Shown piece by piece: positions 1-64,000 of a stretch of DNA of 64,000 nt. The notes below the pieces were generated by a model. That model had not been told where the DNA came from, did not search any database, and saw only the letters and a program-made list of their open reading frames with translations. The position numbers and the translations under genes were made by a program. Each line of letters starts with the position of its first letter. Within the stretch, counting starts at the first letter, position 1. This stretch comes from Biomaibacter acetigenes (GTDB taxonomy: Bacteria > Bacillota > Thermosediminibacteria > Thermosediminibacterales > Tepidanaerobacteraceae): positions 2,480,001 through 2,544,000 of the forward strand of contig NZ_CP033169.1 in the NCBI RefSeq assembly GCF_003691585.1. The letters are read 5' to 3'.

Positions 1-395
1 AGCTCTAGTAAAAACTCAGGCTGTGCCAAAGGCTCTCCACCTGATATAGTTATGCCACCATTGCTTTTTTCCAGAATCTCTTTCCCCTTTAGTAGTTCTC
101 TTGCCAGATCCTTAGCCTCATATTCAATTCCACAGATTTTTCGAATATGGAGAGGGCATACATTTATACATGCACCACAGGCAATACATTTTTCATGCTT
201 GCATATATCAATACATCTACCACAATGTATACAGGAACCTTTGCTTACCATTAATTCCTTTTTAAAAGACATTCCTTCCGGATTATGGCACCAATTGCAC
301 TTTAAGGGACATCCCTTAAAGAAAACGGTTTTTCTTATTCCAGGTCCATCATGAACTGCAAATTCTTCAATATCGAATATCATTCCCTTTGTCAT
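1..395 (-). CDS. Glycyl-radical-enzyme activating protein (radical SAM), partial
   Basis: The N-terminal 131 residues of a radical SAM activase of the PflA type; the gene runs off the left edge. The cluster motif CPLKCNWC (CxxxCxxC) lies near residues 30-37. It is followed by two ferredoxin-like Cys clusters (CIHCGRC and CIACGAC) and the ISGGEPL glycine motif, an arrangement typical of activases for glycyl-radical enzymes other than PFL itself. Such proteins install the glycyl radical on a partner lyase in the cytosol. The ATG at 395 has an AGAAGGGG ribosome site. The partner enzyme is not visible, so the substrate cannot be named. Confidence 0.88.
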   Translation of the reverse strand, partial: MTKGMIFDIEEFAVHDGPGIRKTVFFKGCPLKCNWCHNPEGMSFKKELMVSKGSCIHCGRCIDICKHEKCIACGACINVCPLHIRKICGIEYEAKDLARELLKGKEILEKSNGGITISGGEPLAQPEFLLE

Positions 396-829
396 AATTT
401 GACCCCTTCTATTTTACATCGCAGATTTTCGGAAACTTAGTTTCCTTTATTCTCAAACCCTCTCAAGAAGGCTATTGTTTTTTTACCTCTACTTGTTTCC
501 GTTGCTAAAATAGCTGATATTTATAGATATCATGATATATCATTATATATCATAAGTATAATTGTGATTAATGCTAATATTTGCCTGAAATAATACTTGA
601 CTTCTTAGATCTCCCCCATAATTGAAGCGGATGAAAACCCTCAGTTTTTTATGCTTATTTTAAGGGTTTTGATGATTATATAAAATTTTATATTCGCAAA
701 AGGCCTCACGAATCCTTGAATTATATGACACCATCAGCATTTTATTAAGCATTTTTAAGAAATAGTGTGAATCGTGTTGTGTTGATTGTTTAAGTCCAAA
801 TAATAGGGGGGCCAGTACACTTCATTATC
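396..829. other. Non-coding stretch containing an IS relic
   Basis: 434 bases without a supportable gene between the activase start and the ABC ATPase stop. The first half (421 to about 640) is a degenerate copy of the left end of the insertion sequence at 4441. The remainder is AT-rich with no clear promoter or terminator that I could recognise. Confidence 0.6.
421..640. repeat. Relic of an IS left end
   Basis: Homologous to 4441-4650. It shares the terminal TTTCGGAAAC tract, the following GTTTCC inverted half, the T-rich tract, the GCTGATATTTATAGATATCAT block and the TACTTGACTT block near the far side. Homology stops just before the position of the transposase start, so this is a solo, decayed end left by an older insertion or deletion. 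Confidence 0.75.
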
Positions 830-2368
830 TTAACCTGCTTTTATATTATTCTGTGTACCTATCATAAGTTCAAGAATTCTTTCCTGAGTCATATTCTTCT
901 TATCGTTAATTTCTCCGACAATTCTTCCGTTTCGCATAACATATATCCTGTCACTCATTCCGATAAGTTCAGGAAGCTCTGATGATATCATCAAAATAGC
1001 TATCCCTTCGCTTGCTAATCGGTCAATTATCTTATAAATCTCCGCTTTTGCATTGACGTCAATACCTCTTGTAGGTTCATCAAGAATGAGAAGTCTTGGC
1101 TTTGAAGTCAGCCATTTTGCTAATACCACTTTTTGCTGATTGCCGCCGCTCAATGTGTTCACAATCTGATTTACGGATTTTGACACTATATTGAGCTCTT
1201 TGATTTTTTCTTCAGCAATTTTGTTCTCGATTCTTTTATTTATGAAGTAATTCTTAAATAAATTGCTGAGTGAAGCAAGCGAAATGTTTTCTTTAATGCT
1301 CATATCAAGAATCAGACCTTCATTCTTTCTATCCTCAGGGAGATATAACAAGCCCTTCTTAATCAATTCATGGGGCCTCTTCCTATTTATATTCTCTCCA
1401 AAATATGTGATTTCCCCATCCTTGAATGCTCTGGCGCCGAATATTGACTGTGCCAGTTCCGTCCTGCCTGAGCCTACCAGTCCTCCCAATCCTACGATCT
1501 CACCTTTTTTCACTTTTATATGAACAGGTTCAGTCCTATCGGATATTTTTAGGCCTTTTACCTCAAGAACAATTTCTTCCCTGACTTTATGGCTGCATTT
1601 GTACATTTCTTTTAGAGGCCTGCCTACCATCATTTTTATAATAGTATCATAATCAAATTCACTCCTTGAAAGAGTTCCGATATACTTTCCATCTCTTAAT
1701 ACCGTTATTCTATCCCCGATTTCTACTAGTTCTTCGAGTCGATGTGATATATATATTATACTGATTCCCTTAGATTTCATATCCCTGATCAAACGAAACA
1801 GAATATCAATTTCTTTTTTTGAAAGACTAGCCGTCGGCTCATCCATAATAACTATCTTTGACTCATTGGAAAGAACTTTGGCTATTTCTACAATCTGCTG
1901 TTGAGCTATGGACAGGTTATGTACCATAGTACTTGGATCTATATCAAAACCAAGTGACAACAGTAGTTCCCTGCTCAGTTTGTACATTGATTTTTTATCT
2001 GTTAACCCATTTTTCAAGAGTTCTCTGCCAAGGTATATATTATGGACTACATCCAGGTTTTGACACAGATTAAGTTCCTGATGTATAAATCCGATTCCAT
2101 GATTTCTTGCTTCTCTTGGATCCTTAAAGGATACCTCTTTGCCTTCGAGGACAATCCTTCCTTCATCCGGCGGTATGATGCCTCCCAGGATCTTCATAAG
2201 AGTTGATTTACCGGCACCATTTTCCCCAACAATAACATGAACCTCTCCTTCATTTAATGAAAAGTTAACTCCATCAAGAATCTTTACCGTTTTGTTCCTA
2301 ATAGCCTTTCCGTAGCTGTCATAAATATATTTTGTAATACTCTGCATTGTAAGTACATTTTTATTCAC
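830..2368 (-). CDS. Ribose/galactose-type ABC transporter, double ATPase subunit
   Basis: A 512-residue RbsA/MglA-class protein with two fused nucleotide-binding domains that powers monosaccharide import at the inner face of the membrane. The first Walker A GENGAGKST is at residues 48-56, with the family-typical signature LSIAQQQ and Walker B MDEPTASLS. The second half has a degenerate P-loop (GLVGSGRTEL) but a full LSGGNQQ signature and LDEPTRGID. I chose the GTG at 2368 because GGAG lies 8 bases upstream; a longer reading frame would overlap the permease and lacks a ribosome site. It is the last gene of the importer operon, 58 bases after the intact permease. Confidence 0.9.
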   Translation of the reverse strand: MNKNVLTMQSITKYIYDSYGKAIRNKTVKILDGVNFSLNEGEVHVIVGENGAGKSTLMKILGGIIPPDEGRIVLEGKEVSFKDPREARNHGIGFIHQELNLCQNLDVVHNIYLGRELLKNGLTDKKSMYKLSRELLLSLGFDIDPSTMVHNLSIAQQQIVEIAKVLSNESKIVIMDEPTASLSKKEIDILFRLIRDMKSKGISIIYISHRLEELVEIGDRITVLRDGKYIGTLSRSEFDYDTIIKMMVGRPLKEMYKCSHKVREEIVLEVKGLKISDRTEPVHIKVKKGEIVGLGGLVGSGRTELAQSIFGARAFKDGEITYFGENINRKRPHELIKKGLLYLPEDRKNEGLILDMSIKENISLASLSNLFKNYFINKRIENKIAEEKIKELNIVSKSVNQIVNTLSGGNQQKVVLAKWLTSKPRLLILDEPTRGIDVNAKAEIYKIIDRLASEGIAILMISSELPELIGMSDRIYVMRNGRIVGEINDKKNMTQERILELMIGTQNNIKAG

Positions 2369-2426
2369 TTTATTTCTCCTCTCTATATTTATATATAGAC
2401 TAATATAGATTATTTTTCGTTCAGAA

Positions 2427-3416
2427 CTACATTGTCTTGTTCTTAATATTTTCAAAAATGATAGCGCCTAGAATAACAATTCCCATTACAGCTTGATACA
2501 AGTGATATGACACTCCCATGAGATTGATGCAGTTTTCTATCATTTTGATTATCAAGACGCCGAAAACGCTGCCGACAACCGAGCCGATACCGCCAAAAAG
2601 ACTGGTTCCTCCTACAATTGCAGCTGTTATAACCTCAAAAGTGAAGTTCGCCCCCCCCATGTTAGGTTGTGCACAGTTTACTCTGATAGTCATTAGTATA
2701 CCAACTATGGCAGCCAAAATCCCGTTAACAACATAAACAGATATGTTCAATTTGTCAATGTTTATTCCGCTCAGGAAACTTGCTCTCTCGTTAAAACCGA
2801 AAGCCATCAGTGTACGTCCAAAAATTGATTTGTGAAGAACGAAGTAACAGATAACGGCTATAAGCAGAGCGATGTATACCGTTGAGGGTAAAAATAAAAT
2901 TTCCGTTGCTCCTATGGCATTAAAATCTTCTGGAAGTCTGTTGACTACATCTCCCCTGCTGATGATTTGTGCTATTCCATAAATTATGTATCCTGTTCCT
3001 AATGTGGTAATGAATGCAGGTACTTTAATTTTCTGTATGATATACCCATTACAAAAGCCAATTACCGCTCCAACCAATACGGTTAATAAAACTGAAGGTA
3101 ATACCGAAACTCCCCACGATTTAACAAGCATTCCTGCAATAATCGATGTAATTCCCACAGTATAACCCAATGAAAGGTCTATACCGCCTGTCATCAGTAC
3201 CATCGTCATGCCCAGGCAGGCAATAATGGGTATTGCAGACTGTTTTACAATAAGAAGTAAGTTATCAAGTGTAGCAAAATTTTTTATAAATAAAGCTGCG
3301 AGCACCCATAATACCAGAAAAATTACTATACTTCCTCTATTTTTTATAAAACTTCTAATAAGAGCACCAATTCGCATTCTATCTTCAGATTGAACACTAT
3401 TTATTTCAATATTCAT
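2427..3416 (-). CDS. Ribose-type ABC transporter permease (intact copy)
   Basis: A 329-residue hydrophobic RbsC-family permease with about eight to ten membrane segments and the family motif GGIDLSLG near residue 77. It forms the transmembrane channel with the permease at 6941 and the ATPase at 830. The ATG at 3416 has a GGAGGAG ribosome site. About 714 bases of it recur at 6187-6902 with only five mismatches, in a copy that is truncated at both ends. This copy is the functional one. Confidence 0.9.
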   Translation of the reverse strand: MNIEINSVQSEDRMRIGALIRSFIKNRGSIVIFLVLWVLAALFIKNFATLDNLLLIVKQSAIPIIACLGMTMVLMTGGIDLSLGYTVGITSIIAGMLVKSWGVSVLPSVLLTVLVGAVIGFCNGYIIQKIKVPAFITTLGTGYIIYGIAQIISRGDVVNRLPEDFNAIGATEILFLPSTVYIALLIAVICYFVLHKSIFGRTLMAFGFNERASFLSGINIDKLNISVYVVNGILAAIVGILMTIRVNCAQPNMGGANFTFEVITAAIVGGTSLFGGIGSVVGSVFGVLIIKMIENCINLMGVSYHLYQAVMGIVILGAIIFENIKNKTM

Positions 3417-3499
3417 TTGAAAGACTCCTCCAAAATAATATTATAAGATAAGGTAGCCATTAGATGAATCCCAGAATCTATCGGATCAAAAATAATAGA

Positions 3500-4411
3500 T
3501 TAATGTGAACACAAGTATTTCTCAACGCATTTATCTATTTCTTCTTCATTATTTGAAGGCATATTTACATTTTTAATAAGTTCCCACTCTTCTACATGAG
3601 TTATTGTATCTTCAGGTTCTAATATCTTAAAGGGTGATAATGATTCTATTTCTATCATAAAATCAGTAGTATATGTTTCAAAAGATACTCCAAAGTCGGG
3701 ATATTCAGCACCCATTTGGTGATTATATCTCTTTATAAAAACATTATTATGATTAAAATAGGCAACCCATCCTGCTTCGTTTGGAATACCGAATTTAAAT
3801 GGTTGTTTCATATTTGGATCATGTGTAAGAATTATATATTTATTTCCCCATATAATACGGGGATCATCCATTCTCGAATAAGGCCATAGTGCTACTATAC
3901 GATTACTTAAAAGTCCTGTATCACGCTGTGATTGTGGTACAATTTCTTTTCCACCCGGTGCCAAAAGTGTTAGCGCCCATGCTGCAATTTTTATAGGCCA
4001 TGCGTTTTTATTTTTAAGACTATGAACAATTTTAACTTTACTGGAATCATGACTTAATATTATTTCAATTTCTTTTTGTACTTGGGAATATACCTCTACC
4101 TTTTGTTTTATTTTAATACCATCCTTTACATTTTTCCACTCAACTGGATCATTATCTGGTATATAAGAGCGTGGAAATGCCTCAGGACTATGCCATAAAC
4201 GATGTCCTCCTCTTATTTTCCATTCTTTATCCCAAACAGTTTTTGAAACAGAGGGACATTCACAAAACTCATTTTGTTTACCAGTAAAACCATAGAATAT
4301 TACGCGTGGCCCAAAATCGATTGTTATAATAACATCAACAATATCATTGGTCAATTTAACACATTTCCCGAATTCTTTGTATGTTATTATATCGTTATTA
4401 ATTTCATTCAA
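3500..4411 (-). CDS. DUF4380 protein, galactose-mutarotase-like fold
   Basis: A 303-residue protein resembling the DUF4380 family: an N-terminal FGPRVIFYGF strand pair, then GGHRLWHSPEAFPRSY near residues 68-83 and DTGLLSNRIVALWPYS near 165-180. These proteins adopt the carbohydrate-binding beta-sandwich of aldose 1-epimerases, but no reaction is established. The TTG start at 4411 is chosen for GGAGGT 9 bases upstream; the nearby ATG is out of frame. The gene sits inside the sugar importer operon and is markedly AT-rich compared with the glycolytic genes at 10-15 kb. Its promoter-proximal side now abuts the insertion sequence (4441). A role on the anomer of the imported sugar is inference. 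Confidence 0.7.
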   Translation of the reverse strand: MNEINNDIITYKEFGKCVKLTNDIVDVIITIDFGPRVIFYGFTGKQNEFCECPSVSKTVWDKEWKIRGGHRLWHSPEAFPRSYIPDNDPVEWKNVKDGIKIKQKVEVYSQVQKEIEIILSHDSSKVKIVHSLKNKNAWPIKIAAWALTLLAPGGKEIVPQSQRDTGLLSNRIVALWPYSRMDDPRIIWGNKYIILTHDPNMKQPFKFGIPNEAGWVAYFNHNNVFIKRYNHQMGAEYPDFGVSFETYTTDFMIEIESLSPFKILEPEDTITHVEEWELIKNVNMPSNNEEEIDKCVEKYLCSH

Positions 4412-4432
4412 TTTAAAGTTACCTCCATTGTA

Positions 4433-4440
4433 TTTTAAAT
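4433..4440. repeat. Target-site duplication, left copy (TTTTAAAT)
   Basis: The octamer TTTTAAAT directly precedes the left inverted repeat of the insertion sequence and is repeated exactly at 6174-6181 directly after the right inverted repeat. Confidence 0.85.
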
Positions 4441-4475
4441 GTAGATTTTCGGAAACTCAGTTTCCTTTATTCTCA

Positions 4476-4504
4476 AGCCCTCTATAGAGGGCTATTGTTT
4501 TTTT
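4476..4504 (+). terminator. Hairpin plus T-run in the IS left end
   Basis: An exact 18-base palindrome AGCCCTCTATAGAGGGCT followed four bases later by seven T on the plus strand. A smaller GGAAAC/GTTTCC dyad lies just outside it (4451-4465). It would stop plus-strand transcription entering the element, a common way for an IS to shield its transposase from read-through. Confidence 0.55.
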
Positions 4505-4689
4505 ACCTCCATTTGTTCGCCGTCGCCAAAAAAGCTGATATTTATAGATATCATAAGATTTTAAGAGTTTATAAACAGTTATTTGCGAATATAAGCTTGT
4601 AATCATACTTGACTTTTTCGGATCGCCCCCAAAATTAAAGTGGATGGTAATTTTTACCATTACTTCTAATTAATGAGGGTGGTTCTTTT

Positions 4690-5941
4690 ATGCTTATCAA
4701 ATGTTCTTCTCATGTTGAGTTTAAACTGTTTTTACAGCAGAGGATTCCTGTGTTGTGGGCTCTGGAGCAAGACAGGCTTATATCTTTCTCCAGGTCTTTG
4801 ACTAAGGTTTGGTTTTTGAATCTGGATCCTGCTGCTTGTTTGTTGTCCAAATGTTTTTCTTCTATGGGTAGGCCTGTTAAATATGATCCTGTGTGTATTT
4901 TAAGGTCTTTGGTATTGATGTTGGATCTTGGGTACCATAGTGTTACTAAATGGGTTCAAGCTCTTCGTTCTGATGATATTCTGGCTGTTTTGTCCGGCTT
5001 TGAGCCTCATGGGATTGATCCCGGATCCTTTGAACCTTGTTTTGTCTGGGGATGGTTCTTCTTTAAGGACAGGTTCTAGCCCCTATGGTGTTAAGGTTTG
5101 TGATTGTAGGAAAAAGGGTATTTTTAGTTGTGATTGCAAGCGTCGTTTTTCGGATCCTGAGGCTTCTTGGGGCTGGGATAGTTACCGTGATGAGTACTAT
5201 TATGGTTATTCTCCTTATGTTTTAACGGCTGCAGCAGGTGTTGGTGAGCTTCCGATGTATATTAGGCTTGTTCAGGCCCGCCGCCATGATTCTGTATCGG
5301 GTGTTGTTTCACTTGCTGAGTTTAAGGAGCTTTATCGGTATTTAAAGGTAAATAAGTTTTTGGCAGATTCTGCTCATGATGCTTATCCTTTTTATGAGCT
5401 TTGTGAGTTTTTGGGTATTGAGCCTTTTATTGATTTAAATTCTAAAGGCAAGGGCAATTTTAAGAATTTGCCTTCTGTGAGTATCAATGAGTATGGTATT
5501 CCTATTTGCCCCAAAGGTTATGCTATGTGTTTTTGTGGTTTTAATAAAAGCCGCAGTCGTTTGAAGTGGCGCTGTCCTTTGAAAGCCGGCAGCAGACGTT
5601 TGAGAAAAAATATTTCCTGTGATTGCCCTTGTTCTGATTCTTTCTATGGACGTACGGTTTATACTAAGCCTCAGGATGATTTAAGGATTTTTACCAGAAC
5701 TCCCAGGGATTCTAGGGCTTGGCGCAAGGTTTATGCTATGCGGTCTTCTTCGGAACGCTCGTTTAAACGGATTAAGATTGATTATGAGATTGAGCGCTGC
5801 AGGATAAGAGGCCGCAAGAATTGGTATTTTTTTATTCATTTTGCTGCTATGAACTGTCATCTTGATGCCTGGGTTGCTAAGACTGAAAAAGAACATTTTG
5901 ATATTTGGAATGAGGTTTTGGAGAAAGATTTAGCAGCATAA
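4690..5941 (+). pseudogene. DDE transposase, frameshifted and internally shortened
   Basis: The N-terminal 120 or so codons (ATG at 4690) carry the helix-rich domain seen in a family of clostridial DDE transposases related to IS4/IS1182. The catalytic part then continues in another frame from about 5040 to 5941. The frame change lies just before GDGSSL, which holds the expected first catalytic Asp. The second Asp is probably in LADSAHD and the Glu in SSSERSFKR. The linker normally found between the two parts seems largely missing, so both a deletion and a frameshift are likely. No slippery heptamer was seen at the junction. The element cannot make an intact transposase itself. Confidence 0.8.
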
Positions 5942-6173
5942 ACAATAGAACCCAGGAGATAATTCATTAACTATTGTTCACCTTTTAAAAATGGCTTTTT
6001 TAAAGGGTTAGTTTGTTATTGTCTTTTTTTGGGTTTCATTTTAATAAGATTGCTGTTTACTGGTTTTTTATTTTTCACTTCCTTATTTTGGTAAATGGTT
6101 ATGGTTTAGATGACTTTTTTGTTGGGTTTGTTAGTTTTTTACAGGGAATTATTTACTGTTTCCGAAATTACTC

Positions 6174-6181
6174 TTTTAAAT
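6174..6181. repeat. Target-site duplication, right copy (TTTTAAAT)
   Basis: Exact repeat of 4433-4440 at the other end of the insertion sequence. Confidence 0.85.
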
Positions 6182-6925
6182 ATATTTGAGATTGACGCAG
6201 TTTTCTATCATTTTGATTATCAAGACGCCGAAAACGCTGCCGACAACCGAGCCGATACCGCCAAAAAGACTGGTTCCTCCTACAATTGCAGCTGTTATAA
6301 CCTCAAAAGTGAAGTTCGCCCCCCCCATGTTAGGTTGTGCACAGTTTACTCTGATAGTCATTAGTATACCAACTATGGCAGCCAAAATCCCGTTAACAAC
6401 ATAAACAGATATGTTCAATTTGTCAATGTTTATTCCGCTCAGGAAACTTGCTCTCTCGTTAAAACCGAAAGCCATCAGTGTACGTCCAAAAATTGATTTG
6501 TGAAGAACGAAGTAACAGATAACGGCTATAAGCAGAGCGATGTATACCGTTGAGGGTAAAAATAAAATTTCCGTTGCTCCTATGGCATTAAAATCTTCTG
6601 GAAGTCTGTTGACTACATCTCCCCTGCTGATGATTTGTGCTATTCCATAAATTATGTATCCTGTTCCTAATGTGGTAATGAATGCAGGTACTTTAATTTT
6701 CTGTATGATATACCCATTACAAAAGCCAATTACCGCTCCAACCAATACGGTTAATAAAACTGAAGGTAATACCGAAACTCCCCACGATTTAACAAGCATT
6801 CCTGCAATAATCGATGTAATTCCCACAGTATAACCCAATGAAAGGTCTATACCGCCTGCAATCAGTACCATCGTCATACCTAGGCAGGCAATAATGGGTA
6901 TTTTGAAAGACTCCTCCAAAATCAC
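6176..6925 (-). pseudogene. ABC permease copy truncated at both ends
   Basis: Positions 6187-6902 match 2519-3234 without gaps and with five mismatches. Relative to the intact gene, 182 bases covering the start codon and first 60 or so codons are deleted. The old ribosome-site region (6903-6922) is fused directly to codon 61 or so, so the apparent GTG start at 6925 merely translates the old ribosome site. The C-terminal 28 residues are replaced by a short unrelated tail (NLKYI) where homology ends at 6187, just inside the IS insertion site. It lacks the first membrane helices and the final helix, so I infer it is non-functional. Confidence 0.85.
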
Positions 6926-6940
6926 ATTTTAATATACCTT

Positions 6941-7894
6941 TTAATATACCTTGCTGGCTTCAAGCTTTTTATTTTTGCTGTAGATACTGACGGCAACAAC
7001 AATTATGATGATAGTTCCAACAATAATATTTTGAAAAAATGGATGTATGCCCAAGAGGTTGAGAGCATTCCTAGCGCACCCTATAATCAGTGCCCCCACC
7101 AGAGATAAAGGAATCTTACCCTCGCCTCCCATCATGTTGACGCCACCGATGACACACGCTGCTATAGTGTCCAGCTGGTATGGCTCTCCCTGCATAGGAT
7201 GAACCGTATCAAGCTGAGAACTGAGGAGTATTCCCGCAGCAGCTGCGCAAAAGCCTGAGATGGCAAAAACCATAAGCTTTATTCTATTGGTATTAATACC
7301 TTCCTGTTTAACTACAACTTCATTGCCGCCAAGGGCATATACATGATTTCCAAAGGGTGTCCTGGTCATGACAAATGCTCCGATCATGACTAGCAGCAGT
7401 GTAATGTAATCCGAAACCGGTATGCCCAATAATTTACCATTACCTATAAAAACATATGCCTCCGGGAAGCCTCCAATAGACCTTCCGTTATTGAGTAGAA
7501 GAGCGAAACCATAGCAAACCTGCCCGACTGCCAGAGTTGCTATAAAGGAAGGGACCTCTAGCTTTGATACCATAAGTCCATTAAACATCCCCATAAGTGT
7601 TCCAACAACCAACCCGACTATTATTGCTATAGGTAAGCTTACACCTTGCAACAGAAGAAGGCCATTTATCATTGCGCATAATGATATCTGTCCTCCTATA
7701 GATAGGTCAATACCTTTAATGATAATCACCATAGTCATAGCGATCGAACATATTGCAATTATCGAGCATTGCCGCATAACATTGAGCAGGTTCCTCGGCT
7801 GTAAAAAATTAGGGATTAATGATCCAATAATTATAAACGCCAGAATCGCTAAAATATATAACAAATATTTTTTGTATCTAATTTCGAATTTCAC
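6941..7894 (-). CDS. Ribose-type ABC transporter permease
   Basis: A 317-residue RbsC-family membrane protein with the KGIDLSIGG motif near residue 72 and the paired GG(V/E) loop near the C-terminus (CVIGGVNMMGGEGK). It is only distantly similar to the second permease, so the importer normally uses a heterodimer. The GTG start at 7894 has GGGAGG 7 bases upstream; the upstream ATG has none. It lies downstream of the binding protein and upstream of the degenerate permease copy. Confidence 0.9.
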   Translation of the reverse strand: MKFEIRYKKYLLYILAILAFIIIGSLIPNFLQPRNLLNVMRQCSIIAICSIAMTMVIIIKGIDLSIGGQISLCAMINGLLLLQGVSLPIAIIVGLVVGTLMGMFNGLMVSKLEVPSFIATLAVGQVCYGFALLLNNGRSIGGFPEAYVFIGNGKLLGIPVSDYITLLLVMIGAFVMTRTPFGNHVYALGGNEVVVKQEGINTNRIKLMVFAISGFCAAAAGILLSSQLDTVHPMQGEPYQLDTIAACVIGGVNMMGGEGKIPLSLVGALIIGCARNALNLLGIHPFFQNIIVGTIIIIVVAVSIYSKNKKLEASKVY

Positions 7895-7938
7895 TAAATT
7901 ACCTCCCAAATACAAATGGATGCTTAATTAAGAGGAAA

Positions 7939-7971
7939 GGCGCATCAAATGAACTGATACTTTGATACGCC
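7939..7971 (-). promoter_or_regulatory. Intercistronic hairpin between binding protein and permease
   Basis: Arms of 11 bases, GGCGCATCAAA and TTTGATACGCC, pair with one wobble around an 11-base loop. On the minus strand the hairpin is followed by a pyrimidine-rich stretch but not a clean T-run. Such structures after a binding-protein gene commonly protect the upstream message or attenuate the permease genes, giving an excess of binding protein. Confidence 0.6.
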
Positions 7972-8069
7972 ATATTCTCCTTATTGAATTATCAGGTCAT
8001 TAATTATCAATATTATTCATAAATATTTTTGATATTTGATATAATAAGAATGCATTAACCTTCTATCTT

Positions 8070-9098
8070 CTAGAATGCCCATTTGTATGCTTCATCAAGG
8101 TTTGTTTTGTCATAAACCATTGTACCTGAGTCTATCGTCTTTTGAACTTTTGAAGGATCCAAGGAGCCATCCAGCACTTTCAATAAGGTATCTACAGCCA
8201 TAGTCCCCATTTTTCCAGGGAATTGAGCCATAGTTCCGGTGATTTCCCCGGTCTTTATTAAATCAACAGCTTTCTTGGAACCGTCAACACTCATGATAGT
8301 GAGTCCTGTCTTCTTTTTGTCTTTAAGCGCCTGAAGTATTCCGTCAAGCATGACATCTGATGCTGAGAATAAGCCCTGTACATCACTGTTCGCCTGCAGC
8401 ATGTTCTGTGTTACAGACATTGCCTTGTCATTGGACCAATCTCCAGGCTCTTCACCTACTATCTTAATCTGGCTGCCTTCTAAGCCTTTCTTGAAACCAT
8501 CAACTCTTTTATCTCCGGCAGCATTACCATTAGCTCCACGAACAATCAGGACATTTCCTTGGCCATTTAGTTCCTTGACCATTCTTTTTCCAGCTTCAAC
8601 GCCTGCATTAAAGTTGTCGGTGCCTATATAGCATATATAAAGATCTTCATTTCCCTTGTCAACAGGAGTATCCACCAATACAACCGGAATATTGGCTTCC
8701 TTGGCTTTTTTCAGTGCAGGGATGACTGCCTTGCTGTCCATCGGATTCAAAATAATAGCATCAACTTTTTTCATTATAAGGTCTTCAATCTGATTAACCT
8801 GTGTAGCAACAGCAGTCTGCTCGCCGGCTGTTACAAGCAGAAACTTATTTCCGGATGCTTCAACAGATTTCTGAATCGAATCTGCTATCGCCTTCTGGAA
8901 ATCATCGTTTGTTACTGTCTTAAGGCTGAATGCTATGGTGTACTGTTTTTTGTCTGCTTTAGCTTCCTGCTTGGCAGTACCCTCTTTTTGAGTTTCTTTT
9001 TTACTTTCAGTAGAACTGCAACCTGTTAAAACCAATGTAAACACAAAGGCAAATATAGCTAAAAATGCTAACATCTTTGAAGCAACACTTTTCTTCAT
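8070..9098 (-). CDS. Sugar ABC transporter substrate-binding lipoprotein
   Basis: A 342-residue periplasmic-binding-protein type I (RbsB-like) lipoprotein. The signal peptide ends in the lipobox LTGC with Cys27, so it is anchored to the outer face of the membrane. A Lys/Glu-rich linker follows, then two Rossmann lobes (IAFSLKTVTNDDFQ, DAIILNPMDSKAV, VRGANGNAAGDKRVDGF). The ATG at 9098 is preferred over a longer reading frame because AAGGAGGAG precedes it. It is the first gene of the importer and binds the sugar, probably a hexose or pentose given the neighbours. Confidence 0.92.
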   Translation of the reverse strand: MKKSVASKMLAFLAIFAFVFTLVLTGCSSTESKKETQKEGTAKQEAKADKKQYTIAFSLKTVTNDDFQKAIADSIQKSVEASGNKFLLVTAGEQTAVATQVNQIEDLIMKKVDAIILNPMDSKAVIPALKKAKEANIPVVLVDTPVDKGNEDLYICYIGTDNFNAGVEAGKRMVKELNGQGNVLIVRGANGNAAGDKRVDGFKKGLEGSQIKIVGEEPGDWSNDKAMSVTQNMLQANSDVQGLFSASDVMLDGILQALKDKKKTGLTIMSVDGSKKAVDLIKTGEITGTMAQFPGKMGTMAVDTLLKVLDGSLDPSKVQKTIDSGTMVYDKTNLDEAYKWAF

Positions 9099-9669
9099 AA
9101 TATTCTCCTCCTTAATTTTTTTTATTTCATTTAACATATTTTTTCTAAAAGTCCCAACCTTTTTCATTAAAACTTAAATACATTTTCATTTTCATCTCTA
9201 ATTTTTCAGTTAATAATAACGTTTTTATCTCTTAAATCCCTCCTTTTTTCTTCTTTTGGGTAATCAATTTTCTTTTATCCCTCCCTCTATTATCTTTTAT
9301 TTTCTTGATATTTCTCACTCATTCTTAAAATTTCACCAGGGTAGTAGTAGGCACTCATGGGGGATAAAGGCTTTATATAACATTTATATTGATATATGGG
9401 AACTATACGGTAGCGTAAATAAGGATGTGTTTAGCTTCCATATTATGGCACTAGGGAATCCACTTTATCTCAAGGGACGAAACCTCCCATGTCTCACTGA
9501 CTCGTAGCCTAAATTCCTTCGTTCAGGCTTCCCATGAGTTAGACGTCAGCCAAGCTCATTTGCTGAGTCAATATCCTTATGGTGAAATTCCTGATGACTT
9601 ATCCGGCTCATTATTATCAAGGTTCAACTCTCTTTTAAAATATGACATTTATTTCATTATATAAAATAC
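9099..9669. other. Long non-coding leader region, possibly structured RNA
   Basis: 570 bases between the PfkB stop and the binding-protein start. No reading frame has a ribosome site or recognisable product. From about 9340 to 9640 the sequence is less AT-rich than its flanks and can fold. TGACTC at 9498-9503 pairs with GAGTCA at 9565-9570, enclosing a hairpin AGCCT/AGGCT (9506-9510 with 9525-9529). Read on the minus strand it would be in the 5' leader of the importer. It could be a regulatory RNA or a mobile-element relic; I could not match it to a known riboswitch class. Confidence 0.4.
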
Positions 9670-10893
9670 TTAATATATTAGGCTCTTTATTATTACTTTT
9701 TTTAATATAATTTCTATATCCTCTATCCTACACCCCCCAGTTTCCGGTGAGAGAGCTGAGGCTGCAGAAGCGGCTACGGCTAGGCGGAGCATGGATTCGA
9801 GGTCATAGCTTCTGGAAAGGGCTACTGCAAAACCCGCCACCATGGCGTCACCACAGCCTACGGTGTTGACAGGGGCTATCTCCGGGGGCTTTGCCCAATA
9901 AACTTTGCCGGTGTTGGCATCGGCTAGCACTACGCCATTTTTCCCAAGAGATATAGTTGCATACTCAATCCAAGGCTCAGTAAGGGGTATTGATGCCCAG
10001 GTTCCATGGAAAATTTCTTCTTGCCCTTGCACCTTATGGCTTAGCGAATTAAAAATTTGCACCCTCTTTTCTCTTTCTGCTTTAATGTCTGACGATCTTT
10101 TTTTTGTAATATCGGTTTTTAATAAAGAGAGTTCTCTGGAAAGTTCAATTGTTTTCTTCGTGGCCGATTTTTGTTGGATATTTTTGATAGTTAATGGAAT
10201 TATTTCCTCTGAGGTTTCCATTGTAATAACCGATTCCTTTTGGATTCTTACTACAGAAGCCAATAGTTCCACTGCCGCTCTTGCGGCATCTTCGATGCTT
10301 GTGATTTTCCTCCCTAAAAGGTTTTCGGCTTCACTAAGATTAGGCTTAATCATGGTGGGGAAAGCCTTCATCCCCTCTTTTAGATAATCTCCGCTAGTAT
10401 CCAGTATCACCTTCTTTCCATTATTTTTAGCTATGGTTATCAGAGTCTTATATATGTCTTTATCCACCCCTCTGGGAGCGCTGCCCGACATAGTCACTAC
10501 ATTAGCTCTCTGAAGCAAAATTTCATATAAGCTTATAAATCTTTCGACATTTTGGGGTGTAAGAAGGGGACCAGGCTCCAGGAGTTCTGTGTGAACATGG
10601 GTAGCCTTATCTACGATGTTTACACAGGACCGAGATTCACCCTGGATCTTTACAAACTCGTGGGGGATGTTCATTTTATCAAGTTCATGCTGTATGAATC
10701 CTCCGGAAAAGCCCCCGATAAATCCTGTAGCAAGAACCTTTTCCCCGAGAGTAGAAATGACCTTGGTAACGTTTAAGCCTTTACCTCCGGCGGTATACAC
10801 GGCTTCTTTTACTCGGACTACGTCGCCCACTTTAAAGTTTTCTACAACATATGCTTTGTCGATTGAGGTATTTAGGGTAATTGTAAGAATCAT
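9670..10893 (-). CDS. PfkB-family hexose-phosphate kinase with a large insertion
   Basis: A 407-residue ribokinase/PfkB-family enzyme close to 1-phosphofructokinase and tagatose-6-phosphate kinase. It has the N-terminal LNTSIDKAY and GGKGLNV motifs, NLSEAE, and the anion-hole/catalytic NTVGCGDAMVAGF at residues 343-355. It should phosphorylate a fructose- or tagatose-phosphate with ATP. Family members are about 310 residues. The extra length is a Lys/Glu/Ser-rich block of about 95 residues (roughly 213-306) between AAVELLA and WIEYATISLG, without a frame break. It follows the isomerase gene after a 200-base gap and completes an upper-glycolysis set. Substrate is inferred from context. Confidence 0.82.
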   Translation of the reverse strand: MILTITLNTSIDKAYVVENFKVGDVVRVKEAVYTAGGKGLNVTKVISTLGEKVLATGFIGGFSGGFIQHELDKMNIPHEFVKIQGESRSCVNIVDKATHVHTELLEPGPLLTPQNVERFISLYEILLQRANVVTMSGSAPRGVDKDIYKTLITIAKNNGKKVILDTSGDYLKEGMKAFPTMIKPNLSEAENLLGRKITSIEDAARAAVELLASVVRIQKESVITMETSEEIIPLTIKNIQQKSATKKTIELSRELSLLKTDITKKRSSDIKAEREKRVQIFNSLSHKVQGQEEIFHGTWASIPLTEPWIEYATISLGKNGVVLADANTGKVYWAKPPEIAPVNTVGCGDAMVAGFAVALSRSYDLESMLRLAVAASAASALSPETGGCRIEDIEIILKKVIIKSLIY

Positions 10894-11094
10894 TATGCTA
10901 ACCTACTTTCAAATAGAGACCGGAAATCAGAGGTAAGGGGTCGGAACCCAGAATCTAGAGGATTGGATTATATTCATAAATTCATACTTAATTTAGCATC
11001 CGACTTCTGACTTCCTGCATCCGTTATCTAAAATGCGCTTAAATAATAAGATAAAGTCTTAAAAGCGACGAACTATTTTACGTTTATCATGTTA

Positions 11095-12168
11095 CTACTG
11101 TTGCGCCATTTTTTTCTTAAACAAATTAATTACATCCACCGGCGTGGGGTCCACTCCGCGGTATATGGGTGCGTAAAGGGTAATGAAGTCTCCCAGATAT
11201 ACCAAAGAAAACATACGGCAAAGCCTGTTTTCGCCTTCGGCAAAGATTTCTCTCACCTTACCCATCCTGGTCCTGAGTATATCCAGAGTTATGTCCTTCC
11301 TCTTTTTTATTTTGGGACTATCCAACAGATCATCCCTCAACATCATAAGGTAAAAATTCTTTATGAGCTCCTGCGGCATATCCCACCCTACGGCTTCGTC
11401 GTGATGCAGGCAGGGGATGACATTGTAAAAGGCCATGAGTTTACTGTTTTCCCCAAACTGATTTTTTATCCTCCAGGCAACCGAATCGTAGTATTCCAGG
11501 GAACCGTATACCAGGGGTATATAGCCGTATAAGTCCATGGCTATCTGTTTTGCCGGGTTTTGCTCTACCGGAGTCTCGGCTCCATACCTCTTTTTGAGGG
11601 TGGATAATAGTTGTATGAGTCCTCGGATTTCTTCTTCCTTATCCTGAATAAGGCCGAGCTTTGATAAAATCACCAGCATAGGAATGAATATATATCCTAT
11701 ATCACGGCGGGGATGGCCTATGTCGTAAGGCACGATAAGGGTCGGTATACCGTCATTTCGGCACATTTCCGCCAGTTTCCCGCCCGAAGTAATGGCTATC
11801 ATGAAAGCTCCTTTTTTTATCGCCTGCTCGTAAGCTGCCAGGGTCTCTTCAGTGTTGCCCGAATGAGAAACCACAAATATCAGAGAATCGCTGTCCGCAA
11901 AAGCAGGCACATTGTAGCCCTGATTTACGATTACCGGAATTTCCAGTTCGTCGAAAAGGTATGACCTCAAGAGCCCTCCCGCCACCGATGAACCTCCGCC
12001 GGTACCCAGGATTATAATTTCATGAAATTTTCTGCCGGGATTGGCTACTTCAAAATTTTTGCCCAGATCGAGACTTTCACCGAATTGAACATCATAGTTT
12101 TCGGTGGTGATTAAAGAATTCATAGTGTCTATTTGTCGGATTTTTTCTACATCATTTAAGTCTATCAA
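11095..12168 (-). CDS. Bifunctional phosphoglucose/phosphomannose isomerase
   Basis: A 357-residue SIS-fold enzyme of the archaeal-type PGI/PMI family, which interconverts glucose-6-P or mannose-6-P with fructose-6-P. The N-terminal SIS domain shows LGTGGGSSVAGG near residues 54-65 and VSHSGNTEETL near 99-109. The C-terminal half carries the family NEVxG-like catalytic region HHDEAVGW. This family is unrelated in sequence to the usual bacterial PGI. The TTG start at 12168 has GAGGAGG 8 bases upstream. It lies between the aldolase and the PfkB gene in the ROK-controlled operon. Confidence 0.88.
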   Translation of the reverse strand: MIDLNDVEKIRQIDTMNSLITTENYDVQFGESLDLGKNFEVANPGRKFHEIIILGTGGGSSVAGGLLRSYLFDELEIPVIVNQGYNVPAFADSDSLIFVVSHSGNTEETLAAYEQAIKKGAFMIAITSGGKLAEMCRNDGIPTLIVPYDIGHPRRDIGYIFIPMLVILSKLGLIQDKEEEIRGLIQLLSTLKKRYGAETPVEQNPAKQIAMDLYGYIPLVYGSLEYYDSVAWRIKNQFGENSKLMAFYNVIPCLHHDEAVGWDMPQELIKNFYLMMLRDDLLDSPKIKKRKDITLDILRTRMGKVREIFAEGENRLCRMFSLVYLGDFITLYAPIYRGVDPTPVDVINLFKKKMAQQ

Positions 12169-12239
12169 TTACAGTCCTCCTCAAGAATTCAGAATTTATG
12201 ATTTTTTCTGCATTGAAGCCCATTTTTAATCAGGTCATT

Positions 12240-13097
12240 TTAGACAGCTTTGTCGCAGGATCCGGCCAGGCGGATCTTGGATTTTACCACATCTTTCACC
12301 GCATCTTGCGCCGGTTTGAAGTATTTTCTCGGGTCCACCTCCTTCGGATTATCTTTGAAATAGTCTAATAAAGCCCCGGCGAAAGCAATCTTAATATCCG
12401 TCGCGATATTTATTTTACAGATTCCCAGCGTTATGGCTTTTTTCACCATGTCGTCAGGAACGCCGGAGCAGCCGTGGAGAACCAGCGGAACCGCCACAAG
12501 ATTTTTTATCTTCTCCAGCCTTTCAAAGTCGAGCTTCGGCTCCCCTTTATACATGCCGTGGGCGGTGCCTATGGCGACGGCCAGGGAATCCACGCCGGTC
12601 CTTTCCACGTATTCCGCGGCCTTTTCCGGTTCCGTCATGGCAGCTTCATATTCGCTCACTGAAAGTTCTTCCTCCACCCCGCCTACCCTGCCCAGCTCGG
12701 CCTCTACCTGTACGCCCCTGGGCCGGGCATAATCGATCACTTTCCTGACCATTTCCACATTCTGCTCAAAGGGAAGCTTTGAGCCATCCACCATTATCGA
12801 TGTGAAGCCGCCGTCTATGCATTTGAAGGCAAGTTCCACATCATCCCCGTGGTCAAGGTGCAACGCTATGGGGATATCCGCCTCCAGCGCCGCGGTTTTT
12901 GCCATGGCGTGCAGGAAATTTACACCCGCATGCCTGCAGGTGCCGGGGGTTGCCTGTAGAATCACCGGGGCCCGCTCTTCCCGGGCGGTTTCAACCACGG
13001 CTTTAAGGGTCTCCAGATTATGTATGTTAAAGGCGGCTATGGCGTAATGACCCCGCTGTGCCGCTGTTAACATAATTTTTGAAGATACTAACGGCAT
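12240..13097 (-). CDS. Class II fructose/tagatose-bisphosphate aldolase
   Basis: A 285-residue zinc aldolase, the length of the GatY/KbaY/FbaA group. The catalytic Asp82 and zinc ligand His83 are in HLDHGDD. Further zinc ligands are His180 (AIGTAHG) and His208 (VLHGCSG), and the phosphate-binding NIATD motif follows. It cleaves a ketose-1,6-bisphosphate to dihydroxyacetone phosphate and glyceraldehyde-3-P. The sequence alone does not separate fructose from tagatose bisphosphate. The gene is 16 bases after the ROK kinase, so co-transcription is expected. Confidence 0.9.
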   Translation of the reverse strand: MPLVSSKIMLTAAQRGHYAIAAFNIHNLETLKAVVETAREERAPVILQATPGTCRHAGVNFLHAMAKTAALEADIPIALHLDHGDDVELAFKCIDGGFTSIMVDGSKLPFEQNVEMVRKVIDYARPRGVQVEAELGRVGGVEEELSVSEYEAAMTEPEKAAEYVERTGVDSLAVAIGTAHGMYKGEPKLDFERLEKIKNLVAVPLVLHGCSGVPDDMVKKAITLGICKINIATDIKIAFAGALLDYFKDNPKEVDPRKYFKPAQDAVKDVVKSKIRLAGSCDKAV

Positions 13098-13113
13098 TTA
13101 ACCTTCCTCCTAC

Positions 13114-14073
13114 TTATATTACTCCCAAACCTTCCATGGCCAGGGCGGCGGCGCCCACCATGCCCGACTCGTCTTTCAGCTCGGCGGGCACTATCCTGAC
13201 CTTTTCACCTGCATTTCTCATGGTCCTCCGCCTGACGGTCTTCCTCAGTGGTTCGAACAGCTTGTCGCCCGCCAGGGAAACTCCGCCTCCGATTATGACC
13301 ATCTCGGGATTTATGATATCGATATAGTTTGCTATACCTATGCCCAGAATTTCTGCAGTCTCCTCCATCACAGTCATGGCCAGCCTATCACCCATATCGC
13401 AGGCTTTCGACACCACTTCCGCTGTTATTTTCGATATATCATTTCCCACCATGCTTGTCATAATGGTGAAGTGCCCCTTCTGGATGTAATCCCGGGCTCT
13501 TCTGGCTATGCCTGGGGCCGATGCGTAAACCTCCAGGCAGCCGCGGTTTCCGCAGTTGCAGTACAGGCCGTCGCTGAATATGGTGGTGTGGCCTATTTCA
13601 CCGGCGCTGTAAGTTTTGCCCCGGTAAAGTTTGCCGTTTATGATTATTCCTGAACCTACGCCGGTCCCCAGGGTTATCAGAATCAGGTTGTCGACGCCTC
13701 GGCCCGCCCCAAAGTATTTTTCCCCAAGAGTGGCTACCCTCACATCGTTGTCCATGAATAAGGGCATTTTCGGAAACTCCTTTTCGAATTTTTCCATGAC
13801 AGGTATGTTTTCCCAGCCCAGGTTTCCGGCAAAGATTGATAAGCCCTTTTCAATATCCACAAGGCCGGGAATCCCCAGCCCGATACCCGCTACATTTTCC
13901 ATGCCCACATCCCTTGCCACCCGTTTTATGGCTTCTATCATGTTAAAAATGACATGTTCGGGGCCGTATGCCGCCTCGGTGGGCCTTTTGTCTTTTTCGA
14001 TAATTTCACCCTTTTCATTCACCAGGGCCGTGGCTATATTTGTACCGCCCAGGTCGGAACCGATAAAATGCAT
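13114..14073 (-). CDS. ROK-family sugar kinase (glucokinase-like)
   Basis: A 319-residue ROK kinase with the ATP-binding DLGGTN motif at the N-terminus, the catalytic Asp in MDNDVR, the ROK signature TLGTGVGSGIIINGK and the zinc motif CNCGNRGCLE. It transfers phosphate from ATP to glucose or a related hexose in the cytosol. The ATG at 14073 is chosen because GGAGGT lies 9 bases upstream; the GTG at 14079 is too close. It begins two bases after the repressor gene, indicating tight coupling. Confidence 0.88.
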   Translation of the reverse strand: MHFIGSDLGGTNIATALVNEKGEIIEKDKRPTEAAYGPEHVIFNMIEAIKRVARDVGMENVAGIGLGIPGLVDIEKGLSIFAGNLGWENIPVMEKFEKEFPKMPLFMDNDVRVATLGEKYFGAGRGVDNLILITLGTGVGSGIIINGKLYRGKTYSAGEIGHTTIFSDGLYCNCGNRGCLEVYASAPGIARRARDYIQKGHFTIMTSMVGNDISKITAEVVSKACDMGDRLAMTVMEETAEILGIGIANYIDIINPEMVIIGGGVSLAGDKLFEPLRKTVRRRTMRNAGEKVRIVPAELKDESGMVGAAALAMEGLGVI

Positions 14074-14075
14074 AC

Positions 14076-15275
14076 TCACAGCACCTCCGCCATTACCATG
14101 TCTGCGGCGCCTTTCAAAGTGGCTTCATCGCCCATGGCGGAAAAACTGATTCTTACATCCTGAAAGCAGCTTTCCAGTGCACGACACTTCACTGTCTCCA
14201 TCATAGTTTCCTCAATAAAAGACTTTGCCCGGGTGATTCCTCCACCTATGACTATCAGTTCGGGATTGAAGGTGTTTATGGCGTTCGCAACGGCTATACC
14301 CAGATACCTGGCAATCTGCCGAAGAATCCGGCTCGCCAGTATATCCCCGTTTGCTGCCGCTTCATAGACGATCTCCGGCGTGACATCCTCCAGATTGCCG
14401 CCCACCAGGTCAAACACCATGGAGTCCCTTCCTTCCTTTATTGATTTGACCATGGTCTTCACCAGAGCGTTCTCCGACGCCATGGCTTCCAGGCAGCCGT
14501 AGTTGCCGCATCCGCACTGGGGCCCTCCCACATCTATGGTGGTGTGGCCTATCTCACCGGCGCTATCGCCGACGCCCCGGTACAGCCTGCCGTCCAGGAT
14601 TATGCCCGAACCGATGCCGTATCCCACCTTCAAAAACACCATGTTGTTTACATCCCGGGCGGCGCCATAGTAAAATTCTCCCAGCGTCATGGCTCTAACA
14701 TCGTTTTCCACAAAAGTTGGGATGTGGAATTTATCCTCCACTATAAATTTTATAGGCACATTTTTCCATCCTATGTTGGGCGCAAAAATGGATATGCCTT
14801 CCCGGGCTTTGACGGGGCCGTGGACCACCACTCCTATGCCCGGCAGCTGCGCTTTAGCCTCATTTTGATACCTCGCAATATATTCATGCATCATATCGAT
14901 GATCTGCTCTTTATTTAAATTTTTAATTTTTCCGGTATCCTGTTTAATTACATTTATATCGCCATCGGTAAGATAGGCTGAAAGTTTGTTGGAACTTATG
15001 TGAATCACTATGACGTTCAACGATTCCGGGTTCATCTTAAGGAGCACCGGCCGCCGCCCGCCGCTGGACTCGCCCATCATGTATTCCATGATAAGATTTG
15101 ATTCCATGAGCTTGTTGGTGATGTTTGTCACTGTGGGCTGGGTCAAACCGGTGAGTCTTGCGATATCGACCCTTGATATGGGCCCCCTCTGCCTGATAAT
15201 GTTGAGCACCAGCGACTCATTCATTCCTTTTAATAACTTGTAGCTTACAGGCATAATGTTTTGCAAGTTTATCAC
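14076..15275 (-). CDS. ROK-family transcriptional repressor (NagC/XylR type)
   Basis: A 399-residue regulator. An N-terminal winged helix (SRVDIARLTGLTQPTVTNI, near residues 34-52) is followed by a ROK sugar-binding domain with VENDVR, GYGIGSGIILDG and the zinc motif CGCGNYGCLE. It is first in the operon and followed by a ROK kinase, so it most likely represses this operon and is released by the sugar or its phosphate. A GTG at 15275 is the assumed start; the ribosome site there is weak and an ATG seven codons later is an alternative. Confidence 0.88.
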   Translation of the reverse strand: MINLQNIMPVSYKLLKGMNESLVLNIIRQRGPISRVDIARLTGLTQPTVTNITNKLMESNLIMEYMMGESSGGRRPVLLKMNPESLNVIVIHISSNKLSAYLTDGDINVIKQDTGKIKNLNKEQIIDMMHEYIARYQNEAKAQLPGIGVVVHGPVKAREGISIFAPNIGWKNVPIKFIVEDKFHIPTFVENDVRAMTLGEFYYGAARDVNNMVFLKVGYGIGSGIILDGRLYRGVGDSAGEIGHTTIDVGGPQCGCGNYGCLEAMASENALVKTMVKSIKEGRDSMVFDLVGGNLEDVTPEIVYEAAANGDILASRILRQIARYLGIAVANAINTFNPELIVIGGGITRAKSFIEETMMETVKCRALESCFQDVRISFSAMGDEATLKGAADMVMAEVL

Positions 15276-15434
15276 ACTTTCTTTATGATTTTAATTATGT
15301 TTGGTATATATATTCTATAAAAATCTACAAATTCCTTCTTTCATAAAAAACTTTTTTAAGAAATTTTTTTAAGTAATTCAATATATATTTGTCATAAACT
15401 GTCAAATCGTAATAATGACTTTCGTTAGTATAAT

Positions 15435-15458
15435 TAAAAAAACCGCTATAAAGCGGTT
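15435..15458 (-). terminator. Rho-independent terminator
   Basis: The perfect dyad AACCGC/GCGGTT with a short AT loop is followed on the minus strand by seven T. It is placed to terminate the small gene at 15494. Confidence 0.75.
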
Positions 15459-15493
15459 TAAAGCTCATTAGCTGTATATAAAGTTTAATTTGA

Positions 15494-15751
15494 TTAATAC
15501 GCCCTCACCCCTATCCATCTCTGCTCTTCTATATCTAATTCTAGTCGTGAAGTATGGACTACATAAAATTCTCTTTCTCTATATTCTTTATGTAACTGTA
15601 AATATTTTAATAGCGCCTTATTTCCATCATCAAATCTATCAACAACTGTTAATTGTTCTATAATTCTTCTATTTAATTTTGTTTTTGCTTTTATTGCTTC
15701 TATTATAACCCATTGTTCAGGATAAGCCTGTCTAACCTCTTCCCATCGCAT
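15494..15751 (-). CDS. Small conserved protein of unknown function
   Basis: 85 residues beginning MRWEEVRQAYPEQWVIIEA and ending near EEQRWIGVRAY, with a central helical LLKYLQLHKEYRE region. Similar short proteins occur in Firmicutes and cyanobacteria, in my recollection often beside retropepsin-like aspartic protease genes; no such partner is present here. The ATG at 15751 has GAGGTG upstream, and a terminator follows the gene. It is more AT-rich than its neighbours. No function can be assigned. Confidence 0.65.
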   Translation of the reverse strand: MRWEEVRQAYPEQWVIIEAIKAKTKLNRRIIEQLTVVDRFDDGNKALLKYLQLHKEYREREFYVVHTSRLELDIEEQRWIGVRAY

Positions 15752-15908
15752 ATGATTTCACCTCAACTTTATTGTTTTCTTTCACTGGATTTTTATTGTT
15801 ATTACTATATCTATTAGCCAAAAAATCTTTTTGTGCTGTATGTAGATTTTGACCGTCATATTCTGGGCACTTTGTCAATTTAACAAAAATGCGATGGGAG
15901 TTAAAATA

Positions 15909-15929
15909 TTGTTAAAATAATGTTAACAA
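15909..15929. promoter_or_regulatory. 21-bp dyad upstream of the sugar ATPase gene
   Basis: TTGTTAA and TTAACAA arms of seven bases separated by seven bases. A second dyad AATCCG/CGGATT follows immediately (15930-15935 with 15951-15956). Both lie within 80 bases of the start of the MsmK-like gene and look like operators; the cognate regulator is unknown. Confidence 0.45.
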
Positions 15930-15987
15930 AATCCGGTTATTAAAAAATGTCGGATTTGTATTACATTTTTGGGAAAGGAGAAATGAT

Positions 15988-17097
15988 ATGGCCAGCGTCG
16001 TATTAAAAAATGTGTGCAAGATTTACCCCGGCGGCGTGAAAGCAGTTGACAATTTCAACCTGGATATAGCCGACAAGGAATTCGTTGTGCTGGTGGGACC
16101 CTCCGGCTGCGGTAAATCCACCACCCTCCGCATGGTGGCAGGCCTTGAGGAGATTTCTTCCGGAGAGCTTTACATCGGAGAGAAGTTGGTAAACGATGTG
16201 CCGCCTAAAGACCGGGACATCGCCATGGTTTTTCAGAATTATGCCCTTTATCCCCACATGAACGTGTATGATAATATGGCTTTTGGATTAAAGCTCAGAA
16301 AAGTTCCGAGAGCAGAGATAGACAGAAGGGTTAAGGAAGCTGCCAGAATACTGGGCATCGAAGAATTGCTCACCAGAAAACCAAAAGCGCTGTCAGGTGG
16401 CCAGAGGCAGCGTGTGGCTTTAGGCAGGGCTATCGTGCGGGAACCCAAGGTGTTCCTGATGGATGAGCCTCTTTCAAACCTTGATGCCAAACTCCGGGTG
16501 CAGATGAGGACGGAGCTTGCAAAGCTGCATGACAGGCTTCAAACTACATTTATTTACGTAACTCACGACCAGACCGAAGCCATGACCATGGGCAACAGGA
16601 TAGTGGTAATGAAAGACGGCATCATCCAGCAGGTAGATAAACCCCAGCATATTTATGACTATCCGGCCAACATTTTTGTGGCAGGCTTTATAGGCAGCCC
16701 TCAGATGAATTTTATGGAAGGCGTTCTTACCGCCGAAGGCGACAATTTATTCATCAACTTCGACCATATAAAACTCTCCATACCTGACGGCGTAAAGAAG
16801 AAAATAGATACTGCCTTCATAGGTAGGGAAGTAGTCATGGGTATCCGGCCCGAAGACATCCACGACGAGCCCGCCTTCCTGGATTACTTCCCGGAGTATT
16901 GCTTTGATGTAAAAGTGGATGTGGTGGAGCTCATGGGGTCCGAGACATATTTATACCTCACCTTTGGAGAGCACAGCCTGACCGCCAGGGTAGACCCCAG
17001 GAGCAGTGCAAGGCCGGGTGATATGATAAAGATAGGCTTTGATATGAATAAACTGCACCTCTTTGACAAAACCAGCACAAAAAGGATTCTAAGTTAA
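15988..17097 (+). CDS. Stand-alone sugar ABC transporter ATPase (UgpC/MsmK/MalK type)
   Basis: A 369-residue ATPase. Walker A GPSGCGKST is near residues 37-45, followed by a Q-loop (VFQNYALYPHM), the LSGGQRQRVALGR signature and Walker B VFLMDEPLSNLDAKLR. A C-terminal OB-fold (TOBE) regulatory domain begins around residue 235. It energises oligosaccharide CUT1 importers. No permease or binding protein lies beside it, and it is flanked by its own dyads and terminator, which fits a shared ATPase serving several importers elsewhere in the genome. AAAGGAG precedes the ATG at 15988. Confidence 0.92.
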   Translation: MASVVLKNVCKIYPGGVKAVDNFNLDIADKEFVVLVGPSGCGKSTTLRMVAGLEEISSGELYIGEKLVNDVPPKDRDIAMVFQNYALYPHMNVYDNMAFGLKLRKVPRAEIDRRVKEAARILGIEELLTRKPKALSGGQRQRVALGRAIVREPKVFLMDEPLSNLDAKLRVQMRTELAKLHDRLQTTFIYVTHDQTEAMTMGNRIVVMKDGIIQQVDKPQHIYDYPANIFVAGFIGSPQMNFMEGVLTAEGDNLFINFDHIKLSIPDGVKKKIDTAFIGREVVMGIRPEDIHDEPAFLDYFPEYCFDVKVDVVELMGSETYLYLTFGEHSLTARVDPRSSARPGDMIKIGFDMNKLHLFDKTSTKRILS

Positions 17098-17123
17098 CCA
17101 TAGAATCAAAAAATAACCGGCAG

Positions 17124-17150
17124 CCTGCACTTTTGAGATATGCAGGTTTT
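17124..17150 (+). terminator. Terminator after the sugar ATPase
   Basis: CCTGCA and TGCAGG arms around an 11-base loop followed by TTTT. Confidence 0.65.
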
Positions 17151-17165
17151 ACTCCTCCCTAATAC

Positions 17166-17202
17166 AAAAACCCGCCTCAGATAAGTGTCCGAGGCGGGTT
17201 TT
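17166..17202. terminator. Strong bidirectional terminator
   Basis: CCCGCCTC/GAGGCGGG eight-base arms flanked by an A-run on the left and a T-run on the right. It can terminate the sugar ATPase transcript and, on the minus strand, the VapC transcript whose stop codon it touches. Confidence 0.8.
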
Positions 17203-17602
17203 ATTTATTTCCCTGAAATTTTAACAGTTCTTCTATATAATCAAAATGTTTATCAATAGAATACATAGATAGATGATATTTGATTGCTACAGCAGCAATG
17301 ATTGTGTCCGTAAAAGGAATGGTCAAACCTTTTTTTCTCAATCTAAATGAAAAAAGACCGATGTCAATCCAATCGGATTTCCTGATATCGATATATGGTA
17401 GGGCTTTAATGTTTGTAATCAGTTCCTCGGCTTTTGTCTTATCCTTTACGCCTTGAATGAGTTCGGATATGACCGGCCCTACTATGACAGCTCTATCTTC
17501 ATCAATAAGAAGGTCTACAATATTGGTAATCTCACTATTGCCTCGAAAATATTCTATCCATATTGATGTATCTATTAAGACCTTACCTGTTAAATTCTTC
17601 AT
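17201..17602 (-). CDS. vapC: VapC-type PIN-domain toxin
   Basis: A 133-residue PIN-domain RNase. Its four acidic positions are visible: Asp11 in LIDTSIW, the Glu in ISELIQG, the Asp in PFTDTIIAA and the Asp in YSIDKHFD. Such toxins cleave structured RNA when freed from antitoxin. It overlaps the antitoxin gene by 20 bases, typical of a translationally coupled toxin-antitoxin pair. The locus is AT-rich relative to its neighbours, suggesting horizontal arrival. Confidence 0.88.
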   Translation of the reverse strand: MKNLTGKVLIDTSIWIEYFRGNSEITNIVDLLIDEDRAVIVGPVISELIQGVKDKTKAEELITNIKALPYIDIRKSDWIDIGLFSFRLRKKGLTIPFTDTIIAAVAIKYHLSMYSIDKHFDYIEELLKFQGNK

Positions 17603-17804
17603 TATCTAAACTCCTTATTTTTTCTATATCTTCCGGTCCGATTTCAAATTCTATTTTGCCTTTAAGACTCTTCAAGCGGGCAATTTTTTTATATTTAATG
17701 GCATCTTTTAATGCTTCCTCAATGGCCTTTGACCTGTTTTTTATAGGATAAATACTCTCTACTTCTTTAATAACATCATCGGAAATATTTAATGTGGTCC
17801 TCAT
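17583..17804 (-). CDS. vapB: VapB-type antitoxin (ribbon-helix-helix)
   Basis: A 73-residue antitoxin starting RTTLNISDDVIKE, a ribbon-helix-helix DNA-binding N-terminus, followed by a helical region and an acidic C-terminal tail that would wrap the toxin. The ATG at 17804 is chosen because GGAG lies 8 bases upstream; two earlier ATGs are too close to it. A perfect dyad at 17832-17848 lies just upstream and is the likely operator. Confidence 0.85.
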   Translation of the reverse strand: MRTTLNISDDVIKEVESIYPIKNRSKAIEEALKDAIKYKKIARLKSLKGKIEFEIGPEDIEKIRSLDNEEFNR

Positions 17805-17831
17805 CTGCATCACTCCTTTCATATAAATAAT

Positions 17832-17848
17832 ACATCACTTTGTGATGT
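17832..17848. promoter_or_regulatory. Probable VapB operator
   Basis: Perfect inverted repeat ACATCAC-TTT-GTGATGT located 28 bases upstream of the vapB start, suited to a dimeric ribbon-helix-helix protein. Confidence 0.6.
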
Positions 17849-17910
17849 TTTTCAAGCAAAAAACTTTCTATTTAACTAAAATTATTGTATTATTATATTG
17901 GTGATATTTC

Positions 17911-18822
17911 ATGCAAAAAACCCTTTTGGATATCCTTTCACCAATAAAACCCTCACTTCATACACCTTTTGCGTTGACGGACAGGCAGGGGCGCAGGGTT
18001 TTTGGCGACGAATTGAAGCAAAAGAGCCGAAAAGCAGCCGTCAGGCTGTGCGGTACGGAATATTTTCTGACAGCCGAGATGCCCCCGGCCCAGTTGAAGG
18101 ATTTCTGCCTTTTACTGGAGGAATTTGTTAACAGCATATTTGAAGAAAAGTTGAGAGCTTACATTCTTGGAAAAAACGTAGAAATTGAGGACTTTCCCTT
18201 TCCCTGCGGTTTGATAGTCATAAAAAATGAAACTATTCCTGAACTCAAGTCACTGGTCCACAAGTTATTTGAAGATGGAATTGCTATTATAATTGAAGAT
18301 ATGCTTTTGCTGATTATTCCGACGGGTAATATCGATGAACTCAAGGAGGCCTCCCGGGCTCTCTATGAGACATTGAGCGAGGAATTTCCCACAAGAATTT
18401 TAATCAGCATCGGCGGCATCGCCTGTTCCCAGGAGGGATTAACAAAAGCCCTGGAAGAGGCGCGAAAGGCATTAATATTTGCATGGCCTTTCAGGACCGG
18501 AGTTGTGTTTTATCCAGAAATGGAGCTGGAAAAGCTGTTTTCTTTTCTGCCAGAACAAAACATGCGGGAGTTCGTCGACGAAATTGGCAACAAGCTTAAA
18601 AAACTTGATGAAGATGCCCTCACAACCATTCGAGCGGTCCTGGACTGCAACCTTAATATAGCAGAAGCCGCCCGGAAGCTTTATATCCACCGAAATACTT
18701 TAATGTATAGATTAGACAAAATCCATGAGCAGACAGGTCTTGACATCAGAGACTTTCAGGATGCGGTAAAGATGGAAATATATCTACTATTAAATAGAAT
18801 TGTCGATACTCATCATCTGTAA
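17911..18822 (+). CDS. CdaR/PucR-like transcriptional regulator
   Basis: A 303-residue protein. The N-terminal 80 or so residues lack a recognised domain, and a GGDEF-like middle region (LISIGGIACSQEGLTKALEEAR) follows. The C-terminal PucR-type helix-turn-helix (NLNIAEAARKLYIHRNTLMYRLDKI) is at about residues 248-272. This architecture is that of CdaR, which senses sugar acids. GGTGAT precedes the ATG at 17911. It may regulate the nearby orphan sugar ATPase or distant catabolic genes; nothing in the sequence proves the target. Confidence 0.82.
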   Translation: MQKTLLDILSPIKPSLHTPFALTDRQGRRVFGDELKQKSRKAAVRLCGTEYFLTAEMPPAQLKDFCLLLEEFVNSIFEEKLRAYILGKNVEIEDFPFPCGLIVIKNETIPELKSLVHKLFEDGIAIIIEDMLLLIIPTGNIDELKEASRALYETLSEEFPTRILISIGGIACSQEGLTKALEEARKALIFAWPFRTGVVFYPEMELEKLFSFLPEQNMREFVDEIGNKLKKLDEDALTTIRAVLDCNLNIAEAARKLYIHRNTLMYRLDKIHEQTGLDIRDFQDAVKMEIYLLLNRIVDTHHL

Positions 18823-18830
18823 CTTCTTTT

Positions 18831-19229
18831 TCATTTAAGGGAATCATGAAGCCTCTCGAACCCCAGTCCCACAAAAAACCAGAATATGCCGTAGTCCAAA
18901 CGCATAACTCCATTCATGGCAAAGGCTCTACTGCCATAATCCCAGGGGCATACTCCCGTCAAGAGCCTGATAGCCATTCCGGTTAGATACTCCGCCATAA
19001 GGATTATGCCCGCCCATGTAACTCCCCTGACCCACCATGGCACATGCCTTATCATGTCATGGATGGGTTCGAGAAATACAGCCATCCCATATATGGGAAA
19101 CATCCACAGATATGTCCATCCCATGAGCCGGGGGTCTCCTCTCAAAAGAGATCCTAACCCTGTGAAAGTAACTTCCATCATCCACCCGGCAATGCCATAT
19201 ATGATAAATCGATAAAGTCTTTGTTTCAT
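18831..19229 (-). CDS. Small four-helix membrane protein (CmpB-like, putative ABC transporter type IV family)
   Basis: A 132-residue hydrophobic protein with about four membrane segments. It shows the RFIIYGIAGWMMEVTFTG start and MGWTYLWMFPIYGMAVFLEP block characteristic of the ABC_trans_CmpB family. Family members are found widely in Firmicutes but have no proven transport role. It converges with the CdaR-like gene only eight bases away. Confidence 0.75.
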   Translation of the reverse strand: MKQRLYRFIIYGIAGWMMEVTFTGLGSLLRGDPRLMGWTYLWMFPIYGMAVFLEPIHDMIRHVPWWVRGVTWAGIILMAEYLTGMAIRLLTGVCPWDYGSRAFAMNGVMRLDYGIFWFFVGLGFERLHDSLK

Positions 19230-19294
19230 ACAATTATTTTTCCATGGGTTTCACCGGTTAATGTATATCTTCCATTTAAAAACAAGCCTATTTT

Positions 19295-20944
19295 TTAAAG
19301 TACCCTTTTTAAAGTATTTTTCAATATGGAAAATGTCCAGAAAACCACATCCATTTTCAGTAAGATACACATTATAAAATATATCAGACCTCCTGAAAGG
19401 ATAGCCGTACCCAGGTCCAGAGCCTGCCCGGCGATGCCGGCGGGTGTAAAAATCGCGCTCATGTATCCATAGGTAAAATGGACTGCGGCTGCCATGACGG
19501 CCGAAGCGATCCCCGACTTTATCAGGCTTTCTGCAATCTTTTTTCCGCCCAGGGGGCCTATCCTTGCCCTCAGGCTGTAAAAAAGCATCACCGTGCCGGC
19601 AATGGCGGAAATACTTGTGGAAAGAGCCAGGCCGCCCATACCCATGAACCTTACCAGGATAAGGTTCAGGATGATGTTTATCACCATGGCAATGGCACCG
19701 TTTATCATAGGAGTCCTGGTATCCTGTAGGGAGTAAAAACCCCTACTCAGGACATCTCTGAGGCCAAAGGCCACCATACCTATGGAATAATATAGAAGAG
19801 CTGTAGCGGTCATGAATGTTGCCCTTTCATCAAAGGCTCCCCTTTCAAACAGAAATCTAACGATGGGCACCCGCAGCACCATGGCTCCCACCGTCATGGG
19901 CATGATGACGGCGATAACAAAACCCACCGCCCTGCCCAGGGCTTTTTTGAATGCCTCCATATCCTTTTCGGCAGAAAGCTTCGAAAGAGTGGGGTACACT
20001 ACAGTGGCTACCGACAGCGTAAAAATTCCAAAGGCAAAACCGTTCAAGCGGCTGGCAAAATTCAGCGCCGCTATGCTTCCTTCCACAAGGCCCGACGCCA
20101 GCATCCTGTCGACCAGGGTGTTTACCTGGCTTACTCCGGTCCCCAGCACCACGGGGATGACGAGAATCCCCATGCGGCGCAGATTCTCATCCAAAAAGTT
20201 TGGCTTTCCCCCCATGCGAAAGCCCAGTTTTAAAGCCCGGGGCATCTGTATAAGCACCTGGGTGGCGGCGGCCAGTACTGAAGCCATTACAAGGCCCCAT
20301 ATGCCGAAAAAGGGACTGAGCAGGAGGGCTCCGATAATTATGACATTATAAGGGATCCCTATAAGGGCCGGAATAGTGAACTGTTGATGAGATTGCAAAA
20401 AGCCCGTTAGGATGTTTGAAAGGCCGACAAAAATACATATGATCATGGTTATTCTGGTAAAGCTTGCCGCCATGTCAAGGGTTTCACCGGTAAAGCCCAT
20501 GGCCACCAGCTTTACTAGAGGTTTTGCCATCACTATTCCCGAAAGGCTTATGACAATAGATATCACCAGGACCACATTGAAAAGATTCCGGGTAAAATCC
20601 GCTGCTTTCCCTTTACCCTTTTTTACATCCACCTCCGAATATACCGGAATGAATGTAGTGGCCAGAGCCCCCGCTACAGTAGCGAAGAGCACTGCCGGCA
20701 CCGTTAAAGATACAAGATAAGCATCTGTCACATGGGTGGCCCCAAATTTTACCCCTATCAAAAGCTCCCGAAGAAAGCCCAGGATCTTGCTTGTAAGTGT
20801 TGCCACCATAATTGTTGCGGCCGCTAGGGCCGCCTTGTTCTCACCATGCGTTTGCGCCGGTTTTTCTATAATATTATTAACCTCAAGGTTGCTTGAAAAA
20901 CTCCTTCCATTTTCTCTATCATTTCTGTTTTTTTTATGTAACAA
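19295..20944 (-). CDS. murJ: Lipid II flippase MurJ (MviN)
   Basis: A 549-residue polytopic protein with about fourteen membrane helices. It has the MurJ landmarks ATIMVATLTSKILGFLRE at the first helix, FIPVYSE, LVDRMLASGLVEGSIAALNFASRL and FYSLQDTRTPMING. It moves lipid II across the membrane for peptidoglycan synthesis. A TTG at 20944 with AAGGGG upstream is the assumed start; it gives a hydrophilic N-terminal extension of about 40 residues, so a start nearer the first helix is possible. Confidence 0.88.
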   Translation of the reverse strand: MLHKKNRNDRENGRSFSSNLEVNNIIEKPAQTHGENKAALAAATIMVATLTSKILGFLRELLIGVKFGATHVTDAYLVSLTVPAVLFATVAGALATTFIPVYSEVDVKKGKGKAADFTRNLFNVVLVISIVISLSGIVMAKPLVKLVAMGFTGETLDMAASFTRITMIICIFVGLSNILTGFLQSHQQFTIPALIGIPYNVIIIGALLLSPFFGIWGLVMASVLAAATQVLIQMPRALKLGFRMGGKPNFLDENLRRMGILVIPVVLGTGVSQVNTLVDRMLASGLVEGSIAALNFASRLNGFAFGIFTLSVATVVYPTLSKLSAEKDMEAFKKALGRAVGFVIAVIMPMTVGAMVLRVPIVRFLFERGAFDERATFMTATALLYYSIGMVAFGLRDVLSRGFYSLQDTRTPMINGAIAMVINIILNLILVRFMGMGGLALSTSISAIAGTVMLFYSLRARIGPLGGKKIAESLIKSGIASAVMAAAVHFTYGYMSAIFTPAGIAGQALDLGTAILSGGLIYFIMCILLKMDVVFWTFSILKNTLKRVL

Positions 20945-21102
20945 TTAGATTTCCCCTTATAAAAATTAATTACGCATTCCGAAAGCCGGGTATAGTTTAA
21001 TTTTATATGGTTTTTTAATAAATTACAACATTTTTTCGGCAACTATGGTATAATTAAAGCAGCATCAAGTTGAGAATATTTTTTCTAATCGGAGGTGCAA
21101 GT

Positions 21103-21795
21103 TTGAATAAGGAACTTGCTCAAATTCTAACATCTTTGGATGAATGGGCCCATCGAAATTCCGGTTATGCCGGTATAAAAAAAATACGGGCACAGCTCGA
21201 AAGAGCCAGGGAAAGATACGATCGTCTGGATCTTTCGAATATAACGGTCGCTGAACCCAAAAAGATTCACGACAATCTAATTGATAAGGGAAATAAGCTC
21301 ATAAAGCAAATAAAATCCGGGAAACCTGAACATTCCGGACAGATTTTATCTTATCTTACTTACCTGAATGCCGCCTATTATGATTTGAGCGGACAGCTTT
21401 CCGCTCTTTCCGTGGTGCTCCGCTTATTTGCCGCATCCTCGGCCCTATTCCTGGTCCTTTCTCCCCAGTTTCTGGGTTCGGCCCTGGCACTGGTGTTTCT
21501 GGTCCCCATCTTCTTGGGGATAAATGCCGTCAAAAATCGCAGGGCTCTAGGATATAGAATGGGTATGATGCTGTTTCCCATTGCCTTGGCGGTTTCCGTC
21601 CTGTGGCTCAGGTTCGGTTACAACGCTATGGTAAATTACCCCACAGTGCTTACACAGACAGCCGAAGTGCTCAACAAACCGCCGGAAGTGGCAAGATTTT
21701 TCGTCATAGTTCCTCCTGTTTTAGCTCTTATCCTGCTTGTCACCTCATCCACCATGGTGTACTACCTGCAAAAGATAAAAGACATGTTGGTATAA
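21103..21795 (+). CDS. Membrane protein of unknown function
   Basis: A 230-residue protein. The first 110 residues are charged and helical (coiled-coil-like, rich in Lys, Arg and Asp). They are followed by four membrane helices from about residue 115 to the C-terminus, ending in a cytosolic QKIKDML tail. I do not recognise the family. The TTG start at 21103 has a perfect GGAGGT six bases upstream. It stands alone between MurJ and a terminator at 21893. Confidence 0.65.
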   Translation: MNKELAQILTSLDEWAHRNSGYAGIKKIRAQLERARERYDRLDLSNITVAEPKKIHDNLIDKGNKLIKQIKSGKPEHSGQILSYLTYLNAAYYDLSGQLSALSVVLRLFAASSALFLVLSPQFLGSALALVFLVPIFLGINAVKNRRALGYRMGMMLFPIALAVSVLWLRFGYNAMVNYPTVLTQTAEVLNKPPEVARFFVIVPPVLALILLVTSSTMVYYLQKIKDMLV

Positions 21796-21892
21796 CAGAG
21801 GCCGGAAGTGGGAGGTCAGAGGTCAGATTAAGTAGAATTTGCGAATTGCAAATTCACTATATTTTGAGGCCGGATTAGGTGAATCCGCCATG

Positions 21893-21924
21893 AAAAAACT
21901 GCGGTAATAATGCCGCAGTTTTTT
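21893..21924. terminator. Bidirectional terminator
   Basis: ACTGCGG/CCGCAGT arms with an eight-base loop, an A-run on the left and six T on the right. It separates the plus-strand membrane protein from the minus-strand NSS transporter genes. Confidence 0.78.
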
Positions 21925-21972
21925 ATCGCGGGAATAATTTTCTGATGTAAGATGTCTACAAAAAGACACCTA

Positions 21973-22074
21973 TTATTTTGACTGGTATTTCAACACCTGG
22001 CTCAGTGAATATCCTGCTCCACCAATAATGATCACCCAAACTACCAGCATGAAAAACAATGCTCCACCCGACAT
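21973..22074 (-). CDS. NSS transporter small subunit (MetS-like), 33 residues
   Basis: A 33-residue single-helix protein beginning MSGGALFFMLVVW and ending LKYQSK, with GGAGGCG upstream of the ATG at 22074. It resembles the small subunit that partners the MetP-type methionine/alanine sodium symporter in Gram-positive bacteria. It starts 13 bases after the large-subunit stop codon, as in metPS operons. Its large subunit is truncated, so it may now be unused. Confidence 0.75.
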   Translation of the reverse strand: MSGGALFFMLVVWVIIIGGAGYSLSQVLKYQSK

Positions 22075-22087
22075 GTATCTCGCCTCC

Positions 22088-23359
22088 TTACGCCTTTGCG
22101 CTCTGGCCGGCTTGAGCTTTGCCGTATTTTCTCTTTATGGTCACATAAGCTTCGGTAAAGCCCAGTATCAGTATGAACAATAACAGCACCCTTGCGCCCT
22201 GTACCCAGGGTACCAGTATAGGAGTCTTTTCCACAAAGCTGGGAATTATTTTAAAATATCCGGCTTTAATATAGTCCTTTGTAGAGAATATGAGCAGTAT
22301 GGCGGCAGCCAGAGGAGTCACCCATTTTATCATCACATTGAAGAAAGCTTCGGATATTTTCCAGTAACTTCCTCTGTTCATTTCCTCCAGAGATCTCTTG
22401 CTGCCGAACAGCCAGCCCACAACGATGACCTCCAATAATCCCATGATCACCAGCAGATAGCTGCCAACCCAGTTATCAAGCTCCGTTAAGAAGGCAAGGT
22501 CCGCCGTCTTTGTCAGCGCAGGCTCCAGACCTACGGGCAGGCCCACCAGGATATAGAGCAGGAATACCAATATAGCTCCGGTCTTTCTGGGGACGTTGAG
22601 GTCTTCTTCCAGAAGCGCAATCAGGTAGTTATACATGGCTATGGCCGAAGTAAATCCCGCAAAAAACAGCACCAGGAACCAGAAGGCTCCGAAAATACCG
22701 CCTCCAGGCATCATGCGGAAAACATTGGGCAGTGCTATGAAGGAAAGCCCTACGCCGCTCTTTATGCCATCCATCCCTAAGAAGGTATAGGCGATGGGAA
22801 TGGCTATGCTGCCGCCCAGGATGACTTCCGCAAACTCATTTAGAAACACCGTAGTGGTGGCGGAAAGTACTATGTCATCATCGGGTTTCAAATAAGACGC
22901 GTAGTTCTGAATGATGCCCATACCCAGGGATAGAGTGAAGAATATCTGGCCCGCCGCAGCCAGGGCCGAAGTCCATTTTAAATCACTCCACCGGGGACTC
23001 CACAGGTAGTCAAGACCTTTCAACGGAGACCAATCGGGGTTCACCGGAGAACCAAGGGTCAAAGCCCTTATGATAAGTATGAAACCAAGCACATAAAGCA
23101 GAGGCATCATGAATCTTGCCCAGGCTTCGATGCCTTTTTGCACACCGCGGGAAAGTGCATAACAGAGGAGTGCCAGCGCGATGATCCAGAACATGAAGGA
23201 AAGTCCCGGAGTCTGGATATAATGGACGAATACGTCCGCCGAAGATTTTGCCTTGTCCATATAACCGCCGGTAAGGGATAGATAGGTATAGCCGAGAGTC
23301 CATCCAATAATGTGGTTGTAATAAGCATTGACCAGCTTTGATTTTATTTTATTAAGTTT
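22088..23359 (-). pseudogene. Sodium:neurotransmitter-symporter-family amino-acid transporter, N-terminus lost
   Basis: Codons in frame from 23359 down match NSS transporters from the third membrane helix onward (AYYNHIIGWTLGYTY), through DYLWSPRW, FTLSLGMGIIQNYASY and NEFAEVILGG, to a normal C-terminus. The first two helices, which form much of the sodium and substrate site, are absent. A stop codon at 23360-23362 closes the frame just upstream, and the 190 bases beyond are AT-rich non-coding DNA. No ribosome site precedes the ATG at 23260. Family length is about 450-500 residues, so more than 100 residues are missing. Confidence 0.82.
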
Positions 23360-23442
23360 TTAGAAAGACCACATATATTTTAATATATAACCAAAATTTA
23401 TTTAATATACGAATTATGTAATTTATTCTGAAAATACTTAAT

Positions 23443-23458
23443 AGCAAAAACCATGCCG
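23443..23458 (-). promoter_or_regulatory. Candidate sigma-54 promoter upstream of the NSS transporter
   Basis: CGGCAT-N5-TTGCT on the minus strand, against the consensus TGGCAC-N5-TTGCW with correct spacing. It lies about 100 bases upstream of the surviving transporter codons and downstream of the sigma-54 activator gene. Confidence 0.5.
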
Positions 23459-23547
23459 ACCCAAAAAATTTATACCTGGGAATCGCATGTATAATTTTTT
23501 TCTCATTTATGATGAAATATTTTGCATACATATGCATCATTTTGCAT

Positions 23548-24972
23548 TTATGATTTCAATTTGTCGTATAATGAACGCCGGGTTATTCCAAGCTTTTGTG
23601 CTATGTGCGTCTTGTGCTTTTCCCGTTTTAAATAATAATTCAAGACCTGTTTTTCTAATTCCCGTTTTAATTGCTCCAGGGTCTTTCCGGCTATTTCCAG
23701 TGTTATTTTCCCGCTGCCCGGGTCTTTTGCCTCAGCTTTTGCCTCGTATACCGGAAAGTTTAGATGTAAAGGTGTAAGATGTTTTTCATTGAATCTCATA
23801 TTTATCATGGCTCGGCTGATGACATTTTCCAGCTCTCTGACATTGCCCGGCCAGTCATAAGCCATCAATATTTCCATAGCTTTATCGGAAATGTCCTGGA
23901 CCCCCCGGCCGTATTTCTGATTGTAACGTTTAAGTATATATTCGGCCAGCACCGGGATGTCTTCTTTCCGCTCCCTCAGCGGCGGTATCCGTATTGTAAC
24001 TACATTTATCCTGTAAAAAAGGTCCGGCCGGAAGTTACCGTTCTTCACTTCCTGTTCCAGATCCTTATTTGTGGCCGCAATCAACCTCACATCTACTTTT
24101 ATGGGTATGGTGCCTCCTACTTTTATAATCTCCTGTTCCTGGACCGCCCTTAGCAACTTGGCTTGAACCGGTAGAGTGAGCTCGCTTATCTCATCTAAAA
24201 AAAGGGTCCCGCCGTCGGCCTGCTGGAAAAGCCCCTGTCTCCCGCTTTTTAAAGAGCCGGTGAAAGCGCCGCCCTCATAACCGAAAAGTTCGCTTTCCAC
24301 CAGGTCTTTTGAGATGGCGGCACAATTGACCCGTACCAGCGGGTTTTCGGCCCTGCGGCTCAGATTGTGGATGGCATGAGCGAAAAGTTCCTTGCCGGTG
24401 CCGCTTTCGCCCACCAAAAGCACCGAAGCGGAAAATGTTGATGCTGCCATGGCCTCTTCTTTTGCCTTCAGTATTTTTTCGCTTTTGCCTATAATGTCAT
24501 CCACGGTATATTTGGATTGAAGGTTCCTGAGCATCCTGGATTTATGTTCCAGTTCCCTGCCCAGACGCTTGATTTCCGAAATATCGTGCATTACTCCCAC
24601 GCTGCCCACCAGTTTACCCCCGATAAATATGGGTTTTGCGCTGCAAATCATTTCCCTGCGGTCAGGGCCTACCCGGCGCAGTACATTTTCTATGGCTACC
24701 CTTTCCCGCAGGGATTTAATCAGAATGCTCTCCTTTTCGGCAATGTCTATGGTGGCCGGCTTGCCGAGGACATCGCCGGCACTTAGGCCGCTGATGGCTT
24801 CATAGGCCTGGTTTACCAGGATGCACCGGCCTTCTTCATCCACCACCATGACCGCATCGGGTATCATTTCGATGATATTTTTGAGAAGGGTCACCAGATA
24901 CTCGGCATTGCCGTTGGGCTCAAGTTTCATGGCAGCCTCCGGGAATGAAACTTCGATCTTTCCTTTAATCAT
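23548..24972 (-). CDS. Sigma-54-dependent transcriptional activator (PAS-AAA+-Fis)
   Basis: A 474-residue enhancer-binding protein. A PAS sensor domain (about residues 30-135) precedes the AAA+ domain, with Walker A GESGTGKE at 188-195, the sigma-54 contact loop GAFTGS at 235-240 and Walker B TLFLDE at 256-261. A Fis-type helix-turn-helix lies at the C-terminus (THIAQKLGITRRSLYDKL). It overlaps the iorB remnant by four bases (ATGA). By position it corresponds to BkdR-type activators of branched-chain amino-acid catabolism; the effector is unknown. Confidence 0.92.
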   Translation of the reverse strand: MIKGKIEVSFPEAAMKLEPNGNAEYLVTLLKNIIEMIPDAVMVVDEEGRCILVNQAYEAISGLSAGDVLGKPATIDIAEKESILIKSLRERVAIENVLRRVGPDRREMICSAKPIFIGGKLVGSVGVMHDISEIKRLGRELEHKSRMLRNLQSKYTVDDIIGKSEKILKAKEEAMAASTFSASVLLVGESGTGKELFAHAIHNLSRRAENPLVRVNCAAISKDLVESELFGYEGGAFTGSLKSGRQGLFQQADGGTLFLDEISELTLPVQAKLLRAVQEQEIIKVGGTIPIKVDVRLIAATNKDLEQEVKNGNFRPDLFYRINVVTIRIPPLRERKEDIPVLAEYILKRYNQKYGRGVQDISDKAMEILMAYDWPGNVRELENVISRAMINMRFNEKHLTPLHLNFPVYEAKAEAKDPGSGKITLEIAGKTLEQLKRELEKQVLNYYLKREKHKTHIAQKLGITRRSLYDKLKS

Positions 24973-25472
24973 AACAGATTTATATGAACTTTTCTATATG
25001 ATAGTTTGTAACCCTTTCGAAAACTTTCCATATTAACCTTCACATACTTTTCCGGGACAGTTTCTTCGATGGCTTCCATAAAATACCTTTCCTCAAGATT
25101 TAGTACTTTTGCCAGCACTCCCACCAGCACCATGTTCTGGGTGCGGACATTCCCACATTTTTGCGCTATATCCGCAGCATCTACCGGCACCATGGATTTG
25201 ACCTGCCGGACAAGCTTTTGCATAAGGTCCTGCGGATAAGTCTCTTGCCCCATCAAAGTGGTGACCGGAGGAATCTCGGCATCATTTACTATGAGGGTGC
25301 CTTCCTCCGAAAGATAATGCAAAAACCTTGCCGCCTCCAGTTTTTCAAAGGCCAGCAGCACGTGGGCCGTGCCGGTTTCCATGAGAGGCGAGTAAACCTT
25401 ATCCCCGAACCTTATCTGGGTAGTTACACTGCCTCCCAGCTGGGCCATGCCGTGGACTTCGGTCATCTTCAC
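24969..25472 (-). pseudogene. Indolepyruvate/2-ketoacid ferredoxin oxidoreductase beta subunit (iorB) remnant
   Basis: From about 25472 the frame encodes a typical IorB body: MTEVHGMAQLGGSV, VYSPLMETG, LLAFEKLEA, and a normal C-terminus at 24969. The first 30-35 residues of the family, including the GxGGQG motif, are missing. Instead the reading frame runs in directly from the ferredoxin end of IorA (GDVIIV joined to KMTEVHG), so a deletion fused the two genes. A GTG at 25562 could start a 197-residue chimera, but it would lack the domains needed for catalysis. Confidence 0.8.
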
Positions 25473-26027
25473 TATGATCACATCACCGTTTCTTATATAT
25501 ATGGCAGGACATCCCAGGCGCAGGCAAGCTTTGCATTTTGTGCATTTTACCGGGTTTATCACATAACACCCCGTAGGGCCTTTTCCTTTTAATAGTGCGC
25601 AGGCCCGCCGGGCGATGATGACCGAAGGTTTATCTTTCTCCTGGCCTTTTTAACGGCTTCCTCCACCTGTTTTAAGTCATAGGAATCCACCGTTAAAACA
25701 TACTCTACACCTAGCCCTTTGCAGAGCGCATCCAGGGAAACCGGCGGCCCTTTCTTACTATCTCGAGATTTAATTCCCCAATCCGTGTTTCATCGAAGCC
25801 ATGACCCTGGCTCCGGCCAGGGAAGCTCCTACGGCGGCCTCCAGAGCCACCTTTTCGTTGGGTGCCCACTCGGCATATATTTCCTGATACTTTGAGATGT
25901 TTTCCAGTATTTCCGTGGAGGGAGTCCCGGGATAGGCCGCCGCAAAGGTGATGCCGTACTCGTAGGCACCCCTGGCGATGGCTTCATCCCCGGTTAAAAA
26001 GACCTTTTTTGTTTTTTGCCTCAACAT
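25473..26027 (-). pseudogene. Indolepyruvate/2-ketoacid ferredoxin oxidoreductase alpha subunit (iorA) remnant
   Basis: The ATG at 26027 begins a good IorA N-terminus (LTGDEAIARGAYEYG, YPGTPSTEI) that stops after MKHGLGN at 25770. About 100 bases later the C-terminal part resumes (VSLDALCKGLGVEYVLTVDSYDL) in another frame. It then returns to the first frame near 25635 (DKPSVIIARRACALL, CTKCKACLRLGCP). More than 400 residues are gone, including the thiamine-diphosphate domain. IorA is normally about 600 residues. It overlaps the ptb stop by seven bases, so it was the fourth gene of the operon. Confidence 0.82.
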
Positions 26028-26932
26028 TCTTCTTCACCCCTTTTTATTAAACATGCCAGTGCGATGGAAGCCAGCTTGGAATATGCGGAATCCGCCCGGG
26101 AGGAAAGCACCACGGGAACCCTGGCTCCCACCACTACTCCCGCCATGTGGCCTCCGGCAAGAAAAGAGATGGATTTTGCCAGAGTATTGGCTGTCAGTAT
26201 CTCCGGGGCCAGGATGATGTCCGCCTTCCCCGCCACCGGACTTTGTATTTTCTTATGGACTGCGGCCTGAGGAACCAGGGCATTGTCCAGGGCCAGAGGC
26301 CCATCCACCACTGCGCCGGTTATCTGCCCCCGCTGGGCCATCTTGCTCAAGATGGCCGCATCCAGGGTAGCCTGCATCTTTGTAGAAATGTTTTCTACCA
26401 CCGCCAGCACCGCTGCTTTGGGCTCTTCATAACCCAGGGCCCTTACGGCATCAACAGCGTTTTGCAGTATGGCCGCCTTCTCCTCCAGGGTGGGCGCTAT
26501 ATTTATGCCCCCGTCGGTGATAAAAATGACCCTTTCCAGAGACGGCACCTCCATGGCGGCTAAGTGGCTTAAAAGCATCCCTTTCCTCAGGCCGAAATCC
26601 GGAGCCAATACCGCCTTGAGGAAAGCGGAGGTCTCCACCATACCCTTCATGAAAACATCGGCCTTTTTTTCATATACCAGTTTTACCGCCACCATGGGGG
26701 CTTCCGGCCCGGGGCAGTCCAGGATCTCGACATCTTCCAGGGAAAATCCTATTTTTTCGGCTTCCTGCAATATTTTATTTTTTTCCCCCACCAGAATAGG
26801 CACCGCCAGATACTGTTGTGCGGCATCCCTGACCGCCTCCAGCACCAGGGTATCGGCGGCCTGGGCAACACAAAGGCGCATCGGGGGGTATGCTTTAAGC
26901 TTTTCTATGACTTCACCGAGACTTCTGAACAT
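26021..26932 (-). CDS. ptb: Phosphate butyryltransferase
   Basis: A 303-residue phosphate acyltransferase that converts butyryl-CoA or branched acyl-CoA and phosphate to acyl-phosphate plus CoA. Recognisable blocks are DVFMKGMVETSAFLKAVL, FITDGGINIAPTLEEKA and AVVDGPLALDNAL, and the length is typical. The ATG at 26932 has GGGAGG upstream and overlaps the end of buk by 28 bases, showing translational coupling. With buk it conserves energy as ATP from acyl-CoA made by the 2-ketoacid oxidoreductase whose genes follow in broken form. Confidence 0.92.
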   Translation of the reverse strand: MFRSLGEVIEKLKAYPPMRLCVAQAADTLVLEAVRDAAQQYLAVPILVGEKNKILQEAEKIGFSLEDVEILDCPGPEAPMVAVKLVYEKKADVFMKGMVETSAFLKAVLAPDFGLRKGMLLSHLAAMEVPSLERVIFITDGGINIAPTLEEKAAILQNAVDAVRALGYEEPKAAVLAVVENISTKMQATLDAAILSKMAQRGQITGAVVDGPLALDNALVPQAAVHKKIQSPVAGKADIILAPEILTANTLAKSISFLAGGHMAGVVVGARVPVVLSSRADSAYSKLASIALACLIKRGEEEC

Positions 26933-28014
26933 ATACCTTCCCTCCCGGTGTAATTCATAATATTTTCACGGCCGGTCAGCACCCTCAATGCCGCCTCCGC
27001 CAGGGCCTTCATTTCCTCTTCGCCCGGCACGATTTCAAGCTTTGCTATGAATCCCACCCTTTCCTCTATTTTCCGGCAAATAAGCTCAGAGTAAGCAATG
27101 CCTCCGGTGAGGATTATGCGGTCTACACGGCCTTTGAGCACCGATGCCATTTCCCCTATGACTTTTGATATCTGATATACCATGGCTTCCAGCACCAGGG
27201 CGGCCTCCTCATCCCCGGATTCCGCCCGCATGATGGCTTCCCGAACATCCTTGGTTCCCAGGTATGAATATACGCCCCCCTCCTGAATGAGCTTACGCTT
27301 GAGCTCTTGCCTGGAATACCTGCCGCTGTAGCAAAGATCCACCAGGTCCAGGATGGGTAAGCCACCGCATCTTTCCGGAGAAAAAGGGCCCATGCAATTG
27401 GCGCTTTCCACATCTATCAAAAGCCCTTTCTCCATGGCGGCTATAGATATGCCCCCACCCAGATGTGCCACTATAAAATTAAGTTCCTCCAGAGGCCTTT
27501 TCAATTCCTCTGCCACCCGGAAGGCTACCCTCCGCATATTGAGGGCATGAGACAGGCTCTTCCTCTCTATCCCCTTAAAACCCGAGACTCTGGCTACGGG
27601 CTTCATCTCATCCACCGATACCGGATCCACTATGAACGCAGGAATGTCTGCTATACCTGCAATTTTTACGGCCATGAAGGCCGCCACATTGGATGGATGT
27701 TCTCCCCCTGCGGCATTTCGAAGGTCCTCCAGCATGGCGTGGTTTATATCATAAGTTCCGGCCTTTACAGGATGCAATATCCCCCCCCGGGCCACCACCA
27801 CATCGAAATCTCTAATATCATATCCGTTATCCTTTAAGCACCTTTCAACGGCTTCACATCTTAAGTCCTTCTGCTGTAAGACACTTTCAAATTTTTTTAG
27901 TTCTTCATAGTCATGCAGGATATTCTGGCTGAACACTTCCATTTCATCATAAAATACGGAAATCTTTGTGGATGTGGAGCCGGGATTTATGGCAAGGATC
28001 TTGAATTTTTTCAT
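26905..28014 (-). CDS. buk: Butyrate kinase
   Basis: A 369-residue acetokinase-family enzyme (ASKHA fold). It has the N-terminal AINPGSTSTKISVF, a central VAHLGGGISIAA adenine/phosphate motif and ILTGGIAYSE near the C-terminus. It transfers phosphate from butyryl- or branched acyl-phosphate to ADP. GAGGAGG precedes the ATG at 28014, 28 bases downstream of the leucine dehydrogenase gene. Confidence 0.93.
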   Translation of the reverse strand: MKKFKILAINPGSTSTKISVFYDEMEVFSQNILHDYEELKKFESVLQQKDLRCEAVERCLKDNGYDIRDFDVVVARGGILHPVKAGTYDINHAMLEDLRNAAGGEHPSNVAAFMAVKIAGIADIPAFIVDPVSVDEMKPVARVSGFKGIERKSLSHALNMRRVAFRVAEELKRPLEELNFIVAHLGGGISIAAMEKGLLIDVESANCMGPFSPERCGGLPILDLVDLCYSGRYSRQELKRKLIQEGGVYSYLGTKDVREAIMRAESGDEEAALVLEAMVYQISKVIGEMASVLKGRVDRIILTGGIAYSELICRKIEERVGFIAKLEIVPGEEEMKALAEAALRVLTGRENIMNYTGREGICSEVSVKS

Positions 28015-28042
28015 CCGTTCGCCTCCTCGTTTTAAGTTACAG

Positions 28043-29131
28043 TCACTTTTTAATATAATTTACCTTTATCCTGCCTATGGTGTTTATTCGCTCTTCGGCC
28101 AGCATATCGGCCACTTTATAAGTAGGAATATTCTTTTCCTTGCTTACCGCAAAGATCTTCAGAAGTATATTGTAAATAGCCTCGGTCTTTTTCATCACCC
28201 TGGCCTTACTTGTTCCATGCATTTCCAGCTCGTCGGCCACCTGAATGAGGCCTCCGGCATTAACCACAAAATCCGGCGCATACAGAATTCCCCTTTCATG
28301 GAGCAAATCCCCGTGACGTTCTTCTAAAAGCTGGTTGTTGGCGGATCCTGCAATGATCTTGCATTTTAGCATGGGGATAGTCTCGTCGTTCAGGACACCT
28401 CCCAGAGCGCACGGAGAAAAAATGCCGCATTCTACTCCAAATATCTCGTCACATCCTACTACTTTGATATCGGGATATTTCGCCTGCACCTTTTTTACAT
28501 TTTCCTCACATATGTCGCATATAGTAAGTTCTGCCCCATCCTTCACGAGGTCGTCCACCAGCAGCGCTCCCACTTTGCCCACACCCTGAATAGCCACGCT
28601 CAGCCCTTTGAGGGACTCATCCCCGTAAACCGTCTTTGCCGCGGCCTTCATCCCCAGGTACACCCCATAAGCCGTAGGCACCGCCGAATTGCCGCTGCCC
28701 CCGTATTCCTCCGGAAGCCCCACCAGGTAGCCGGTCTCCCGGGCCGCATACACAAAGTCGTCACCATAGGTACCCACATCGGTGCCGGTATAGTACCGCC
28801 CGTTGAGGGACTGTACATACCTCCCCAGTGCACGGAAAAGCCCTTCATTCTTGTCCTTTTTTGGGTCTCCGATGATGACGGTCTTTCCGCCTCCAAAATT
28901 GGCGTCGGAAACGGCACACTTATAGGTCATGCCCCGGGCCAGGCGTAGCGCATCGATCAAAGCATGCTCCTCATCCTCATAGGGCCACATCCTGCAGCCC
29001 CCCAGAGCGGGCCCCAGAGTGGTATCGTGGATGGCAATGATGGCCTTGAGCCCTGTGGTCTTGTCATAATTGAATATCACTTGCTCAAAGCCGCCATTTT
29101 CCATTTCCCTGAAAATATCGATATTTTTCAT
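28043..29131 (-). CDS. bcd: Leucine (branched-chain amino acid) dehydrogenase
   Basis: A 362-residue Glu/Leu/Phe/Val dehydrogenase. The catalytic Lys region is MTYKCAVSDANFGGGKTVI, the TGTDVGTYGDDF block follows, and the NAD-binding motif is VAIQGVGKVGALL. It oxidatively deaminates leucine, isoleucine and valine to 2-ketoacids. It heads the operon (bcd-buk-ptb-iorA-iorB-activator) and has GGGAGGGG before the ATG. A candidate sigma-54 promoter lies about 75 bases upstream of the start codon. Confidence 0.9.
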   Translation of the reverse strand: MKNIDIFREMENGGFEQVIFNYDKTTGLKAIIAIHDTTLGPALGGCRMWPYEDEEHALIDALRLARGMTYKCAVSDANFGGGKTVIIGDPKKDKNEGLFRALGRYVQSLNGRYYTGTDVGTYGDDFVYAARETGYLVGLPEEYGGSGNSAVPTAYGVYLGMKAAAKTVYGDESLKGLSVAIQGVGKVGALLVDDLVKDGAELTICDICEENVKKVQAKYPDIKVVGCDEIFGVECGIFSPCALGGVLNDETIPMLKCKIIAGSANNQLLEERHGDLLHERGILYAPDFVVNAGGLIQVADELEMHGTSKARVMKKTEAIYNILLKIFAVSKEKNIPTYKVADMLAEERINTIGRIKVNYIKK

Positions 29132-29199
29132 GGAAAAACCCCTCCCAGTTTATTGATTCCGTATGACAGCCAAACAACATCAAATATATAAAAGTATAT

Positions 29200-29244
29200 A
29201 AAAGCAAAAGCGGTACCAGTTGGCCAAAGCCAAACCGGCACCGC
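29200..29244 (-). terminator. Hairpin after the Wadjet operon
   Basis: GCGGTGCCGGTTTGGC and GCCAACTGGTACCGC arms (29210-29244) followed on the minus strand by TTTTGCTTTT. It would terminate the jetD transcript; the same bases contain the candidate sigma-54 promoter of the next operon. Confidence 0.6.
29203..29218 (-). promoter_or_regulatory. Candidate sigma-54 promoter of the bcd operon
   Basis: TGGTAC-N5-TTGCT on the minus strand, one mismatch in the -24 element and exact spacing. It fits with a sigma-54 activator encoded at the end of the same operon. The sequence also forms part of a terminator-like hairpin, so chance resemblance is possible. Confidence 0.5.
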
Positions 29245-29327
29245 TATAAACGCAAAGTGTGTATTTTATTTTACACGTAAGTGTGAATATATTTTCCCGT
29301 CCATGAAAAGATTTGCAGTGTGAGAAA

Positions 29328-30662
29328 TTACACGTCAGGTTTCAAGTTTGACAGCTCTTCGATAATCATTTCCTGATATCCTGCTTTCTTTATATGGGCC
29401 ATAAGGTCCACTACCGGAACAAGGTCCGGACATGTTATATTTTTCAGCATTGCCAGTCTTTTTTCACTTATGGTTTTATGGGAAAGGCATTTTTTATAGT
29501 CTTTTACCGTATAGTGCCACAATTTTAACTTGCCACTGTAGCGGCGGTATAGCCGATCGGCTATCATTAATCCTTCCGGGTCAAAGTCTCCTGAGTAGTA
29601 CATTTGTGTGCCGCTTCGGACCAGAAGGTCCATGAGTACAAAAGCCGAAAGCCTTGGCTGGCCAAAGGTACAGATGAGCGAAGGGATGATACGGCAAGCC
29701 CGCGGGTCAGAAATCTTCTTGATGTTTTTTTCAAAAATTTGTTTATTCCATAAATCTAAAAGAGAAGCGAATACTCCAGGATTCTCCACTACGAACACGT
29801 CCCCGGTGGGGCTTTTAATTTCGTCAATAAAGCTTAAGTTCAGGAGAGGCACCTGGAGAGCCTGAACATTTTCATAGGCCGCCTGCCAGACGGGATCCGG
29901 CACGTCTTTTTTGAAGGCTTGAAGGCCCACTACGGTAACATAATTTGATATTTCGTCTATCAATATTCCCGCCCTATAATAGACTTCTGCCCTATCCTGG
30001 CTATCCTTGACTTCCCCCACATCAAGGACAGAGCAAAGGGCATTAAAAAACAAGTTCCCCAGAGTAGTGCCGAGGTCCAGGGCATGGGGGTTTTGAGTAA
30101 TCCTGGAGGCAAACACCGGCAGGCGCTCTTTTGAATGGCGCTTTACCGGAAGATCATCTAATGCTCTGCAAACATCCCCCATCTCACGAAAAAGCTTCCC
30201 CCTGTCCTCTTCCCTTGACAGCCTCATCTCGATGACTCTGGCGCCGGCGGCTTTTCCTTCATATACATCCTCAAGCCAGGCTTTACTTTCTTCGCTCCGG
30301 CATATGGAATAAAGCCTTTCAAAAAATTGTTTCTTTTGAACCTGAAAAGTCTCTTCATCCTCTTTTTTGCCGGTGAGAGGCTCTCCAAAATATGCTTCCA
30401 GAATTTCCTTCAGTGTATAACCTTCAAACTTTGTGTTTTTAAGGGATTCTTCAAACTTCAAAAGGCTTACGTCGACTGAAGTTTGCCTTGTATAATCTTT
30501 CCTGAAATGGCTCGTAAGTATCTCTTTTTCTTCCGGGGAAAGGTTTATAAGCTTTACACTGCCCCCTATGCGCCCCAGGCTCTTATATTTTTTTCTGAAG
30601 GCTTCAAAAAGTCTCCGGTAACCTCTATTATCTTTAAAAAAGTTCAGATCTTCCTGTTTCAT
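29328..30662 (-). CDS. jetD: Wadjet type II nuclease subunit JetD (TIGR02679 family)
   Basis: A 444-residue protein of the TIGR02679/DUF2399 family. The C-terminal half has the toprim-like metal site of topoisomerase VI A: Glu293 in VVENPGVF and Asp359/Asp361 in SGDFDPEG. In Wadjet systems this subunit cuts closed circular DNA extruded by the SMC-like complex. It is the last gene of the operon, 31 bases after jetC. Active-site residues appear complete. Confidence 0.88.
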   Translation of the reverse strand: MKQEDLNFFKDNRGYRRLFEAFRKKYKSLGRIGGSVKLINLSPEEKEILTSHFRKDYTRQTSVDVSLLKFEESLKNTKFEGYTLKEILEAYFGEPLTGKKEDEETFQVQKKQFFERLYSICRSEESKAWLEDVYEGKAAGARVIEMRLSREEDRGKLFREMGDVCRALDDLPVKRHSKERLPVFASRITQNPHALDLGTTLGNLFFNALCSVLDVGEVKDSQDRAEVYYRAGILIDEISNYVTVVGLQAFKKDVPDPVWQAAYENVQALQVPLLNLSFIDEIKSPTGDVFVVENPGVFASLLDLWNKQIFEKNIKKISDPRACRIIPSLICTFGQPRLSAFVLMDLLVRSGTQMYYSGDFDPEGLMIADRLYRRYSGKLKLWHYTVKDYKKCLSHKTISEKRLAMLKNITCPDLVPVVDLMAHIKKAGYQEMIIEELSNLKPDV

Positions 30663-30693
30663 ATCCTTCTCATTCTTTCACACATCAAACCTC

Positions 30694-33600
30694 TCACTTC
30701 CCACTTCCCACGGCTGCCGCCGCATCTTCATCCACATCGTATTTCAGCATGCGCTTTTTACCGTCCCAGATATATCTGATGACCGTCACAAAGTTGGCAT
30801 TCTTGGGTCGCACCAGCTCGCATATGGAAAGCTCCGGTACGGTGTCGTAATCTCCCCAGAGCACCTGGGAATTAATAATAAAATTAAATTTCAGATCTTC
30901 CATGAGCCGGAACATGTCTTTTATGTTGGTGTCATCCACACCTGCAAAGGCTTCATCCAGAGATACGACCCTCGGAGCATCCTGAGCGGCCGAGTCATAT
31001 CGGGCATATACCGCTGAAAACAGCGGTATATACATGGCCATGGCCTTTTCACCGCCGCTGAGCTTGTCAAAGGCGTGGTTGGTGAGCTCCCGGCGGGTCT
31101 CTCCTTCCTTTCTGAAATACAGTTTGAACTCAAACCATTTCCGATAGTCCAGGATATCCTTTATTATTTGATGGAAAGTCTCGGTGTTTTCGGCATTATC
31201 CAGAATTTTCCTGGCCCTGTCTACTTTGGATCTAAAATGTCTTGTCACCAGGTTAAATTCTTCGGGTTTTAACATCTGGGCACCGGATTTCAGGATTTCT
31301 ACCAGTTGCCGGGTATCCATTTCCTCCTCACTTTCGGCAGGGATGGGTTTCCACTGAAGAGAAAACGTAATACCGCTGGAGGTGTCTCTCTCGGACATGA
31401 GGCGGTTCATATTCTTCACCCATTCCTCTGCCCTGAAAATCCTTGCCCTTATTTTCTTCCCCACGTTATGCATTATAATTTCCTCAAAAAGTCGTCGGTC
31501 GGTTTCCCTCAAAAGCGCCTCATTGGCGGCAATATCCTGCTCAATGGTGTCATAAAGGGCATACAGTGAGACCATTTTGCCCTGAAGGTTTGCGGTGATC
31601 TGAAAGCGTCGCAGCTTCCTTGCCGCCTCTTTCAAAATCTCGCTTTCATCTTGTTCGGAAGAATCCTGTATATTTTTTTCATCCTGTTCATGGGTTCCCT
31701 CGAAAAGGTACCCCATGGTAAGACCATAGTTTAAAAGTCCTACCTGGCTGTCATGAAAAGCATCCGTCAGTCTAGTATTAAGCTTTTCTCTATCAAGTCC
31801 GGGCTTTTCTACCAAAGCCGCCAGAGTCTTTATTATGTTCCGGCAGAAGGCAGGGATTTTATCATCTTCCCCATCCTCCGGCAAATCTCCCAGATCCTTT
31901 ATAAATCCCAGTTTCCATTCATCCACAAAACCTTTTCTATATATTTCATATACACCGGTTAAAATCTGTATTTTGTTGTCCAGCTCCAAAAGCTTTTCCG
32001 TATTGGTCTGTCTTCTAGCAAATGTGGAAGCCTTCCGGGTATCCGCATCTCTTATCTCCTCAGGGATATCCTCCAGCCTTTCGATACACTTTTTCAGCTT
32101 CTCTTCAAGCTCTCTTAATCCCAGAGTCTCGATGGCTTCCGTCAGGGCTTTTATCCTGGCCTGGCTTTCACTTATACGTCTTGCTATATCCTGGATTTCC
32201 ACCGAAAGGTTTTCCACATCGGCCTTGGCATCATTATAATTTTGTTTAAGTATCGAAACTTTTTCCATGGCAGAAATCACACCATAATATGTGATTTCCA
32301 GCCGTCCCAGACTCTCGCCATAGTCCTCCATGTTGTCTCTGGCTTCTTCAAAAGACGCGATATCCGCCCTGATGCTGAGGCCTGAAGTAAGCATTCTGAC
32401 TTCTGCCCTTAAGGATTGTAACAAGTCAAAAAGGGATTTGACCTCCTGGTTTTTGTTTTCCAGACTTTTTTCGGCATTCCTAAGTTCCCTCTCGGCATCT
32501 CTGCAAAAATTCAGTGCCGTATCCAAATCCTGTACCCCAGGAAAATTATCATACTCTTGTTTTAACCTTTCCAGTCTCACACCTAATGTACTTATTTCTC
32601 GGTCCAAATTTTGTATACGGCCATTTATTTCTTCCAGTTCTCGGGTTAAAGCCAAAATCTTTTCTTCCCTGAACTTCTTCCGGGACTCGTATCCAATAAA
32701 TCGAGACTTTATGCCGTCAGGGCCTTTGCCTTGCAAGACCCCTATGCCGAAAAATCCATCTTCCCCTACATATGTTCCGTTATCTTCCCGGTACACCAGG
32801 ATGTTCCTCAATGCATCATCCACCGTTTCCCGGGATATGGATTCTCCCTCGAGGCCGGCTACCTCGAAGTACTGCAGCACATTTAGTTTCATGGAAAAAG
32901 AGCCTGGAGCTATGAATTTGTCGCACATATTATCATCCATCGCCATAGCTTTATCCATATATTCTCTTGGGACTATCAGTGCATCCATGAGACCCATGGC
33001 CTCCAAGGCCGCCTCTATCCTGCCTCTGGTTTTTTCATCCACATCATCCTTAAACTCTATGGCCTTATAAAGGGGGATGTGAGGTATGCCGCTTTCTCTA
33101 AGCCTTTTACGGTTTTGTTCCACCTGGGGGTCCCTTTCAGGCTCCGGATCTTTTTTATTTTTCCACTCATCCAGTTCGGCCTTTTTTTCATCATACAAAT
33201 TTTTTTCCTGTTCTCTTTGGTTTTCGAGCCATATTTTTTTATCAAGGAGCTGCCGATTTTTGCCTTCATAAAATGTCCTGATTTCCCTTAAGATGTCTTC
33301 AAATCCGACATTATTGCCGTAATTTAAAGCAAGACGTGCCACAGCCTCCAGGTCTTCCTGGGGTAACCTCAGTTCCTCATTCTGGCCGGACCACTGGTAT
33401 ATCCTCTCCACATATTCGCCTTTGACGGTGTCAAACTGCTTCTCCCATTCCTTTAGCTGCTTTTCACATTGGTCCTTATCTTTTTTTAAAGCTTCCTGTT
33501 CCTGAAGCGCCTTATCATACTTTTTGTTTTCTTCCCGCTCCTTCTGCAGGGCTTCTAGAGCTTTTTTTATCTTGTTTTTATGCTTTAAAACCTCGCTTTT

Positions 33601-34899
33601 CCAGAAAGTAAAATCAAATTTTTTGCCAAAAGCCTTTAAAAGCTCATCCCTTGAAAATTCATGTTCCATAAAGTCCGCAAGGCCGGCGGTCTTTCCCATG
33701 TCCCTTATCATGTCCTGGATCTTAAGCTCCAGGGATTCCTTTTCCCGATTAGCCTCGCCGATTCGTTGCTCCAGGTCTTTTAAGCGGGATTTCTTGTCGT
33801 TCAATTGGCCCTGCTTTTTATCAAGGGCGCTTTTTCTATCCTTTAGAACCTGTTCCTCTTTTGCCAGAGCCTGCCCTGCCTTAAGGGCGTCATTATCCCT
33901 TAAGGACTCCTCCTTCTGTTTTAGGGCCGCCTGCTCATCCTGCAGGGCTTTGATTTTTACCGAGAGCTCCTCCTCCAATCTCATCTGGCTCTCTATCTCC
34001 TGGATCAGGATATCACGGTTTTTCCTGGCGGATGTCAAGTCCTGGTATGATTTTACCAGGTCTTTAGACTTTTCATACAAAATAAAGCGGTTGTAAAAAT
34101 CGTATTCAGCCTTCAGTTTTGCAGCAGAGCTTCGGCTTTTATATAGTTCATCCAGATGCACCTTTATTTCATCCATGTTTTCTATGGTCTCTGAAAGGGG
34201 CCTCAAGTCCTCATCGGACAGAGCCGGAAGCGCCGCATTCATTATCTCGTAGATGACAGTGGGCCTGAAATCTTTAGAAAGTTTGGGGCTTCGAAGCTGC
34301 ACCAGCAGTTTTATGAGTTCGTCGTACTCCTCCACGGTGTTAAAGCCGAAGATGTATTTGTTCACCATTTCCATGTATTCCTTTTGGCTTTCTACCACTT
34401 CTCCGCCAGGAATAATCCTGGCTTTGAGCTCTCTTTTGGTCAGGGGGACCTTTTGTTTTTTCCCATCTGGCCCTATTTGCGATTTATAAAGGTTAAAATC
34501 TTTCCCCACCCGACGGCCATCCAGTATGATAAATCCCCAGGAGTCCAGGCCCTGGCCCCGGCGGGCCTTAAGTCCCAGGCCCACGGTTATGTAACTTTCG
34601 GCATTTTGCCTCTTGAACTCCATGTATATGTAGCCGGTCCTCTCCTCAACGCCGCTTACATCTTCCTCCCCCAGCAGGTAATCTTCCAGCCTTCTGGCCC
34701 TGGAGCCAAAGGGATCCAGCCTCTCGGGGTTCTTGTTGCCATCCAGCAAAAGGGGGATGAAGCTCTGCATGGTGACAGATTTACCTGAACCGTTTGCCCC
34801 CCTCAAAAGAAGCCTTCCCCCGGAAAAGTCGAATTCCTCCTCATCATAGTACCAGAAATTAACAAGTCCTGCTCTGTTTATCATCCATCTACTCTTCAT
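30694..34899 (-). CDS. jetC: Wadjet type II SMC-like ATPase JetC (TIGR02680 family)
   Basis: A 1401-residue SMC/MukB-like ATPase. Walker A GANGSGKS is at residues 34-41. Long Glu/Lys-rich coiled coils (about 270-540 and 750-980) flank a hinge-like globular region near 600-740. The C-terminal head has signature LSGGEK at 1280 and Walker B SLDEAF at about 1313. It is the DNA-extruding motor of the defence complex. GGAG lies 9 bases before the ATG, and the start overlaps jetB by 11 bases. The final residues (AAAVGSGK) are encoded in a purine-rich repeat-like stretch. Confidence 0.9.
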   Translation of the reverse strand: MKSRWMINRAGLVNFWYYDEEEFDFSGGRLLLRGANGSGKSVTMQSFIPLLLDGNKNPERLDPFGSRARRLEDYLLGEEDVSGVEERTGYIYMEFKRQNAESYITVGLGLKARRGQGLDSWGFIILDGRRVGKDFNLYKSQIGPDGKKQKVPLTKRELKARIIPGGEVVESQKEYMEMVNKYIFGFNTVEEYDELIKLLVQLRSPKLSKDFRPTVIYEIMNAALPALSDEDLRPLSETIENMDEIKVHLDELYKSRSSAAKLKAEYDFYNRFILYEKSKDLVKSYQDLTSARKNRDILIQEIESQMRLEEELSVKIKALQDEQAALKQKEESLRDNDALKAGQALAKEEQVLKDRKSALDKKQGQLNDKKSRLKDLEQRIGEANREKESLELKIQDMIRDMGKTAGLADFMEHEFSRDELLKAFGKKFDFTFWKSEVLKHKNKIKKALEALQKEREENKKYDKALQEQEALKKDKDQCEKQLKEWEKQFDTVKGEYVERIYQWSGQNEELRLPQEDLEAVARLALNYGNNVGFEDILREIRTFYEGKNRQLLDKKIWLENQREQEKNLYDEKKAELDEWKNKKDPEPERDPQVEQNRKRLRESGIPHIPLYKAIEFKDDVDEKTRGRIEAALEAMGLMDALIVPREYMDKAMAMDDNMCDKFIAPGSFSMKLNVLQYFEVAGLEGESISRETVDDALRNILVYREDNGTYVGEDGFFGIGVLQGKGPDGIKSRFIGYESRKKFREEKILALTRELEEINGRIQNLDREISTLGVRLERLKQEYDNFPGVQDLDTALNFCRDAERELRNAEKSLENKNQEVKSLFDLLQSLRAEVRMLTSGLSIRADIASFEEARDNMEDYGESLGRLEITYYGVISAMEKVSILKQNYNDAKADVENLSVEIQDIARRISESQARIKALTEAIETLGLRELEEKLKKCIERLEDIPEEIRDADTRKASTFARRQTNTEKLLELDNKIQILTGVYEIYRKGFVDEWKLGFIKDLGDLPEDGEDDKIPAFCRNIIKTLAALVEKPGLDREKLNTRLTDAFHDSQVGLLNYGLTMGYLFEGTHEQDEKNIQDSSEQDESEILKEAARKLRRFQITANLQGKMVSLYALYDTIEQDIAANEALLRETDRRLFEEIIMHNVGKKIRARIFRAEEWVKNMNRLMSERDTSSGITFSLQWKPIPAESEEEMDTRQLVEILKSGAQMLKPEEFNLVTRHFRSKVDRARKILDNAENTETFHQIIKDILDYRKWFEFKLYFRKEGETRRELTNHAFDKLSGGEKAMAMYIPLFSAVYARYDSAAQDAPRVVSLDEAFAGVDDTNIKDMFRLMEDLKFNFIINSQVLWGDYDTVPELSICELVRPKNANFVTVIRYIWDGKKRMLKYDVDEDAAAAVGSGK

Positions 34900-36061
34900 G
34901 AGTCTTTACTCCTTTTACGAAATTTTCCGGGTATTCTCCGGTAAATTTTCCCACCATAGGTAAGATCTTTACAGAACGAAGCTTTTTATCTCTTACAATC
35001 ATCTTCCAGGACTCCATGGCATCCATCACTTCCTGAATAAGCTTGTCGGGCGAAAGCTCCCGGTAAGATTTGTACCAGCCGCTTTTATACAATTCTCTGC
35101 ATTCCATGATAATGTGGTGAAACTCCGATTCCGGTATTTCAATAGTATCATCGGGCTTTACATGAAGCTTTTCTTCATCCAGCTTTTTTCTCAAAAGCCC
35201 GCCTATCTGAAGGATGATGTCGGAAATATTGCTGCCATCCGGAAAAAAGGATTTGTCTCGGGAAGAATTTTCATATATCAGGAAGGCGGAATTTTTGTGG
35301 ATATGAAGTTTAGCCCCCAGATTTTCCTCAAAATCTCTTTGAATGGTGTTTCTGTAATTTTTTATATAGAGGAAATCCTGGTCATCCGGCCCCTGGCTAT
35401 ACACAGCCGGCGAGAGCAAGAGCTTGCGATAAACCCGGTGACGGCGGAAGCTTCCTCTTTCTGTGTCACCTGTAAGCCATTCACCTTCCAGCAGAATGTC
35501 GGGATTTATATCATCCCCCAGTTCCCGCCCAAAACTTCTCAGAAAATATCCGGAAATTCCGGTATTTTCATAGAGCACTTCAGTGGTCCTATCTTCCGAA
35601 AACCTCTCCTGCTCCCCGTCGTTCACCTTTAAAATCCCAATTTTCTCTGCAAACACCAGCACCCTTACCAGGGACCTTCGATGGGAAAACAGATTCCAAT
35701 CCACCTTTTCATATCCTTCATAGGTGGCCTGGATGTACTCTGTGATATTTGAAAGCACAAACTGTTCCTCAGGGCCCTTTTCCTCCAGGAAAGCCAGGAG
35801 CAAACATAAAAAGGCATAATCCATGGATTCTTTGAAATCCTGAATGCCCATCCAGGCTTCAGCCTCCCCGGGTACCTTTTCCAGCTTGGCCATATGAGGA
35901 TTTATTACCAGCCTGTACCCCAATTTTTCCTCTATAAAAAGTTTAATACGCCCCTGAGCATCTCTTATTCTGTAATAATCCTCCCGGTTTTCATCCCTGA
36001 GTATCCAGAAATTTTCCAAAAGCATATGCAGCTCTTCCATGAAATCACCCGACATCTTCAA
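34889..36061 (-). CDS. jetB: Wadjet type II subunit JetB (TIGR02678/DUF2398 family)
   Basis: A 390-residue protein corresponding to the MukE-like (KITE) subunit of type II Wadjet. Winged-helix-like segments include LLLAFLEEKGPEEQFVLSNI and WNLFSHRRSLVRVLVFAEKIGILKV near residues 105-160. It bridges the kleisin-like JetA and the ATPase. It overlaps jetA by 17 bases and jetC by 11. The TTG at 36061 has no clear ribosome site; an internal ATG seven codons later with GGGTGA upstream may be the real start. Confidence 0.85.
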   Translation of the reverse strand: MKMSGDFMEELHMLLENFWILRDENREDYYRIRDAQGRIKLFIEEKLGYRLVINPHMAKLEKVPGEAEAWMGIQDFKESMDYAFLCLLLAFLEEKGPEEQFVLSNITEYIQATYEGYEKVDWNLFSHRRSLVRVLVFAEKIGILKVNDGEQERFSEDRTTEVLYENTGISGYFLRSFGRELGDDINPDILLEGEWLTGDTERGSFRRHRVYRKLLLSPAVYSQGPDDQDFLYIKNYRNTIQRDFEENLGAKLHIHKNSAFLIYENSSRDKSFFPDGSNISDIILQIGGLLRKKLDEEKLHVKPDDTIEIPESEFHHIIMECRELYKSGWYKSYRELSPDKLIQEVMDAMESWKMIVRDKKLRSVKILPMVGKFTGEYPENFVKGVKTHEE

Positions 36062-37544
36062 ATTCTATGATAAAGGCCGGCATGTTAATATTGCCGTCGG
36101 TGCACTTTAACCATATGCGCTCATGGTCCTTGGGAAAAATTACCCTGTATTGTCTGCCGTCTTCGGTCTTCGCCGTCTTGTTCCTGCTTCCCATGGCCTT
36201 GCCTATCCAGCGAAGGAGGGTAATCCTCACAAAGGGCTCCACTTCCGGTAACTTTGCAAGATTTATCCTGTTTTGAAAGATGAGGCCTTCCAGTATCTCC
36301 CTCTCCTGCTCCAAAGACATCAAATATTCCTTAAGTTTTTGGCTTTTTGACTCACTGCAGTCCCGAACGGCGCCGGTGTTGCCGCTTTCGGAGTAGTTCC
36401 TGGTCTTAGGTTTTAATTTAAAAGTGCAGGGCTTTTCATCCCATACCCCTACTGTGATGCTCTCGGTGGCCCTTTCAAACTCTCCTGCCAGGTGACGGGT
36501 ATTGAAAGCTCCAAAGGCTGCCGCTGAAAGCCTGTGAGCCTCATTTAGATCTTTGCATGCTGCAAAAGCTGCCGCAAGTTTTAAATAGTCGGTCTTCCGG
36601 CTTAAGGTCCTTGAACGGCTTTCAGCGATTCTGGCCGCAAAGCGGGTGATCTTCCTTATTATCTCATTGGTCACATTGAAAAGCCGGTATGCCTCGCTTT
36701 CATCTCCCCCATAGCCCAAAAACCAGCCTGTTAGATTGAACCACTTGCTCTTTATCTCCCCTCTAACCTCATCGGCTTCAGGGATGCGGTCGATCCGAGG
36801 GACGGAAAGCTCATATTCCACCAGCTTTTCGACCACGCTATTCACTACATCCTCATCCAGGTTTTTAAGAAATTCTTCGATGGCTGATGAGAACCGCTGC
36901 AAATCCTTTATGAAATCCCGAAGATAATCAATCATGCGGTCTTTATAGACTATAAAGGCTTCGGTCTTCATAAGCTCATCAGCCCGCGAACTCTGGAGGC
37001 TTGCGATGTAGTCAGTGGCATTGTGGTAAATGCTCTCGAAGTCCCCGTTCAAATCCTGCCACCATCGGTGAATAGCCGCCGTGTCAGGGGATGAAGAAAG
37101 GTCTATTATCTTCAGGAGGGCGGTGTATATCCTTTCAAATAATGAAGGCTCCAGAGACCCGCCATATCCAGAAAGGCTTTCCAGCCTGATGGTCATCCTT
37201 TCGATCTCAATGGAGTAAGGGCTGAGCTGGTACCTGAACTTCTTATTCTTGAATTCCTCCAGGGTGGCGGCTTTTGTGGTATCCTGGGTGGAAATGAGGT
37301 TCTTCCACTGGGAAAGGGCATTTAAATCCTGCTCGCACTTTTCTATAGTATAATCTGAAAAAACGGCAAATTGCTTCATATAATCAAAAACATCTTCCTT
37401 ATAGAGCCAGTATCGCAGCCTCTGGTGCTGCTCATAAAAAAAGCGCAGGATAACCCTGTATCTTGCAGCGTTTTCTGCTGTCAAGTATCTTGCCTCATCC
37501 AGCGGTTTTAAAAGTTCCATGTTCAACCTGTCTATCTGCGGCAT
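36045..37544 (-). CDS. jetA: Wadjet type II subunit JetA (TIGR02677/DUF2397 family)
   Basis: A 499-residue mostly helical protein, the kleisin (MukF-like) subunit of type II Wadjet. An N-terminal winged-helix region (YRVILRFFYEQHQRLRYWLYKEDVFDYM, in sections) is followed by helical bundles. The C-terminal segment PFVRITLLRWIGKAM should contact the ATPase. GAGGGA precedes the ATG at 37544. It is the first gene of the four-gene operon and follows a hemerythrin gene by 32 bases. Confidence 0.87.
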   Translation of the reverse strand: MPQIDRLNMELLKPLDEARYLTAENAARYRVILRFFYEQHQRLRYWLYKEDVFDYMKQFAVFSDYTIEKCEQDLNALSQWKNLISTQDTTKAATLEEFKNKKFRYQLSPYSIEIERMTIRLESLSGYGGSLEPSLFERIYTALLKIIDLSSSPDTAAIHRWWQDLNGDFESIYHNATDYIASLQSSRADELMKTEAFIVYKDRMIDYLRDFIKDLQRFSSAIEEFLKNLDEDVVNSVVEKLVEYELSVPRIDRIPEADEVRGEIKSKWFNLTGWFLGYGGDESEAYRLFNVTNEIIRKITRFAARIAESRSRTLSRKTDYLKLAAAFAACKDLNEAHRLSAAAFGAFNTRHLAGEFERATESITVGVWDEKPCTFKLKPKTRNYSESGNTGAVRDCSESKSQKLKEYLMSLEQEREILEGLIFQNRINLAKLPEVEPFVRITLLRWIGKAMGSRNKTAKTEDGRQYRVIFPKDHERIWLKCTDGNINMPAFIIEFEDVG

Positions 37545-37576
37545 TTTGATCCCTCATCGATACAAAAGTTTTCCCG

Positions 37577-37984
37577 CTATTGCTGTTTAGCTTTCAAAAA
37601 CGCCCCCATTACCTTGTCCATCTTCCTGATATGGTTTGTGAGCCAGTCAAAAAGAAAATGGTTCACCTTTATCACCAGGGCCACGGTAGGGCCTTTTTGT
37701 TCCAGCTGCTGTTTCAAGTCCTGTAGATCCGAAATGAAATCATCGTGCATTTTTTTATGTATTTCATAATTCGGAAAATCCAGCGATTTCATACGTTCTT
37801 CCTCGGCTCCAAAATGCATTACCACGTAGTCCTCAAGAAACCTCAGGACTCCGGATATCTCCTCTTTTCCCTTACCTTTGGAACACGCTTCTACTAATCT
37901 ATTAATCCTGTTAAAAAGTTCCTTGTGCTGGCTGTCAATCTCCTCAACACCCGTAGCAAGGTCCTGTGTCCATTGTACTGCCAT
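37577..37984 (-). CDS. Bacteriohemerythrin
   Basis: A 135-residue single-domain hemerythrin with the di-iron ligand pattern: His20 (DSQHKEL), His and Glu in MHFGAEEERM, the two His of HKKMHDDF, and HIRKMD near residue 117. It binds oxygen reversibly; in anaerobes it is thought to sense or scavenge oxygen. It lies in the same direction as the Wadjet operon and only 32 bases upstream, with no terminator between, so read-through is likely even if function is unrelated. Confidence 0.9.
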   Translation of the reverse strand: MAVQWTQDLATGVEEIDSQHKELFNRINRLVEACSKGKGKEEISGVLRFLEDYVVMHFGAEEERMKSLDFPNYEIHKKMHDDFISDLQDLKQQLEQKGPTVALVIKVNHFLFDWLTNHIRKMDKVMGAFLKAKQQ

Positions 37985-38164
37985 ACAAAAACCCCCTTTT
38001 TACCCTGTCTTTTACCTCAATTGTAAAATATTATCGGCCTACTTTAAAGCAATATTTTGCTCCGGCGGAAGGACTTCAGTGCTCGTGGTCAAAACCCCGA
38101 ACCCCCAGTATTTAAACTAATGACGGAGAGCATCCTTCACAAATTCAAAAATTATGTTTTACAG

Positions 38165-39082
38165 TTAAATCAGGGCCGCTATAGCCAGCATCAGGCCTGT
38201 CAGCTGATATACCTGTACAGTTTTGACATTGGCCTCCATGAGCCGGGGAATATCGTCATAATATTTTTTTGCCTCGGCTATGGCTCGACGGGCCAGGGGA
38301 ATGCTAAGAAACGTCAGGAGCCACACAGGGCTTCCAGTAAAGATTATTAAAGGTAACAGACTGACATAAGCCATAACAAAAAGTGCCGTATATACACCGA
38401 CGGCCTTTTGTTTTCCTAGCCGCACCACCCAGTTTTTCTTTTGACCGCGGGCATCGGCTTCATAATCGGGATACTGGTTTATCAAGAGCACGTTGGCTAT
38501 CAAAAAGCCCAGGACCAGCGATGCCGGTACCACTTCAAGCCTTAAGGAATGGGTCTGGACCAGATATGTTCCCCCCATGACCAGAGGACCGAAAGTAAAA
38601 CCTACCACGAATTCTCCAAAGCCCCTATAAGCCAGCTTAAAGGGAGGCATGCTGTAAAAAGCCGCCAGAAGAAAGCCGAGAAGCCCTACCCACAGGACCA
38701 TAGGCTCCCGTACCATTGCAATATAAAGACCTATAACGGCGGCACCCGCCATAGTGACAACGGCGATAACCTTCGTCTCCCGTACGGTCAATAGTCCGTC
38801 CACAATGGTCTTTTTGCCTCCACTGAAGGGAGTCCTCTTTTCCGGAGCAATAAAGCGGTCTACCCCGGATTCATAATCCACAAATTCATTTATGGCATTC
38901 TTGCCTATTTCTATAAGATATATACCGGCAAGGCACCATAAAAACCAGTATATGTTAAATACCCCTTCCAAACCGTATGCCATGGCGGCTCCGCACACCA
39001 TAGGCACCGTAGAAGCCACCCATATCTTGGGGTCTGCCAGCTGCCAGAAGCCCCGCCACTGTCTTTTGAAATTTGTTGTCAT
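38165..39082 (-). CDS. UbiA-family prenyltransferase (MenA-like)
   Basis: A 305-residue polytopic membrane enzyme with the two Asp-rich prenyl-diphosphate motifs, NEFVDYESGVD near residue 67 and NQYPDYEADARGQKKN near 203. These bind magnesium-pyrophosphate. It attaches an isoprenoid chain to an aromatic acceptor, as in MenA (1,4-dihydroxy-2-naphthoate), but no quinone genes lie nearby. The ATG at 39082 is chosen for CAGGAGG upstream. Acceptor not determined. Confidence 0.82.
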   Translation of the reverse strand: MTTNFKRQWRGFWQLADPKIWVASTVPMVCGAAMAYGLEGVFNIYWFLWCLAGIYLIEIGKNAINEFVDYESGVDRFIAPEKRTPFSGGKKTIVDGLLTVRETKVIAVVTMAGAAVIGLYIAMVREPMVLWVGLLGFLLAAFYSMPPFKLAYRGFGEFVVGFTFGPLVMGGTYLVQTHSLRLEVVPASLVLGFLIANVLLINQYPDYEADARGQKKNWVVRLGKQKAVGVYTALFVMAYVSLLPLIIFTGSPVWLLTFLSIPLARRAIAEAKKYYDDIPRLMEANVKTVQVYQLTGLMLAIAALI

Positions 39083-39369
39083 AAAAATTTCCTCCTGAAT
39101 AATCGCTTTTGTATAAATTATATCAGTTTTAAAACTCAATGCCAAATTCCTTTATGATTTTTTTGAGCATGAATATTCATCTTTATTATGAGAAGGATTT
39201 TTTAACTATATAGCGAATTAAAGACAGAAGAATACTTGTAGGTGAATGACTTTTAGCTTAAGGAACATCATCAATATTATTTAGCAAGCTTAAAGTAGGT
39301 AAGGTATTCCAGTCTGGAAGCTTATCGAGATTATCACGGAACTTTAAAGCCTATCAGGAGGTTGCAACT

Positions 39370-40875
39370 TTGAAGAAGATTTTTGCAACGTTTGTTGTTT
39401 TACTTATAGTAGCAGCGGCTTTCTTTTTTATTTTTTCAATGCAGGGCACCTTGCCTCAAAGCAAACAAAGTTCTGAAATAGATAGTAAAATCCATGAAAA
39501 ACCCCAGAGAAATAAATACGATATCAGGCTTGAATATGATGGAAAAAACCACATAAAGGCCGAAATGGCCCTTACTTATGTAAACAATTCAAGCGCTCCT
39601 ATGAAGGAGCTGTATTTCCACCTTTACCCGAATATTTTCAGAGATAAAAAACACCTGCCCTTTTTCTCCTGGGACCTGCATCTGGTTTTCCCCGACGGAA
39701 TAAGCACCGGGGGCATTGATATCCTGGAGGCCCGCCAGGACGGGGAGCCTGTGGAGTGGACCACTCTCAACGGCGATGAAGCGCTGAAGCTTACATTAAA
39801 AAAGCCTGTGGACCCGGGAAAAAATTCTAAAATACAACTCAAGTTTGCCCTCACCATCCCCAGGGCCAACTACAGGTTTGGCTACATGATGTTCGGCAAA
39901 GACCGTATTACCCTTTCCCTGGGAAACTGGTACCCCCTGCTGGCGATATATGACGGCGGCAAGTGGAGCCTGGATAAACACCCTGCTTTTGGGGACCCCA
40001 CCTACAGCGACATTTCCGATTACACCGTCCGGTTCACGGTGCCTCAGGATTTTACGGTAGCAGCTTCGGGGGCGCTGCAGGGAAAATCCGCAAAAGACGG
40101 TAAGACCATCTACACATATTCCATGGAAAAAATCAGGGATTTTGCCGCAGCCCTGAGCAACAACTATGAAACCGCCGAAGATTTTGTGGACGGTATTAAA
40201 ATCATATCCTATTTTCACCCTGAAGACAAAAAGGGCGGTTTTATGGCCCTGGACATAGTAAAGCACGCTCTATCAGTGTATAACGACAGCTTTGGGAAAT
40301 ACCCCTACCCGGAGCTGAGGTTGGCTGAAGCCAACTTTTACGCCGGGGGAATGGAATTTCCAACTTTCATAATGATGAACACGGCAAAATATAAGGAACC
40401 CTACCTTTCCAGCACCTCTTTTGAAAGGTCCACTGCCCATGAAGTGGCCCATCAGTGGTGGTATGCCCTGGTGGGAAACGATCAGATAAATGAGCCCTGG
40501 GTGGATGAGGGCCTGACGGAATTTTCCGCACTTTATTATTTCGAAAAAAGGTATGGTCAGGCCGGCAGGGAATCTTATTTTGAAAGACAGGTAGATGCCA
40601 ACATGAGCCTCATCAAGGGCAGTAAAAGAAAAATGCAGGACCCCGTCCGTCTTTTCAAGAACAACCGCGAATATTTCGCCATTGTCTATGTTAAAGGAGC
40701 CCTGTTTTATGAGGACTTGAAAAATACCATCGGCGAGGAAAAAATGCTGGATTTTCTACGGTCATATTTTGATACGTATAAATACAAAAATGTGAGTTTC
40801 AACGAGTTTATTGAGTTTTTAAAGCAAAAGCATTATCCAGGCATAGACGACGGTTTCTTCAAGAAATGGTTTTAG
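39370..40875 (+). CDS. M1-family zinc metallopeptidase
   Basis: A 501-residue aminopeptidase-like protein. A single N-terminal membrane anchor (residues 5-24) suggests action outside the membrane. A beta-rich N-terminal domain precedes the exopeptidase motif GGMEF at 326-330, the zinc site HEVAH at 357-361 and Glu380 (NEPWVDEGLTE). The C-terminal domain of classical M1 enzymes is absent or very short. The TTG start at 39370 has AGGAGG upstream. It stands alone, with a 287-base upstream gap that holds no other gene. Confidence 0.88.
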   Translation: MKKIFATFVVLLIVAAAFFFIFSMQGTLPQSKQSSEIDSKIHEKPQRNKYDIRLEYDGKNHIKAEMALTYVNNSSAPMKELYFHLYPNIFRDKKHLPFFSWDLHLVFPDGISTGGIDILEARQDGEPVEWTTLNGDEALKLTLKKPVDPGKNSKIQLKFALTIPRANYRFGYMMFGKDRITLSLGNWYPLLAIYDGGKWSLDKHPAFGDPTYSDISDYTVRFTVPQDFTVAASGALQGKSAKDGKTIYTYSMEKIRDFAAALSNNYETAEDFVDGIKIISYFHPEDKKGGFMALDIVKHALSVYNDSFGKYPYPELRLAEANFYAGGMEFPTFIMMNTAKYKEPYLSSTSFERSTAHEVAHQWWYALVGNDQINEPWVDEGLTEFSALYYFEKRYGQAGRESYFERQVDANMSLIKGSKRKMQDPVRLFKNNREYFAIVYVKGALFYEDLKNTIGEEKMLDFLRSYFDTYKYKNVSFNEFIEFLKQKHYPGIDDGFFKKWF

Positions 40876-40935
40876 GCAGATTCAAAAGGCTTATACCTCC
40901 GTTTTATTATGCGTTATGTGTAAAAAATTCCTTAC

Positions 40936-41925
40936 TTAACCGTTTAAATCGATGCGTTCCCCCAGGCCCATGACCAGAGCCTTTTTATATACCATGGCGG
41001 CACAGGCCACATCTTCCACGGCGATGCCTACGGTCTTGAAGAGGGTAATTTCATCATCGTGCTCCCTGCCCGGCATACTGCCCGATGTTATTTCCCCCAG
41101 TTCGGCATATATATTGTCCGGCGAGAATACACCTTTGCCCATGGGTATTAGAAAATCCCCCGCCTCGGCCAGCACCGCTTCCCGGGAATCCACCACTATT
41201 TTCCCCGCCATTTTCAGCAGTTCTTCGGGGATTTCCTGCATCCGGGGGGTGTATGCCCCTATGGCATTTATGTGGGCACCCTTTTTCAGGCTTTCTGCAG
41301 AAAACACCGGCTTTGTTGAAGTGGTGGCGGTTATCACCACATCGGCGTCCATCACCGCTTCATCCGATTTTTTTGCAGCTACGAATCTTACACCTTTCAG
41401 CTTCATTTTCATATCTTCTATGTACTTTGCCGCCCGTTCTTTATCTTGATCATATATCCTGGCTTCTTTTATGTCCCGGACGCAGCATACCGCTTCCAGC
41501 TGGGTCCTGCCCTGGACCCCGGCGCCTATCACTGCAGCGATACGGGAATCCCTGCGGGCAAGGTGTTTTGTCGCCGCTCCTGAAGCCGCTCCGGTGCGGA
41601 GGGCCGTAAGATAAGCGCCGTCCATTACTGCGAGCGGTTCGCCGGTGCTTTCGTCGATCACCGCCACCGCCGAATTTATGGTGGGCTTGCCGGCATAGAT
41701 ATTTCCTGGAAAAACCGACACCATTTTAACAGCCACACCGCTTCCCTGCACATGTCCCGGCATAAAAATAGCATCACCTTCGGCAGTGCCTTCCACATGG
41801 ATCACCGTCCTCAGAGGCACCTTCGCCCTGCCGGCCGAAAAGGCCGCAAAGGCCTGTTCCAGAGCTTCAATGGCCTCTCCCATGGAAAGGGCTTTTTCCA
41901 CATCACTTCTCTTTAAAACCAACAT
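40936..41925 (-). CDS. Ornithine cyclodeaminase / mu-crystallin family dehydrogenase
   Basis: A 329-residue NAD(P)-dependent enzyme. The Rossmann motif is GAGVQGRTQLEA near residue 134, with VKMVSVFPGN and the LRTGAASGAATKHLA loop of the family. Members act as ornithine cyclodeaminase, archaeal-type alanine dehydrogenase or ketimine reductase, and sequence alone does not choose. GGGAGG precedes the ATG at 41925. It is a single-gene unit. Confidence 0.85.
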   Translation of the reverse strand: MLVLKRSDVEKALSMGEAIEALEQAFAAFSAGRAKVPLRTVIHVEGTAEGDAIFMPGHVQGSGVAVKMVSVFPGNIYAGKPTINSAVAVIDESTGEPLAVMDGAYLTALRTGAASGAATKHLARRDSRIAAVIGAGVQGRTQLEAVCCVRDIKEARIYDQDKERAAKYIEDMKMKLKGVRFVAAKKSDEAVMDADVVITATTSTKPVFSAESLKKGAHINAIGAYTPRMQEIPEELLKMAGKIVVDSREAVLAEAGDFLIPMGKGVFSPDNIYAELGEITSGSMPGREHDDEITLFKTVGIAVEDVACAAMVYKKALVMGLGERIDLNG

Positions 41926-42325
41926 AAAATACCCTCCCTTTTAATTGAATATTTTACCTCAATTTATAATTTTTAGTGGATTCTGCCCTTAACAAATTTA
42001 ACTCATAAGTTGGAATTTGCGCCTCCAAATTCCTTCTATTCCGGTCGCTGACCTCCGGCCTCCGATATTATACATATACCTAAATTCTTTATTTTTCTTT
42101 AAAATCCTGCCGGAGAAAAAAATAATGCCGGCCTTTTATGACCGGCGTCGGAATATGAAAGACATGATACAGCACAGGAGTGAGACCTCCGGTGGTAATA
42201 GGCGTGGTATCCAGGGTCATCACCTTACTCTCAAAAGCAATAAAAATAGCCAGGGCAGAATCAAAGCCCCAGCTTTTTTATACACTAGAGGATACACTGC
42301 GAGATAGGCACCGGTGCATTATAAG
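41926..42325. other. Non-coding interval with repeat-like DNA
   Basis: About 400 bases. Near 42010-42070 is a GGAATTTG/CAAATTCC dyad beside CCGGTCGCTGACCTCCGGCC, similar to sequences near 10915 and 21797. A terminator candidate lies at 42240-42273 and the palindrome GCACCGGTGC at about 42309. No gene with a ribosome site was found. Confidence 0.5.
42240..42273. terminator. Terminator after the TPR lipoprotein gene
   Basis: GCCAGGGC and GCCCCAGC arms (with two wobble pairs) followed on the minus strand by TATTTTTATT; the plus strand also ends in six T, so it may work both ways. Confidence 0.5.
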
Positions 42326-44464
42326 TTACTTTATGTCGGAAATCAAATACTGTCCGTTTTTCTCGATGAAGTTTATCATCACACCTTTTTCCGGATCCGA
42401 CATGTCTTTTATTATTTTTAAAGGTCCCTGGCGTTCAGCGACGGGGTCTTTAAAATCTAACATCCAGTTCTGACCCAGGGGGTTTTGCACAAGCTTCATC
42501 TGTTTTGCCTTTTCAACTAAGGCTTTATCGGTCACCCATTTTTCCGCTTCGCCGTCTCCGGTGCTGAGAGCATATATGAATTCCACCAGGGTATTATAGG
42601 CCGTGGGTATGGTCTTCTTTTCCTTTAATACATATCCATCCCCCTGGCGCTCCCAGGTGCTCTGGAAGTGTCTGTGGGGGCCGGCGTTGCTTTCATGGAA
42701 GATGTTATCCCTGCCATCTCCGCAATACCAGGAATCCCCTTCCAGTATGACCTCCGCGATGCCATGCCCTGCAAAGGTCAATTTGCCATGGCTGTTGTAC
42801 CATCCCGTCCTCGGGGAGCTCCATACGATCCACCATCTGCCGTCATCCTCAAGCCTTAAAACCTTATATACCGGAACGGGGCTGCCACTGCCGCCGGAGG
42901 CCGCATCATACACTACCCCCATCTCCACGGTGTTGTCCGAACCGGGAGAAAGCCTGGCATTTATCACCATAAAGCTCGGGGAAAATCCATGGGCATCCTC
43001 GTCGGCGGAGTAAAACACCTGGGAATGGAATTTATCTTTATCCCACCAGAATATGGCGTGGCCATCGGCATAACCTCCCACAAACTTGGAGTCTGTGGAA
43101 AAGTCCACCAGCACCGTCTGGGGAAAGCCGCCATCCTGGTCCTCGGCCTGCAGTGACTTTACGGCTATATTTTGCTCGCTGCCCCATTTTTCAAGCTCAT
43201 TTAACTTTTGCCATCTTTCCTCAGGGCTCAAAGACGATAAGTAAACACTTAATTTTTCGAAGCCTTTGATACCCTTTAACCGCCGGAGGGCTTTGTCGGC
43301 AGGCATCATAGCCAGGATCTGATCATCGGTACCTTCTTTATAAAGACTTTTAGATATATCCTTTGATTTTTGATAATTTTCACGGGCTTTATCATACTGC
43401 TTCAAACCCTCGTAACTTCTGCCCAGATTAAGGTATGCCTGGGCCCTGACTTTTTTAAGAAATGCCGGCTCCTCGGGCTGATTGCCTTCACCGGGTTTGG
43501 GTATTCGTGCCTGTGCCTTTAAAATATTATTAAAAACACCTATGGCCTTTTCATATTCACCCAAATCATTGAGGGCCTTGGCCCTTACCATTTCAAATTG
43601 ATAGGCCGGAGGGTAATATTCGCCTTGTATAGCAAGGCCCTTTTCAAGACCCGTTTCTATGGATTTTATCGCATCCTCGGGCCGGCCAACCTTTTGCTGA
43701 GCATCGGCAAGATAATACCATAAAAAGGGCGCATTGGGCATTTGTTTTAATTGCTGCAGATAATAATCAACTACTTTTGGAAAATATGCTTTATACATAT
43801 CTTCAGCCGAAATAAAGCCAACTCCAACCCAGCGCAGCACATTCACCATCATGGCCGTCCCGGTGTCCTTTTGCCATACTGCCAGCAGCGCCCTATCATC
43901 GGGGCCATACTCTCCGGTAATTTTTCCCGGTTGGAGAATCTCCAGCTTATGATATCCGGTAGAAGCAAGTTCTTTCAGGGTACCTTCCTGCCACTGAAAG
44001 ATGCCGAGGCCATTTCCTGCAGATGCTCCAATGGTTCCGCCGATTAAAACCTCAGGTCTAGCATCCCCGGTGATGTCTGCAAAATCCATCAGATCCAGGT
44101 CATATCCGAATCCCTTTTGCTCCCATACTTTCTGCCACTTCCCCTCTTTTTTCTTGAGGACCATGGCCCCCACATCACTGGCATTATCTCCCACCTTGTA
44201 GGTAGCCACGATCTCATCCTGCAAGTCGCCATCCAGGTCCTTTTCTCGAACAGCTCCAACCTTATCGGGGTTGCTGGGGGGAAAGAACTTCGCTCCCGCC
44301 GGCAGGAAGTTTTGGGCAATAGCCGCCGCATCTTCCTTTTCCTCCACCTGGGCACTGGCCACCCGGGGCGCCTTTATGGTGCTTCCCGGTGAAGGCAGCA
44401 TACTACAGCCTGTGACAATAAGTCCCGCGGAAATTATCAGTGCGGTAAATTTTTTAAGTTCCAT
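42326..44464 (-). CDS. Lipoprotein with FG-GAP-like and TPR regions
   Basis: A 712-residue surface lipoprotein with lipobox VTGC (Cys20). Residues 60-200 contain aspartate-rich repeats (DLDGDLQDEIV, DITGDARPEVLIGG) like FG-GAP/VCBS blades. Residues about 220-390 form tetratricopeptide repeats (FLWYYLADAQQKVGRPEDAIKSI in sections, AYLNLGRSYEGLKQYDKARENY). The C-terminal third is a beta-rich domain of unknown type. The ATG at 44464 is chosen over one six bases earlier because GGAG is then 9 bases away. The role is unknown; protein-protein interaction at the cell surface is inference. Confidence 0.78.
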   Translation of the reverse strand: MELKKFTALIISAGLIVTGCSMLPSPGSTIKAPRVASAQVEEKEDAAAIAQNFLPAGAKFFPPSNPDKVGAVREKDLDGDLQDEIVATYKVGDNASDVGAMVLKKKEGKWQKVWEQKGFGYDLDLMDFADITGDARPEVLIGGTIGASAGNGLGIFQWQEGTLKELASTGYHKLEILQPGKITGEYGPDDRALLAVWQKDTGTAMMVNVLRWVGVGFISAEDMYKAYFPKVVDYYLQQLKQMPNAPFLWYYLADAQQKVGRPEDAIKSIETGLEKGLAIQGEYYPPAYQFEMVRAKALNDLGEYEKAIGVFNNILKAQARIPKPGEGNQPEEPAFLKKVRAQAYLNLGRSYEGLKQYDKARENYQKSKDISKSLYKEGTDDQILAMMPADKALRRLKGIKGFEKLSVYLSSLSPEERWQKLNELEKWGSEQNIAVKSLQAEDQDGGFPQTVLVDFSTDSKFVGGYADGHAIFWWDKDKFHSQVFYSADEDAHGFSPSFMVINARLSPGSDNTVEMGVVYDAASGGSGSPVPVYKVLRLEDDGRWWIVWSSPRTGWYNSHGKLTFAGHGIAEVILEGDSWYCGDGRDNIFHESNAGPHRHFQSTWERQGDGYVLKEKKTIPTAYNTLVEFIYALSTGDGEAEKWVTDKALVEKAKQMKLVQNPLGQNWMLDFKDPVAERQGPLKIIKDMSDPEKGVMINFIEKNGQYLISDIK

Positions 44465-44485
44465 ATACATCCTCTCCTTAGTTTG

Positions 44486-44528
44486 TGTCAGGGTGTGTCA
44501 CGGTGACAGTTCTTATGACACACTGACA
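44486..44528. repeat. REP-like hairpin repeat
   Basis: TGTCAGGGTGTGTCA and TGACACACTGACA arms around a core CGGTGACAGTTCTTA. The architecture (TGNGTCA arm, GGNGACNGTTCT core, TGACNCA arm) matches the repeat at 50178-50202. Confidence 0.6.
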
Positions 44529-44919
44529 GAAAACACATTGATTGTTGGACCCTATTCCAATTTTTCGGCGCCGAATGGGCGCAATCTTCTATCTATAACT
44601 CACAGTATAAATATAAAATATAAAAGTTTCCTGCCGGCAGAGGACTTAGTTTTAACATCTAAATCCATTATAGTATCCTATGTGATTAAAAGGGTTATAA
44701 AAGTGTTATAAAAGGGTTAAACAAGATCTTTCCGTACGATATCTTCTGCACCGCCGAAACCCCCCTCAAGCTAGGCCTTTAAAATACCTACATTCATTCT
44801 TAACTATATCATACAATAATAATTGTTGAAAGGTGATGTTAACTGCAGGAAAAGGAAAATACGGCCGGCCTATGGAGGCAAAAACAGCCGTTTTTTCAAC
44901 CCTGATAAAGTCAAAATTA

Positions 44920-44949
44920 TTGCAATAAAGTGTCACTATGATATATAAT
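44920..44949 (+). promoter_or_regulatory. Housekeeping-type promoter
   Basis: TTGCAA, 18-base spacer, TATAAT, located about 55 bases upstream of the ATP-grasp gene start. Confidence 0.55.
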
Positions 44950-45004
44950 TATATCAGGCGCCGGGCCGTCACCGTCATCAAAATTTAATAAGGGGGAATA
45001 AAAG

Positions 45005-46006
45005 TTGAAAGTAGGAGTATTTTGGAGGAGATTCAGAAATGTGGAGCTTCAAAGAAAGCTCACACAGGACAAGATCTTCGATGATGCTTACGATGAAGCC
45101 TTTCAACATTATTCGGCCATAAGGGAAGCCGGTTTTGACGCGGTCCTCATCGAATGGAAAAAGGACCCCCGGGAAACCCTTCAAATTCTGAACAATGAGA
45201 AAGTCGACCTGATTTTCAATGCCTCTTCCCTGAAGGAAGTCGCTTTTCTCGAAGCCTTCGGCATACCCTTCGTGGGCTCCGGACTGGACCTGGTGGCCAC
45301 AAGCAAAGCCGCCCGCAAAAAGATAGTGGCCTATCATAAACTGCCTACCCCCGGATTCTTCGTGGCAAACAGCCCTGACAGAATCCCGGAACATCACCTC
45401 AAATATCCGCTTTTCGTAAAGCCTGTAAGAGGGCGCGGCAGCGCCGGAATAAGTGAAGAAAATGTGGTAAAAAACCCTGAAGACCTTCCGGGGGTTGTGG
45501 CCAAGATAACACAGAAAATCGGCCAACCCGCCCTTGTAGAGGAATTCATTCAAGGCAGGGAGATTACCGTAGGCATTATCGGTTATGAAAACCCAAAAGT
45601 TTTACCCATCCTTGAGATAGAGTATAATTCCACCATTACCAACACCTTTGAACACAAGATGCTAGATCATGAGATAATACACTGCCCTGCAAAGCTTACC
45701 TCCGAAGAACAAAGCAGGATCACCGATATAGCAAAAAGAATCTATAAGGTATTGAATGCAAAGGATTTTGGCCGGATAGACATGATCCTGGGCCGGGATG
45801 GCATACCTTATTTCCTGGAACTCAATACCTTTGCTGGACTCACCATGTCCTCCGGCAAAGCCCACAATGGCTACATGGGCTATATGGCCGAGGCTCTGGG
45901 CATGACGGCTGCGGAATTTATCGGCTCTATAATTCAAAGTGCCATAAAAAGATACGGTGAAGAAACAATAAACGCCCTATCAAAGCGGGACCTTATGACT
46001 TCATGA
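45005..46006 (+). CDS. Ddl-like ATP-grasp ligase
   Basis: A 333-residue D-alanine-D-alanine ligase-family protein. The ATP-grasp elements are present: LFVKPVRGRGSAGIS, LVEEFIQGREITVGI, and the metal-binding FLELNTFAGLT in place of the canonical ELNTxPG. The N-terminal domain is shorter than in Ddl and the protein stands alone, away from cell-wall genes. It probably ligates an amino acid or similar carboxylate to an amine, but the substrate is unknown. The TTG start has AAGGGGG upstream. Confidence 0.78.
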   Translation: MKVGVFWRRFRNVELQRKLTQDKIFDDAYDEAFQHYSAIREAGFDAVLIEWKKDPRETLQILNNEKVDLIFNASSLKEVAFLEAFGIPFVGSGLDLVATSKAARKKIVAYHKLPTPGFFVANSPDRIPEHHLKYPLFVKPVRGRGSAGISEENVVKNPEDLPGVVAKITQKIGQPALVEEFIQGREITVGIIGYENPKVLPILEIEYNSTITNTFEHKMLDHEIIHCPAKLTSEEQSRITDIAKRIYKVLNAKDFGRIDMILGRDGIPYFLELNTFAGLTMSSGKAHNGYMGYMAEALGMTAAEFIGSIIQSAIKRYGEETINALSKRDLMTS

Positions 46007-46050
46007 TTGTGCCAGAAAAAGGGACTTCTTTGTATGCTTATAAGATGTCC

Positions 46051-46479
46051 CTATTCTCTTCTCAAAAACTTAAGGATTTGTTCGATAAACCTTTCAAAAT
46101 CAACAAGCTCCTTTGATGCTATTTCATAAACCCGTTCAGGGGTTACCTGCTGATATCCATGTACAACCCGATTTCTAAATCCTATCATTGAGCTATATAT
46201 GGTATAACTATTTTCATCAATGACACTATGCTCTAAAAGTATACTCAATCCCTCTCGTGCATCCTCCGCAGCCTTATTAAAATGTTTTGCGCTGATATGG
46301 TAAATGATGTCAATCATTGCTTCTACTGCTGTCTGCAATGAATACTTTAACCCCTTTAAAAGCCAGGTGTCCGCCAATATTTCATCTTTATTTTTTTCTT
46401 TTAATAATTCTCTGATCGACGATATTTGTTCCTTTATATAAGATATTTTTACAGCAATCCTATCCATGTCGACCGTCAT
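46051..46479 (-). CDS. hepT: HepT-type HEPN toxin
   Basis: A 142-residue all-helical HEPN (DUF86) RNase with the catalytic Rx4H motif and trailing Tyr in FRNRVVHGYQ near residues 105-114. It follows the MntA gene after four bases, the standard order of MntA-HepT modules, in which MntA AMPylates the tyrosine of HepT to silence it. GGAGGG precedes the ATG at 46479. The locus is AT-rich. Confidence 0.88.
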   Translation of the reverse strand: MTVDMDRIAVKISYIKEQISSIRELLKEKNKDEILADTWLLKGLKYSLQTAVEAMIDIIYHISAKHFNKAAEDAREGLSILLEHSVIDENSYTIYSSMIGFRNRVVHGYQQVTPERVYEIASKELVDFERFIEQILKFLRRE

Positions 46480-46483
46480 GATT

Positions 46484-46906
46484 TCATCCCTCCAAAATAA
46501 TTTTAAGAGCTTCTTTATATCGAGGGTAGTTTTCAGAATAGAGACGGCTCACAATTTCTATCATATCGGTGACTTTGCCTTCATCTTTAATATATATGGG
46601 TTCTCCTTTTTTTAATATCTTAAACGCCAAAATATTGTTTACATTCCCTATCGATACAATATCAAAAATGTGGCCTTCATAATTACCCAACGCATTTGCC
46701 AATTTTGCAAGTAAAAGGTCCAGTTCTTTTTCACTTTTTATTGCGCCGGTTTGTAAAATGATTCCCACATCAATGTCACTGTCCGGTCTCATTTTTTCCA
46801 GGACAGACCCAAAAAAATATGCCCCAACCACTTCCGGGAACATTTCCAGTTTTTCTCGAACAAATCGTGAAAGCTTTAATCGGTCCAATTCGATAAGCTC
46901 ACCCAT
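46484..46906 (-). CDS. mntA: MntA-type nucleotidyltransferase antitoxin
   Basis: A 140-residue minimal nucleotidyltransferase with the active-site motif FGSVLEKMRPDSDIDVGI, which supplies the GS and DxD residues, and a third acidic position likely in FDIVSI. It is expected to transfer AMP to HepT. The ATG at 46906 is chosen for GGAGGT six bases upstream. Confidence 0.87.
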   Translation of the reverse strand: MGELIELDRLKLSRFVREKLEMFPEVVGAYFFGSVLEKMRPDSDIDVGIILQTGAIKSEKELDLLLAKLANALGNYEGHIFDIVSIGNVNNILAFKILKKGEPIYIKDEGKVTDMIEIVSRLYSENYPRYKEALKIILEG

Positions 46907-46963
46907 ATAAGCACCTCCGCTCATTCAATTCAATTTATCGCAAAAGGCAGCACAATGGACCCA

Positions 46964-47902
46964 TTAAAACGGCGGCTCGCTGTGTGAAAGGCCTTTTCTT
47001 GCAACAATTATCCTTTCACGCTGCCCTACCTCGTTCTGCAGCAATTTTTCTACAAAAAGGGCTATGCCGTCTTCATCATTCCCGGCCGTCACATAGTCCG
47101 CCCTGTTCTTCACCATTTCCTGGGCGTTGCCCATGGCTACACCCAGGCCTGCGTATTCCAGCATGAGCATATCATTGATGTTGTCGCCTATGGCAATAAT
47201 TTCCTCCCTCTTTATCCCCAGGCTCTCAGCTAGCACCGCCAGCCCCCTGGCCTTTGACACTTCGCCGTTTAATATATCCACGGTGTTTTTGATAGCCGTT
47301 GTCAAAAAAATACTGTCGCCGAACTTTTCTGTGAGCTCCTTTTTAAAAATATCCAGTTCATCTGGGTCCGCGTAAATGACTATTTTTGCAGGAGGCTCCT
47401 TCATTATTTCAACCGCTCCTGTAAGATTTCCGGCATTTTTCACCGGCACAAACACAAAATCCCTCAGGTAATTGTAGCACCCCACAGCGGAATACCTGCG
47501 GGAGAACCTGATAAAACGCCCGATTTGGGTTCTACGGTAATCCTTTCCGGCAAATATCTTGTAGTCCTCCATAAAAATCTGCACCTTAAAGCTCCTGTAT
47601 TTTGAGGCAATCCACAAAATGTCACGGGCTATCTCCATGGGCAGGGGTTTGAAAAAACTCGTCTTGCCCGTAGATACATCCTTTATCAGGGCTCCGTCAT
47701 TGCACACCAGCGGCGCATTGATGCCAATGCTCCTCGCAATGTGCCTGGCGCTGTGGTAAAACCTTCCCGTGGCTATGGTGACCTTCATCCCGGAATCCAT
47801 AGCGGCGCGCAGGGCCTTTCGGGTTCGGGCGGTAATGGTATAATGGCTTGTAATTAGAGTACCGTCTATATCAAGGGCAATCAATTTGAAATCGTAATTC
47901 AT
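46964..47902 (-). CDS. Cof-type HAD-IIB phosphatase
   Basis: A 312-residue haloacid-dehalogenase phosphatase. The nucleophile motif is ALDIDGTLI near the N-terminus, motif II is TIATGR, and motif IV is GDNINDMLM near residue 250, with the C2-type cap between. It hydrolyses sugar phosphates or similar metabolites in the cytosol. The ATG at 47902 is chosen for GAGGAG upstream. It lies 21 bases after the DUF72 gene, so the two may be co-transcribed. Confidence 0.88.
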   Translation of the reverse strand: MNYDFKLIALDIDGTLITSHYTITARTRKALRAAMDSGMKVTIATGRFYHSARHIARSIGINAPLVCNDGALIKDVSTGKTSFFKPLPMEIARDILWIASKYRSFKVQIFMEDYKIFAGKDYRRTQIGRFIRFSRRYSAVGCYNYLRDFVFVPVKNAGNLTGAVEIMKEPPAKIVIYADPDELDIFKKELTEKFGDSIFLTTAIKNTVDILNGEVSKARGLAVLAESLGIKREEIIAIGDNINDMLMLEYAGLGVAMGNAQEMVKNRADYVTAGNDEDGIALFVEKLLQNEVGQRERIIVARKGLSHSEPPF

Positions 47903-47923
47903 CCGGATTCTCCTCATATTCAA

Positions 47924-48697
47924 TTAAAGTGTCTCCAGCAGGCTGAGAAGCTGTTTGGCATTGATTACCGCCTGGGCATTGAAATGATTGTTCATGGCGA
48001 TAAACACCAATTCGGTCTTATGGGAAAGCTCCCGGATTTTGGGTACCCACTCCGAAAGCTCTTGCTCGGAATATAAATAATCATAACGTTCATAGGATTT
48101 TTCATGGGCGTACCATTTCCGGCTGTTCCGGCCGTGAAACCGGATATACCCTATGGGGCCCGTGGCTACCACCACCGGCGGCAGGAGGCCCTTTATGGGC
48201 GGCTCATCCACACACACAAAAGCCATTTTATTTTCCCGCAAAAGCTTTATGGAATCCAGCGTCAGCCAGTCGACGGTTCGAAACTCCACCGCCAGAGGCA
48301 AATCCCCCATCCTGTCCCGGAACTTCTTCAAATAATCCCGGTTTTTCTCGTTGTTGTGAAAGCTGTAGGGGAACTGCAGCAGCACGCACCCCAGGCGCTT
48401 CTCATCCGCCAGGGGCTTTATAGCCTCTTTAAATTTATCTACCGTGGAATCACTCAGGTCTCCTCCGTGAGTCATCCCCCCAAAGGCTTTCACCACAAAG
48501 ACAAATCCCTCGGGAGTCTTTTTCATCATATGATAGAACATGTAGCTTGAAGGCATGCTGTAATAGCTGGAGTTCACTTCTGTAAAGGGAAACACCTTGC
48601 TGTAAAAGGCCAGCATATCCTTTTCTTTTATGTCCTCCGGGTAAAACTTGCCCTTCCAGTCCTTGTAGGCATAACCCGATGTGGCTATAAGTATCAA
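47924..48697 (-). CDS. DUF72 family protein
   Basis: A 257-residue TIM-barrel-like protein of the DUF72 (YecE) family. It has the N-terminal ATSGYAYKDWKGKFYPE, FTEVNSSYYSMPS and AVEFRTVDW blocks, and a C-terminal AMNNHFNAQA motif. The function is not established. A TTG at 48697 with GGAG 8 bases upstream is preferred to the GTG that overlaps that ribosome site. Confidence 0.85.
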   Translation of the reverse strand: MILIATSGYAYKDWKGKFYPEDIKEKDMLAFYSKVFPFTEVNSSYYSMPSSYMFYHMMKKTPEGFVFVVKAFGGMTHGGDLSDSTVDKFKEAIKPLADEKRLGCVLLQFPYSFHNNEKNRDYLKKFRDRMGDLPLAVEFRTVDWLTLDSIKLLRENKMAFVCVDEPPIKGLLPPVVVATGPIGYIRFHGRNSRKWYAHEKSYERYDYLYSEQELSEWVPKIRELSHKTELVFIAMNNHFNAQAVINAKQLLSLLETL

Positions 48698-48864
48698 TTT
48701 TGTCACTCCATTTTACTGCCTGCTTTCTTAAAGTTCTGGCTGAGTTCCAGTATTCTTGTATCATTGCGCAGTGTCTTAATAGAAAGATCATTTAATCGAA
48801 GACTTTTTTTTATTATATCATAGTTCCATCACCCCGTCTCTATGTTTTGTATTTGAATTTTATT

Positions 48865-50088
48865 TTACCTGATCCCCCTCAGGGCCGGAGCATTGTTGGC
48901 GGTCTTGCCCAGCTTTCTCTCATTGAGGCCATCGTCTTTCAGCAGCTTTGCCCGGAATATGGCACCGTCGCCAAAGCGGTCTTTTATTTCATCTATGACC
49001 TGGTTGAGCTTGTTTTTCTTTTCATCTTCTTTAAATATAGATACCTGTTCAAATTCCTTTACGAGCTGTGAAAGGCTTACCCCCAGAAGCCTGAGGGGAG
49101 TTTTACCATCCCAGTGGGCATGGAGCAGTTTCCTGGCGGCGGCATATATGTCTTCAGTGGCACATGTATACGGTACGGTTACGGAGCGGGTGATAGTCCC
49201 AAAGGAAGCATCCCTCAGCGTAATGGTGACCGTGCGGCCCATATAGTTTTCCCGGCGCACCCTCCTTCCCACTTGCTCCGAAAGGGAAAGCAGCACCATC
49301 TCCGCCTCCTCAAAACCTGTCACATCCCTGGGAAGGGTGGTGGAATGTCCCATGGACCTGGCGCTGTCCATGGAATGCGGGTCCACGGGACTGTCGTCGA
49401 TGCCGTTGGCCGCAAGATGCAAATAGCGGCCATTCAATCCGAAGGCCTGCCGCAAGAGCTCTTCAGGCACCCGGGCCAGGTCTCCGATGGTAGTAATGTT
49501 CATTTCCCTGAGGCGCTCGGCCATACGGTGCCCTACACCGAACAACTCATCCACCGGCAGGGGCCACAACATCTGCGGCACATCCTCCGGCGCCAGCACT
49601 GTAAGGCCCATAGGTTTTTTCATGTCAGACGCCATCTTGGCCAGCAGTTTATTGCAGGAAACTCCCACCGAGCAGGGGAGGTACAGTTCCTGCCGTATAG
49701 CCTTCTGTATCTTTCCGGCAATGGTGACGGAGTCCCCGAAAAGCCCTTCACACCCCGTCACATCCAGCCAGGCCTCATCGATGCTAAACACCTCCACCAG
49801 AGGCGTAAACCTGCCCAGGATATCCATCACCCTGCTGCTGGTCTTGACATAAAGGTCATAGTCAGGTTTTATGAAAATGGCTTGAGGGCACAGTCTCTTC
49901 GCCTGCCAGTTGGGCATGGCGGTCTTCACCCCGAACCTTCGGGCCTCATAAGATGCGGTGAGGATGATGCCGTTGCGCTTTTTGGGGTCCCCCGCCACCA
50001 GCACGGGCTTACCCTTGAGGGCCGGATCTTCAGCCTGGTGGCAGGAAGCGTAAAAGGCATTCATATCCACATGAATGATGGGAAGCAT
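48865..50088 (-). CDS. dinB: DNA polymerase IV (Y family)
   Basis: A 407-residue translesion polymerase with catalytic acidic residues in HVDMNAFYAS and FSIDEAWLDVT, the steric-gate region and a little-finger domain at the C-terminus. It copies past damaged bases without proofreading. The ATG at 50088 is chosen for GGAG 9 bases upstream. A LexA-type SOS box 13 bases before the start indicates DNA-damage control. Confidence 0.93.
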   Translation of the reverse strand: MLPIIHVDMNAFYASCHQAEDPALKGKPVLVAGDPKKRNGIILTASYEARRFGVKTAMPNWQAKRLCPQAIFIKPDYDLYVKTSSRVMDILGRFTPLVEVFSIDEAWLDVTGCEGLFGDSVTIAGKIQKAIRQELYLPCSVGVSCNKLLAKMASDMKKPMGLTVLAPEDVPQMLWPLPVDELFGVGHRMAERLREMNITTIGDLARVPEELLRQAFGLNGRYLHLAANGIDDSPVDPHSMDSARSMGHSTTLPRDVTGFEEAEMVLLSLSEQVGRRVRRENYMGRTVTITLRDASFGTITRSVTVPYTCATEDIYAAARKLLHAHWDGKTPLRLLGVSLSQLVKEFEQVSIFKEDEKKNKLNQVIDEIKDRFGDGAIFRAKLLKDDGLNERKLGKTANNAPALRGIR

Positions 50089-50100
50089 AAAAACCATCTC

Positions 50101-50114
50101 CGAACATTTGTTCT
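50101..50114. promoter_or_regulatory. SOS box (LexA/DinR site)
   Basis: CGAACATTTGTTCT matches the Firmicutes consensus CGAAC-N4-GTTCG except for the last base. Its position just before the dinB ribosome site would block transcription. Confidence 0.75.
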
Positions 50115-50153
50115 TATTTTATTTTATAACCTTTTTAAAAAAAGTCAAGACGT

Positions 50154-50259
50154 GGGTCAGGCTGGTTAAGAAAAAATGAGTCAGAGAACCGTCCCCTGAC
50201 TCAGATCCCCTGACTCACGTCCCCTGACTCATGCTGACTCACTCTTGCAAGCCTGACCC
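50154..50259. repeat. Composite REP-like inverted/tandem repeat
   Basis: Outer arms GGGTCAGGCT (50154-50163) and AGCCTGACCC (50250-50259) are perfect. Inside, TGAGTCAG and CTGACTCA (50178-50202) enclose AGAACCGTCC, followed by further CCCCTGACTCA units at 14-base intervals and a TGCTGACTCA remnant. It lies between the dinB promoter and the PFOR terminator. Similar GGGGACGGTTCTC hairpins occur near REP-associated transposases in other clostridia; none is in this window. Confidence 0.7.
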
Positions 50260-50263
50260 CAAA

Positions 50264-50291
50264 ACAAAAAAGGCCGGAAAAAAATCCGACC
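50264..50291 (-). terminator. Terminator of the PFOR gene
   Basis: GGTCGG and CCGGCC arms with an A/T loop, followed on the minus strand by six T. Confidence 0.7.
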
Positions 50292-50315
50292 CTCTTACTA
50301 AAATTTGATATCAAG

Positions 50316-53962
<3,647 letters not shown>

Positions 53963-54039
53963 AGGCCTAATCCAGTATAATATTGATTTTTAATGGTATA
54001 ACAGAAGCCTTGATAATTATATCACAGTCTTTGATTTTT

Positions 54040-54094
54040 GTGTATACACTTTTTTAAGGTTGACTGTGATGCAAATTAAGGTTTTTTGTATACA
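54040..54094. promoter_or_regulatory. Paired TGTATACA palindromes upstream of PFOR
   Basis: GTGTATACAC at 54040-54049 and TGTATACA at 54087-54094, about 47 bases apart, upstream of the likely PFOR promoter. The spacing and palindromy suggest binding of a dimeric regulator; which one is unknown. Confidence 0.45.
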
Positions 54095-54148
54095 GGAATG
54101 CCGGTTATATGAATTCTACATAAATCCTTAAATTCCTCCCTGTTTTTC

Positions 54149-54178
54149 AAAAAAAAACAAATCCCGCCCAGCGGCGGG
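54149..54178 (-). terminator. Terminator of galU
   Basis: CCCGCC/GGCGGG arms with a short loop followed on the minus strand by ATTTG and nine T. Confidence 0.8.
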
Positions 54179-54184
54179 ACCATG

Positions 54185-55096
54185 TCATTGCTTATCATTT
54201 AATGCTGCGGCTTCTTCTATAGACTTTAAGTGGTTTTTCATGAGATTTATCAAATATTTCCCGAATTCCTGCTTGAGGTCATCCCTCTTCAATGCGTGTT
54301 CCACCGTGGCTATGAGGTACCCCAGTTTGTCTCCCACATCATACCTTCGGCCTTCGAAGTTGTACGCATATATGACCTCGAAGTTTAAAAGCTCCTTCAA
54401 AGCGTCTGTGAGCTGTATCTCTCCCCCGGCGCCCGGCTTTGTGTTCTCCAGTATCTCAAAGATCCGGGGGGTTATTATATATCTGCCCAGGATGCCCATG
54501 CGGGAAGGTGCATCCTTCTTTTTGGGCTTTTCTACAAGATTGTTGACCTTGTAAATGTCCTTCTCAATGAGGCTGGCATCTATGATGCCGTATTTGTCCA
54601 CATCGTCTTCAGGCACCTGCTGCACTCCCAGGATGGAACAGTTGAACCTTTCATATACATTTATCATCTGCTTCAGCACGGGCTCCTTGGCATCTATGAC
54701 ATCATCTCCCAGCATCACCGCAAAGGGCTCGTCCCCTACGAAGGTCCTGGCGCAGTATATGGCATGCCCCAGGCCTCGGGGCTCCTTCTGCCTTATGTAG
54801 TGTATGTCCACCATATTGGATATGTCCTCCACCAGGTTCAGTAGGCTCTCCTTGCCCTTCTTTTTGAGCTCCAGTTCCAGTTCCACCGATTTGTCAAAAT
54901 GGTCCTCTATAGCCCTCTTATTCCTGCCCGTAACTATCAAAATCTCCTCTATCCCAGACTTTACTGCTTCTTCCACAATGAACTGGATTGTCGGCTTGTC
55001 CACTATGGGGAGCATCTCCTTGGGCTGAGCTTTGGTGGCCGGCAGGAATCTTATACCAAGGCCCGCCGCAGGAATAATAGCTTTTTTTATCTTCAT
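54185..55096 (-). CDS. galU: UTP-glucose-1-phosphate uridylyltransferase
   Basis: A 303-residue nucleotidyltransferase with the N-terminal PAAGLGIRFLPATKAQPKEM motif, the DKPTIQFIVEEAV block, MLGDDVID, and GRYIITPRIFEIL. It makes UDP-glucose for envelope polysaccharides. AGAGGTG precedes the ATG at 55096. It is a single gene ending in a strong terminator. Confidence 0.93.
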   Translation of the reverse strand: MKIKKAIIPAAGLGIRFLPATKAQPKEMLPIVDKPTIQFIVEEAVKSGIEEILIVTGRNKRAIEDHFDKSVELELELKKKGKESLLNLVEDISNMVDIHYIRQKEPRGLGHAIYCARTFVGDEPFAVMLGDDVIDAKEPVLKQMINVYERFNCSILGVQQVPEDDVDKYGIIDASLIEKDIYKVNNLVEKPKKKDAPSRMGILGRYIITPRIFEILENTKPGAGGEIQLTDALKELLNFEVIYAYNFEGRRYDVGDKLGYLIATVEHALKRDDLKQEFGKYLINLMKNHLKSIEEAAALNDKQ

Positions 55097-55230
55097 GCCT
55101 GCACCTCTCTAAATAAATTTCAATGAATGAAAACTGCCGTTTTTTATACCGTAAATAATTATTCTACAGTAAAACAGGATTTCCTCCATAAAAACAGGAT
55201 TTCTGAAACAAAAGCCTTAAAAATAAATAT

Positions 55231-55252
55231 AAAAAAACGCGGGATTCCCGCA
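55231..55252. terminator. Terminator of mntH
   Basis: GCGGG/CCCGC arms with a three-base loop, followed on the minus strand by seven T. Confidence 0.65.
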
Positions 55253-55299
55253 GTTTTTAAGGAAGGCATAGCTTATTTCGCCTGTATTATTTTAACCGG

Positions 55300-56685
55300 T
55301 TACAGGTTACCTGTAAAAGTAAAAAACAGGAGTATGCCGTTCAGGGTTATTATGACAGCGGTAATAAGCCACCCCACGATGTTTTCCAGGGGTTTGTTCA
55401 CCAGCACCCCCATGATGCCCTTTCTGGAGGTAAGAAGCATGAGGGGTATGATGGCTGCAGGCAGGGCAAAGCTCAGGGTCACCTGGCTTAAAATCAATGC
55501 TTTCATGGGATTTATCCCCGCAGCGATGATTATCATAGCCGGGGCCATGATGACTATGCGCCTTATGTTCAGCGGTATCTTAATATCCACGAAACCGTCT
55601 ATCACCGTCTCCCCCGCCAATGTGCCCACAGCAGAGGAAGACAGCCCTGATGCCAGCAGTGCTATGCCAAAGGCTGCGCTGGAAAGGTGGCCCAGCAGGG
55701 GTGCCAGAGACTGGTGGGCCTGTTCTATGGAATCCACCCGCATACCCCTGGAATAAAACACCGCAGCGGACACCACCACCATGGCGGCATTTACCATAAA
55801 GGCTATGTTCATGGCTATGGCCACATCCATCTTTTCCATGTGAAAGTGGTTGAGCTTGTGCTTAACGCTTTCGGAAGTGTTGCGGCACTGCACCAGCTGG
55901 GAATGAAGATAAATCACATGTGGCATCACCGTAGCCCCCAGCATACCTACTGCAATCAATACCGCATATCCATCGGGAAGCGATGGAACGATAGTGTGGA
56001 TGGCCACTTTCTGCCAGTCGGGCTTTGCCAGGAACATCTCGACGCCGTAGGCGGCGCATATCACCGCCACCAGCAGGGTTATGACGACCTCCACCACCCG
56101 CTGGCCGTATTTTTCCATGTAAGTTATCAAGAAGGTTATAACCCCGGTGATTATGCCGGCATACACAAGAGGTATGCCGAACAGCAGGTACAGCCCCAGG
56201 GCACCGCCCAGGAATTCCGCCAGGGTTGTGGCCATAGCTGCGATGACGGCCACAGTCCACAAAAACCAGTTAACTTTCCTCGAAAAAGTCCTGGCACACA
56301 TCTGGGGCAGGTTATATCCTGTGGCTATCCCCAGCTTGGCAGATACCGTCTGCAAAAAAATAGCCATGAGATTGCTCCACAGTATCACCCATATCAGGCT
56401 GTAATTGAAATACGAGCCCCCGCTTATGTTTGTGGCAAAGTTGCCCGGGTCTATGTAAGCCACGCTCACCACAAAGGCGGGCCCAAGAAACCTGAGCAAA
56501 ACCCGCGCATTTGACTTTAAATCCCGTACCCTGGCCCATAACGGCACTTTCCATCCCGTTTTGCCCGCTTCATATTCCATATCTCCGGACACCCGCATAA
56601 CTTCCTCATTCAAACGGACCGGCAAGGCAGTCACATCCTTTCTCCACAGCCGGCTATTAAACCAGGCTAAAAATTTTAATCTCAT
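55300..56685 (-). CDS. mntH: NRAMP-family Mn2+/divalent metal transporter
   Basis: A 461-residue membrane protein with eleven predicted helices and the metal-binding motifs DPGNFATN in helix 1 and MPHVIYLHS in helix 6. It imports manganese or iron with protons. A hydrophilic N-terminus of about 65 residues precedes helix 1, longer than usual. It is divergent from a DtxR-family regulator 98 bases away, an arrangement that implies metal-dependent control. Confidence 0.9.
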   Translation of the reverse strand: MRLKFLAWFNSRLWRKDVTALPVRLNEEVMRVSGDMEYEAGKTGWKVPLWARVRDLKSNARVLLRFLGPAFVVSVAYIDPGNFATNISGGSYFNYSLIWVILWSNLMAIFLQTVSAKLGIATGYNLPQMCARTFSRKVNWFLWTVAVIAAMATTLAEFLGGALGLYLLFGIPLVYAGIITGVITFLITYMEKYGQRVVEVVITLLVAVICAAYGVEMFLAKPDWQKVAIHTIVPSLPDGYAVLIAVGMLGATVMPHVIYLHSQLVQCRNTSESVKHKLNHFHMEKMDVAIAMNIAFMVNAAMVVVSAAVFYSRGMRVDSIEQAHQSLAPLLGHLSSAAFGIALLASGLSSSAVGTLAGETVIDGFVDIKIPLNIRRIVIMAPAMIIIAAGINPMKALILSQVTLSFALPAAIIPLMLLTSRKGIMGVLVNKPLENIVGWLITAVIITLNGILLFFTFTGNL

Positions 56686-56783
56686 CTAACTTCTCTTTTA
56701 ATTCCAGAATATGAATCCCGTTTTAAAGGTGTGACTTTCCGCATATAATTTAGTAATCGGAAGTTTGAAGGCGGGTGAAAAAT

Positions 56784-57239
56784 ATGCATGAGAGAAACTT
56801 TTTTACCTTTACGGAATACATGAAAAAAGAAGACCAGCTTCTCAGCGCCGCCATGGAAGACTATGTGGAGATGATATACAGGCTGTCCAGAGAAACGGGC
56901 TTTATCAGGATAAACGAGCTTGCATCGGCCCTGAACATAAAGCCCCCTTCAGCCACAAAAATGGTACAAAAGCTAGCTGAACTTAAGCTCTTAAACTACG
57001 AAAAATACAATATTATAACCCTGGAACCCAAAGGGGCCAGGCTGGGCAGGGCCTTACTGAAAAGGCACACTACCCTGGAGGAATTTCTCAAACTGCTGGG
57101 GGTACCCAGGACCATCCTACTGGATGAGGTGGAAAAAATAGAGCATACCATAAGCCCCGGCACAGTGAAAAAAATTGAATACCTGGTAAAGTATTTAAAA
57201 AATCACCAGGAAATTCTGGAAGATATATTTAAAAAATAA
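56784..57239 (+). CDS. mntR: DtxR/MntR-family metalloregulator
   Basis: A 151-residue regulator. The N-terminal winged helix (MEDYVEMIYRLS, NELASALNIKPPSATKMVQKL) has the DtxR metal-site Asp in EDY. The dimerisation domain carries RHTTLEEFLKLLGV and VEKIEHTISPG, supplying the Glu and His ligands. With bound Mn2+ it should repress mntH. The ATG at 56784 fits AAGGCGG 9 bases upstream better than the earlier GTG at 56775. Confidence 0.85.
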   Translation: MHERNFFTFTEYMKKEDQLLSAAMEDYVEMIYRLSRETGFIRINELASALNIKPPSATKMVQKLAELKLLNYEKYNIITLEPKGARLGRALLKRHTTLEEFLKLLGVPRTILLDEVEKIEHTISPGTVKKIEYLVKYLKNHQEILEDIFKK

Positions 57240-57245
57240 AGCATA

Positions 57246-57274
57246 TTTACAAAATACTCGATAATTGGTATGAT
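57246..57274 (+). promoter_or_regulatory. Promoter of the actin-like/bactofilin operon
   Basis: TTTACA, 17-base spacer, TATGAT: a good housekeeping promoter, about 150 bases upstream of the actin-like gene. Confidence 0.6.
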
Positions 57275-57280
57275 AGGAAT

Positions 57281-57298
57281 AAGGAGGATAAAATGTAG
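57281..57298 (+). promoter_or_regulatory. Ribosome site followed by a start-stop (ATG TAG)
   Basis: AAGGAGGATAAA precedes ATG at 57293-57295, and the next codon is TAG. It falls at the predicted 5' end of the transcript, 125 bases before the real gene. It would load a ribosome that terminates at once; it may be a leader control element or chance. Confidence 0.4.
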
Positions 57299-57423
57299 AT
57301 ATCTGTAAATATAGAGAGAAACCTTTTGCCGTCGCACTGTAATTCATGCTTTTACACCATACTGGGGGAATAAAAGGAGTTGGGGGCTATTGTTAATAAT
57401 CAAATTTAAAAGGAGGTTCGACA

Positions 57424-58464
57424 ATGGCACAATTGATCGGCATCGATGTCGGGTATGGTTTTGTAAAGGTTACTGACGGCGAGGCTGGTTATTCTTTTCC
57501 AAGCGTCGTGGGCGAAGGCCATACAAAGCCCACATTCAGCACGAGAATGGGCCAATTCTCGGCAATCGACCATCTCAAAGTGGGCATAGGCAAAAGGATC
57601 TATTTTGTGGGAAAAGCCGCCATCAGACATTCCAAATTCGTTTACCGCGACCTATCCTATAACCGTTCCGTGGGAGAAGACTTTGAAATCCTTTTTTTCA
57701 GCGCCCTGAGCTTATTTTCCGGCGGCGCTTCTACCGAATTCAACGTGGTCACGGGCCTTCCCGTCGAAAGGATGCACATGGCGGAAAATCTCGTCAGAAG
57801 GATCAAAGGCGAACGCACCATAACTCTTTACAGGGACGGAAACAGCCGGGATATCCAGTTAAATGTCAGGGATGTGGAGATCGTGCCTCAGCCTCTCGGA
57901 ACTTACTGGTCCCAGTTTTCCGGCCTCTGGGGCCAGGAGGCGGAATCCCTGCCCGAAGGCCGCATTGGAGTAGTAGATATAGGTTTCAGAACTACGGACC
58001 TTGCCGCCATAGAGGACTCCGAATACATCCCAGAAAAAAGCAAGTCGCTATCGGTAGGCCTGGCCACCGCGTACAGCGAGATAGGCCTGAGCCTTGCTTC
58101 TCAATACGGACTGGAAAAGGAAAGCTATGCCCTGGACGGGATAGTCATAAAGCGCAAAATCAATGTGGCGGGAGAATCTATCGACATCACGGATATTGTC
58201 AACGATGCCTTTGAAAAACTGGCCACCAACATCCTGGTGGAAATCAACTCTCAGTGGAGGGTATCGGATTTCGACAGCATTATAATAAGCGGAGGCGGTG
58301 GACATGCCATAAGCCAGTACCTGCTGCCCCAGCTTTCTCAGGCAAAACTTGTCTCCGACCCCATAACAGCCAATTGCCGCGGATACCTGGCCTGGGCCAG
58401 CCGGCTGTGGAATCCTCCATCCCGCGTCGGGAAGTCACAGGAAGAGTATATAGCGCAGCCTTAG
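57424..58464 (+). CDS. Actin-like ATPase (ParM/StbA family)
   Basis: A 346-residue actin-fold protein with phosphate-1 motif GIDVGYGFVK at the N-terminus, phosphate-2 motif GVVDIGFRTTDL near residue 182 and adenosine motif SGGGGHAISQYL near 284. It should form ATP-dependent filaments. AAAGGAGG precedes the ATG. No plasmid replication or centromere gene is nearby. A bactofilin gene follows after 11 bases, so a chromosomal cytoskeletal role, for example in cell shape or positioning, is the best inference. Confidence 0.85.
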   Translation: MAQLIGIDVGYGFVKVTDGEAGYSFPSVVGEGHTKPTFSTRMGQFSAIDHLKVGIGKRIYFVGKAAIRHSKFVYRDLSYNRSVGEDFEILFFSALSLFSGGASTEFNVVTGLPVERMHMAENLVRRIKGERTITLYRDGNSRDIQLNVRDVEIVPQPLGTYWSQFSGLWGQEAESLPEGRIGVVDIGFRTTDLAAIEDSEYIPEKSKSLSVGLATAYSEIGLSLASQYGLEKESYALDGIVIKRKINVAGESIDITDIVNDAFEKLATNILVEINSQWRVSDFDSIIISGGGGHAISQYLLPQLSQAKLVSDPITANCRGYLAWASRLWNPPSRVGKSQEEYIAQP

Positions 58465-58475
58465 GGTGGTATGAT

Positions 58476-59123
58476 TTGAGCAGAAATATATTAGAATTAT
58501 TCAACAATCTCCTGAATCCGGAAGCCCAACCCAGGGAAAGCTGCGGCCATATGGAAATCAGCGGAGCCTTCACCGGGGATATCTGCAATGGAATGAACGT
58601 ATTCGTCGCCCCTTCGGGTTATATAAAAGGCAGCATAAAAGCCAGAACGCTGGTAATCGCCGGAAAGGTCCATGGAAATGTCGAAGCTTACAGCCTGGTC
58701 ATTCACTCTTCCGGCGAGCTGGTATACAACAAACTGGTCTATAGGGAATTGCTGGTGGAAGAAGGAGGCGTAATGATCTGCGCAAATGATGCCGCCGACG
58801 CTCACGGGATGCCTGCAATATCCCGGGCGCCGGCATCCGCAGTGTCAGAAACGAATATGCCGAATTCTCAACCATTGCCACAGCCGGTGATTCATAAATC
58901 GACAGCGGAAGAAACTCAGCCGCAAACGCCGGATATGGAAGAGACTCCACCAGGAATACCGGCGGTGGGAGAAACTCCGGCCCGGGTACCGGTAGTGAAA
59001 GAATTACCTCAAACGTATACGGCACCGCAAGCATCAGTGCCTATACCACAGGCTTCATCGTTTCCGGCAACATCTCACACCACCGCTTCCAGCAAAGAAG
59101 TGCATTTTCACAGCAGTTTTTAA
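58476..59123 (+). CDS. Bactofilin-like polymer-forming protein with proline-rich tail
   Basis: A 215-residue protein. Residues about 20-105 form the right-handed beta-helix repeat of bactofilins (ISGAFTGDICNGMNVFVAPSG, GSIKARTLVIAGKVHGNVEA, in sections). The tail is rich in Pro, Glu and Thr with repeated ETPP/ETPA units and ends in HFHSSF. The TTG start at 58476 has GGGTGG upstream; a longer reading frame reaching into the actin-like gene has no ribosome site. Bactofilins polymerise without nucleotide; pairing with an actin-like ATPase suggests they act together. Confidence 0.78.
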   Translation: MSRNILELFNNLLNPEAQPRESCGHMEISGAFTGDICNGMNVFVAPSGYIKGSIKARTLVIAGKVHGNVEAYSLVIHSSGELVYNKLVYRELLVEEGGVMICANDAADAHGMPAISRAPASAVSETNMPNSQPLPQPVIHKSTAEETQPQTPDMEETPPGIPAVGETPARVPVVKELPQTYTAPQASVPIPQASSFPATSHTTASSKEVHFHSSF

Positions 59124-59160
59124 AGCCGCTGAGCTGTGCAGACCCACAGCAGCGGCTTTT
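59124..59160 (+). terminator. Terminator of the cytoskeletal operon
   Basis: AGCCGCTG/CAGCGGCT eight-base arms with an 18-base loop, followed by TTTTCTTTC; it starts directly at the stop codon of the bactofilin gene. Confidence 0.75.
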
Positions 59161-59196
59161 CTTTCATGTCCTTTAAATTAGAAAATTGCAGTTAAG

Positions 59197-60036
59197 TCAA
59201 AAAAGATCCAGCAATTTTTTCACAGTATACTCTGGAACCTTCACTTCACCCAACCCCAGTTCCCATTCGTGAAAGATTCCGTGATAATCGGAACCCCCGG
59301 TTGTAATCAGTCCATATTTTGTAGCCAGTTCTTCAAATTTACTTATATCCTTCCGGATATGCCCCGCGTAATACACTTCTATACCTTTGATACCATCCTT
59401 CACAAGTTGCGGGATCAAGTCATCACTGTGATAAAGGCCAGGATGGGCCAAGACCGGAATTCCTCCGGCTTCCTTTATTATGTTAATAGCTTCTTTAGCA
59501 GACACGGCCGGAAAAGGTACATAGGCAATTTTACCATATACAAAATATTGCAGATAACCCTTCATGGCCTGTTTTCGGGAAGCAAAATAACCTTTTTTCA
59601 GCATGCACTCAAGAATATGGTTTATTCCAATCCAGCGACGATTTCCTGCCACAGCGGCCACTTCATCCCAGCCTACATCTAACCCTGAATTTGCCAGTAA
59701 AGCCACCATCCTCCTGGTGACCTCCGTTCTGGCTGTGATCATTTCATTCAAAGCATTATTAAATTCAGGATTTTTCCAATTGACATTATATCCAAGAATA
59801 TGGATTACGGTATTGGTATTTTCCCCCTCTATATCCACAAAGGCTTCTATCTCCACTCCGGGAATAACCTTTATATTTTTGCCTTCGGCGGCTTTCATAG
59901 CCTCAGGGATACCATCCACCGACTCATGGTCAGTAATGGCTATGGCTTTTAGTCCCAACTTCTCAGCCTTATCCATTATCTCCCACGGCGAAAAACTACC
60001 GTCAGAAGCGGTTGTATGAATGTGTAGATCGATCAT
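59197..60036 (-). CDS. PHP-domain phosphoesterase
   Basis: A 279-residue PHP-family metal-dependent phosphoesterase similar to YciV/RnaAM. Metal-binding motifs are DLHIHTTASDG at residue 3, AITDHESV near 37, AHPGLYHSDD near 200 and GSDYHG near 257. Family members remove phosphate from nucleotides or act as 5'-3' exonucleases on RNA. The ATG at 60036 has AAAGGTG upstream. It lies 24 bases after the amidase gene and could be the last member of that operon. Confidence 0.85.
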   Translation of the reverse strand: MIDLHIHTTASDGSFSPWEIMDKAEKLGLKAIAITDHESVDGIPEAMKAAEGKNIKVIPGVEIEAFVDIEGENTNTVIHILGYNVNWKNPEFNNALNEMITARTEVTRRMVALLANSGLDVGWDEVAAVAGNRRWIGINHILECMLKKGYFASRKQAMKGYLQYFVYGKIAYVPFPAVSAKEAINIIKEAGGIPVLAHPGLYHSDDLIPQLVKDGIKGIEVYYAGHIRKDISKFEELATKYGLITTGGSDYHGIFHEWELGLGEVKVPEYTVKKLLDLF

Positions 60037-60060
60037 TTTTTTCACCTTTAACATCCAACA

Positions 60061-61200
60061 TCATGGAAGGTCAAACAATTTCTTCCCAAAATACTCTTCA
60101 AAAAGCGCCGGGCGCTCATCATATTCAACCAGGCATCCGGCAACCCTTACTGCTTTTTTTGCACTCTCAACTCCTTGCGGGCAAATAACTATATATCCAG
60201 AAGCAAGTTCCCTGCCGGGTATCGCCAGGGCTGTACATCCGGCCATATTTGCCGATCTCAATAGATATTTACCGGAGGATTTTTGCAAAAGCTCTCCCGT
60301 TTCTCCCAACAATCCTGCCACCGAATCACCAATTCCAAAAAGGTCTACAGGCCCTTCTCTGGTAACAATAACATCACAGGGATTTTCACAACTGTTTTTT
60401 TCAGGCCATATGGAACGAAGCCATGATAAGGATTGTTGCCTGTCCCATAGTCCATCAGGAGCTTTGATTTCGAAAGTTTCGGCCCCTCGTGCCTCCAGGT
60501 TTCTTGCTACAGGTCTGAGTGCATCAGCCATGTCTTTACCGTCTGGCAAAGTAATGCCGGGCCCTGGATACCCGATCTTGATTCCTGATAAATCTTTATT
60601 TTGCCTTTCTTTCAGAAACACCCCGGGCATATCCATTAAATCTTCTACCGTTTTTAGTATTTCTTCAAGATTTCGCCCCAGTATCCCTATGGCAGGCTCA
60701 AACCATTTTCCATCAGTAGCTTTGTGGTGCTCGCCGGTTCCTAAGCCCAGGCCTTTCCCCATTATCGCAAAAAGCTGTGTAGCCAGAGCAGGCCCCAGTA
60801 CCGAACCACCGCCATCGGTTCCTATAGCAATATCGGTTATGCCCTTTAGCAGATTAACAGCACCACCGCTGGTGGAACCGGTCATCATTTTCCCTGTGAG
60901 AGGGTTTATAAGTCCCGTATCAATAGCTCTTCCGCCGGGTGCCATCCTATCCACCGTGATATGAATGTAACCCTTTTCTGGAGTAAGGCGATCTTTTACC
61001 CAGGTAGGCACTCCTTTTTCCTTTATGCCCAAAAGGCAAAGGGGGCGTTCTATATCACTTTTCACATACCTTTCTGCCTGTTCCTGAATATCTCCAACTA
61101 GAGAAACTATCGAAGTACTTAAATGTTTTTGGGCCCTCATAAGGGCTCCTACCAGTCTAATCATTTCAGTAGATTTTTCAAAAGAAGTTCTTTGAGACAT
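60061..61200 (-). CDS. Amidase-signature family hydrolase
   Basis: A 379-residue protein with the Ser-cisSer-Lys triad of the amidase signature family. Lys69 is in GVPTWVKD, the cis-Ser is near residue 111 in TGSTSGG, and the nucleophile Ser133 is in GTDGGGSVLGP. It is shorter than typical members (450-500), with a reduced C-terminal half. It should hydrolyse an amide or ester. GGAGGAA precedes the ATG. Located after the phosphotriesterase-like gene and the YhfU-YhfT pair, it may finish the breakdown of the imported compound. Confidence 0.78.
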   Translation of the reverse strand: MSQRTSFEKSTEMIRLVGALMRAQKHLSTSIVSLVGDIQEQAERYVKSDIERPLCLLGIKEKGVPTWVKDRLTPEKGYIHITVDRMAPGGRAIDTGLINPLTGKMMTGSTSGGAVNLLKGITDIAIGTDGGGSVLGPALATQLFAIMGKGLGLGTGEHHKATDGKWFEPAIGILGRNLEEILKTVEDLMDMPGVFLKERQNKDLSGIKIGYPGPGITLPDGKDMADALRPVARNLEARGAETFEIKAPDGLWDRQQSLSWLRSIWPEKNSCENPCDVIVTREGPVDLFGIGDSVAGLLGETGELLQKSSGKYLLRSANMAGCTALAIPGRELASGYIVICPQGVESAKKAVRVAGCLVEYDERPALFEEYFGKKLFDLP

Positions 61201-61221
61201 GAAATTCCTCCTAATCAGTTC

Positions 61222-62145
61222 CTAAAAAGCGAGGAATCTGCTCGGATTTTCTACAGTCATTTTTTTAATGATGTCACAGGTCACCCCCTGTTTTTGCAGT
61301 TTTTCCAGGAAAGAATCATATAAATATACATAGCCATGGCCTCCGAATTTTTTTAAATAAGTCTTCCTTGTAATATCACAGGAAAGCAATATATTGTTTT
61401 CAAAACCTTTATCTAACAGCTCAAGCAAATTTTGAATCCTTGCTTCATCAGTGCGATATCGGACCTTCCCTACAGTGTCAAATTGAATAAAAGCGCCCCA
61501 CCTTAACAGCTCTAATTGCTCATGAATATTTTCGTTAAGATCCTGGTGGCCAAAAGAAATTTTTTCAGGTGAAATGTCTTCTTCATCGAAAATCTTTCTC
61601 TGCTCAAGTCCCATAGTTCCAAGTTCGCAATGAGTACTTATAGGTGCTCCGGTAACCTTATGGGATCTTGCTACGGCCCGGAAAACCTTTTGTTCCGACG
61701 GAGTTATAACGTTGTAGCTACTGCCTATTTCGCCATATACCCCTGCTTTTATCCCGGTGTTCTCCATATCTGACAAAATCTCATTCGTCAACTTTTCCGC
61801 CAATTCTTCTAAAGATAACTCAACAACTTCCGGAGGATAGTATTCTTCTTTGTAATAACCGGTTCCCGCTACGATATATAGTTCATTTTTCTCCGCCAAT
61901 TCTTTAAGAAGTCCAGGATTTCTGCCCATTCCTATGTTTGTCAGCTCAACGATGGTATTTACCCCTAGTTCCTTAAGAGTATTAAGCTCTTCACTGATAG
62001 CCGGAAGGGTTTCCTGGTTGCCAAGAATCGACGTGGTTTCTCCCCTCACACCGGAAAGGTTCATAGCCAGATGTTCATGTACCATGGCTCCCTTGATTTT
62101 ATCCTTCTTTATTTCGCCGGTGACGGTTTGGATTTTTTTATCCAT
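61222..62145 (-). CDS. Phosphotriesterase-related metal hydrolase (YhfV/Php-like)
   Basis: A 307-residue amidohydrolase-superfamily TIM barrel. Ligands are the HxH pair in VHEHLAMN, a bridging Glu in VYGEIGSS (as in E. coli Php rather than the carboxylated Lys of true phosphotriesterase), His in PISTHCELG and FGHQDLNEN, and the catalytic Asp in LLSCDITRK. Relatives act as lactonases or of unknown specificity. The ATG at 62145 is chosen for GAGGAGG upstream. It is 21 bases from the amidase gene. Confidence 0.85.
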   Translation of the reverse strand: MDKKIQTVTGEIKKDKIKGAMVHEHLAMNLSGVRGETTSILGNQETLPAISEELNTLKELGVNTIVELTNIGMGRNPGLLKELAEKNELYIVAGTGYYKEEYYPPEVVELSLEELAEKLTNEILSDMENTGIKAGVYGEIGSSYNVITPSEQKVFRAVARSHKVTGAPISTHCELGTMGLEQRKIFDEEDISPEKISFGHQDLNENIHEQLELLRWGAFIQFDTVGKVRYRTDEARIQNLLELLDKGFENNILLSCDITRKTYLKKFGGHGYVYLYDSFLEKLQKQGVTCDIIKKMTVENPSRFLAF

Positions 62146-62164
62146 TCTAAAAAACCTCCTCAGG

Positions 62165-62207
62165 AAAAAAGGGGAGGAGAAAATTGGCAAACCCAATACC
62201 CCTCCCC
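62165..62207 (-). promoter_or_regulatory. Intercistronic hairpin between yhfT-like and php-like genes
   Basis: GGGGAGG/CCTCCCC arms with an inner ATTGG/CCAAT stem, followed by six T on the minus strand: an attenuator or partial terminator within the operon, just before the next ribosome site. Confidence 0.65.
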
Positions 62208-62217
62208 AAAAACTTTA

Positions 62218-63543
62218 CTACATTAGATGAATCAAATAGAAGATATTTACCAGAATCCCTGTAATTATAGCCGCCAGCGGTGATGATGCGAGCCTTATGA
62301 TAGGACGGCCAAGAGTTTCGTTTATCATATAAAGTGATGCAAATATAGCAAAGGCAAGCCAGTTCTGCCCCTGCACTCCCGGCGGGTTCATGTTGAGCAC
62401 CGCCATGGCAGAACCTACGAGAAGGGCAATTTCCAGCACATTATTCATGGAAGTCCTTATATTGTCAGATGCTTCACGGATTGAAGGGAATTTTTCCAGG
62501 CCCACGCCCACCAATCGGAGAGCGGACACCTCGGCCAGTATTGTCAAAGCTCCCAGTACAAAGGCCATAATATGACCAAAGAAACCTTCGCCAAATAGCG
62601 TTGGCGCGAGCCAGTAACCTACAGGATATACGAAAGTCAAACCCACAACTCCGTAAACACCGGATGCCAGTGATGTCGTGACAATTAGCGGTAGAAACGC
62701 CAATCCACGGACGAAGTCAGCAGCCGCCACACTTATGAGCTGGCCTTTATTTCCCGTTGCATATATCTGACTTAAGAGCTGAAAGTCAACTTCGGAACCC
62801 GCAAACCATTTCATGTTGCTGATGAGTGCCACAAGACCGCCAATGACCATCAATAAAGGCAGTGAATTAAATATACGTCTGGTGTTAGCCTCAAAAATAT
62901 TTTCACCTGATGCTTTGTCTTTTGCCCCCATATCTTTAGATATCGCAAAAATTATCAACATTAGTACACCAATGAACATTTCCAGAGCTTCCGCATATAT
63001 GGGGGTTCCGCCTACGGTAATGATTTTTAATGCCGCCAGCTGCCTTGCGATAAGTTCAAGGACAAGAGTGATGGCACCTTTCTTCCAACCAAACTGGGAA
63101 AAAATAGCCAGCACAGGAAATAGCGCAAATCCTGCTATAACCGGGGATGACAGTGCTCCTAAGGCATCCAGCATATTGACAGGCATTAATTTGAACAGGG
63201 TGTTCAATGCACCAAAAAATGCCGTCACACCTATACCCCAACCTGCGCCCAGGACTGCCGCCAGCCATGAATACGGGGCCACAACCCCCAGAATATCCGT
63301 GGGCAAAAATAGCAGCCAGGGGTTGAGAAGGTTTGAAGAAAGCGTAAAAGCAAATCCAACCGACACGATAAATCCCGCACTCAAGCCAAAAGCTACCGAG
63401 CTCATTTCAGCCCTTTTCATGCGCCCTTGATAATACTCCGGCATGATGGGACGTATACCATCATGAAATACCGCGCGACCGTAGTGAGAAGCTAAAGAAG
63501 TAAGAGCACACAGAACTGCTACCACACCTAACTTGATAAACAT
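62218..63543 (-). CDS. yhfT: YhfT-family membrane protein
   Basis: A 441-residue polytopic membrane protein with about ten to twelve helices. It contains YhfT family blocks such as FHDGIRPIMPEYYQGRM near residue 27, TSLASGVYGVVGLTFVYPVGYWL and MNPPGVQGQNW. It is presumed to be a transporter, but no substrate is known. GGGGG precedes the ATG at 63543. It follows the YhfU gene by 20 bases, the same pair order as in the E. coli yhf cluster. Confidence 0.82.
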   Translation of the reverse strand: MFIKLGVVAVLCALTSLASHYGRAVFHDGIRPIMPEYYQGRMKRAEMSSVAFGLSAGFIVSVGFAFTLSSNLLNPWLLFLPTDILGVVAPYSWLAAVLGAGWGIGVTAFFGALNTLFKLMPVNMLDALGALSSPVIAGFALFPVLAIFSQFGWKKGAITLVLELIARQLAALKIITVGGTPIYAEALEMFIGVLMLIIFAISKDMGAKDKASGENIFEANTRRIFNSLPLLMVIGGLVALISNMKWFAGSEVDFQLLSQIYATGNKGQLISVAAADFVRGLAFLPLIVTTSLASGVYGVVGLTFVYPVGYWLAPTLFGEGFFGHIMAFVLGALTILAEVSALRLVGVGLEKFPSIREASDNIRTSMNNVLEIALLVGSAMAVLNMNPPGVQGQNWLAFAIFASLYMINETLGRPIIRLASSPLAAIITGILVNIFYLIHLM

Positions 63544-63563
63544 TTGTTTGTTCCCCCTTTACA

Positions 63564-63941
63564 CTAATTTAAAATTCCATGTTTTTTAAGGATGCTTTTT
63601 ACCAACATGGGCACCGCCTCGTCAATAGCTTCAACTGACATACCGAAGGCAATCTTGCCGGCCTGAACAAGCTTGTCTATTTCTTCAGCTTTAGGGCGGC
63701 CACCAGCCTTTGCCACAGTGGCACAGTTGCCATAACCTAATATTCCTATTGGAATCGACAGAGCAGCACCGCCCCCGCTGTTGCAGGCACCGAAATAGTA
63801 ATCGGCCTGGCCCTGTTTTATCTTTTTTGCGGCTTCAAAGTCTGACATTACAGCCACGGTAACATTATCCCCTCCCGCAGATCTTGCGGCTCTTTCAATA
63901 GCATCCTTATTCAGGCCTCCCACAACAATGCGTATAGGCAT
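63564..63941 (-). CDS. yhfU: YhfU-family protein (DUF2620)
   Basis: A 125-residue glycine-rich protein beginning PIRIVVGGLNKDAIERA, with YYFGACNSGGGAALSIPIGILGYG at about residues 47-70 and a helical C-terminus. The family has no assigned function and is found with YhfT. The ATG at 63941 is chosen because AGGAG is 9 bases upstream; an earlier TTG is too close. It is the first visible gene of the operon; further members may lie beyond the right edge. Confidence 0.8.
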   Translation of the reverse strand: MPIRIVVGGLNKDAIERAARSAGGDNVTVAVMSDFEAAKKIKQGQADYYFGACNSGGGAALSIPIGILGYGNCATVAKAGGRPKAEEIDKLVQAGKIAFGMSVEAIDEAVPMLVKSILKKHGILN

Positions 63942-64000
63942 TATTCCCAACTCCTTTCTTTAAAAAGTTTCTTCTGATAGTTTTTGAACTTTTTATGAAC

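Follow-up and report, generated by a model that had tools for sequence, protein, structure and literature searches.

The chromosome of Biomaibacter acetigenes encodes a ParM-type actin-like ATPase (ALP) and a bactofilin side by side in one operon, and the pairing recurs within a single ALP clade whose main-clade partner bactofilins, with one exception, end in the same short peptide. Both filament families are known, and their conserved, apparently peptide-linked combination is undescribed: in the open-licence literature searched we found no description of a bactofilin paired with a ParM or actin homologue in an operon. The same pair occurs in many families of the Bacillota as well as in Halorhodospira, which suggests a two-filament cytoskeleton not described so far, with the bactofilin standing in for the customary DNA-binding partner.

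Organization of the operon and its two products

The two genes lie in the 64,000-nucleotide stretch of DNA analyzed here (the window) and are separated by 11 nt (Table 1). The initial annotation had described them as a tight two-gene operon of an ALP and a bactofilin with its own promoter and its own terminator, and both its coordinates and this anatomy proved correct. The promoter-like site is sigma-A-like with an extended −10 element, and the block around it is near-identical at the loci L004, L005 and L006 and partly so at L041, despite differing upstream genes. A sporulation-sigma promoter was also considered, and the sigma-A-like site was the better fit as judged by eye. The untranslated leader that follows is possibly a regulatory RNA or a protein-binding leader; its blocks GCCGTCGCAC, GCTGGGGGA and GGGGGC are retained among family members. 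A riboswitch was rejected, as the leader matched no Rfam family at threshold and a consensus fold of four sequences showed little covariation. The strong terminator (59122-59159) folds with −22.4 kcal/mol and a z-score of −3.96.

The mechanically called ORF of the bactofilin gene opens at 58254, inside the ALP gene. The real start is likely the TTG at 58476, preceded by a Shine-Dalgarno sequence and retained in three of the closest relatives (L033-L035).

Table 1. Features of the operon; positions are those of the window.
Feature	Position	Strand	Basis
Promoter block, TTTACA-17-TATGAT, TG before −10	57238..57280	+	Site 57246-57274 and conservation
Conserved untranslated leader with Shine-Dalgarno AAAGGAGG	57281..57423	+	Four-member alignment
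ParM-type actin-like ATPase (ALP), 346 aa, intact	57424..58464	+	Pfam, PDB relatives, conserved residues
Shine-Dalgarno AGGGTGG, overlaps ALP stop	58463..58469	+	Sequence
Partner bactofilin, TTG start, 215 aa, long Pro-rich C-terminal tail	58476..59123	+	Pfam, orthologue model
N-terminal amphipathic segment RNILELFNNLL, candidate membrane anchor	58482..58514	+	Hydrophobic moment 0.75
C-terminal motif codons, F-H-S-S-F	59106..59120	+	Conservation vs controls; model
Intrinsic terminator, stem 59122-59131/59150-59159, then T-rich tract	59122..59165	+	Folding

The ALP belongs to the ParM / bacterial actin-like protein family. It matches the Pfam families ALP_N (PF17989, 121.5 bits) and MreB-like_C (PF21522, 65.4 bits), both above cut-off, and its closest solved relative is the ParM of pCBH (E 2.9e-24), with Dh-cParM1 and CorM as further relatives in the PDB. 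The residues D8, G10, K15, Q156, D185, G187 and G290-G293 are invariant in nine orthologues and form what we take, from knowledge of the family, to be the nucleotide site and the actin motifs. An AlphaFold model of the orthologue from L041, not of the window protein itself, has the ParM fold, and the top Foldseek matches of the L041 chain were pCBH ParM, Ta0583, Dh-cParM1 and CorM. Against the NCBIfam model of FcmB (NF052678) the ALP scored 39.9 bits at a cut-off of 300, which places it outside that family.

The partner is a bactofilin. The Pfam model PF04519 matches residues 22-100 with 52.9 bits at a cut-off of 27.9, covering profile positions 15-93 of 98. The L041 partner was modeled as all-beta, with a β-helix core at a pLDDT of 93-98, and its top Foldseek match was the Thermus bactofilin 6RIA (probability 1.00, target TM 0.70), with a statistically weak E of only 0.09. 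The canonical membrane-targeting N-terminus resembling MFSKKKK, which is common and not universal in the family (consensus: PMC12448750), was not found in the window partner; this begins with MSRNILELFNNLL and carries an amphipathic segment instead. The segment is a candidate membrane anchor judging from its sequence and is present in some of the orthologues, not in all, while the partners of L051-L053 have MFGR-like N-termini. As the genome of Biomaibacter acetigenes also encodes two MreB-family proteins and one canonical bactofilin elsewhere, the pair is additional to the MreB/bactofilin set of the cell.

Recurrence of the pair and its genomic surroundings

Loci were collected by a search of 101 relatives, a peptide-pattern scan of genome contigs and a scan of 398 genomes of the phylum, and the bactofilin ORFs at these loci were recognized by an iterated HMM. 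Two peptide patterns seeded the contig scan, which may overlook members that have diverged; the genomes are mostly metagenome-assembled. In the phylum scan 13 out of 13 high-scoring loci (L092-L104), from 13 genomes and 10 families, have a bactofilin adjoining the ALP. A tree of 92 ALPs places 34 of them in one clade (SH-aLRT 100, stem 1.05). Within this clade 32 out of 34 ALPs have an adjacent bactofilin compared to 0 out of 58 outside it; adjacency by chance was rejected on these counts, and the adjacency label requires 2 changes on the tree compared to 26.5 in shuffles. Moorella ALPs found in this analysis were placed outside the clade.

The members of a pair are always encoded on the same strand, with the bactofilin downstream of the ALP except in Halorhodospira. 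In two species of this gammaproteobacterial genus (ALP identity 44%) the only bactofilin of the genome lies upstream of the ALP. It clusters with canonical bactofilins, so that one ALP clade is linked to two bactofilin kinds. L042 and L055 hold clade ALPs without an adjoining bactofilin, and the sole bactofilin left in their genomes is a canonical one that lacks the motif described below; since the two are sisters inside the clade, a single loss of the bactofilin explains both. In L055 the sporulation gene ytrH lies directly 3′ of the ALP (L055:7093-7428). A sister group of chromosomal ALPs with about 35% identity (L060-L076, L105-L118) mostly lacks both a bactofilin and an obvious ParR-like neighbor and thus consists of orphan ALPs; one of its loci, from a Symbiobacterium assembly, holds three tandem ALP paralogues and no bactofilin (L060:19-3600). 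In Tepidanaerobacter sp. GT38 the ALP is split into two overlapping ORFs by a frameshift or a sequencing error (L047:5920-7013).

A ParM relative raises the question of plasmid partition. The locus lies on a single complete chromosomal contig of 3.40 Mb, and the genes around it have housekeeping functions; among them are those of MntH and MntR as a pair, a PHP phosphoesterase, PFOR, a GalU-like protein and an amidase-like protein. No small RHH-like ORF that could encode a ParR adaptor adjoins the pair, which is flanked by MntR upstream and has only the bactofilin downstream of the ALP. No direct or inverted repeats of at least 10 nt, as expected of parC, occur within 57230-57440, and downstream of the operon the only repeats are the inverted repeat of the terminator and one imperfect two-copy repeat. 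The nearest plasmid and phage matches of the ALP are at most about 29% identical, no copy of the ALP clade was found on plasmids or viral contigs, the one relative on a viral contig being 29% identical, and the bactofilin core has no match on plasmids. With adaptor, centromere and plasmid features all absent, the operon falls outside the ParCMR type II DNA-partition systems. We attach next to no probability to the idea that it is a system of this type, relict or active, which an integrated plasmid brought in and which adjoins the bactofilin by chance: the ALP is a relative of ParM, and its distant relatives L119 and L121 adjoin short ParR/RHH-like ORFs (judged by eye), but the housekeeping surroundings, the missing ParR-like ORF and parC-like repeats, the low identity of the plasmid and phage matches and the adjacency of a bactofilin to nearly all clade members argue against it. 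The initial annotation had noted that plasmid genes are absent nearby and had suggested a genome survey for the same pair; the former is borne out by these results, and the survey finds the pair well beyond near relatives, in several Bacillota families and in Gammaproteobacteria.

Clustering of the neighbors revealed that flanking genes other than the bactofilin are rarely common beyond near relatives. Recurrent exceptions are an M23 peptidase and genes of sensor kinases and response regulators. The peptidase adjoins the pair in 7 loci, which belong to three separate regions of the tree and include Halorhodospira; it is found neither in the locus of the window nor in most others. A large AAA-GAF-histidine-kinase-receiver-Hpt protein (L043:1-5094) and an OmpR-type response regulator (L036:5070-5780) precede the pair at some ten loci.

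The C-terminal peptide of the partner bactofilins

Partner bactofilins of the main clade terminate in F-x-x-[STVC]-[FYIV]-COOH in 27 out of 28 cases, compared to 0 out of 31 control bactofilins of the same phylum. Fisher's test yields p 6e-16 for this difference; relatedness is ignored in it, and the value overstates independence because the clade members are related. The sole exception (L077) has the motif with one extra residue. The motif is retained although the tail that separates it from the core can be as short as 46 or as long as 174 residues. Its phenylalanine at position −5 is invariant across 26 aligned partners, whose alignment has no more than six invariant positions in all. The terminal motif is absent from the early branches, namely the Symbiobacteriaceae-like L054, L056, L057 and L104 and the Halorhodospira loci L058 and L059. 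Tandem second bactofilins likewise lack it; these lie 3′ of the pair in L048 (7839-8177), L049 (6977-7309) and L037 (8898-9200), in the last case with an M23 peptidase in between.

Binding motifs usually have this form, a disordered tail with a conserved peptide at its tip, and the invariance of the peptide and its restriction to the partners suggest that it has a binding partner. We infer from the modeling below that this may be the ALP, which the peptide would grip. Since the ALP stop and the bactofilin share one frame in some loci, the natural read-through of both L041 proteins could be folded with AlphaFold as a single, artificially fused chain (alignment A5, 41 rows). In this chain the cores of ALP and bactofilin were confidently predicted and linker and tail remained below 50, while the last four residues reached a pLDDT of 81 and formed a strand at residues 479-482. 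If the L041 bactofilin was folded alone, on unchanged bactofilin rows, its terminal residues averaged a pLDDT of 55 without a strand, and the core strands were nearly unchanged. The motif is thus predicted to become ordered as a strand only with the ALP in the same chain, which we regard as supportive; the formation of the strand fits a docking of the peptide on the ALP. That the two filament proteins might form a composite cytoskeleton had been suggested in the initial annotation, and the invariant peptide of the partner bactofilins strengthens this idea.

Potential mechanism and relation to known systems

We somewhat favor the view that the operon encodes a two-filament module, composed of a captured ParM-type ALP and a bactofilin scaffold that serves as its adaptor, is bound to it via the C-terminal peptide and has a role at the envelope. 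A ParM-type ATPase would have been captured by the chromosome and parted from its ParR/parC cargo system, with a bactofilin in the place of ParR as adaptor; the distant ALPs L119 and L121 have the short ParR/RHH-like ORFs instead. Polymerized through its β-helix core, the bactofilin would form a static scaffold that probably lies on the membrane, and the disordered tail with F-x-x-S-[FY]-COOH at its end would grip the ALP. As each tail carries the peptide, such a polymer would display many ALP-binding peptides and might nucleate, cap or tether ALP filaments, provided that the ALP polymerizes as well, at one place of the envelope. The output would most likely be the positioning or regulation of cell-wall remodeling: a module acting on the cell envelope is probable from the M23 links described above together with the known bactofilin-M23 module (PMC10945521). 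Whether all this amounts to an undescribed hybrid cytoskeleton, in which a bactofilin polymer replaced ParR and provides a static scaffold at the membrane where its peptide nucleates, caps or anchors the dynamic filaments of the captured actin, we consider an evenly balanced question.

Other relations between the two proteins are conceivable. ParR and arcadin-2 each attach to their actin at its hydrophobic groove, arcadin-2 by a C-terminal peptide with which it depolymerizes crenactin (PMC5173319). The tail motif and the linkage of the genes match this precedent, and the bactofilin tail might accordingly sequester monomers or depolymerize the ALP, the scaffold then setting where ALP filaments cannot form. 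We regard this as unlikely, if worth considering, as a polymeric scaffold with many peptides resembles a nucleator or tether more than a sequesterer. Alternatively the ALP could act upstream, as an ATP-driven filament or switch which moves or remodels the scaffold, and this scaffold would recruit M23 hydrolases and shape the cell. The peptidase at 7 loci speaks for such an order, and so does Halorhodospira, where the ALP is appended to a pair of M23 peptidase and canonical-type bactofilin. However, most loci including that of the window have no M23 gene, and the linkage of bactofilin and M23 genes, known as a morphogenetic module, is common (226 species, PMC10945521), so that the peptidase may accompany the bactofilin alone; this order of events appears quite improbable to us. 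Finally, an operon structure is no proof of contact, and ytrH following the ALP in L055 might hint at two proteins that are merely co-transcribed and serve one process, in the envelope or in sporulation, without touching each other. The invariant, partner-specific tail peptide and its predicted ALP-dependent ordering render this very unlikely.

The favored two-filament module can be set beside several described systems. Chromosomal ParM relatives with new roles have precedents in FcmB/FcmC (PMC12645912) and in the cParMs (PMC12270681). In filamentous cyanobacteria FcmB/FcmC represents a captured ParM which became a membrane-bound morphogenetic filament and is placed by an adaptor (mSphere 2025, PMC12645912). 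It shares with our pair the chromosomal ParM-derived protein, the two-gene operon with a downstream partner and the lack of a DNA-partition role; its adaptor FcmC, needed for membrane placement, is however annotated as ParR-like, whereas the partner here is a bactofilin. CorM/CorR of Anabaena (PDB 9RMI) likewise combines a ParM-kind filament protein, found at rank 9 of the structural matches, with a named partner, but this partner is CorR and the title of the PDB entry, on which the comparison is based, names no bactofilin. Dh-cParM1 and Cb-cParM have the ParM fold and are encoded on Bacillota chromosomes (JBC 2025, PMC12270681), yet they are paired with RHH ParR-like genes or with none, and the main text mentions no bactofilins. 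With BacA-LmdC (eLife 2024, PMC10945521) the pair has in common the bactofilin and, in some loci including Halorhodospira, the M23 neighbor; the described module contains no actin-like ATPase, and the control bactofilins tested here do not have the F-x-x-S-[FY] tail. In its predicted way of working the pair resembles crenactin/arcadin-2 and ParM/ParR (PMC5173319), where the actin-like protein is bound by a peptide that its co-encoded partner carries, although those partners are not bactofilins.

Dynamic ATP-driven filaments and static nucleotide-free filaments are usually separate subjects of study in bacteria. If the proposed module is real it would provide a direct example of control exerted by one bacterial filament system over a second, and the short peptide offers a ready-made test of the contact. 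It would also represent a second route, besides FcmBC, from a plasmid-segregating actin to a protein of cell structure.
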